Assembly: GCA_014800525.1 (NCBI GenBank)
Contig: JAAVFV010000050.1
Span: 1-33,241, forward strand
Reading direction: 5' to 3'
Length of the DNA: 33,241 nt
Source: Bacteroidales bacterium
Lineage (GTDB): Bacteria; Bacteroidota; Bacteroidia; Bacteroidales; Muribaculaceae
Under the pieces are notes generated by a model. That model did no database searches and was not told the DNA's origin. It saw nothing but the letters and a program-made list of their open reading frames with translations. The position numbers and the translations under genes were made by a program. Shown piece after piece: positions 1 through 33,241 of this stretch; position 1 is the stretch's first letter; every line of letters begins with the position of its first letter.

Positions 1-624
1 ACCCGGACTGCCGAAATGTGCAAGCTCGTAGAAAACTCTTTCCGCGATGTTCAGATAGCTTTTGCCAATGAGCTTTCCATCGTTTGCGATAATGCCGGTA
101 TTGATGTCAATAGGCTTATAAGTCTCGCTAATCTTCATCCTCGTGTGAATATTCTCACTCCGGGCTGTGGCGTCGGAGGACATTGCATTGCCGTTGACCC
201 TTATTTTTTAATTTCAAAATTCCCGAAAGATACAAATCTTATTCAGCAGGCGAAAAAAAGCAACTTATATAAAACTCAATGGTGCATAGCAAAAATAAAG
301 AAGAGTATTAATGATTTCGAACTGAGATATAAACGCCGTCCTAAGGTAGCTCTGATGGGATTGGCGTTTAAAGCGGATATCGACGACTTGCGCGAGTCGC
401 CGGCTATCGACATAGTCAGCGAAATCATGAAGTTGAGTAATGATATGGAAATTATGATTTCCGAACCGAATATAAAAGGGCATCCCACTTTCAAACTCAC
501 CAATTATACCGATGCCTTCATGGCTGCCGACATCATTGTTTTTTTAGTAGGGCATAGTTCGTTTAAAAATCTCCCGGCAAATTCTGATAAAATCATTCTG
601 GACTTTTGCGGAGTCCTTTCCTGA
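1..624 (+). CDS. wecC: UDP-N-acetyl-D-mannosamine dehydrogenase, 3' part (5' end outside window)
   Basis: The frame is open from base 1, so the gene begins upstream of the window. The visible ~207 residues are the central and C-terminal parts of a UDP-glucose/GDP-mannose dehydrogenase. TAEMCKLVENSFRDV is followed by the GGHCIAVDP motif, whose Cys (codon 184-186) is the family's catalytic nucleophile, and then by the C-terminal UDP-binding domain with GLAFKADIDDLRESPA. The wording of these motifs is closer to WecC (UDP-ManNAc to UDP-ManNAcA, NAD-dependent, cytosolic) than to UDP-glucose dehydrogenases. The product would feed capsule, O-antigen or exopolysaccharide synthesis, which fits the polysaccharide genes later in the window. 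The neighbour pgeF starts about 50 bases downstream on the same strand. The exact sugar specificity is inferred. Confidence 0.88.
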   Translation, partial: TRTAEMCKLVENSFRDVQIAFANELSIVCDNAGIDVNRLISLANLHPRVNILTPGCGVGGHCIAVDPYFLISKFPKDTNLIQQAKKSNLYKTQWCIAKIKKSINDFELRYKRRPKVALMGLAFKADIDDLRESPAIDIVSEIMKLSNDMEIMISEPNIKGHPTFKLTNYTDAFMAADIIVFLVGHSSFKNLPANSDKIILDFCGVLS

Positions 625-674
625 AAGGTATAGATGCAACAAAATTACCTTTTGACGTAATATTTAAAATTAAT

Positions 675-1373
675 ATGCCGATGAGAAAAATAGAGATATA
701 TGATGACGATGAGATTGATATTCGGGTGTATACGGGAGAAGAATTGGGTAATAGATCCGGAGGAGGGGAGCCGGATTTAATAGATAGTATGGCGCTGACT
801 CCCGTTCAGACTCATTCGGTTAATGTAGCTGAGGTGGATCGTGCCACCTCAGCTCCGGTTTACGATTGCGATGCCTATATCACCTTTTCAACAGACGTTC
901 CGATAGGAATCAGAACAGCTGATTGTGTCCCGATCCTAATCTATTCCAAGGATATAAAAGCTATAGGGGCAATCCATGCAGGTTGGAAAGGTACGCTGGG
1001 AGGAATTCTCGACAATGTGATAGGAATCCTGATGGAAAAGGGGAGTAAGGCAGAGAATATCCATTTATATTTCGGACCATCCATCTCCGGGAAGAATTAT
1101 GAAGTGGATTCCGCTCTGGCGCAACAATTCATAGATGCCGGCTTTGAGACCAATATAATCTATTGCGCCGGGACCTCGAGACCTCATATCGATCTGGAGG
1201 GAGTGAATCATGTCCGGGCAAAAACGTTAGGCGTACCAGCGCAGAATATCCACCGCTCCGATTTCTGCACATTTGATTCAAAAGACGAAAAAGGGAAGTA
1301 TCTATTTCCGAGTTATCGGAGAGAAAAGGGGACCGACCGCCGACTCCTCACTACGATACGCCTCAAGGGATAA
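675..1373 (+). CDS. pgeF: PgeF/YfiH laccase-domain protein (purine nucleoside phosphorylase / peptidoglycan editing factor)
   Basis: The product is about 232 residues, the usual length for the family once called multicopper polyphenol oxidase. Members act as purine nucleoside phosphorylase/adenosine deaminase, and in E. coli the protein keeps L-Ser out of peptidoglycan stems. The three metal-site residues are visible: His47 in TPVQTHS, Cys84 in RTADCVP and His101 in AIHAGWKG. The family C-terminus CTF...YLFPSYRRE...RLL is also present. I prefer the ATG at 675 (a second follows at 681). The open frame extends up to a TTG at 606 inside the dehydrogenase gene, but those extra 23 residues do not look like the family. 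The gene probably shares a transcript with wecC and ends 6 bases before a long hairpin. Confidence 0.85.
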   Translation: MPMRKIEIYDDDEIDIRVYTGEELGNRSGGGEPDLIDSMALTPVQTHSVNVAEVDRATSAPVYDCDAYITFSTDVPIGIRTADCVPILIYSKDIKAIGAIHAGWKGTLGGILDNVIGILMEKGSKAENIHLYFGPSISGKNYEVDSALAQQFIDAGFETNIIYCAGTSRPHIDLEGVNHVRAKTLGVPAQNIHRSDFCTFDSKDEKGKYLFPSYRREKGTDRRLLTTIRLKG

Positions 1374-1379
1374 TATACG

Positions 1380-1441
1380 AATTCATAGAAACAGGAGACC
1401 ATGTCAAAATGAAGCGACATGGTCTCCTGTTTCTATGAATT
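1380..1441. terminator. 26-bp perfect inverted repeat between convergent genes
   Basis: The left arm at 1380-1405 pairs perfectly with the right arm at 1416-1441 around a 10-base loop (AAAATGAAGC). It lies between the + strand pgeF stop (1373) and the - strand lipoprotein stop (1487), so it most likely terminates transcription from both sides. There is no clear T-tract, which is unusual for an intrinsic terminator. The loop-side sequence ATGTCAAAAT recurs in other hairpins of the window. Confidence 0.7.
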
Positions 1442-1486
1442 GTCCGTTAGGAAAGGGACAAAGTATCCGGAAGATACTGTCTGGGG

Positions 1487-3241
1487 TCAGCGGACTTTGA
1501 AGATGGGGGAGGCAAAATCGATCGAGATATTGCCGGCCACGGGAACCTTTATAGGCTCCGTATTATATATAATTCCCTGTTCTACCCTCTTATCATCCAC
1601 AAAGGAATACTTTAATCCCTCAATCCGGTATTCTCCGGCAGGAAGGAACAGCATCGTGGCATTGATTCCGCTCCCGCCTTCAGCATCGCTGGTCATGATC
1701 GTGAAAGGCAGCGTCCGGTCGGCTCCCTTATCCGTCGACTTATCGCGCCATAACTTTATATCACTGATATAATAATTGCCTTCACCGGAGTTTCTGATAA
1801 TCGCGCTTCCTGTGGCCTGACGGTTGGGCGAGATAAGAGGAATCCTGATTGATGCATCTTTCTCAGAAACCGCATTTGTGAATTCGAAGATAGAAGCATT
1901 TCTCCCGGTGAGCCACTGATAGGCCTGATATACAGGATCTACCCCCACATTCATATAGAAGCGGTCGGTGGATGAGGCATTCACATCAGCCACATACCAT
2001 ATCCAGGAATATCGGAAAGTGACATCTCCGGTAGCAGGATCCGGAATCACGGTAACGTCGATATTATCCGAGGTGCCGGGTAATCCGTTGACCGTCAGCG
2101 TATAATTCACGCTGGAGGAAGTGCTGTTGTTGGCGATTCCGATTCCGGGAAGCGAGAGGCTTGCGGAGTTATTCCACGACCAATTGTTGGATTGGGTCAT
2201 GAGATTGCTATCCTTACTGTCGGGAATACCACCTGACAGCAGTCCCTCGATACTCCAGGTGAAGCCCGGATTATAGGAAGCGGCATCAGCTGTGGAAGAA
2301 GGTTGAGGAGCGGCTCCATCAGCAAAACGGTATGCACCGGATTCGGATATCACGCCATTGGATTTACGCAGAAGGGAAGCCGAGACCTCACAACGGTTGA
2401 GATAGAAACCGCTCATCTGAGTGACTTCATCGCCACGCCGACGACTCCATATGCCATTATTGAGAGGAGCGTTATGCAACACCATCTCAGTCTCTACGGC
2501 ATAATACTCACCCTGTGCCGGGCCATCGAACACATAGAATGGATAGATGGTATATGTTACATTAGCTGTGGTGGAATGCGACAGCTGTCCTTCGGCACCC
2601 CAATGGTTATCGACCAGCTTTTTCTCATCGATATCGATATTGAATGTACGGGTCACGGTCTGAGGCTGGAAGCGTTTGCGGATATCCTTGCTCCGGAGAT
2701 CCACTCCTTGCACGCTCTTGCCGCAGGCCTCATTGATCCAGCTGCATAGATGGAACATCGGGACATCATCATCATCGATAACCACAATTGAGGGCATCGT
2801 ATACGAATTCCCCTTATTATTGAATCCATATGCACCGCAATCCTCATTTTTCTCAGGACCGGTATAGAAAATATCATTCCGGTCGCTCCAGTCTTCAATC
2901 TCACCATTCCGGGGATTGACCACCACAATCAGCTTATTGGCCTTATAAGCATTCAGAAGCACGGTTTCATTATCATCAATCAAATCACTTTCGATGATAA
3001 TCACCCGTGCCTGCTCCACGCCGACAACTTTAGTGAAATTCTTTTTCAGACCTGCACCAGAATCCCCGAAACTACCGATAAAGGCAGTGGGGAAATCCAC
3101 GGTGACTGCCTTGGAATCGGAAGAATTCCCGGGTGTGATTATTTCATAGTCTTCATCTATTATTTCATTATCTTTAGTACAGGACACTAACGATAGAAGA
3201 GAAGCGGCTCCTATCGACCAAGCCAGTGTTCGCATATTCAT
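1487..3241 (-). CDS. Large lipoprotein of unknown function, beta-rich, possibly leukocidin-like fold
   Basis: The mature protein is anchored as a lipoprotein. Starting at the ATG at 3239-3241 (MNMRTLAW...), a short hydrophobic stretch ends in a lipobox LVSC. In-frame ATGs at 3253 and 3235 are alternatives, and the longer frame to 3313 adds residues that do not suit a signal peptide. The first ~200 residues of the mature part resemble an alpha/beta domain (RVIIIESD, LIVVVNP). The remainder is rich in Ser/Thr/Asn with alternating hydrophobics, typical of beta structure. The stretch YNPGFTWSIEGLLSGG, followed by a Ser/Asn-rich repeat-like segment, reminds me of the stem-region wording of leukocidin/hemolysin-type beta-barrel toxins. 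That is a weak resemblance, not an assignment. I do not otherwise recognise the protein. It appears monocistronic. Confidence 0.75.
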   Translation of the reverse strand: MNMRTLAWSIGAASLLSLVSCTKDNEIIDEDYEIITPGNSSDSKAVTVDFPTAFIGSFGDSGAGLKKNFTKVVGVEQARVIIIESDLIDDNETVLLNAYKANKLIVVVNPRNGEIEDWSDRNDIFYTGPEKNEDCGAYGFNNKGNSYTMPSIVVIDDDDVPMFHLCSWINEACGKSVQGVDLRSKDIRKRFQPQTVTRTFNIDIDEKKLVDNHWGAEGQLSHSTTANVTYTIYPFYVFDGPAQGEYYAVETEMVLHNAPLNNGIWSRRRGDEVTQMSGFYLNRCEVSASLLRKSNGVISESGAYRFADGAAPQPSSTADAASYNPGFTWSIEGLLSGGIPDSKDSNLMTQSNNWSWNNSASLSLPGIGIANNSTSSSVNYTLTVNGLPGTSDNIDVTVIPDPATGDVTFRYSWIWYVADVNASSTDRFYMNVGVDPVYQAYQWLTGRNASIFEFTNAVSEKDASIRIPLISPNRQATGSAIIRNSGEGNYYISDIKLWRDKSTDKGADRTLPFTIMTSDAEGGSGINATMLFLPAGEYRIEGLKYSFVDDKRVEQGIIYNTEPIKVPVAGNISIDFASPIFKVR

Positions 3242-3367
3242 ATTTATAATCATTTTAGTTAGCCTTTGGAATCGGATGAAGCCCATTTTGGCCGGAATCC
3301 CCGCTGGAGACAAGTCAATCCTATCTCATTGTGTACGGATGATGGAGGAGTCTTCTCCAAATCTTGG

Positions 3368-3375
3368 CAAATTTA
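3368..3375 (-). promoter_or_regulatory. Putative -7 box for the lipoprotein gene
   Basis: On the minus strand this reads TAAATTTG, a match to the Bacteroidetes -7 consensus TAnnTTTG, about 120 bases upstream of the likely start codon. I see no convincing TTTG about 20 bp further upstream, so the call rests on the -7 box alone. Confidence 0.35.
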
Positions 3376-3483
3376 ACAAAAAACATCGAATAGATACCAG
3401 TCGTCGTTGTGAAAATTTAAGTGGTGCATAACCTTTATTGGAGGGTAATCTCCCTTACCGTTCGCATATTTATCGGATAATGA

Positions 3484-3583
3484 GTTTCCAGTATAATGGA
3501 AATGTATGAGGGATTTGGTGAAAGTTTCTGTTATACTGGAAACTTTTATTATATTTATAAAAAGTTTAGGATATAATGGAAAC
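3484..3583. repeat. Three 20-bp palindromic sites phased at 40 bp
   Basis: Sites lie at 3484-3503, 3524-3543 and 3564-3583. They are variants of the near-palindrome GTTTCCAGTATAATGGAAAC, and the middle one fits best when read on the opposite strand. Starts are exactly 40 bp apart, so each 20-bp site is followed by a 20-bp AT-rich gap and all sites lie on the same helix face. This suggests cooperative binding of a dimeric regulator or another DNA-binding protein. No gene of note follows. The third site ends one base before a 12-codon reading frame (3585-3623). Confidence 0.65.
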
Positions 3584-3639
3584 TATGACTTATATATTTC
3601 GTGCTCAATATTTCATGTATTAAGAATCGACATATAAAT

Positions 3640-3732
3640 GTGGACATTAAAGTGGAATTAGACCCCAAACTTTACCACTACCGGAATACTTCCGGCAGGC
3701 TCTTCGTAAGCATCTTAATAAACGCGAGATAA
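3640..3732 (+). pseudogene. Possible relic of an integrase-type N-terminus (30 codons)
   Basis: From a GTG at 3640 the frame reads VDIKVELDPKLYHY...SGRLFVSILINAR and stops at 3732. The alternating pattern loosely resembles the arm-binding N-terminus of Bacteroidales tyrosine integrases, but the fragment is far too short to assign. It overlaps the first two bases of the next hairpin. No start site or promoter supports it as a gene, so it may be a remnant or chance. Confidence 0.15.
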
Positions 3733-3778
3733 TAGAAAAGAGATATTCAGCCATCGAGCTGAATATCTCTTTTCTATT
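3731..3778. terminator. Hairpin terminator downstream of the porin gene
   Basis: A perfect 21-bp stem (3731-3751 with 3758-3778) closes a 6-base loop CATCGA. It lies 75 bases beyond the stop of the minus-strand porin gene. Read on that strand, the second arm is pyrimidine-rich (CTCTTTTCTATT), so the structure works best as the porin terminator. Confidence 0.7.
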
Positions 3779-3853
3779 GTTGTCACTTTTTGTATTATGA
3801 TTATTGGTTGAACCGTCGGGGCGATCCAGACGTGTTGACGCAATTCCGTGACG

Positions 3854-5131
3854 TTAGAATGTTACTGCGAGCTGGGCCTGGATACGGTTTGAATGGAGAC
3901 CTTCGCCTCCGAATGTCTTCATGTGACCATAGTCGTATTCGATGCCGGCAGAGAGGAATTTGTTGAAGGCGTAGATAAGGTTGGCAGCAGCGTAGTCGCC
4001 ATAGCGATATGTATCCTTGGTAGTGATAGCTCCATCAGGCATCCAATTGGTGAGATGACTATACGACAGGTTGGCGGTGAGTTTGGGGTTGAAAGCATAG
4101 TTCAGTCCTGCTGTCAGACCCATATTCTTTACGGCCTTGAGCTTGCCGGGGGTGGAGGTCATTACGGCATCGAGGGCCAGACCATTGTCATCCTGGAGGT
4201 AATTACTGATACCGGCACCATAAGTGGCGTCGAACTGCACGGAAAGATTATCCACCACCTTTGTCATACCCGAAAGCTGGATACCGCCACCATTTACGGT
4301 CTTATTCTTCGCAACATCAAGATTGCGGTATTGCATCGGGCGATAGATTCCGGAGAGGCGGACATGAGAATCTCCGTCGTTCCAGGCATATTGGAGATAA
4401 AGAGGGATTGCGGGGATGCGCTGGGATACAAATTGTGTGGTATTATCAAGAGAGAGATCACCCGTGGGGGCATCGATACCGATGGCTCCGGAGAAATTCT
4501 TGTTGAATGATTGTGTCCAGTACGCGGTGAATAGGGAGATGGAAACCGAACCGTTGGGGCCTTCGCTATCGATGGTCATAGGCATCGCATCGCCGTCAGT
4601 GAAGAGGGAGTTGGTATAACCCATTGTGAGGCCACGGAATTTACCATAGAAATGAGAGACCTTGATGCCATTGTTGGCTCCTGTGAATTTAGCTTTGAAG
4701 AAGACACCGATGGAATTTCCGGAATTAGGCATGGCCACAAAGTTCATATAGAACGATGATGACTGCCATGCGAATCTTGTGGCGCCTCCGTTACCGGGAG
4801 TTTTCGGGGTGATGGAAGAGGGTGTGAAGTCGAGGGCTGAGGGCATCGGATCTCCGAAATCAAACATAGCTTCACCGAGGAACTGAGCGCCTATACCGAG
4901 ATAGAACTGGCGGTCTTTCCCTACGATAGCGAAACGCGGAAGGCCATTATCATTGGGAGTGCTGGGAGCATTCTCCTGAAGAGATTTCTTAAGCTCTTCG
5001 GTGTTAGCGGAATTGATAAGAGGAGTCACCACATCATGAGATTCATGACGGCTGTCACGCTGTGCATGGGCTGAGAATCCGGTTAGACCCACAAGGAGAA
5101 GGAGGGAAAGAGCGAGGTAATTTTTTTTCAT
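3854..5131 (-). CDS. DcaP-like outer-membrane porin
   Basis: The protein has 425 residues and a Sec signal peptide of about 24 residues ending in AHAQ. The mature part begins with a Ser/Asn-rich linker and then FYLGIGAQFLGEAMFDFGD, which resembles the opening strand of DcaP-type trimeric porins. Regularly alternating amphipathic segments follow, and the last residues AQLAVTF end in the terminal Phe that outer-membrane barrels use for BAM recognition. Family members take up small or anionic solutes, but the substrate here is not evident. The gene is apparently monocistronic, with an AT-rich upstream region shared with the truncated fragments on the other strand and a terminator at 3731-3778. 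Confidence 0.8.
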   Translation of the reverse strand: MKKNYLALSLLLLVGLTGFSAHAQRDSRHESHDVVTPLINSANTEELKKSLQENAPSTPNDNGLPRFAIVGKDRQFYLGIGAQFLGEAMFDFGDPMPSALDFTPSSITPKTPGNGGATRFAWQSSSFYMNFVAMPNSGNSIGVFFKAKFTGANNGIKVSHFYGKFRGLTMGYTNSLFTDGDAMPMTIDSEGPNGSVSISLFTAYWTQSFNKNFSGAIGIDAPTGDLSLDNTTQFVSQRIPAIPLYLQYAWNDGDSHVRLSGIYRPMQYRNLDVAKNKTVNGGGIQLSGMTKVVDNLSVQFDATYGAGISNYLQDDNGLALDAVMTSTPGKLKAVKNMGLTAGLNYAFNPKLTANLSYSHLTNWMPDGAITTKDTYRYGDYAAANLIYAFNKFLSAGIEYDYGHMKTFGGEGLHSNRIQAQLAVTF

Positions 5132-5220
5132 AATAGAACCGAGGAGATAAAAAATGGTTAATATATGTTATAACATCTTTTCTCCTTATCGGTTTATCTC
5201 ATTGACCCTTATTCCGGGTA

Positions 5221-5426
5221 TGTTCGCCAAAATAATGGCCTATTCGATAGTGACAGCCTTGCGAGAGATAGGCAACGGCAAGTTGAAGGACTCTGACCGA
5301 AACCTCGTGAGAGAACAGCTTAAAAAAGTCAGCGAAAACAATTTTTATCACGATGTAACCCTTGCTCCGGCTTGGGTTCAAAAAGAACTTAGAGAACTAA
5401 ATGAAATTTATCGACATACCGCTTGA
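5221..5426 (+). pseudogene. Fragment of the gene upstream of an AbiEii-type toxin (probable antitoxin remnant)
   Basis: The open frame begins at 5154, but its first codons are porin upstream DNA. From about 5221 it reads like the C-terminus of a real protein: ALREIGNGKLKDSDRNLV, then LAPAWVQKELRELNEIY, stopping at 5426. It overlaps the start of the AbiEii-like frame (5401) by 26 bases, the close coupling expected of a two-gene toxin-antitoxin operon. The N-terminal part of the partner is missing. The assignment rests mainly on what follows it, and the protein family itself is not recognised with certainty. Confidence 0.45.
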
Positions 5427-5541
5427 AGAGCGAAAGCAGATACTTGACAGTCAACAGACCCAGATTGGTCTTAAATCAGCCATCATTGAAAAGGATTGGT
5501 GGGTCACGGCTGTATTTTTCTTGATAGGCATATTCCATTAG
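5401..5541 (+). pseudogene. Truncated AbiEii/AbiGii-type nucleotidyltransferase toxin (N-terminal 40 residues)
   Basis: The frame starts at ATG 5401 with MKFIDIPLEERKQIL and continues to IIEKDWWVTAVFF. This matches the usual N-terminus of AbiEii nucleotidyltransferase toxins of type IV toxin-antitoxin systems, including the EKDWWV signature. Homology stops at about base 5520. There the DNA switches to serpin sequence in another frame and a stop follows at 5541. Full-length members have roughly 250-300 residues and a nucleotidyltransferase core, so this copy cannot be functional. Confidence 0.7.
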
Positions 5542-5777
5542 AAAATATGGGTGAATGTGGAACCACCGGACATTACTCTCTACCCGAAATAGTGACAAAT
5601 CGAATTCACGTTATTGTGAATGAAGAGGGTACGAAAGTGATCTCAGCCACACATTCCGGAACCCCGACATCTAATTATCATCAACCCTTTATTGTTGACC
5701 GTCCCTTTATCTGCTATATCTCTGAGAAGAGCACCAATGCGATCGTATTTGCAGGGGTGATCAATACTCTTAAGTAA
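5520..5777 (+). pseudogene. 3' fragment of a serpin gene
   Basis: This encodes the last 85 residues of a serpin (LDRHIPLENMGECGTTGHYS ... VINTLK), with the hinge EEGTKVISAT, the reactive-centre loop and the DRPF motif. It is almost identical to the end of the intact serpin at 8848-10125: I count 7 base differences in 258 and 4 amino-acid differences, three of them in the reactive-centre loop. It has no start, signal peptide or serpin core. It is fused at base 5520 to the AbiEii fragment, out of frame with it. Confidence 0.88.
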
Positions 5778-5880
5778 ATAGCCGCGTAGAGACTATTTAT
5801 AGTCGAGTTGGGCTATACTGAATCCGTACTTTCATGATAGTCTTAATTATATAGGGATACGTAAGTGTTCAAATTTAAAC
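5520..5880 (+). repeat. Duplicated serpin 3' end plus downstream DNA, copy A
   Basis: Bases 5520-5880 correspond to 9868-10229 with one single-base length difference. They cover the serpin C-terminus, the downstream hairpin and the flanking AT-rich bases up to AAATTTAAAC. In this copy the hairpin arms have mismatches, whereas in copy B they are perfect, which fits decay of the unused copy. Confidence 0.9.
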
Positions 5881-5928
5881 GATACAATTTTTTGTAAGTG
5901 ATTTTTTTTACTTAAATTTGAATACTTA
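5862..5928. repeat. Inverted pair of a dispersed 17-bp motif
   Basis: TAAGTGTTCAAATTTAA at 5862-5878 is answered by TTAAATTTGAATACTTA at 5912-5928, 17-base arms with one mismatch around an AT-rich 33-base centre. The same motif recurs at 10211, 14916, 23451 and 23613. The pair sits just upstream of the acyltransferase gene. Confidence 0.65.
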
Positions 5929-6008
5929 TGTAAGCTCCAAATGGAGTGGTGATAGATTCTATTTATATAGTTTTAGAAAAAATCATTATTAAATTTAATA
6001 CTAAACCG

Positions 6009-6758
6009 ATGGGAATTATTGTAATTATCATAATTATTTTGATAATGATGTTCGGGAAATGGTTAGGTTTCTTACTACTCATACCATATCTCCGATTCAA
6101 AAACCGACGGATGAAGACTATAATCCGTCCCGTAGAAGCTTCTCCTGCCGAGGAAAATGGTAAGGAGAATGGTAATGTTTCCGCCACTCCTGCAATGAAG
6201 AGAGTTCTGAGGAAGGTGAGAAGATATATGGATGGCGTCGTGAGGTATTTGGATATTCAAACCGGACTCATACCGTCACATCATATCCGGAATTTCATAT
6301 ATCGTAATATATTCGGAGTAAAGTTAGCAGAAAGGGTGGTGATTTATTATGGGGCTGAGATCAGGTCACATTCGGGATTAGAGATTGGTGAAGGATCAAT
6401 AATAGGAGATAAAGCTATTTTAGATGCGCGAAATGGAATAATTCTGGGTCGGAATGTGAATATCTCCACAGGAGTACAAATCTGGACGGAGCAGCATGCT
6501 CATTCTGATCCGTGGTTTCGTTGTATGAGTGATGAATCGTTCAGGGTGGAGATAGGAGATAGAGTCTGGGTAGGACCTCGGGTCACCATCCTTCACTCGG
6601 TTCGCATTGGAGAGGGGGCTGTGATAGCAGCCGGAGCAGTAGTCACTAAGGATGTCGAGCCCTATTCGATAGTGGCGGGTATGCCAGCCAAGAAGATTGG
6701 GATGCGGAATTCCGATTTACGTTACGAATTTGATGGGACCCACCTCCCGTTATATTAG
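6009..6758 (+). CDS. Membrane-anchored hexapeptide-repeat acyltransferase
   Basis: The N-terminus has one strongly hydrophobic segment (IIVIIIIILIMMFGKWLGFL) and then a charged linker. From about residue 90 there is a left-handed beta-helix acyltransferase of the CatB/LacA/WcaF class: IGEGSIIGDKAILDARNGI, GRNVNISTGVQIWTEQHAH, IGDRVWVGPRVTILHSVRIG and GAVIAAGAVVTKDVEPYSIVAGMPAKKIG. The His in QIWTEQHAH and the VWVG block are typical of acetyl-CoA-dependent O-acetyltransferases acting on sugars. A role in decorating a surface polysaccharide is inferred. I chose the ATG at 6009; an in-frame GTG at 5946 would add 21 residues. No partner gene is adjacent. Confidence 0.83.
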   Translation: MGIIVIIIIILIMMFGKWLGFLLLIPYLRFKNRRMKTIIRPVEASPAEENGKENGNVSATPAMKRVLRKVRRYMDGVVRYLDIQTGLIPSHHIRNFIYRNIFGVKLAERVVIYYGAEIRSHSGLEIGEGSIIGDKAILDARNGIILGRNVNISTGVQIWTEQHAHSDPWFRCMSDESFRVEIGDRVWVGPRVTILHSVRIGEGAVIAAGAVVTKDVEPYSIVAGMPAKKIGMRNSDLRYEFDGTHLPLY

Positions 6759-7459
6759 TGTTCCAGCCTTGAAGACATGAGTCCCTCTACGGCATACAAT
6801 TTTTACAGACAGTCTAAGTTTTTATTTTTTTCGAACGCAAACTAAACTAAAAGGATCGAATCCTGCAAATGGAATCGACCCTAAATTTTTTTATCCTCTT
6901 AAAATTTTTATCGGACGACAGCAATATATAGGGAATACATTTGGGTAGCTTGATCCTTTGGAGTCTTTACATATATGAAAAGATAAGTTACGGGCGTGAA
7001 ATTTCCGGAGCTTTGCTTCACGGTGAAATGAGTACAACTGATAGGGAACTTTTCATTATCTTGGTCAACCACTAAATAGTATATGAGCTATTGGTTTATA
7101 AATCGGCTCGCATAGAAAAGAGGGGCATATTAGAAGATTGGTAAATTTTAGAAGGGCTATCCCCATAAGACGAATATATGAAGATTAATGCCTATATAAG
7201 AACCAATGCCGAATATTAAATAGGATTATATATTATGGAATATAATGACTGACTGCATCGCAATATACACGTCTTTAAAATAGCTGAATATAGGGATTAC
7301 ATTTAGAAAATTGCGTAGATATAAATATAAAATTCCATATGTTCCGGATGTAATAGTTATATTGGAGAAAAATATGCGTAGTAAAACCTAAGAATTAAAA
7401 TTCCAACATGATATAAAATTAAAAATATTAATAGATTGAAATAAATTTTAGTCGGAATA
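6759..7459. other. Long AT-rich gap without recognisable genes
   Basis: About 700 bases with frequent stops in all frames. I see no tRNA-like or ORF structure. Two short related stretches, AATATATAGGGAATACATTT near 6923 and AATATAGGGATTACATTT near 7288, hint at a degenerate repeat. The end of the gap carries the promoter of the protease-serpin cassette. Confidence 0.5.
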
Positions 7460-7491
7460 CTTGTAGGTGTAGAATTTTAATCCTATATTTG
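7460..7491 (+). promoter_or_regulatory. Bacteroidetes-type promoter of protease-serpin cassette 1
   Basis: CTTG at 7460-7463 (the -33 region) and TATATTTG at 7484-7491 (-7, consensus TAnnTTTG) are separated by 20 bp. The protease start lies 54 bases downstream. The block CTATATTTGCAT is repeated before the deleted protease copy at 10638. Confidence 0.65.
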
Positions 7492-7545
7492 CATGGTAGA
7501 TGTATCTTCGAAGTGCATAATCATTAACAATTAACTCCAACCATT

Positions 7546-8793
7546 ATGAAGAAACTTCTTCCAATGGTATTTCTCTTACTTCTTTCATCATGTTCCGGGC
7601 TACTACAGGAACCTATTGTCGATGATGACAATTCTCCCAAAGATGCTATTTCTGAATATGAAGTAAGTATTGAGGATGCCATAAAGATTGCAGAAAAATA
7701 TCGTCAGGAACTAAGTTCCGGTGCTGGAACCACGAGATCATGTTCTCCTATCAAATCGATTGAGACAATTAAGAATCACAAGACTCGCTCAGAAGGAGAG
7801 AGTGCTATTGAAAATTACTTTTATCTCATTAATTATTCAGGAGATGGAGGCTTTGCCCTCTTGGGTGCTGATAAAAGAATGGCCCCTCTTTATGCAGTGT
7901 CTGATGACGGCCAATTGAGTATGCAGGATACACTCTGGAATCCTGGACTCTCCTCTATGATAAATTCCTACATCAATCAAGCAAATGAAACTATAGATGA
8001 TCCCTATCAACCAGTGGATAGTCTTATTACGGGTTTGACTCCTCCTTATGCAAATATTATAATACATGAAGAGCAATATAAGGTTTGTTCTCCGGTTTTG
8101 ACACCCTATGTGAGACAATGGCACCAGGAAGCGCCATATAATAATTGTACTCTTGAATTGTATAACCAAAATACACAACAGAAGGAACATGCACTTGTAG
8201 GGTGTCTGCCATTATCTTTAGGTATGATAATGAGTTATTATGAATATCCTGAATCATATATAGGATATGCTTACGATTGGCCTGCTATGAAGACCGGTAA
8301 AGGAGACTGGAAGGTTGCTCATTTAGTTGCTTGTTTGGGCCATAAGGACAATCTCCAAGCCACATATGGATTTAAAGGTACGTCTGCCTCTGTAAGAAAT
8401 ATCCCAAGAGCACTGGGTAACTTCGGTTATCATTCACCGAAAGGACAACAATCTTATTCCTCTGTGATGACACCAACTATAATAGAGATTAAGAACCCTA
8501 TGTTAGTGGTTGGAAATAGTAACGATGGTGGTGGCTGTCATGCATGGGTAATAGATGGTAGTATATGGCATCATATCCCGGCTGAAATATCAAGCGATTA
8601 TAGACATCATGACTATCACTATATTCATTGCGTCTGGGGATGGGGGGGATCTGGTAATGGCTATTACCTTGCTGAGGCTTCTACCTTAGGCGGTACATGC
8701 TATAAACCGGACGCTGATGATTTGTATACATATGGAATTGATTTCAAATACCATGTAGATGATATTTGGACAGATATTAAACCCTTAAAATAG
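7546..8793 (+). CDS. Secreted C10 (streptopain-type) cysteine protease with Spi-like propeptide, lipoprotein
   Basis: The protein has 415 residues. A lipoprotein signal ends with the lipobox at Cys16 (LSSCSG). Residues ~35-160 look like the inhibitory Spi-type propeptide (VSIEDAIKIAEKY, GGFALLGADKRMAPLYAVS). The catalytic domain starts near 185 with VRQWHQEAPYNNC, the usual opening of C10 peptidases. The nucleophile is Cys220 in LVGCLPLSLGMIMSYY, the catalytic His is His332 in GGGCHAWVIDG, and VWGWGGSGNGYY (~363-374) is the family Trp/Gly block. Relatives are SpeB and the Bfp proteases of Bacteroides fragilis. The substitution around the nucleophile (CLPLS instead of the usual Cys-small-Ala run) is unusual but keeps the Cys. 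A serpin follows 54 bases downstream on the same transcript, a plausible inhibitor partner. Confidence 0.88.
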   Translation: MKKLLPMVFLLLLSSCSGLLQEPIVDDDNSPKDAISEYEVSIEDAIKIAEKYRQELSSGAGTTRSCSPIKSIETIKNHKTRSEGESAIENYFYLINYSGDGGFALLGADKRMAPLYAVSDDGQLSMQDTLWNPGLSSMINSYINQANETIDDPYQPVDSLITGLTPPYANIIIHEEQYKVCSPVLTPYVRQWHQEAPYNNCTLELYNQNTQQKEHALVGCLPLSLGMIMSYYEYPESYIGYAYDWPAMKTGKGDWKVAHLVACLGHKDNLQATYGFKGTSASVRNIPRALGNFGYHSPKGQQSYSSVMTPTIIEIKNPMLVVGNSNDGGGCHAWVIDGSIWHHIPAEISSDYRHHDYHYIHCVWGWGGSGNGYYLAEASTLGGTCYKPDADDLYTYGIDFKYHVDDIWTDIKPLK

Positions 8794-8847
8794 AGAAGTC
8801 TCTGTATAAGATAAAATAAGATTTATAAATAACTAATACTTACGACT

Positions 8848-10125
8848 ATGAAATGGCTAATTAAGACTGTCTCAATCGTCCTTCTGGGTATGGGCTGTTT
8901 CGCCTGTAGCTCTGATGAAACTTCTAATGAAGGTCCTATAAATCCTAAGGGAGAACCCGTATTCAGTCCGTTGACTCTTACCCCGGCTGAAGTTAAATTA
9001 GGCGTGGATATCAGAAAAGTGGGTATCAATCTGTTTCAAGCGCAGAGCGAGGACAATGCCAATCATGATAAAAACCTTAATACTCTCCTCTCCCCATGGA
9101 ACCAATATATGTTCCTTGCCATGCTTATGAATGGTGCTAATGATTCCGTTCAGCAGGTGGTGATGAGTCAGCAGGGAATAAGCAGCATGGGAGAGATGAA
9201 TGAATATATGAAGCGTGTCACGGAATATCTGTCAAGAGCGGATGCCCGCGTCAGTATGTCATCATTCAATTCATTCTGGTATGATCGCAATCTTTCCATA
9301 GATTCTAATTATGAAAGCCTTCTCCGGAACTTTTATAATGCGGAAGTTTATACCGCGGATTTAGGGTCAAGTGAAGGAACTCAGGCTATTAATGCGTGGG
9401 GAAATAAAGTTACCAAAGGATATTTGGAAGATTTTTTACCGGATATGGTCTATTACCGGAATTATTTCTTAGCTTCCGCGATGGTGTTTGAAGGTCAATG
9501 GGAGAAGAAATTCACGCGTGCCACTACTGAGAAGCAATTCCATAATCTGGATGGTGCGACTGTAACGATTCCCATGATGACAGGACAGTTATCCAATACA
9601 TATTTCTTTCAGAATGGAAAATTCTCCAAAACTTCCATCCCATATGGAAACGGTGCATATAGCATGACACTTATACTTCCTAAGGAGGGATATGATCCGT
9701 TGGCTTTGCTCCGGGATAATGACGTAGCTCTCTTCGCTGATATGGAGGAATTGAGAGATCAAGAAGGATTCTTTGATACGGATGTGTACGTGACAATGCC
9801 TATGATGGATCTGAAGGCTGAAGGGAATTCCAATAATGCATTCACCAGGGCCGGCTATGGATCATTACTTGATAGGCATATTCCATTAGAAAATATGGGT
9901 GAATGTGGAACCACCGGACATTACTCTCTCCCCGAAATAGTGATAAATCGAATTCACGTTATTGTGAATGAAGAGGGTACGAAAGTGATCTCAGCCACAC
10001 ATTCCGGAGACCCGACAGCTAATTATCATCAATCCTTTATTGTTGACCGTCCCTTTATCTGCTATATCTCTGAGAAGAGCACCAATGCGATCGTATTTGC
10101 AGGGGTGATCAATACTCTTAAGTAA
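8848..10125 (+). CDS. Serpin lipoprotein 1 (protease inhibitor, I4 family)
   Basis: The protein has 425 residues with a lipobox (LGMGCFAC) for surface or periplasmic anchoring. The serpin fold is clear: NTLLSPWNQYMFLAMLMNGA (the conserved N-x-x-SP region), SFNSFWYD, the shutter-region LASAMVFEGQWEKKF, PYGNGAYSMTLILP and DRPFICYI near the end. The hinge is E375-E-G-T-K-V-I-S-A-T. Counting 15 residues from Gly (P15), and checking against the 8 residues before DRPF, gives P1 = Ala391 and P1' = Asn392, with P4-P4' DPTA-NYHQ. Hinge residues P12-P11 (Val-Ile) are bulkier than ideal but compatible with loop insertion. Serpins of Bacteroidales such as miropin of Tannerella inhibit a wide range of proteases. 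Here the adjacent C10 protease is the obvious candidate target, which is inference. Confidence 0.9.
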   Translation: MKWLIKTVSIVLLGMGCFACSSDETSNEGPINPKGEPVFSPLTLTPAEVKLGVDIRKVGINLFQAQSEDNANHDKNLNTLLSPWNQYMFLAMLMNGANDSVQQVVMSQQGISSMGEMNEYMKRVTEYLSRADARVSMSSFNSFWYDRNLSIDSNYESLLRNFYNAEVYTADLGSSEGTQAINAWGNKVTKGYLEDFLPDMVYYRNYFLASAMVFEGQWEKKFTRATTEKQFHNLDGATVTIPMMTGQLSNTYFFQNGKFSKTSIPYGNGAYSMTLILPKEGYDPLALLRDNDVALFADMEELRDQEGFFDTDVYVTMPMMDLKAEGNSNNAFTRAGYGSLLDRHIPLENMGECGTTGHYSLPEIVINRIHVIVNEEGTKVISATHSGDPTANYHQSFIVDRPFICYISEKSTNAIVFAGVINTLK

Positions 10126-10229
10126 ATAACCACGTAGAGACTATTCATAGTCGAGTTGGGCTATCCTGAATCCGTACTTTCAGGATAGCCTTAATTATAT
10201 TAGGGATATGTATGTGTTCAAATTTAAAC
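9868..10229 (+). repeat. Duplicated serpin 3' end plus downstream DNA, copy B (intact context)
   Basis: This is the parental-type copy of the segment also found at 5520-5880. It includes the last 85 codons of serpin 1, its hairpin and the motif TATGTGTTCAAATTTAA at 10211-10227, where the similarity ends. Confidence 0.9.
10159..10190 (+). terminator. Terminator hairpin of cassette 1
   Basis: GGCTATCCTGA (10159-10169) pairs perfectly with TCAGGATAGCC (10180-10190) around a 10-base loop, followed by TTAATTATATT. It lies 34 bases after the serpin 1 stop. Confidence 0.7.
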
Positions 10230-10614
10230 AAATGTATGACAGCAATAAATAACAATATAAAAATCACCGGCTCATAGGACTGCTATCTCATACACGTTAT
10301 ATTGGTATTTGATAGTGGGGTCTAAGTAGTAATGTGAATGGTACTACATCTTGTTTGGTAGACTATTAAATGAGAGAATGATAAGGATATCATTGTTTGT
10401 GAAGACATGAGGATACTAAAAAAGTACATTCGAATAAAGGAAACCACTGATCTGGATATAAGCATAGTGAGAATAATCGATGGAATGCATGATATGAATG
10501 GCTATAAATAGAATATATAATTAAAAATTGAATCGCAAATGCGTGTTATATAACGATTGGAGAAATATTATTCTAGCCAAGAATTGGTTAAGTGAAATAT
10601 TTTTTGAAAAATTA
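10230..10614. other. AT-rich intergenic region between the cassettes
   Basis: I see no supported gene here. A 34-codon frame at 10407-10511 (MRILKKYIRIKETT...) has no recognisable similarity or promoter and is treated as chance. The end of the region carries the second cassette's promoter. Confidence 0.5.
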
Positions 10615-10646
10615 TTTGGTAGTGTAAGATAAATACTCTATATTTG
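10615..10646 (+). promoter_or_regulatory. Bacteroidetes-type promoter of protease-serpin cassette 2
   Basis: TTTG at 10615-10618 and TATATTTG at 10639-10646 are spaced by 20 bp, a full match to the consensus. The flanking CTATATTTGCAT and the TTCGAAG/ATCATTAA leader are shared with cassette 1, so the promoter duplicated with the genes. The 5' leader before the ATG at 10697 is about 45 bases. Confidence 0.7.
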
Positions 10647-10696
10647 CATTCGAAGACGTTTTCCTCCAAAAATCATTAATATAACACCTATCAATT

Positions 10697-10955
10697 ATGA
10701 AGAAACTTCTACCCTTGGTTATCCTTCTACTCCTCTCCTCCTGTTCGGGGCTACTACAGGAGCCTGCGTTGGAGACGGATAAAGGTCAGGATGCGGCTCC
10801 ATCGAAATATGCAGTCAGCATAGAAGAATTTATTTGATGGTCGGACTCTTGGCGGAAAATCATATGATACAGCTCCGGATGAGTGGGTATCTTTAGGTAT
10901 CAAGTATACATTTAATTTGGGTAGTTTTTGGAGTGATATTAAACCTATAAAATGA
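10697..10955 (+). pseudogene. C10 protease gene with the catalytic part deleted
   Basis: Bases 10697-10834 encode MKKLLPLVILLLLSSCSGL ... VSIEEFI, matching the signal peptide and start of the propeptide of the protease at 7546, then stop at 10835-10837. Shifted by one frame, bases from ~10833 to 10955 encode FDGRTLGGKSYDTAPDEW ... FWSDIKPIK, matching the protease's last 40 residues (LGG...DIWTDIKPLK). About 330 codons, including both catalytic residues, are missing and the two ends are out of frame. Only a 46-residue lipopeptide could be made. The promoter and the downstream serpin remain intact. Confidence 0.9.
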
Positions 10956-10998
10956 TTTGATTTAAATAATGTGTTTTTAATTTCTAATTCGTACGGAT

Positions 10999-12294
10999 AT
11001 GAAATGGTTGATTAAGATGGTAGCTGCGGTGGTGCTTGGTAGTGCCTGTACGTCATGCAGCTCGGATGAGGACTCCGGTAACGGGCCCATCAATCCTAAT
11101 GGAGAACGTGTCTTCAGTCCGCTGACACTTACCCCGGCGGAGGTTAAATTGGGTGTCGATATCAAAAAAGTGGGTATCGGGCTGTTTCAGGCGGAGAGCG
11201 AGGTAAACTCTACGGCAATAGCACCAAAAAATACCTTGGTTTCTCCGTGGAACCAGTATATGTTCCTTGCCATGCTGATGAATGGAGCCAATGATTCCAT
11301 TCAGGAAAAGGTGATGGCCCGTCAGGGAATCACCAGCATGGAAGAGATGAACGCATATATGAAACGTGTGACTGAATATCTCATGAGAGCGGATGCACGT
11401 GTGAATATGTCATCCTTTAATGGCTTCTGGTATGATAATAATCTCTCTGTTAGTCCAAGTTACGAAAGTCTTCTTAGAGATTTTTATAATGCGGAGGTCA
11501 ATACCGCTGATTTCGGATCTTTGGACGGGACCTATACTGTGAATGCATGGGGAAAAAAGGTGACTCAAGGTTATCTTGATGACTTTTTACAAGAGGAAGA
11601 AGGACCATTCCATAAAAATTACTTCTTAGCATCGGCTATGGTGTTTGAGGGCCAATGGCAGAAGAAATTCACCCGTCTAAACGGTGCAAATGAGTTCCAC
11701 AATCTGGATGGTTCGACGGTAATGGTTTCTATGATGAATGGAGAATTCTCCGATGCTAATTGTTACACCACTGATAGATTCTCCAAGACTGCCATTCCTT
11801 ATGGAAACGGAGCCTATAGCATGAATATCATTCTTCCTGTCAATGGAGTGACTCCAACCGAACTGCTCCGGGAAAACGCTGAGACCCTCTTTGCCGATAT
11901 GGAAGAGCTGAGGGATAGAAATGGAGAAAATGAGCGCTGGATCGATGGAGGTGTATCAGTAACGATGCCCATTATGGATCTGAAGGCTGATGCGACTCCC
12001 AATCTTGCTTTCGTAGGAGCCGGCTATGGATCTCTACTTGATAGATATATTGCCTTAGAGAAAATGGGGGAATGTGGAACAACCGGCCACTACGGCCTTC
12101 CTGACAGTGTGAAGAGTCAAATACATGTCATAATTAATGAGGAGGGCACAAAGGTAATATCGGCTACTTATTCCGGGATGGTTACCTCCCCCGGAAGGTA
12201 TTGGTTTAACATCGACCGACCATTCATATGCTATATCTCTGAGAAGAGCACAAATGCAATTGTATTTGCCGCAGTAATCAACGTTCTCAAATAA
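10999..12294 (+). CDS. Serpin lipoprotein 2 (protease inhibitor, I4 family)
   Basis: The protein has 431 residues and a lipobox (LGSACTSC). It is collinear with serpin 1 over its full length: NTLVSPWNQYMFLAMLMNGA, SFNGFWYD, LASAMVFEGQWQKKF, PYGNGAYSMNIILP, DRPFICYI. The hinge EEGTKVISAT is identical, but the reactive-centre loop differs, with P4-P4' MVTS-PGRY and P1 = Ser397. Pro at P1' disfavours cleavage by many proteases, so the true scissile bond may be one residue earlier. The gene follows the deleted protease by 43 bases, so it has lost its partner but kept an open frame, promoter and terminator. That suggests selection to keep the inhibitor. Confidence 0.9.
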   Translation: MKWLIKMVAAVVLGSACTSCSSDEDSGNGPINPNGERVFSPLTLTPAEVKLGVDIKKVGIGLFQAESEVNSTAIAPKNTLVSPWNQYMFLAMLMNGANDSIQEKVMARQGITSMEEMNAYMKRVTEYLMRADARVNMSSFNGFWYDNNLSVSPSYESLLRDFYNAEVNTADFGSLDGTYTVNAWGKKVTQGYLDDFLQEEEGPFHKNYFLASAMVFEGQWQKKFTRLNGANEFHNLDGSTVMVSMMNGEFSDANCYTTDRFSKTAIPYGNGAYSMNIILPVNGVTPTELLRENAETLFADMEELRDRNGENERWIDGGVSVTMPIMDLKADATPNLAFVGAGYGSLLDRYIALEKMGECGTTGHYGLPDSVKSQIHVIINEEGTKVISATYSGMVTSPGRYWFNIDRPFICYISEKSTNAIVFAAVINVLK

Positions 12295-12324
12295 TAGTAC
12301 CTACAGAAATATTATAAAGCCAAT

Positions 12325-12374
12325 TGAGGCTGTATCAAAAGCGCATGTCCTTACATGCCTTTGATACAGCCTCA
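12325..12374. terminator. Hairpin between serpin 2 and tpx (convergent)
   Basis: TGAGGCTGTATCAAA (12325-12339) pairs with TTTGATACAGCCTCA (12360-12374), and CATG/CATG closes a 6-base loop after a small internal bulge. On the + strand it is followed by CTTTTCTTTG. It can serve serpin 2 and, read in reverse, tpx. Confidence 0.75.
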
Positions 12375-12408
12375 CTTTTCTTTGAACCCGGTTTGGAGAA
12401 TGATGGGC

Positions 12409-12906
12409 TTAGCCGAGAAGGGCTTCGGCCGCGGCATAGTCGGGCTCATTGGTGATCTCATCCACCATCTGGCTGCCTTTTACCTTACCCTCCTTGTCAA
12501 TCACTACAATGCTGCGGGCGTAAAGACCCTTCAGAGGACCATCCACAATCTCCACACCATACTCCCGGCCGAAATCAGAGCGGAAACCGGATGCGGTCTT
12601 CACATTCTCTATTCCGTTGGCCGTGCAGAAACGGGTAGCTGCAAAAGGAAGATCTTTTGATACGCAAAGCACCACCGTATCAGCAAACTTAGCTGCATCA
12701 ACATTAAACCGACGTACCGACGCTGCGCAGACCTCAGTATCAAGGCTGGGGAATATGTTAAGCACCACCTGTTTGCCCTTAAGGTCATCGAGAGTGATTT
12801 CAGAGAGATCCTGAGTGGTTAGAGAGAATCCCGGAGCCTTGATGCCTACGGGAGGGAGAACGCCACAAGTCTCCACATCATTTCCTGCGAATTTTACCTT
12901 TGCCAT
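12409..12906 (-). CDS. tpx: Thiol peroxidase Tpx (atypical 2-Cys peroxiredoxin)
   Basis: The protein has 165 residues, the standard Tpx length. The peroxidatic Cys60 is in FPSLDTEVCAASVRRFN and the resolving Cys94 is in TRFCTANGIENV, the spacing of the Tpx class rather than AhpC or BCP. PSLDTEVC and the C-terminal SRSIVVID-like strand (ARSIVVIDKEG) are family landmarks. It reduces H2O2 and alkyl hydroperoxides in the cytoplasm using thioredoxin. It is a single gene, facing serpin 2 tail to tail, with its own upstream region of about 250 bases. Confidence 0.95.
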   Translation of the reverse strand: MAKVKFAGNDVETCGVLPPVGIKAPGFSLTTQDLSEITLDDLKGKQVVLNIFPSLDTEVCAASVRRFNVDAAKFADTVVLCVSKDLPFAATRFCTANGIENVKTASGFRSDFGREYGVEIVDGPLKGLYARSIVVIDKEGKVKGSQMVDEITNEPDYAAAEALLG

Positions 12907-13160
12907 AATTTCTATCGATATTTATACAGAATTAATATAGAATATATACGGAATATGGGGACATCATTCATCGCGTCCCCATAATTAAAACGATATGCAC
13001 CATTGAATGGTTTTGGATTGGCATTGGCTAATGTTCCAACTAAATCTACCTTCGAATGTTATACTTATGATGGGAATACACATGTTATAAAATCTTCCAT
13101 CCTATTAAATTAAAATTAAAACGGTTTAAAATAGACGTTCCACCATAACACTATCTGTCT

Positions 13161-14870
13161 ATGCAAATACTTGATTGGTTAGTTTCCACCCTCCGTGATA
13201 ATCCGGCTATAGCCATTTTCATTACATTGGGTATAGGCTTCTGGATCGGGCGCCTGAAATATAAATCATTTTCATTAGGTACGGTCACCTCCGTATTGCT
13301 TGTCGGTGTCCTCATCGGGCAGCTGGATATTCCGGTTCCGGGTCCCCTGAAGCAGGTATTCTTTCTGCTCTTCCTCTTTGCCATAGGATATAGCGTGGGC
13401 CCGCAATTTTTCGCATCCCTGCGCGGCTCGGGACTTAAGCAGGTGATATTCGCCGTAGTGATGTGCGTGCTCGTGTTGGCCACCACTCTTATTGTATCCA
13501 AGCTCTTCGGCTACAATCCCGGAGAAGCTGCCGGACTATTTGCCGGAGCACAGACTGTCTCGGCTGTGATCGGAGTGGCCGGAGATACGATTTCCACCCT
13601 CGATGCCTCAGCCGCAGATAAAAAAGCATGGATCGATGTCATTCCCGTGGCTTATGCCGTGACCTACATCTTCGGCACCATTGGCTCCGCATGGATTCTG
13701 GGGAGCCTGGGTCCTATGATGCTTGGAGGACTCAAGAAGGTGAGACAACAGACAGAAGATCTCGAACGCAGCATGAACGCTGATCCCTCAGACTCGGACC
13801 CCTCTCTGGTCAGCGCATGGCAGCCTGTGACATATCGTGCTTATCTTGCAGACAGCGACTTCTTCGTGACCCCACAAAGCGTCGGAACAATCGAATCTCA
13901 TGCCGAACAACTGGGTCAGCGGCTATTTGTGGAACGAGTGGCAAAAGCCGACGGAGAGGTTATCACAGGACCCGGCGCGGATATGGCAGTGGAGAAAGGA
14001 GATCGGATTGTGGTCTCGGCACGTCATGAATTTATTGTAGAGGATGGAGACTGGCTTGGGAAGGAGATTTCCGATACGGCATTGTTATCGTTCCCGGTGG
14101 AAAGAATTCCTGTGATGGTGGCATCCAAGAAAGTGGTGGGCACCACGGTGGCCGATTTCCGCAAATCGCCTCTTACAAGAGGAGTTATCATTGCTGAAAT
14201 CAAGCGGGGAGGGAAGGAGATACCGGTATTGGCGCAGACACGCATCGAGCGTGGAGATATCCTTATGCTCGACGGCCCGGCTGCAGGGGTGAATGCCACT
14301 GCCGCCTACATCGGATACAGCGATAAGCCGACCACGGCATCCGATATGGTATTCATCGGTCTCGGAATTGCAATTGGAGCCCTTATAGGAGCAATCACCA
14401 TTCGTCTCGGAGGGATACCAATCAGTCTCTCCACAAGCGGAGGCGCCTTGATTGCGGGTCTGGTATTGGGATATTTGCGGTCGAAACACCCCACATTCGG
14501 CCAGATCCCGGAGCCGGCGGTGTGGGTATTCAATAACGTTGGCCTCAATATGTTTATCGCTGTGATCGGTATATCCGCCGGCCCTACCTTTATCTCCGGG
14601 CTAAAGGAAGTGGGCTGGGGCCTTCTGGGGGCCGGAGCATTGGTGACCACCATACCTCTGATATTAGGTATCCTGATCGGAGATAAGGTATTTAAATTTC
14701 ATCCTGCCGTCAACTTAGGATGCGTGGCCGGAAGCCGTGTCACCACCGCCGCCTTAGGAGCGATTCAGGATTCACTTCAATCTACAGTCCCGGCCATGGG
14801 ATATACGATTACATACGCCATCGGCAATACGCTTCTGATCCTCTGCGGGCTGGTGATGGTGCTGTGGTAA
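13161..14870 (+). CDS. aspT: Aspartate:alanine exchanger AspT
   Basis: The protein has 569 residues with two blocks of about five membrane segments. The first block includes FFLLFLFAIGYSVGPQFFAS and AGLFAGAQTVSAVIGVAGD; the second includes GLNMFIAVIGISAGPTFISG and CVAGSRVTTAALGAIQD. Between them a long cytosolic region (~190-390) carries TrkA_C-type domains (GDRIVVSARHE, RGDILMLDGP). This is the AspT/YidE architecture. The GxSxGP motif appears in both halves, as expected from internal duplication. The next gene is aspartate 4-decarboxylase, so exchange of Asp for Ala is well supported. Electrogenic exchange plus intracellular proton consumption generates proton-motive force. Confidence 0.9.
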   Translation: MQILDWLVSTLRDNPAIAIFITLGIGFWIGRLKYKSFSLGTVTSVLLVGVLIGQLDIPVPGPLKQVFFLLFLFAIGYSVGPQFFASLRGSGLKQVIFAVVMCVLVLATTLIVSKLFGYNPGEAAGLFAGAQTVSAVIGVAGDTISTLDASAADKKAWIDVIPVAYAVTYIFGTIGSAWILGSLGPMMLGGLKKVRQQTEDLERSMNADPSDSDPSLVSAWQPVTYRAYLADSDFFVTPQSVGTIESHAEQLGQRLFVERVAKADGEVITGPGADMAVEKGDRIVVSARHEFIVEDGDWLGKEISDTALLSFPVERIPVMVASKKVVGTTVADFRKSPLTRGVIIAEIKRGGKEIPVLAQTRIERGDILMLDGPAAGVNATAAYIGYSDKPTTASDMVFIGLGIAIGALIGAITIRLGGIPISLSTSGGALIAGLVLGYLRSKHPTFGQIPEPAVWVFNNVGLNMFIAVIGISAGPTFISGLKEVGWGLLGAGALVTTIPLILGILIGDKVFKFHPAVNLGCVAGSRVTTAALGAIQDSLQSTVPAMGYTITYAIGNTLLILCGLVMVLW

Positions 14871-14915
14871 TCCAAATACCATTGACCGGTGTTATAAGAT
14901 TATAATACCATTTAA

Positions 14916-14932
14916 TTAATTTTGAACACTTA
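14916..14932 (+). repeat. Single copy of the dispersed 17-bp motif, upstream of aspD
   Basis: TTAATTTTGAACACTTA is identical to the right end of the element at 23613-23629 and sits 25 bases before the aspD start. It may be a solo repeat end or a functional site in the leader. Confidence 0.5.
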
Positions 14933-14957
14933 ATTAGAATATAAATAACCCCACTAT

Positions 14958-16598
14958 ATGACTACACCCCTTAGAAAAAAGGAAAGAGAACTGGCAAAGA
15001 TGAGCCCGTTCGAGATAAAGGATGAACTGATAAAACTCGCCAAGCAGGATGCACGCAAGGCCACCGGTCAATATCTGAACGCCGGTCGCGGAAATCCGGA
15101 CTGGATTGCAACCGCTCCTCGCGAAGCATTCTTCCTTCTGGGACAATGGGCATTGAGCGAATGCACACGCACATTCCGTATGGAGCCCGGCATTGCCGGT
15201 GTGCCTCAGAGCGAGGGGGCCATGGATCGTCTCAAACATTTCGTGATGGTCAATTCCACGCTTCCCGGAGCTATGCTGCTGCATGAATCGATAAAATATT
15301 GCACAGAAACACTCGGTATCAATCCGGATGCGTTGGCTTATGAATGGGCTGAGGGGATCATCGGTGATGAATATCCCACTCCGGTCAGAATGCTGGAACA
15401 CTCGGAGAATATTATCCGCGCCTATATGGCAAAAGAGATGGGGGATAATGCTCCCGGATTCGGACGCGAATACGATCTCTTCGCGACAGAAGGAGGAACG
15501 GCGGCGATGTGTTATATCTTCGATTCTCTGGAGGTGAATCATCTTGTCAACGCCCATGATAAGATTGCCCTGATGACTCCTATTTTCACTCCATACCTTG
15601 AAATTCCGGGGCTTGACCGCTATCAGTTTGATGTGGTGAATATCGAGGCCAACGAAGTGAACAGCGAGGGGGTACATCTCTGGCAATATCCTGATTCGGA
15701 ACTCGACAAACTGCGTGATCCCTCCATCAAGCTTCTATGTCTTGTGAATCCTTCCAACCCGCCATCCTATAAATTGTCGGAACATAGCATCCGCAAGATT
15801 GTGGATATAGTGAAGCATGATAATCCCAATCTGATGATCGTCACCGATGATGTATACGGCACATTTGCCGATCACTTCCGTTCGCTGATGTATGAGCTCC
15901 CGCAGAACACAATCTGTGTCTATTCTTTCTCCAAATATTTCGGAGCTACAGGCTGGCGTCTGGCAGTAGTGGGCCTGGCAAAAGATAATATCTACGACCG
16001 TCTTCTTTCCGACCAGCCCGAACTGCAGCAGAAGGATCTCGAACACCGTTACCGCACGATCACACCCCATCCGGAGAGTCTTTCGTTTATCGACCGTATG
16101 GTGGCTGATTCGCGTGCTGTGGCTCTGAACCATACGGCCGGTCTCTCCACTCCCCAACAGGTGCAGATGGATCTCTTCGCGCTGATGTGTCTGGTGGATA
16201 CCGAGGATATTTATAAAGCGGCAATGCAGAAGATGATTCATCACCGACTGGATAATCTATGGGAGGGTGCCGGCTTCAAGCTTCTTCCTGATTCCGACCG
16301 TGTGGGCTATTATTCGGAGATAGATGTAATGGTATGGGGACGTCAGCTCTTTGGTGATGACTTCTGTAAATGGCTTGAAGAGAATCACGAGCCGCTTGAT
16401 GTCGTATTGCGTCTTGCCAAGGAAACATCAGTGGTATTGCTCAACGGCAGCGGATTTGCAGGCCCCGACTGGAGTATCCGCGCATCCTTGGCCAACCTCA
16501 CTTCCGACGACTACCTCACCATAGGAAAGGCAATCCGTCATATTCTCGAGGCATTCCATGCCGATTACATTGCCTCCACTCAACCCGACGAAAAATAA
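14958..16598 (+). CDS. aspD: Aspartate 4-decarboxylase (bifunctional aspartate transaminase) AspD
   Basis: The protein has 546 residues, longer than ordinary class I aminotransferases and typical of AspD. The PLP-fold landmarks are ATEGGTAAM (phosphate binding, ~177), NPSNPPS with Asn264, TDDVYGTF with Asp297/Tyr300, and the Schiff-base Lys326 in SFSKYFGATGWRL. Active-site Arg is in DWSIRASLANL near the C-terminus. The enzyme removes the beta-carboxyl of L-Asp to give L-Ala and CO2 in the cytoplasm and also shows aminotransferase activity. It follows aspT by 87 bases on the same strand, forming the Asp-in/Ala-out decarboxylation cycle that raises internal pH and yields proton-motive force. 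Confidence 0.93.
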   Translation: MTTPLRKKERELAKMSPFEIKDELIKLAKQDARKATGQYLNAGRGNPDWIATAPREAFFLLGQWALSECTRTFRMEPGIAGVPQSEGAMDRLKHFVMVNSTLPGAMLLHESIKYCTETLGINPDALAYEWAEGIIGDEYPTPVRMLEHSENIIRAYMAKEMGDNAPGFGREYDLFATEGGTAAMCYIFDSLEVNHLVNAHDKIALMTPIFTPYLEIPGLDRYQFDVVNIEANEVNSEGVHLWQYPDSELDKLRDPSIKLLCLVNPSNPPSYKLSEHSIRKIVDIVKHDNPNLMIVTDDVYGTFADHFRSLMYELPQNTICVYSFSKYFGATGWRLAVVGLAKDNIYDRLLSDQPELQQKDLEHRYRTITPHPESLSFIDRMVADSRAVALNHTAGLSTPQQVQMDLFALMCLVDTEDIYKAAMQKMIHHRLDNLWEGAGFKLLPDSDRVGYYSEIDVMVWGRQLFGDDFCKWLEENHEPLDVVLRLAKETSVVLLNGSGFAGPDWSIRASLANLTSDDYLTIGKAIRHILEAFHADYIASTQPDEK

Positions 16599-16648
16599 CC
16601 CGTAGGATCGCTATGGATCGCGTCGCCTTCGGGAGTATATACCGTATT

Positions 16649-16681
16649 GAATCGCGTTTGGCCCTTAGCCGGACGCGATTC
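16649..16681 (+). terminator. Hairpin downstream of aspD
   Basis: GAATCGCGT (16649-16657) pairs with ACGCGATTC (16673-16681), a 9-bp perfect stem with a 15-base loop. It lies in the 158-base gap before the next gene. No T-tract follows, so termination is plausible but not certain. Confidence 0.45.
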
Positions 16682-16756
16682 GTTGCATCCGATCCGGACG
16701 TCTCCGAAGTAAAGGAGAGATAAATAATATGCCGGATGGGAAGACGTTGAATAGAT

Positions 16757-17755
16757 ATGAGAAGGGTATATCAATTTAATTCAGGAATGAATCAGGTCAC
16801 CGGTATTCAGCGTGTGATGATGGATATTCAGACAGCTCTGAAACCGGCGTTTGATTCAAAAATAGTCGGTACGGTGGAGTGGAAGGATGTTTCCAAGGAT
16901 TTAGGGATTGCCGAAGACGACTATATATGTAAGAAAGACTGGGGGGTGTTTCGCAATTCAGTTGTGATATTTCACGAACGCCGCTTCATGCCTTTGTTTC
17001 GTCTTCTGAATCTTCTGGGCTGGAATATGCGTCTTGTCTATGTGCATCACAGCCTGCTGTATGGGAAGCGTTTCCTATCGTTCTTCCCTCCTACAGTGGT
17101 GGCAATCGCCGATAAAGGGATAGAGAACCTTACCAGATATTTTAAAGTGCCGTTCTCACGAATCACCAAGATACATAATTGTGTGAGGGAACAGGGGGCA
17201 ACTCCCTATCGCAGTAAACCTTACGATCTCTCGAATATCCGGATCCTTTATCCGTCGCGTATAGATTCCAATAAGCGTCAGACAGAGATTGTAGGCAGAC
17301 TTAAGGGGAACCTTTCACCGAATGTGAAGATCAGTTTTGTGGGAGATGGCGAAATGGCGGAGGAATTACGGGAGCTATGTAAGGATTCAGAACAATTTGA
17401 ATATTTAGGATACCGTAACGATGTAATTGAGCTGATGGAGGATTCTGATTTTGTGATGCTTTTTTCCGGCCATGAAGGATTGCCGATCACACTGATAGAA
17501 GCCATGATGACCGGTACGCCCGCGATATGTAACTCCGTGGGAGGAAATCCGGAGATTGTCAGTGATGGGGATAATGGGTTTATTGCCGAAGACTGGGATT
17601 CTCTCCTGAATACCCTTAATTCTCTTCCGGAACTCCCTTCTGAGCGAGTAGCTGAACTGGGCCGGGAGGCCCGGGACACCTACAAGCGAAAATTCAGCTT
17701 CGCACCTTTCCAGGATGCCTACATAAAACTCATCTCCCCCTTAGCCAATAGCTAA
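16757..17755 (+). CDS. Glycosyltransferase, GT4-like (GT-B fold)
   Basis: The protein has 332 residues. The C-terminal donor-binding domain is clear: IRILYPSRIDSNKRQ, KISFVGDGEMAEELREL, FEYLGYRNDV and the EX7E block in GHEGLPITLIEAMMTGTPAI, with GGNPEIVSDGDNGF after it. The N-terminal acceptor domain is short and contains SGMNQVTGIQRVMMDI, as in enzymes that begin with a glycine-rich acceptor loop. It is likely a retaining transferase adding one sugar to a surface polysaccharide. The donor is unknown. It faces the polysaccharide operon tail to tail and may belong to the same pathway. Confidence 0.85.
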   Translation: MRRVYQFNSGMNQVTGIQRVMMDIQTALKPAFDSKIVGTVEWKDVSKDLGIAEDDYICKKDWGVFRNSVVIFHERRFMPLFRLLNLLGWNMRLVYVHHSLLYGKRFLSFFPPTVVAIADKGIENLTRYFKVPFSRITKIHNCVREQGATPYRSKPYDLSNIRILYPSRIDSNKRQTEIVGRLKGNLSPNVKISFVGDGEMAEELRELCKDSEQFEYLGYRNDVIELMEDSDFVMLFSGHEGLPITLIEAMMTGTPAICNSVGGNPEIVSDGDNGFIAEDWDSLLNTLNSLPELPSERVAELGREARDTYKRKFSFAPFQDAYIKLISPLANS

Positions 17756-17765
17756 AAGGGAGATG
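17731..17765. terminator. Hairpin overlapping the glycosyltransferase stop codon
   Basis: CATCTCCC and TTAGC (17731-17745) pair with GCTAA and GGGAGATG (17751-17765) across a 2x2 mismatch, with a 5-base loop. The TAA stop (17753-17755) is inside the right arm. It sits between convergent genes. Confidence 0.5.
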
Positions 17766-17826
17766 TAAAATCTTCCCGGAATAGAGATAATCTCAGTGAA
17801 GAGCTGGTGATGGGAAATGGGGAATC

Positions 17827-18900
17827 TTATTTATTGCGATAGACGCGGTTGATGGTGTTCAATAGCTGATGGTCGGAAGAATCCCCGGTATAATGCCAGA
17901 AGAGCATTCCGGCAGCTCCCAACTCCTTTACCCATTTGCACTTCGCTTCCAGAGAACGCGGATTCTCATAGGTGAGAACTACTTCTCCTGTCTTCGTATC
18001 CACCAGATAAGGAACCTCCGCCACTGAATCATACCTTTCCTCAATTCCGGGCTTTAGACTCAGGATACAATAATCGGTGAAATCGGGATAGTTCTTTTTA
18101 TCTCCGCGTCCATAGAAAGGCACTCCGATCACCATCTTCGCCGGGTCGACACCTAAAGAGTAGAAATGAGCCAGCACATCATCATAGCTACGCTGCCCAT
18201 GAGGCGTGCTATTATGAAGTGCGTTATGGAAACGCTCGGGAAGCCCCATGTCGTAACACATTATTCCGACGAAATCAACCACCTTCATCACCTTCTTAAA
18301 CTCATAGAAATCTCCACTGTGAGGGACAGCGAAGGTCAATATCTTCTTCTTACCCAAACTCTTACGCAGGTCTTGCATCAGCAGAGTGAAGTTATGCTTA
18401 TCGCGTGGAGAGGAGGAGATCCCCCAGCTCTGCCCGGGCACTTCCCAATCCAGGTCTATCCCGTCAAGGCCATATGCTTTCACAGTATCGGCCAGGTTCT
18501 TACAGAATTGACGGCGTAACTTCTTATCATCAGCCATCTCGCTGAAATTTCCTGCTCCGGCACCTCCCACAGACAGGAGAATCTTAAGTTCCGGATTTGT
18601 TTTCTTCAGATTCATAATTTCCTTGAAACGATCCGGACGTTTTATGGTAACGGTAGTGAAATTGCTATCCACCGTAGCAAACGCATAGGCGATGTGTGTC
18701 AGAAGGGATGGATCGGGAAGTCCGGTTGACCAGGAAGTGACATAACCCATCACAATCGGTTTCTCCGGAATATTCTTTCCGGGACGCTGCATGATTCGCT
18801 CAGCTATTCTACGACTATCTTCCTGTGCACAGACATTCAAACAGCAGATACTGACAACGAGGAATAAGGCAATCCAGAATGAGGGGGCCTGACGTTTCAT
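17827..18900 (-). CDS. Secreted GH18 glycosidase (chitinase / endo-N-acetylglucosaminidase family)
   Basis: From ATG at 18898-18900 the product has 357 residues. A signal peptide (PSFWIALFLVVSICCLNVCA) is followed by a single TIM-barrel domain. The strand-3 motif ILLSVGGAGAG (~108-117) and the catalytic motif DGIDLDWE with Asp146, Asp149, Asp151 and Glu153 define GH18; the second Asp and the Glu do substrate-assisted catalysis on GlcNAc-containing chains. GVPFYGRG, FVGIMCYDMG and GMLFWHYTGD are further barrel landmarks. A longer frame reaches 18966, whose ATG overlaps the upstream stop as TAATG. That would add 22 residues before the signal peptide but implies translational coupling. No carbohydrate-binding module is present. 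Confidence 0.88.
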   Translation of the reverse strand: MKRQAPSFWIALFLVVSICCLNVCAQEDSRRIAERIMQRPGKNIPEKPIVMGYVTSWSTGLPDPSLLTHIAYAFATVDSNFTTVTIKRPDRFKEIMNLKKTNPELKILLSVGGAGAGNFSEMADDKKLRRQFCKNLADTVKAYGLDGIDLDWEVPGQSWGISSSPRDKHNFTLLMQDLRKSLGKKKILTFAVPHSGDFYEFKKVMKVVDFVGIMCYDMGLPERFHNALHNSTPHGQRSYDDVLAHFYSLGVDPAKMVIGVPFYGRGDKKNYPDFTDYCILSLKPGIEERYDSVAEVPYLVDTKTGEVVLTYENPRSLEAKCKWVKELGAAGMLFWHYTGDSSDHQLLNTINRVYRNK

Positions 18901-18965
18901 AAGCCGAATAATATTAGATATCAAAGGGGTATAGAATATTTGATATTGAAGTTTAAACAACTTCA

Positions 18966-20012
18966 TTAGGATTTGAGAGCATTGCGGAGGAGATTTATGG
19001 AAGATTGGCGTCGCTCCTCAAGCCGGGAATCCACACTCTTCCAATCGATCTCTCTATCGAGTACCTGGCGGAAATCCTCTTTGGAGGCTCCTGTGGATAG
19101 AATCCGGTCGCTGAGTCCTAAATCGGTCAATAATGAGACGATACGGCTCACTCGCTTAGGATCGCCGACATAGATGGCAAACGGACGATGATAGAGAAGC
19201 GCCAGCACCGTGCCATGGAAAGAATCAGTGATGAGTGCCTTACTACCCGCAATCCGGCTTATCCAGGTCTCCACCTTTTCCGGATACGCAGCCCGCATCC
19301 CTTTGGGACGTCGCACACTTCCAATCGAACGTATCGGAGCCTGATAATCCTTAGCCACTCCAAGAGCCAGATTATAAAACTCAGGAGTATTGATGAGTTT
19401 ATAGACTATTATTTCTCCCGATTGCTGAATAGGACCGGTGAGTTCCGGATAGTCCTTAAAGAGCAATACCGGGTCCACCACCTGTCGGCTGTCGGCTTTC
19501 CATCTGTCTTTAGCGATTTCCATGGCGCGTTCTTCACGCAGGAGGATGCTATTGAATCGCTTCAGAGCCCGGCTGATCTCACTATCAGGGATTGGTGCCG
19601 GTGAAGGCCAGTCGCTCAGGCCGATACTTGTGGCATATGTGATTCGGCGGGTGTGGTCCGATCCGAAATCGAGGAAGAATGCCGGCAGCAGTGTTCCGGC
19701 GATCTCCGGATTCCAGGTCTGGTCGGAGCCGGTGAGATAGCAATCAGATAAAGGGGGTGTGTTGCGTAATTCTTCTATCGACCGATAGGTCCGGGGAGTG
19801 AGATTATGATAATGGCGTTTCCGAAAATCTCTGAAGCGCGCACGCTTCAGTGCAAAGATGAGCCGCTGTTTCCAGGAGATAGGAGTCTCGAGACGAAGAT
19901 CGATAAACTCGCTCTCATGCCCCAATCCTTCCACCGCTTTTTGGGTGGCGTAGGCCTGCAATACAGCGCCATAGTTGTCTTCGCAATGATATGTAAGAAT
20001 TGATACTTTCAT
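18966..20012 (-). CDS. Polysaccharide pyruvyl transferase family protein
   Basis: The start is the ATG at 20010-20012 (MKVSILTYHCEDNYGAVLQA), because the longer frame to 20111 adds residues unlike the family. The 348-residue product has the family's opening motif NYGAVLQAYA, CYLTGSDQTWNP, and SKALITDSFHGTVLALLYHRP, the conserved SFHG near the active site. Members (CsaB, WcaK and relatives) transfer pyruvate from phosphoenolpyruvate to sugar hydroxyls as ketals. The gene is 61 bases downstream of an F420-hydrogenase-beta-like gene, a pairing common in bacterial exopolysaccharide clusters. Its stop overlaps a possible GH18 start. Confidence 0.87.
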   Translation of the reverse strand: MKVSILTYHCEDNYGAVLQAYATQKAVEGLGHESEFIDLRLETPISWKQRLIFALKRARFRDFRKRHYHNLTPRTYRSIEELRNTPPLSDCYLTGSDQTWNPEIAGTLLPAFFLDFGSDHTRRITYATSIGLSDWPSPAPIPDSEISRALKRFNSILLREERAMEIAKDRWKADSRQVVDPVLLFKDYPELTGPIQQSGEIIVYKLINTPEFYNLALGVAKDYQAPIRSIGSVRRPKGMRAAYPEKVETWISRIAGSKALITDSFHGTVLALLYHRPFAIYVGDPKRVSRIVSLLTDLGLSDRILSTGASKEDFRQVLDREIDWKSVDSRLEERRQSSINLLRNALKS

Positions 20013-20073
20013 ATATAAACCACCAATATATCCAACAGTATATACTGCTGAAATGAATGTCGTGATTTTGAGT

Positions 20074-21297
20074 TTATTGATTCCGGAATAACCTCTCGAT
20101 GAGCCGTCCACTCCGGCGACGCATTAATTTCTCTGCAATTCTGAAGCTTACGAGACGCCATAGAGCCAGAGGCCACCACAGAGGATTTCGGGTTTTCAGA
20201 TCTCCGGCATATATCCGGGTAAGCATTGAGGGAGACAGATGCCGGGAGAGGAAAGGGAAGAGACGACGTTCCGGAAACCATTGTTTGACTGACCGACCAT
20301 CCACCACACGACGATTGGACAATAAAGCTTTTCCCGGGTCGACCGGATTCAGGGAGATATCCGCCTCGCGCAACAATTCCTCTCCCTTAGTGGAATGGAC
20401 CATAGCCAACGATACCCCTTCCGGATGTTGGGCCGGATAATCCTTATCCCCCCAGAGATCGCCAATGGTGATATCACTTTTTCTGGAAGGCAAGGCAAAC
20501 CGACAGTTATAGCATGAATACCGATCGGTCAGTTCGCAGGCAAATCCGTCAGTGACAAGATGTTTTTTATCGCGGGAAGCCTCTGATTCCGTGCCATCAT
20601 TGCGGATAAATGTGAAATTATACTTGAATCCGGAGGGTTTCCAGCCATATTTCTTATTCCGGAAAGATTTAACTGCTGAAAAATCAGGGGTTGATTTCCG
20701 GAAAATCTCCAATAGAGCAGGGGATGACACTCCTCCGCATATTAAATCCACGCAGATGAGCTTATGATGCAACGCCTCGGGAATAACCGACAGACAGGCG
20801 GCCACATGACATGGCAGCCCACAGAATAATACCCTCCGGCCACCCTTAAGTTCTGTTCTGACCTCACTGTAGATCCCCTCCGGGTCTGAGGCAGTATACT
20901 TTGAACCCTGAGCTGATTGCAGATCCTCGGGCGAGCGGATGATAAAATAGCGGCATCTGATCCCTTCCATCCTTACTCCGACAGCCACTCCTCCGGATGC
21001 GATCACACACCCCGCCATGGCACCGAAAAGGCCCGAGGTAGCTCCGCGTTTGCGGATCTTTTCATTCAGGCTCCAGGCTGCATGATAGCTCCGGGCTGGA
21101 GATTCTTTCCCATATGAGGAGCCATTCACAACGGGACATGTGCGTTCACAAAGCCCGCATTCCACACACTTCTCCGGATCCACCTTCACGTAATAATGAC
21201 CATCGGAGCCTATATGCTTGGAAATAGCCTGCTTCGGACAAACATCTATACATCCCATACATCCGGTGCATGAATGATGTGTGGCAAGCTTAGGCAT
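20074..21297 (-). CDS. Coenzyme F420 hydrogenase/dehydrogenase beta-subunit-like ferredoxin protein
   Basis: The protein has 407 residues. Two N-terminal [4Fe-4S] motifs are visible: Cys10/13/16/20 (CTGCMGCIDVCP) and Cys44/47/50/54 (CVECGLCERTCP). The FrhB-type N- and C-terminal domains follow (GATSGLFGAMAG, GSKYTASD, VLFCGLPCHVAAC, DLICGGVSSP, CYNCRFA, SDITIGDLWG). True FrhB binds FAD and F420, but Bacteroidales lack F420. Members in polysaccharide clusters are thought to do an unresolved redox step on a sugar or lipid carrier. Its start overlaps the end of the upstream GT4 gene by 8 bases, so the two are translationally coupled. Its partner appears to be the next gene, the pyruvyl transferase. 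Confidence 0.87.
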   Translation of the reverse strand: MPKLATHHSCTGCMGCIDVCPKQAISKHIGSDGHYYVKVDPEKCVECGLCERTCPVVNGSSYGKESPARSYHAAWSLNEKIRKRGATSGLFGAMAGCVIASGGVAVGVRMEGIRCRYFIIRSPEDLQSAQGSKYTASDPEGIYSEVRTELKGGRRVLFCGLPCHVAACLSVIPEALHHKLICVDLICGGVSSPALLEIFRKSTPDFSAVKSFRNKKYGWKPSGFKYNFTFIRNDGTESEASRDKKHLVTDGFACELTDRYSCYNCRFALPSRKSDITIGDLWGDKDYPAQHPEGVSLAMVHSTKGEELLREADISLNPVDPGKALLSNRRVVDGRSVKQWFPERRLFPFLSRHLSPSMLTRIYAGDLKTRNPLWWPLALWRLVSFRIAEKLMRRRSGRLIERLFRNQ

Positions 21298-22405
21298 GGC
21301 TTATCATCTTGTGAAAATAGTTGCGGTAACGGTCATGGATAGCCTGTGACGATAATTTCTCCTTTACCATTTCGCGGATAGCCTCCACCATTTCGGAGTG
21401 TTCTTTTCGGGGGGTATTTATCGCTTTTTCCATCACATCGGCAAGTGCCTCGGCGCTCCCTGACTCAAAGAACCATCCGTGTTCGGAATCCTCAATAAAT
21501 TCGTGGAAGGAAGGGAGGTCGCTGGCAATTACCGGCATTGAATAATTCAGAGCCACGGTCAGGGCTCCGCTTTGGGCGATATCCTGATAGGGCATCACAA
21601 AATAATCATTAGCACCAAAAAGAGCCGCCACTTCCTCGTTTGGAATACGCCGGATATCAGATATGACATTCTCACTGGAATGAATCATTGGCTGATATTG
21701 TTTATCCCACACTTCGGGGCGGCAGTAACCGGCTATATTGACCGTGAAATCTGTTACGCCACGCCGGCGAAGAATTTCCACTGCTTTCAGAAGGAGGTCG
21801 AGACGTTTATATTTAACGATATTCCCGAAAAAGAGAAATGATGTGGTCTTACGCTCCTTATTTTCCGGCAGGGGACCATAATCCTTAAGCATTAACGGAC
21901 AATAAAAGATATTGGCCTTTGGGAGACGTGACTGCAGATAGTGGAGCTGATTCTTTGAAAAAACCTGGAAGTTTGAGAAATGCCGAAACAGGTATTTCAT
22001 GGCCATACGGGCAAATGCGGCATAACGCGCACCGGCCGGCACCTTTGCATTATGAGCCGCCATTGTGATTCTATCCACAGGCAGATGACGCTTAAGCATA
22101 GGATAAAGGAAAAGGAAATCGCTTATGTCGAAATAATACCAGTCGTAGGATTTTGATGAAATACGGGCGATGAGCTCTCTGACAGCCTTATAATGGGAAA
22201 GAGAGAAGAAATAACCGTTGTCGATAAGGCTTGTATAGGGCATATCGGTCTGGCTACGGATATAGGCATCGTCACTTTGAGCGCTCTTCGCTGAAGAGAT
22301 GACAATCCAGTCGATATCGAAATCCTTCTGAAGTGACGGCACAATCGGAAGGTCGACATCGAGAAAATATGAGGCTGTGATCCAGCAGATACTTCCTTTT
22401 TTCAT
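21290..22405 (-). CDS. Glycosyltransferase, GT4-like
   Basis: The start is at 22403-22405 (MKKGSICWITASYF); the frame is open to 22456 but the extra residues look non-coding. The 371-residue product has a GT-B layout: an N-terminal domain with SFLDVDLP-like loop, then TSFLFFGNIVKYKRLDLLLKA, VNIAGYCRP, ISDIRRIPNEEVAALFGANDYFVMPYQD and SGALTVALNYSMPVIASDLPSFHEFIEDSEHGWFFE. The residue at the second Glu of the EX7E motif is replaced within the SGALTVALNY segment, so donor phosphate contacts may differ. The gene lies 92 bases after the GT2 gene and overlaps the next gene by 8 bases. Confidence 0.83.
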   Translation of the reverse strand: MKKGSICWITASYFLDVDLPIVPSLQKDFDIDWIVISSAKSAQSDDAYIRSQTDMPYTSLIDNGYFFSLSHYKAVRELIARISSKSYDWYYFDISDFLFLYPMLKRHLPVDRITMAAHNAKVPAGARYAAFARMAMKYLFRHFSNFQVFSKNQLHYLQSRLPKANIFYCPLMLKDYGPLPENKERKTTSFLFFGNIVKYKRLDLLLKAVEILRRRGVTDFTVNIAGYCRPEVWDKQYQPMIHSSENVISDIRRIPNEEVAALFGANDYFVMPYQDIAQSGALTVALNYSMPVIASDLPSFHEFIEDSEHGWFFESGSAEALADVMEKAINTPRKEHSEMVEAIREMVKEKLSSQAIHDRYRNYFHKMISHA

Positions 22406-22496
22406 AGGCGAAAATCGTTTACCCGTAGGGTTCCATCCAGTGACGGAAAGATCCAACCAAAGATGGTAAGATGATAGGCCGGAGATATCGGCACCC

Positions 22497-23447
22497 TCAT
22501 CGCATCATTCTCCGGATATATCGGCTTAGAAGGCCGGTGATATCGTAGATCCGAAGACGCGAGCGGTTTCTCCATATCTCTCCTATAGGAAAACGTATCC
22601 AACGGAAGGAATATTTTAACGGAGAGTATAGTTCGGGCTTTTCCTTTAATTCCTTTTTTATAAAAGCTGCATTTTCAATCAGGGCATTCAGCTTGCGGAG
22701 AAGGATGGGCCGGGTCTTATCAGGGCTTATATTTACCTCACTTCTTCTCCAGCCGACCCTGGAATTTCCAGGCACAGTGATTATTCCCTGTCGATTATTG
22801 GCGGCCATCTTAAGCCATGTCATGAAATCCGCTCCCCATGCCAGATCGAAATTCTGGAATCCTCCGACCCTTTTGTAAAGATTGCGGGAGAAAATGAACT
22901 CCACCACAAAACTAATTACCTTTCCCCTCAGCTTATACTCCAAATATTCTCCGGCTTTCATGCGGTGAGGGTATAAGGGAGGATTAGAAATGGTTTTTCC
23001 TCTCGAATCAATTATCCGGACATTGAAGTGGAAGAGCTCACCCTCGGGATTGGCTCGAACAGCAGCATAAAAATCACTCACACATTCCGGACTCAGAATA
23101 TCATCATCGCTGAATAACCATAGCCATTTCTCTTCTTTTGTAAGGTTGATACACCTTTCCCATTGTGCTACGAGATCGTGTGCGCCCAGATTAGACGGGA
23201 AGCGGTGATAGGAGATAGGAAGGAGAGAAGAAAACTCATCAACGATACTCTTTATCTCATACGGACTTGCATCATCTCCGATATAAATATGGAATCGATG
23301 GTCGGTCTGAGCAGCTAAAGAGCGGAGCGCTTCGCGCAGAAAGTCGGGTTTATAGGCAGGGATCACTATAGCTAATTCAGCCCCCGGGGTTTCTTGGTGC
23401 CGGGAACTGTCATCAGGTTGTGGATTATGTCCGGATGAGGGTATCAT
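22497..23447 (-). CDS. Family 2 glycosyltransferase
   Basis: The 316-residue product starts at the ATG at 23445-23447 (MIPSSGHN). The frame is open for another 13 codons, but these come from an inverted-repeat element and are unlikely to be translated. The GT-A domain is typical: LAIVIPAYKPDFLREALRSL, HIYIGDDASPY, WLWLFSDDDILSPEC (the metal-binding Asp cluster), and a later VGGFQNFDLAWGADFMTW acceptor block. It is an inverting transferase, probably acting on a lipid-linked repeat unit. The start codon falls within the left arm of the 23446-23634 element, which therefore supplies its leader. Confidence 0.85.
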   Translation of the reverse strand: MIPSSGHNPQPDDSSRHQETPGAELAIVIPAYKPDFLREALRSLAAQTDHRFHIYIGDDASPYEIKSIVDEFSSLLPISYHRFPSNLGAHDLVAQWERCINLTKEEKWLWLFSDDDILSPECVSDFYAAVRANPEGELFHFNVRIIDSRGKTISNPPLYPHRMKAGEYLEYKLRGKVISFVVEFIFSRNLYKRVGGFQNFDLAWGADFMTWLKMAANNRQGIITVPGNSRVGWRRSEVNISPDKTRPILLRKLNALIENAAFIKKELKEKPELYSPLKYSFRWIRFPIGEIWRNRSRLRIYDITGLLSRYIRRMMR

Positions 23448-23634
23448 AAGTAAGTATTCAAAATTAAACGATAGTAAGTAATTCAATTATCTTTCATACT
23501 ATATGCGGCTTCTTTTTTACCGCTTTTGACTTGTCGCTCAGTCGAATACGAATGTATTCTCCCTCGCTCCGCATCAAAATCGCCTAAAAAATAAGCTCGC
23601 ATATAGTATAAATTAATTTTGAACACTTACTTAT
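23446..23634. repeat. 189-bp nested inverted-repeat element (MITE-like)
   Basis: The outer arms are 22 bases each, 23446-23467 and 23613-23634, with one mismatch (core TTAATTTTGAAYACTTA). Inner arms ATACTATATGCGGCTT (23496-23511) and 23593-23609 pair with one extra base. The left side also carries a degenerate second copy of the outer motif (near 23473). There is no ORF of note inside and I see no clear target duplication. The element separates the flippase gene from the GT2 gene and may terminate or attenuate the operon. Confidence 0.65.
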
Positions 23635-23689
23635 TGAGAAATTTTAGGGTAGGGGAGTTGGATTGGATAGACCGTGTAAAACAATGAAA

Positions 23690-25087
23690 TTACAGACGGG
23701 AGGAGAAAGATTTCAATCCCATCCGTATTACCCCCATAAGGGAAACATGAAATTCATTGAGAGCCATCTGAGGCCATTTCCAGTTCTGGTAAGCAGCCTG
23801 ACAGATACCTTGCACTCCTACGAGCCCAAGAATCCCCCAGTCGGTAAAGCGGACCGATAGAAATGTCCCGATACAGATCACAATTCCTGTGGTGATTGCG
23901 GCCGGTGCGAAGGGCACCTTATTATCTGAGCTTATAAGAATGGCGAAGCAACTATGGTTCTGTTCGAGCATCATCACCAGACAATAAAGGGCAAGCGGTG
24001 CGAATCCGGGCAGATGCGCATTGGATCCTATTAATCCCAGGATATCATTTCCCCATAGGATTGTAATCACTGCTCCAATAAGATATAGCATCAACCAGAT
24101 ATCGTAGGCACGGCCGAAGGTGGAAAGGAGTTCCGCAGTATTACGATGAGTCCGTAAAGAGGCCAGTCGGGGCTGGGATATTGTCATGAAAGTGGTACTG
24201 ACGGTGCCGACAATCTGCACCACCTGTACCATCAGCCCATACGATCCGAATTCATCCAGAGTGAAATAGAGACCGGCAATAAACATACTCGTACGCAGAA
24301 TGGCATATGCGCCGATGCTCATCACTGCTGTCCGTTTGGCATTATACCATAATACCTTGAGAATTTCGAATTTACGCCCGGAATCTTCAAAGGAATGGCG
24401 AGCAAGTTCGTGACGCATCTCCGGGGTATAGAAATACCAATGGCAGATGAAACGCCCGAAGAAAGGGGATATCAAAGTGGCGAGTGCCACACTCATCAGC
24501 CCCCATCCTCCGTACAGACCGCCGATCACAATCAGGAGATATCCCAGTTTAGAGGCGATCTGGGAATATTTTTGTTCCATGATTTTCCCGGCTCCGATGA
24601 GCATTGAGGCATAGTAGGAATAGAACACTTGAAATAACACACCGGCCGCAAACACAATCCATATCCAGAGGGAATTGCTTACAAGCGAGAATCCTTTTGT
24701 GACATACCATAGGTAGGGTGTGCCTATACCCAGGAGCAATACCACGGCGACTAAAGCCAGAATGGCATAAAGCCAGCGGGCAGTGCGGAGAAGATATCCT
24801 AATAGCTGATAATCCACCCCCTCTCCTTTTTCCCCTATACCTTCCTTACGGAATTCGCGGGCACCGGAGAAAACGTATGTGAAGTTTCGGGCGAATTGGG
24901 GTGCGAATCCGAGATCGACGAGATTTATAACCCCTCCTATGGTGACAAGCACATAGTTAAGACCGATTTCTTCTGCCGAAAGCATATGCAGAATAAATGG
25001 AAGGGTGAGAATCCCGACTCCCATAGAAAGGAATTGGGCCACATAGCTCCATATTATGTCGCGTCTGGTGAGGGTGATTTCTTGCAT
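23690..25087 (-). CDS. Wzx-like oligosaccharide flippase (MOP/polysaccharide transport family)
   Basis: The 465-residue product begins with a short amphipathic stretch and IIWSYVAQFLSMGVGILTLPFILHML, the typical first helices of Wzx-type flippases. I estimate 12 membrane segments, for example LYAILALVAVVLLLGIGTP, LWIWIVFAAGVLFQVFYSYY and GIVICIGTFLSV. Charged loops between them include the RTARWLYAI and GKIMEQKYSQIASKLG region. It would flip undecaprenyl-linked repeat units across the inner membrane. Glycosyltransferases downstream on the same strand support this. It is 24 bases after the MFS gene. Confidence 0.86.
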   Translation of the reverse strand: MQEITLTRRDIIWSYVAQFLSMGVGILTLPFILHMLSAEEIGLNYVLVTIGGVINLVDLGFAPQFARNFTYVFSGAREFRKEGIGEKGEGVDYQLLGYLLRTARWLYAILALVAVVLLLGIGTPYLWYVTKGFSLVSNSLWIWIVFAAGVLFQVFYSYYASMLIGAGKIMEQKYSQIASKLGYLLIVIGGLYGGWGLMSVALATLISPFFGRFICHWYFYTPEMRHELARHSFEDSGRKFEILKVLWYNAKRTAVMSIGAYAILRTSMFIAGLYFTLDEFGSYGLMVQVVQIVGTVSTTFMTISQPRLASLRTHRNTAELLSTFGRAYDIWLMLYLIGAVITILWGNDILGLIGSNAHLPGFAPLALYCLVMMLEQNHSCFAILISSDNKVPFAPAAITTGIVICIGTFLSVRFTDWGILGLVGVQGICQAAYQNWKWPQMALNEFHVSLMGVIRMGLKSFSSRL

Positions 25088-25111
25088 GAATATCTAAGGA
25101 GAGTTTGAGGT

Positions 25112-26317
25112 TTAGACGGTTTCGATGTCAAGGCGACGTTGAGTGAAGAATCTTCGTGTGGCGGCAAAATACACGAGTGTTCCTGCAATCTGAAGGGCTG
25201 CCGCTCCCCAGAATGCTGCGGAGAAGTTGAGATATTCCGCCAGAATTCCTCCACCGAGGATTCCGATTCCCATCCCCAGGTCCCAGGCGGTGAGAATGGA
25301 TGAATTGGCTGTGCCCCGCTGGTCTTTACGTGCGACTTTGATAAACATATTCAGGAATGCCGGATACATCTGACCGTTACCCAGCCCGATGAGGGCTGCT
25401 GAGGTATAATATGCCCATGGTTGCGGACAGAGAGCGAAGAGAGTGAATCCGACGGATGACAACAGCACGCCGACCCCGGCATTTCTTGTGATCAGGCCCT
25501 TGCGTAGTGTGCGGGCTCCGAAGAGACGCGAGATGAAGAGTCCGGCAGATAGAATGGCGAAGAAGAGACCGGTGCCGTCGGTGATTCCTAACTGTTCCTT
25601 ACCATAGATTGCCACATAATTGCTCATCACTCCCCAATCGGCCCCGAAGAAGGCGATGTTGGCCGCCAGGAGCCATCCGCGGGTGAGGAAGAAATGATCG
25701 AGGGAGAAGTGGGGCTTGTCCTCGCTCTTGGGTCGCGGACGTGTCTGAACACGTGACACAGTGAGGAGTCCGGCAAGAGCCATCACCAGTGATATCCAGA
25801 ATAGAATCGTGAAATTATCCGTGGCCGCATATATCCATATTCCGGCGGAAGGGGCGATTGCCATTGCAAGGTTATTGCTTAGTCCATAGAACCCCACCCC
25901 TTCATTGCGGCGCGATGAATGAAGCACATCGATTGCCACAGTCTGGTTGGATACTGTGAGCGCTCCGAAGGGAAGACCATGGAGAGTGCGGACAATTGCA
26001 AACATAAGGATGCTCGCCGCGCCCACATATCCGGCGAAAAGGATGAAGAAGAAAAAATAGCAGATCATCAACACCTTGTGTCGGTCGAATGAATCGAGGA
26101 GAAATCCGCTGAGCGGGCGAATCAGCAGGGCAGCCACCACATACCCCGATAATACGAGGCCGATCATATCCTTATCGGCCGAAAACTGGTGATCAAGATA
26201 TATGGGCAGGAGAGGAGTGAGGAGATAAAAAGCGAAATAGAGGAGAAAATTGGAAATCATCGCACGGACGAAATTCCGGTTCCAGAGGGGTTCTCGTTTT
26301 TCGTTTGTTATGGCCAT
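25112..26317 (-). CDS. MFS transporter
   Basis: The 401-residue product has 12 predicted membrane segments. The first is FVRAMISNFLLYFAFYLLTP, and the loop 2-3 signature reads RPLSGFLLDSFDRHKVLM, a variant of MFS motif A. The motif after helix 8 (GLITRNAGVGVLL) and the helix-11 GLGNGQMYPAFLNMF stretch fit drug or metabolite exporters of the general MFS_1 type. Substrate cannot be read from sequence. It overlaps the upstream exonuclease gene by 10 bases, so the two are co-translated. Confidence 0.85.
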   Translation of the reverse strand: MAITNEKREPLWNRNFVRAMISNFLLYFAFYLLTPLLPIYLDHQFSADKDMIGLVLSGYVVAALLIRPLSGFLLDSFDRHKVLMICYFFFFILFAGYVGAASILMFAIVRTLHGLPFGALTVSNQTVAIDVLHSSRRNEGVGFYGLSNNLAMAIAPSAGIWIYAATDNFTILFWISLVMALAGLLTVSRVQTRPRPKSEDKPHFSLDHFFLTRGWLLAANIAFFGADWGVMSNYVAIYGKEQLGITDGTGLFFAILSAGLFISRLFGARTLRKGLITRNAGVGVLLSSVGFTLFALCPQPWAYYTSAALIGLGNGQMYPAFLNMFIKVARKDQRGTANSSILTAWDLGMGIGILGGGILAEYLNFSAAFWGAAALQIAGTLVYFAATRRFFTQRRLDIETV

Positions 26318-27204
26318 TGTTTCTGAAGTTTCAGTAATTTACGGCTGAGGTCATGCTCCTCAGAGTTGCCGAAAGAATTGGAATAACTTCTGATTGCGCG
26401 AATATCGGCTTTATTGAGACGATATATTCCCCGCCGGCCCATCACCTGGCGACGCTGCAATTTGACATGGAGGTCAGACTCCGCACGAGTGATATCAGCC
26501 ACATTCACCTTCGCCACCAGCTCAGGGCTATCTTCCGGCTCAGCCCTCTTGAACTGCACTTTATAGAGATTATCGGGCAATAGGGTGACAATGATCCATC
26601 CCATAGCCCGTTTGCGCTCATACTCCTCCTTGGCTTCATGGAATTGGGTCATATATATATCCATAGCCCGGCGGAAACCTTCCGGAGTGCGGTCGGCATA
26701 GGGATTCCCTTCGATATGGTCGCAGAGAGCCTCGAAGCATTTGAGAGTCACGAGCGTATCCTCCGAAGCCGAGTGAGCTCCTTTATCACCGAATTCGATG
26801 CCGAGCTCCTCGGCACATCGTGCGAGCCCCGGCAAGGAATAATAATCCTTGCCGGCCTGCTGACCGATAAAGAGCCAATACATATCCCTGACATCAATGA
26901 TATGTTTCTCATCAAGCCGCTTCACACCGGCAGCCTTCAGATGATTGATATCTCCTGATGTGGCAAATCCGATGATGTAGGAAGCATCATCGAAAAGCTT
27001 CTGGATTTCTGGGAGCGACCGTGAGAAAGAGGGAGCCTTCGCCACATCCTGCGGAGTGATGTGATGGATTGCCATCGATGTGGGCCATTCCTTTATCTCA
27101 GTGGGCTTATAGAATTTATGATACACCTCCTCGCCATGGAGATTCCAGGCGGAGAGCTCTATTATTTCCTGATTGTCTACGAATTCGCAGTCGATGAAAA
27201 GCAT
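26308..27204 (-). CDS. DnaQ-like 3'-5' exonuclease with a C-terminal extension
   Basis: The protein has 298 residues. Residues 1-165 form a DEDDh exonuclease: Asp5 and Glu7 (LFIDCEF), Asp85 (ATSGDINHL), His144 and Asp149 (HSASEDT). All metal and catalytic residues are present. Such proteins trim 3' ends of DNA or RNA. Residues ~200-298 form a basic extension (WIIVTLLPDNLYKVQFKRAEP, KLQRRQVMGRRGIYRLN, ending in a Lys/Leu-rich helix) that I do not recognise and that may bind nucleic acid. It is the first gene of the minus-strand run, and its stop overlaps the MFS gene start. Confidence 0.85.
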   Translation of the reverse strand: MLFIDCEFVDNQEIIELSAWNLHGEEVYHKFYKPTEIKEWPTSMAIHHITPQDVAKAPSFSRSLPEIQKLFDDASYIIGFATSGDINHLKAAGVKRLDEKHIIDVRDMYWLFIGQQAGKDYYSLPGLARCAEELGIEFGDKGAHSASEDTLVTLKCFEALCDHIEGNPYADRTPEGFRRAMDIYMTQFHEAKEEYERKRAMGWIIVTLLPDNLYKVQFKRAEPEDSPELVAKVNVADITRAESDLHVKLQRRQVMGRRGIYRLNKADIRAIRSYSNSFGNSEEHDLSRKLLKLQKQWP

Positions 27205-27268
27205 TTCAATAGGTTTACATTCCGGAATATATCGCTACAACCGTCAATTGAATAATCTCAAACTTCGG

Positions 27269-28210
27269 TCAGCGTTCTGCGCGATAGGGATTGTTAAGGA
27301 AATCGTGATAGGCCAGACGTATACCGTCGCGTAATTCGGTGCGGTAGGTCCAGCCAAGGGAGGTGGCTTTATCAACATTGAGCAGTTTGCGGGGCGTACC
27401 GTTAGGCTTGGTGGTATCCCATAGGATGCGTCCTGTATAACCGACCACGTCGGCCACTATCTCCGTGAGTTCACGGATGGTGAGTTCCTTTCCGGTTCCG
27501 GCATTCACGGTCTCATTCCCGGAATAATTGTTCATAAGGAAGACGCAGAGATCGGCCAGATCATCTACATAAAGAAACTCCCTGAGGGGAGAGCCATCAC
27601 CCCAGCAGATCACTTCCTCGAGATTATGCTCCTTCGCTTCATGAAACCGGCGGATCAGCGCCGGGAGCACATGGCTATGGAGGGGATGATAATTATCATT
27701 AGGCCCGTAGAGATTGGTGGGCATCACGGATATGAAATCCGTGCCATATTGCCGGTTGAGGTATTCGCAATATTTCAATCCTGAAATTTTGGCAAGAGCA
27801 TATGCCTCATTGGTCTTCTCAAGGGAGCCTGTGAGCAGACAGCTCTCGGGCATAGGCTGGGGTGCCATACGGGGATAAATACAGGATGATCCGAGAAATT
27901 CCAGTTTGCGGCAACCGCACTGCCATGCGGCATTGATCACATTCATCTCCAGCATCATGTTCTCATACATGAAATCGGCCGGATGACGGTCGTTAGCCTC
28001 GATTCCTCCTACCTTGGCAGCTGCCAGAAACACATATTCCGGACGCTCGGAGGCGAAAAAATCTCTCACGGCCTGTTGGTCGGTAAGGTCAAGCTCGGCA
28101 TGGGTGCGGGTTATGATATTCTCATACCCCTGAGCGCGGAGGGCGCGCACGATAGCCGAACCCACCATGCCACGGTGGCCGGCGACATATATTTTCGAAT
28201 GTTTTTCCAT
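27269..28210 (-). CDS. fcl: GDP-L-fucose synthase
   Basis: The protein has 313 residues, standard for GDP-4-keto-6-deoxymannose 3,5-epimerase-4-reductase. The NADP-binding motif is [10 protein letters not shown] (10-19). The catalytic SSCIYP and Tyr137-x3-Lys141 (YALAK) are intact, and [14 protein letters not shown] and the [19 protein letters not shown]-like stretch (ND instead of GD) match the family. It makes GDP-L-fucose from the Gmd product. It follows gmd by 40 bases on the same strand, an operon. L-fucose is used by Bacteroidales for capsule and O-glycosylation of surface proteins. Confidence 0.95.
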
Positions 28211-28250
28211 AAAACTGGCCTAATCTTTATTATACGGCTCCCTTCAAGCT

Positions 28251-29339
28251 TTATTTTACGATTCCCTTCTCAAGATATTCGGCAAGGTTGGTGCGGACAT
28301 GGTCGCCGGCACGCTCTATGGCGACCTTTGCCATATCAGCATCCACCATCAGATTCACGAGCTCCTCAAAGCTTGTCTTCTTCGGATTCCAGCCGAGTTT
28401 CTCCTTTGCTTTTGTCGGGTCGCCAAGAAGGTTGACCACATCCGTGGGCCTATAGAAATCGGGAGAGACCTCGACAAGGACTTTCCCGGTCTTCTTATCG
28501 ATACCCTTCTCATTCTCCCCCTCACCGACAAACTCGAGTTCGATTCCGGCCCGTCGGAAGGCGAAGAGACAGAACTCCCGGACGGAATGCTGCTCGCCGG
28601 TGGCGATCACATAATCATCGGGTTCCGGTTGCTGAAGGATGAGCCACATACATTCCACATAATCGCGGGCATAGCCCCAGTCGCGCAGAGATGAAAGATT
28701 TCCTAAGTAGAGTTTCTCCTGTTTCCCCTGGGCGATACGGGCGGCGGCGAGAGTGATTTTGCGTGTCACGAATGTCTCTCCGCGACGTTCCGATTCATGA
28801 TTGAAAAGGATTCCCGAGCAACAATACATGCCGTAAGCCTCCCGGTATTCCTTCACAATCCAGAAGCCATATAGCTTCGCCACAGCATAGGGAGAATAGG
28901 GATGGAAAGGAGTGTTCTCATTCTGCGGCACTTCCTCCACCTTTCCATAGAGTTCGGAAGTGGAAGCCTGATATATGCGGCAGGAATCCTTAAGACCGCA
29001 GAGTTTCACTGCCTCCAGGATTCTCAGCACTCCGACTGCATCGACATTAGCTGTGAATTCCGGCGCATCGAAGCTCACCTGCACATGGCTCTGGGCCGCC
29101 AGATTATATACCTCATCGGGGCGCACCTTGCTCACGATCTGCATCATCGACATTGAGTCGGTCAGATCGCCATAATGGAGGTGGAAATTCTTATGCCCCT
29201 CGAGATGGGCGATGCGCTCGCGGAAATCGACCGACGAACGGCGGATTATGCCATGCACGTCGTATCCTTTCTCAAGAAGGAATTCTGCCAGATAGGAGCC
29301 ATCTTGTCCGGTGATGCCGGTAATGAGTGCGGTCTTCAT
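28251..29339 (-). CDS. gmd: GDP-mannose 4,6-dehydratase
   Basis: The 362-residue product starts at 29337-29339 ([20 protein letters not shown]); the frame extends four codons further. The Rossmann motif is TGITGQDGS, and Thr/Ser and Glu of the active site lie in ASTSELYG. The Tyr151-x3-Lys155 pair is in YAVAKLYG, with [17 protein letters not shown] as a family block. It converts GDP-D-mannose to GDP-4-keto-6-deoxy-D-mannose, the first step to GDP-L-fucose. The -7 box CAAATATA/TATATTTG upstream (29365-29372) supports a start of transcription just before this gene. Confidence 0.96.
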
Positions 29340-29364
29340 ATGCGTTATCAAATTGGAGGAACTG

Positions 29365-29372
29365 CAAATATA
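29365..29372 (-). promoter_or_regulatory. Putative -7 box for gmd-fcl
   Basis: On the minus strand it reads TATATTTG, identical to the boxes of both protease-serpin cassettes, 26 bases before the gmd start. I do not find a good TTTG 20 bp upstream. Confidence 0.45.
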
Positions 29373-29401
29373 ATAAAAATTCTACGAATGATACCCTATA
29401 C

Positions 29402-29419
29402 ACCCGGTATATACCGGGT
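29402..29419. terminator. Palindrome immediately after the PfkB-family gene
   Basis: ACCCGGTATATACCGGGT is a perfect 18-base palindrome directly abutting the PfkB stop (29420-29422). It probably terminates that gene before the gmd promoter, though with no T-tract it could also be an operator for gmd. Confidence 0.5.
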
Positions 29420-30307
29420 CTATTCATGGGCTTCGATGAGTGCCCTTACCTCATCGGCGCTCCCGTCGAAGGGGCCTTTGCGGGCGAGTTTGAGCGAGCA
29501 CATGGCGGCAGCCCATTTCCCGGCTTCTTCACAGGAGGCGCCTTGGGAACGTTTCATGAGATAACCTGCCATATAAGTGTCGCCGCATCCTGTGGCATCC
29601 ACAATCTCCTTGGCCGGATAGGCCGGAATGCGATGGAAGGTGCCTCCCTCGTAGACCAGAGAGCCCTTGTCGCCCAAGGTGAGCACCACTTCCCGACATC
29701 CCCAATCTGCCAGAATCCGGGCTGCTTCTTCCGGATCGCTGCTGCTTGTGAGGGTCTCCATCTCATGCTCATTCGCTTTAAGAATATGGATATAGGGCAT
29801 GATTTCTTTCTTATAGGGGAAGTCGGTGGCCTCCACCGACTCACCGACCACTTTCCGCAGATAACCCTGAATGTCGACGGCCACAATGCCTCGCTCTGCA
29901 AGGCGCCGGATTACATCGAGGGGGAAATCATCGCTCAGGAGGGTGCCGAGATGGAAATAGCGTGCTCTGACATTGCTGAGAGATTCCGGGGTGAAGGGAT
30001 CGGCTTTGGCAAGGACACGCTGAGTACGGTGGTTGCGGTCGGTGCCGTAACGGTTTTCAAAAAACACCGACTTCCGGCTCGGAATCATCTCCACCTCAAT
30101 TCCGTCGGCCCGAAGGGCCTCCACCACTGCGGTCTCTGTCGGGCCTACGGAAGTGACGAGTCCGAAGCCCCTATGGTCAAGATTCCGGAGGGCCTTGGCG
30201 AAATAATAAGCCGTCCCTCCCGGCATATTGGCGGTGAAATCGGGAGTGATCACGCGATCGAGGGTGATATGTCCGATGCAACAGAGATCATATGGTGTTT
30301 CTTTCAT
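29420..30307 (-). CDS. PfkB-family sugar kinase
   Basis: The 295-residue product has the ribokinase-family layout. PGGTAYYFAKALRNL near the N-terminus is the sugar-binding Gly-rich region, ILKANEHEMETL is the mid motif, and VDATGCGDTYMAGYLM carries the anion hole and catalytic Asp. An ATP-binding ending follows (AGKWAAAMCSLKLARKGP). It phosphorylates a sugar, nucleoside or polyol; the exact substrate is not readable. A FucP-like transporter lies 71 bases upstream on the same strand, so a transport-and-phosphorylate pairing is possible. An AT-rich palindrome separates the two. Confidence 0.85.
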   Translation of the reverse strand: MKETPYDLCCIGHITLDRVITPDFTANMPGGTAYYFAKALRNLDHRGFGLVTSVGPTETAVVEALRADGIEVEMIPSRKSVFFENRYGTDRNHRTQRVLAKADPFTPESLSNVRARYFHLGTLLSDDFPLDVIRRLAERGIVAVDIQGYLRKVVGESVEATDFPYKKEIMPYIHILKANEHEMETLTSSSDPEEAARILADWGCREVVLTLGDKGSLVYEGGTFHRIPAYPAKEIVDATGCGDTYMAGYLMKRSQGASCEEAGKWAAAMCSLKLARKGPFDGSADEVRALIEAHE

Positions 30308-30350
30308 GGTTTTAATTATTAATTTTTAGCAACTACTTGTGAAACATAAA

Positions 30351-30383
30351 TAATACATTTACTTAACTACTAAATGTATTATA
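30351..30383. promoter_or_regulatory. AT-rich 12-bp inverted repeat between the transporter and kinase genes
   Basis: ATAATACATTTA (30351-30362) and TAAATGTATTAT (30372-30383) are perfectly complementary with a 9-base loop. The right arm overlaps the transporter stop (30379-30381). So AT-rich a stem is a weak terminator, and its symmetry suits a dimeric regulator controlling the kinase gene. Confidence 0.45.
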
Positions 30384-31677
30384 ACTGTTTATGAATCACA
30401 GAATCCCGGCGAGCCGCCCAAATAGCATAGGCGAGCACCACCGCATATCCTACGGCCGGAATCAGAAAGGCTACCGAAAGCGAGACACTTTCAGCCATAA
30501 CACTCATCAGCAGCGTTCCTACGGCTCCGCCCAAGGGGGTCATCATCATGAATGAAGAGGCCATTTTCACATTTTCTCCGGCATGAGTCACGGTGAGAGC
30601 GAAGATTGTCGGAAACATTATGGCTTCGAAAGCATAACAACAGAAGAGCGCACCATGGGACATGACCCCGAATCCTCCGGCCACGATAAGAGCCGAAAGG
30701 GTGGTGGCCAGCGCGCAGAAGAGCAATACTTTTGTAGCCGGGATATAACGCATAATGAAACTTCCCGCGATACGCGCCAGCATAAATAGGCCTAAGGCGC
30801 AGAGAGACAGGATTGTGGTGGCTTCCATCTTATCCATCCAGCCATCGGATACGGCATAATTGATAAAGAGAGAATTGATGGATATTTCGGAAATCTCGTA
30901 AAAGAACAGCGCCAGGACACCGAGGCGGAAACTTCCGTTTTTCCATAGGCTTCTGATCGCCGCCATGGCGCGGGCCGTATGGGAAATGGGCCGGCTTCCT
31001 GTCGCGCCAGCAGGAATCTGATTCATCCCCGCATCCTTACCAGCCGGAATTCCTGACTTTACAGGGGGCTTGGATAATGCCAGTTCGGGGAGGCGGAGCC
31101 GGGAGAATAGCACGGCGGCTATCACCACAATACCTCCCATTATCGCATAGGGCACGGATACGGAAGACCCGGGAGAGAACAGCAGCCCGCCCATCACCAT
31201 CGGCCCCAGAATACAACCGAGGCCATTAAGCGACTGCGCGAGGTTAAGACGGCTCGAGGCCGTGGCCGGAGCTCCGAGTTCGGCGATATAGGGATTGGCG
31301 GATGTTTCGAGCATAGCTAATCCGCACCCTAAGATGAACAGCGCGGCAAGAAAGATTCCGAAAGTCATGAATCGTTCGCCGGGAATGAACATGAAGGCTC
31401 CCAGAGCGAAAATCGAAAGACCGATCACCACCCCTGCCCTGTATCCACGCCGTATGATGAGCAGACCGGCCGGAATGGCCGTAAGGAAATAGCCGAGGTA
31501 GGTCATGGCCTGCACGAGCGCCGAGCGCGAAATCGAGATCGACATAGTGTCCTGGAAATGCTTATTGAGCACATCAAGGCCCGACCGCGCGAATCCCCAT
31601 AGGAAAAAGAGCGATGCTATCAGGAGGAATGGAATTATATAAGGCTTGGAAACAAGCGGTGATGAATCTTTTCTCAT
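30379..31677 (-). CDS. FucP-like sugar:H+ symporter (MFS)
   Basis: The 432-residue product starts at 31675-31677 (MRKDSSPLV); the open frame reaches 31716. The first helix FLLIASLFFLWGFARSGLDVLNKHF resembles the FucP/NagP sugar family, which carries a conserved acidic residue and N...F stretch here. FILGCGLAMLETSANPYIAELG is the family's signature helix 4 region (LETSANPY). It has 12 predicted membrane segments with a long central loop at ~200-250. Relatives carry L-fucose, glucose/galactose or N-acetylglucosamine. The neighbouring fucose genes make L-fucose attractive but do not prove it. Confidence 0.85.
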   Translation of the reverse strand: MRKDSSPLVSKPYIIPFLLIASLFFLWGFARSGLDVLNKHFQDTMSISISRSALVQAMTYLGYFLTAIPAGLLIIRRGYRAGVVIGLSIFALGAFMFIPGERFMTFGIFLAALFILGCGLAMLETSANPYIAELGAPATASSRLNLAQSLNGLGCILGPMVMGGLLFSPGSSVSVPYAIMGGIVVIAAVLFSRLRLPELALSKPPVKSGIPAGKDAGMNQIPAGATGSRPISHTARAMAAIRSLWKNGSFRLGVLALFFYEISEISINSLFINYAVSDGWMDKMEATTILSLCALGLFMLARIAGSFIMRYIPATKVLLFCALATTLSALIVAGGFGVMSHGALFCCYAFEAIMFPTIFALTVTHAGENVKMASSFMMMTPLGGAVGTLLMSVMAESVSLSVAFLIPAVGYAVVLAYAIWAARRDSVIHKQL

Positions 31678-31846
31678 ACCAAAGGAACGGTTGGGAGGGC
31701 CCACTCGGAATATCACGTCTTTTATTGGATGGAGCCTTAGGAGCCGAAAGCGGCTTCTAAAACCGGAGGCACCGGAGGGCGGTGGGAGAGGGAGGGGCTG
31801 ATATTTGCGCCATCAACGGCAAAATTAGCAAAATAAGGGGAAATAA
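31678..31846. other. Divergent intergenic region
   Basis: The gap between the FucP-like gene and the aldolase (312 bases in all) holds the aldolase promoter and leader at its right end. A possible -7 box for the transporter (minus strand TAATTTTG, 31820-31827) lacks a convincing -33. I see no small gene. Confidence 0.4.
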
Positions 31847-31877
31847 TTGCTGAAATGATGAAATATTTCTAACTTTG
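31847..31877 (+). promoter_or_regulatory. Promoter of the fructose-bisphosphate aldolase gene
   Basis: TTG at 31847-31849 and TAACTTTG at 31870-31877 are 20 bp apart, matching the Bacteroidetes consensus. The leader to the ATG at 31990 is then roughly 105 bases, long enough for post-transcriptional control, though I see no recognisable riboswitch. Confidence 0.65.
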
Positions 31878-31989
31878 TAATTGCTTCCCCGTAGAATGGT
31901 GTTATAGTAATGAAGGCCTTCTGTCCGGGGTCGTAATACGTAGATTCAGATATAATTACATATAAATCCGATTATAAATCAATCTGAAA

Positions 31990-32991
31990 ATGGTAGATTA
32001 CAAAAGCTTAGGTCTTGTAAACACCAAAGAGATGTTTGCAAAGGCCGTACACGGTGGATATGCAATCCCCGCGTTCAACTTCAACAACATGGAGCAGCTC
32101 CAGGCCATCATCAAGGCAGCTGCCGACACTAAGTCACCTGTAATTCTTCAGGTATCCAAGGGCGCACGTCAGTATGCTAACCCTATCCTTCTCCGTTACA
32201 TGGCACAGGGTGCTGTAGAATATGCTAAGTCACTTGGCTGGGAGAAGCCTCAGATTGTACTTCACCTCGACCATGGTGACACATTCGAGACTTGCAAGGA
32301 CTGTATCGACAATGGTTTCTCTTCTGTAATGATCGATGGTTCACACCTTTCTTTCGATGAGAACGCAGAGCTCACCAAGAAGGTGGTTGACTACGCTCAC
32401 CAGTTTGACGTAACAGTAGAGGCAGAGCTTGGTGTACTCGCAGGTGTAGAGGACGAGGTAAGCTCTGACCACCACACATACACAGATCCCGAGGAGGTAA
32501 TCGAGTTCGTTGCCCGCACAGGTTGCGACAGCCTCGCTATCTCAATCGGTACAAGCCACGGTGCTTACAAGTTCACTGCAGAGCAGTGTACTCGTGACCC
32601 CAAGACCGGTCTTCTCGTTCCGCCGCCGTTGGCATTCGATGTTCTCGAGGCAGTAGAGAAGAAGCTTCCCGATTTCCCGATCGTGCTCCACGGTTCTTCT
32701 TCAGTACCTCAGGAGTATGTCAAGATCATCGACGAGTACGGTGGCAAGCTTCCTGACGCAATCGGTATCCCCGAGGAGGAGCTCCGCAAGGCAGCTAAGA
32801 TGGATGTCTGCAAGATCAATATCGACTCAGACTCTCGTCTTGCTATGACAGCAGCTGTACGTAAGGTATTCCATGACAAGCCGGGTGAATTCGATCCCCG
32901 TAAGTATCTTGGTCCGGCTCGTGATGAGATGGAGAAGCTTTACAAGCACAAGATCCAGGCCGTTCTCGGCTCAGAAGGCAAGGCTGAGTAA
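31990..32991 (+). CDS. fba: Class II fructose-1,6-bisphosphate aldolase
   Basis: The protein has 333 residues. The catalytic and metal residues are visible: Asp94 and His95 in VLHLDHGDTFETC, the Glu of VEAELGVLAG, the zinc His in SIGTSHGAYKF, and VLHGSSSVPQ plus CKINIDSD at the phosphate sites. It cleaves fructose-1,6-bisphosphate to glyceraldehyde-3-phosphate and dihydroxyacetone phosphate in glycolysis and runs the reverse in gluconeogenesis. Codon choice is strongly skewed (CTT/CTC, GTA, AAG, TAC, AAC) compared with its neighbours, as expected of a highly expressed gene. It is a single-gene unit with its own promoter and terminator. Confidence 0.97.
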   Translation: MVDYKSLGLVNTKEMFAKAVHGGYAIPAFNFNNMEQLQAIIKAAADTKSPVILQVSKGARQYANPILLRYMAQGAVEYAKSLGWEKPQIVLHLDHGDTFETCKDCIDNGFSSVMIDGSHLSFDENAELTKKVVDYAHQFDVTVEAELGVLAGVEDEVSSDHHTYTDPEEVIEFVARTGCDSLAISIGTSHGAYKFTAEQCTRDPKTGLLVPPPLAFDVLEAVEKKLPDFPIVLHGSSSVPQEYVKIIDEYGGKLPDAIGIPEEELRKAAKMDVCKINIDSDSRLAMTAAVRKVFHDKPGEFDPRKYLGPARDEMEKLYKHKIQAVLGSEGKAE

Positions 32992-33045
32992 TACAGTTGC
33001 TTTCATGGCGCGACCATGTGTCGCATTGGCATCGCCATAACATAG

Positions 33046-33091
33046 ATTAAAGGCTGCCGTTCATCGTGAACGGCAGCCTTTAATTTTTTTT
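33046..33091 (+). terminator. Strong intrinsic terminator of fba
   Basis: An 18-bp perfect stem (33046-33063 with 33067-33084, core AAAGGCTGCCGTTCA) has a 3-base TCG loop and is followed at once by a run of seven T (33085-33091). It is the clearest Rho-independent terminator in the window. Confidence 0.95.
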
Positions 33092-33120
33092 ATTACTGTC
33101 CGCTAAACCATAATGAGATG

Positions 33121-33152
33121 AGGAGGCTGTGTCAAAATAGGCGCAGCCTCTT
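33121..33152 (+). terminator. Second hairpin of the TGTCAAAAT family
   Basis: GAGGCTGTG (33123-33131) pairs with CGCAGCCTC (33142-33150) with one G-T pair, loop TCAAAATAGG, and TTCTTTTT follows. It shares GGCTGTGTCAAAA with the hairpin at 12325 (GGCTGTATCAAAA) and the loop-side sequence at 1402. Confidence 0.65.
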
Positions 33153-33178
33153 CTTTTTAATATGTTGATAAACATAAA

Positions 33179-33212
33179 ACAAAGCCCTGACTTTCTCAAG
33201 CCGGGGCTTTGT
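33179..33212. terminator. Hairpin near the window end
   Basis: ACAAAGCCC (33179-33187) pairs with GGGCTTTGT (33204-33212). No gene is visible on the window side of it, so it may terminate a gene beyond the window on the opposite strand. Confidence 0.5.
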
Positions 33213-33241
33213 CATGTCAAAAAGTTTTTGTAACTTTATGA

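Follow-up and report, generated by a model that had tools for sequence, protein, structure and literature searches.

The window, i.e. the whole 33,241-nucleotide stretch of Bacteroidales DNA analysed here, carries a gene for a predicted cysteine protease of family C10 that is directly followed by a serpin gene. Serpins are protease inhibitors known best from animals. We hypothesize, with a probability of about 0.6, that the serpin fills the slot of the cognate inhibitor in a C10 operon, and we infer that it inhibits its neighbour. The repeated order of C10 gene and serpin, together with the frequent retention of the serpin after decay of the protease, suggests a role of the serpin as safety catch for its own protease.

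According to this model, the unit would be a protease-inhibitor operon, in which the first gene yields the C10 protease as a lipoprotein zymogen, and its immediate downstream neighbour encodes a lipoprotein that guards the producer cell against this very protease. The guard would be a small lipoprotein in many relatives, and a serpin in the window and on several other occasions. The two genes would be co-transcribed and their products located together at the cell surface, where the reactive loop of the serpin may be offered to the active site of the C10 protease, which would then be trapped, similar to cross-class serpins acting on papain-like proteases. Tandem copies may arise, and the protease of a copy may decay with promoter-like start, leader and serpin remaining. 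Such a leftover stand-alone inhibitor may continue to act against the sister protease or against proteases of neighbours.

The two cassettes of the window

The protease gene of cassette 1 (7546–8793, forward strand) is intact and encodes a lipoprotein of 415 aa. Pfam places a Peptidase_C10 domain (PF01640) at residues 192–374 (E 1.8e-20, 74.4 bits, Pfam cut-off 26) and a Spi-like prodomain, Inhibitor_I69 (PF13734), at residues 40–145 (E 5.2e-12, 46.5 bits, Pfam cut-off 25). In the alignment Cys220, His332 and Trp364 are all in place, with Cys220 unchanged across 16 short C10 proteases, and a profile built from this protease and 15 relatives matches chains of streptopain/SpeB and interpain A. 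By domain, catalytic Cys/His and prodomain, the predicted protein is a member of peptidase family C10 (streptopain).

Serpin 1 (8848–10125, forward strand, 425 aa) starts 54 bp past the end of this gene, and serpin 2 (10999–12294, forward strand, 431 aa) is uninterrupted. Both are lipoproteins by their signal motif and have a full Pfam serpin domain (PF00079, cut-off 27 bits), at E 3.5e-56 and 191.4 bits for serpin 1 and E 2.4e-49 and 169 bits for serpin 2, and they share 68% identity. Pfam and alignment thereby bear out the preliminary description of this DNA, in which cassette 1 was read as a C10 protease with Cys220 and His332, followed by a lipoprotein serpin. NCBIfam gave no match above cut-off for serpin 1, PADLOC none for the cassette 1 protease, serpin 1 or serpin 2, and a related-locus search of genome contigs with both window serpins yielded no confirmed relative.

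Cassette 2 (10639–12294) retains a promoter-like start, the leader and the serpin. The promoter-like TATATTTG is located at 7484–7491 in cassette 1 and at 10639–10646 in cassette 2 (both forward strand, aligned with each other) and conforms to TAnnTTTG, which we take to be a promoter-like motif. As this motif occurs 4 times in the region, compared to a shuffled mean of 4.0, it is weak evidence when taken alone, and co-regulation based on the motif on its own was set aside. Promoter-like stretch and leader can be aligned between the cassettes, and the DNA matches amount to 78% (10671–10765 vs 7519–7614), 85% (10927–10953 vs 8765–8791) and 70.5% (10964–12294 vs 8814–10125).

The cassette 2 protease is a remnant. 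Its 5' part (10697–10837, forward strand) comprises the leader and the start of the prodomain; read by eye, the ATG at 10697 opens 46 codons that end with the TGA at 10835–10837. The 3' tail (10827–10955, forward strand) lies in a different frame. The stretch 10697–10879 matches residues 1–61 of the cassette 1 protease with 52% identity and two TGA within, and residues 375–415 align immediately ahead of serpin 2 (E 3e-4), so that residues ~47–374, both catalytic residues included, are gone. Internal deletion and frame break argue against a shortened working enzyme: a functional C10 protease is absent from cassette 2, and a mini-protease was rejected as its reading frame is broken. It had been noted before that promoter, leader, protease start and serpin are common to both cassettes, and that the second protease has lost its catalytic domain next to an intact serpin; both statements agree with these alignments.

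The reactive loop of serpin 1 aligns without gaps to conserpin with an antitrypsin loop, which places P1/P1' at about Ala391/Asn392, taking the Met of antitrypsin as P1. Both window serpins carry bulky Val/Ile (V-I) at P12/P11, and trapping may therefore be poor in the window pair. The hinge of an inhibitory serpin starts with E-x-G-[T/S/A] and carries small residues at P12–P9, and most C10-linked serpins resemble this type. Of 60 linked serpins, 56 could be parsed, and P12–P9 are all small in 39 of these; of 124 unlinked serpins, 104 could be parsed, with P12–P9 all small in 80. A lipobox, i.e. a lipoprotein signal at the motif level, is found in 109/129 unlinked serpins, at a rate similar to that of linked serpins. 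Since hinge type and lipobox rate are alike in unlinked serpins, neither feature marks the C10-serpin pair.

Adjacency and the slot behind C10 genes

The preliminary description had suggested a search for C10-serpin adjacency across genomes, and had regarded a lack of enrichment as speaking against a partnership. This outcome did not occur: the pair is enriched, and its order and strand are fixed across genomes. Adjacency was counted for a C10 ORF directly upstream of a full-length serpin, on the same strand and at less than 400 bp. Identical serpin sequences were taken once (e.g. L130 and L128, L167 and L166), and ORFs below 350 aa or open at the locus end, as well as five serpin fragment rows, were left out. 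Within the genus, 34 of 110 full-length serpins have such a C10 ORF upstream (24 full-length, 10 short or cut), and two samples from other genera display 15/45 (11 full-length) and 6/29 (5 full-length). A C10 gene directly downstream of the serpin occurs three times in the genus, and once and never in the two other samples; none lies beside a serpin on the opposite strand in the genus set or in either sample. The gap between C10 gene and serpin has a median of 23 bp and is zero or negative in 5/41 pairs.

For a second C10 subtype, 111 genomes were searched. The hits among the candidates scored (at most 14 per genome) were the 12 seed genes, each adjacent to a serpin, plus one remnant; a full-length copy lacking a serpin did not turn up. 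To count these as '12 of 12' was rejected, as the same 12 genes built the alignment. The nearest outside relative of this subtype (L249) has an adjoining 273-aa lipoprotein that is not a serpin.

Behind lipoprotein C10 genes there is a slot whose occupant is in most cases a lipoprotein of some kind, the serpin being one of these. The next gene was recorded for 41 full-length short C10 genes, sampled by similarity to the cassette 1 protease (40 regions from upper-ranked matches, with some upper rows such as G126:C13 and G303:C39 excluded, and L075 added by eye). It encodes a serpin in 12 cases and another lipoprotein in 20, the remainder being 5 other genes, 1 on the opposite strand and 3 contig ends; the slot thus holds a lipoprotein, the 12 serpins included, in 32/38 resolvable cases. 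Outside this family (42 loci; L258 and L270 with broken C10 genes and L284 and L286 at locus ends uncounted), a lipoprotein gene comes next, as judged by eye, behind 13 of 14 resolvable C10 genes below 560 aa; among these lipoproteins is one serpin, whose gene overlaps by 4 bp, and the fourteenth C10 gene (L283) lacks an adjoining lipoprotein.

Partners are exchanged along the C10 tree, from which the 3 contig-end rows and the opposite-strand row were excluded: the label serpin/other changes 8 times, compared to 22.5 in shuffles (0/500 as low), and at least 6 changes are forced by starred branches. The two nearest tree neighbours of the window C10 carry non-serpin partners. By alignment, the catalytic His is missing in two serpin-paired C10 proteases (L071 and L102). 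Nine small partner lipoproteins gave nothing above cut-off in NCBIfam, and one small partner family has one weak PDB match (E 0.56). C10 and serpin distances over 40 pairs correlate with a Mantel r of 0.50 (0/5000), with a rank correlation of only 0.11 and species history included; r is 0.35 for pairs below 50% C10 identity and 0.64 among 23 short C10 proteases. Co-evolution as a conclusion was set aside in view of the rank correlation and of the species history still in the data.

Comparison with known protease-inhibitor pairs

The bfp-bfi and btp-bti loci of Bacteroides fragilis and Bacteroides thetaiotaomicron combine C10 genes with genes of exported small proteins within 35 bp; the operons are co-transcribed where tested, the partners are proposed as inhibitors, and several of the C10 proteases have lipoprotein signals (PMC2873492, PMC3462683). 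The window pair resembles them in that a C10 gene has an exported partner as its immediate neighbour on the same strand. However, their partners are staphostatin-like, 116–138 aa long and encoded upstream or downstream, whereas the window partner lies downstream, has ~425 aa and is a serpin by Pfam, not a staphostatin-like protein. The earlier statement on staphostatin-like partners of known Bacteroides C10 proteases is in line with these reports (PMC2873492, PMC3462683), where the word 'serpin' is absent from both main texts. BtpZ lacks the catalytic Cys with BtiZ still present, and the authors suggest that BtiZ may be degenerating (PMC2873492, PMC3462683). In the literature searched, no description of a C10-serpin pair was found, as had been supposed.

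Streptococcal SpeB-Spi and staphylococcal staphopain-staphostatin likewise place a papain-fold protease beside an inhibitor gene (PMC3462683), and the window C10 profile matches SpeB; Spi and the staphostatins are small and thought to be cytoplasmic (PMC3462683), whereas the window serpin has a lipoprotein signal. In the KLIKK-potempin operons of Tannerella forsythia, a secreted protease stands beside a small lipoprotein described as its specific inhibitor, with the inhibitor gene preceding the protease (PMC7296668). In contrast, the window serpin lies downstream of a protease of family C10, and a small lipoprotein inhibitor gene upstream of a KLIKK protease is not what is found. Chains of miropin, a Bacteroidales serpin of Tannerella, are among the PDB matches of serpin 1 (such as 5ncw); an adjacent C10 gene is not mentioned in the parts of the miropin literature cited here (PMC8201313, PMC7296668).

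SCCA1 inhibits staphopains, and the authors of a 2021 review knew of no serpin-cysteine protease structure (PMC7863939); C10 and serpin genes that occur as natural pairs offer a ready supply of candidates for one. According to a review (PMC8201313), it has yet to be elucidated where prokaryotic serpins come from and what their physiological role is; a fixed genetic partner gives dozens of these serpins a concrete target that can be tested. Given the exchangeable slot, small lipoproteins that are uncharacterised so far become candidate protease inhibitors as well.

Asymmetric decay and rival readings

Decay is asymmetric: a decayed C10 gene with an intact serpin occurs in 17 cases and an intact C10 gene with a broken serpin in 1, where some decay calls rest on weak matches (L028, L168), L129 and L216 are classed as decayed because there is too little room for the missing C10 part, and three linked serpins whose C10 gene meets a contig end (L119_443, L171, L197) were assigned to neither class. 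One remnant allele is common to two genomes (L128, L130), and in a non-serpin module (L247) leader and partner are kept after apparent loss of the protease. The preliminary description had compared this to the logic of immunity genes. Decay with retention of the serpin does recur, but retention alone is no proof of immunity; copies with a decayed protease provide a natural experiment on a possible immunity function of the partner.

It is possible, though we hold it for unlikely, that both products are co-secreted without direct contact, the C10 protease digesting host, dietary or rival proteins and the serpin shielding the surface from foreign, mostly serine, proteases. The genes would then share a promoter because both products are needed simultaneously. 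Retention of the serpin after protease decay fits such independent use, as does miropin, which is described as inhibiting a broad range of proteases from the host and from P. gingivalis (PMC8201313, PMC7296668). Up to 124/184 serpins are not directly beside a C10 gene (the loci come from fragmented assemblies, and in 17/184 the contig or locus ends upstream of the serpin), which suggests that serpins serve elsewhere too; another recurring neighbourhood contains an ECF sigma factor and an outer-membrane barrel protein. However, the serpin occupies a slot that is filled by other lipoproteins behind related C10 genes, and the published occupants in Bacteroides are proposed protease inhibitors (PMC2873492, PMC3462683).

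The cognate-inhibitor reading may be extended, as a speculative and rather doubtful idea, to lipoprotein C10 proteases of Bacteroidales as a large system of proteases and immunity proteins, in which the guard can be exchanged and serpins were recruited into its slot several times, with protease-less cassettes acting as orphan surface immunity against proteases of kin or neighbours.

We consider it improbable that the C10 protease hits competing relatives, with the downstream lipoprotein (serpin or other) conferring surface immunity and tandem protease-less partners being orphan immunity against neighbours. This would fit with the variety of partners found in one slot, their exchange along the C10 tree, recurrent protease decay and tandem partner paralogues (L104, L107, L080, L247, L244). 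Polymorphic toxin-immunity systems have a toxin domain fused to a delivery module, and an immunity gene alongside. However, no delivery or toxin-fusion module was noticed, Pfam displays no delivery module in the window C10, and the layout of the latter is that of an ordinary SpeB-like zymogen. A chance neighbourhood or an assembly artefact of one genome, for which the state of the window's genome (76.5% complete, 72 contigs) might speak, is extremely improbable given a pair that recurs in many genomes and genera with order and strand fixed, and a remnant allele found twice.

All three serpin matches of the window's genome, and one of its five C10 matches, fall within the window. The third serpin copy, overlooked in the preliminary description, is a 3' fragment with copied 3' flank at 5517–5880 (forward strand, coding to 5777), which shares 95.6% DNA identity with 9865–10229, i.e. 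the 3' end of serpin 1 and its 3' flank; the ORF 5496–5777 matches the Pfam serpin domain with E 1.4e-9.

C10 protease and serpin cassettes

The C10 protease gene of cassette 1 (7546–8793, + strand) encodes a lipoprotein of 415 amino acids (aa), in which Pfam places a C10 domain behind an I69/Spi-type prodomain. A profile of this protein and 15 relatives matches the PDB chains of streptopain and interpain A. All 16 aligned sequences have Cys220, and the window protein also possesses His332 and the WGWGG stretch. Serpin 1 (8848–10125) starts 54 bp behind the gene; Pfam and alignment agree with the preliminary description of a C10 protease with Cys220 and His332 followed by a serpin. The serpin 1 reactive loop aligns gap-free to that of conserpin with the antitrypsin loop, and P1/P1' fall near Ala391/Asn392 by reference to the antitrypsin P1 position.

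Cassette 2 (10639–12294) consists of a second copy of the cassette 1 start (78% over about 95 bp), a short remnant of the protease tail and the complete serpin 2 (10999–12294; 70.5% DNA and 68% protein identity to serpin 1). Protease residues ~47–374 are missing and the frame is broken, which bears out the earlier reading of a lost catalytic domain beside an intact serpin. Serpins 1 and 2 have different residues at 9 of 14 positions in a loop stretch chosen by us and at 124 of 411 positions in the remainder (Fisher p 0.015). A third copy, a serpin 3' end (5517–5880), shares 95.6% identity with serpin 1 and its flank; the hexapeptide-repeat acyltransferase gene between this fragment and cassette 1 (5946–6758) looks unrelated to the system.

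Linkage seen from serpins and from proteases

The genus was covered by 111 genomes, of which 59 have a serpin match; the DNA surrounding full-length serpins was taken. Complete serpins of 350 aa or more, identical sequences being counted once, number 110. A same-strand C10 ORF immediately precedes 34 of them, no more than 400 bp away (at least 340 aa long in 24 cases, shorter or cut in 10); a C10 gene lies directly downstream of 3 and as opposite-strand neighbour of none of the 110. Since the window genome holds about five C10 genes in about two million bases, we estimate fewer than one upstream neighbour per 110 serpins by chance. Other genera of the family were sampled twice: C10 ORFs lie upstream in 15/45 (11 full-length) and 6/29 (5 full-length), downstream in 1/45 and 0/29, and on the opposite strand in none of either. 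The pairing is enriched, real and broader than the preliminary description could show. More sensitive tblastn over 1500 bp upstream yields 64 matches, four of them C10 genes with another gene between, leaving 60 directly linked serpins of 184; the other 124 include some whose upstream side is cut by the end of the contig or locus (17 among all 184).

On the protease side, 41 short-subtype C10s of at least 340 aa were picked for their similarity to the window protease. The next gene encodes a serpin in 12, a lipoprotein of another kind in 20 (19 by motif, that of locus L075 by eye) and some other protein in 5; it lies on the opposite strand in 1, and in 3 the contig ends. Nine non-serpin partners scanned against Pfam gave one match above cut-off (Mfa2-like, L078) and two weak ones. 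Proteins of the Mfa2-like cluster (L102, L103, L078, L098) follow the serpin in two of these loci; in the other two they come immediately after the C10, and those two C10s are the nearest tree neighbours of the window protease.

A second C10 subtype found beside serpins (mostly ~450–540 aa) has invariant Cys and His in 12 rows. A search of the 111 genomes with these rows recovered those 12 genes plus one remnant, and no full-length copy that lacks an adjacent serpin; 11 of the adjacent serpins are intact, and the L116 serpin is split, with an intact one behind it. Outside the family (42 loci examined), a lipoprotein follows 13 of 14 resolvable C10s below 560 aa, as judged by eye, and in L271 this partner is a serpin whose gene shares 4 bp with the C10 gene.

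Partner type is clustered on a 70-row C10 tree (8 changes vs 22.5 when shuffled, 0/500), and starred branches force at least 6 partner changes. The window C10 groups with two rows having non-serpin partners (96, starred). Two serpin-paired C10s (L071 1081–2325, L102 6207–7493) keep the catalytic Cys, with Asn or Glu in place of the catalytic His, and are possible pseudoenzymes.

Decay of the protease gene

Upstream of the 60 linked serpins, the C10 gene is full-length in 40, decayed in 17 (L028, L032, L111, L128, L129, L163 twice, L166, L168, L173, L176, L193, L208, L216, L225, L236 and window cassette 2) and at a contig end in 3. In L193, L208 and L236 the C10 is nearly whole, and its reading frame, as derived from coordinates, contains stops; all other cases are truncations, of which L028 and L168 are recognized by weak matches only. 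L111 repeats the window's pattern, with N- and C-terminal C10 parts abutting and the catalytic domain absent. Serpin retention after protease loss recurs beyond the window: 17 cases compare with one full-length C10 with a broken serpin (L116), in a set whose choice partly by full-length serpins favours the former class, a bias that the 41-member short-C10 sample limits without removing.

The non-serpin module of L247 has an additional copy of the partner (77% identical), preceded by the apparent leader of a deleted C10 (by eye), hence the logic of partner retention may not be special to serpins. In genome G113, serpins at L162 2677 and L163 4454 have identical reactive loops; the C10 upstream is intact for one of them and decayed for the other. 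Tandem non-serpin partner paralogues lie beside broken C10 pieces (L104 4873–13637) or between two C10 genes (L080 18–4090), and several tandem copies accompany one C10 in L107 (1116–5800). A PepSY-like, putatively inhibitor-like exported protein is encoded in L244 (3528–3965), flanked by a C10 pair on one side and an additional partner paralogue on the other.

Candidate guard function and wider locus

Published reports describe C10–staphostatin-like pairs, KLIKK–potempin pairs and single bacterial serpins (PMC2873492, PMC3462683, PMC7296668). In the published Bacteroides cases, C10 genes share a transcript with staphostatin-like genes proposed as cell guards (PMC2873492, PMC3462683), the partner type that the preliminary description had named; its remark that a serpin is not a described C10 partner likewise accords with the open-licence PubMed Central literature covered, where no C10–serpin pair was found. 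The present system resembles the known C10 operons in joining a C10 protease to an exported partner, with a serpin in the place of the proposed guard.

Gene order, enrichment, partner exchange and asymmetric decay are direct observations. We hypothesize, with a probability of roughly 60%, that the serpin is the cognate guard of the C10 protease. This reading draws on lipoprotein signals (lipobox motif in 60/74 C10s and 36/40 serpins behind full-length C10s, also in 109/129 group serpins without an upstream C10 ORF), on short C10-to-serpin gaps (median 23 bp), on the Bacteroides operons, and on cross-class inhibition, staphopains being inhibited by human SCCA1 and papain-like enzymes by other serpins (PMC7863939). 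Both proteins would be co-expressed and co-located, and the serpin would inhibit the protease. Both window serpins carry Val-Ile at P12-P11, and small-only P12-P9 (A, G, S, T or V) occurs in 39/56 parsed linked and 80/104 parsed unlinked serpins; with that Val-Ile, the serpins of the window may trap poorly, or may act by tight binding.

About ten of the 41 C10 maps display, upstream on the same strand, a TPR-type protein (~575–690 aa) and an exported protein (~115–147 aa), both absent directly upstream of the window C10. The order before C10–partner pairs is TPR-type (~560–690 aa), then small exported protein (L072, L074, L075, L079, L089, L097, L099, L103, L161). By eye, the former has an apparent membrane segment and appears regulator-like; some of the latter resemble DUF3244, all below the Pfam cut-off. 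The former may serve as a dedicated regulator, the latter as an additional component. In a second recurring context, a serpin is followed by genes of ~186 and ~400 aa (L131 2703–4483; similar maps in L134, L136, L137, L147, L151, L160, L164), which in L131, the one tested, encode an ECF sigma factor and an outer-membrane barrel protein.
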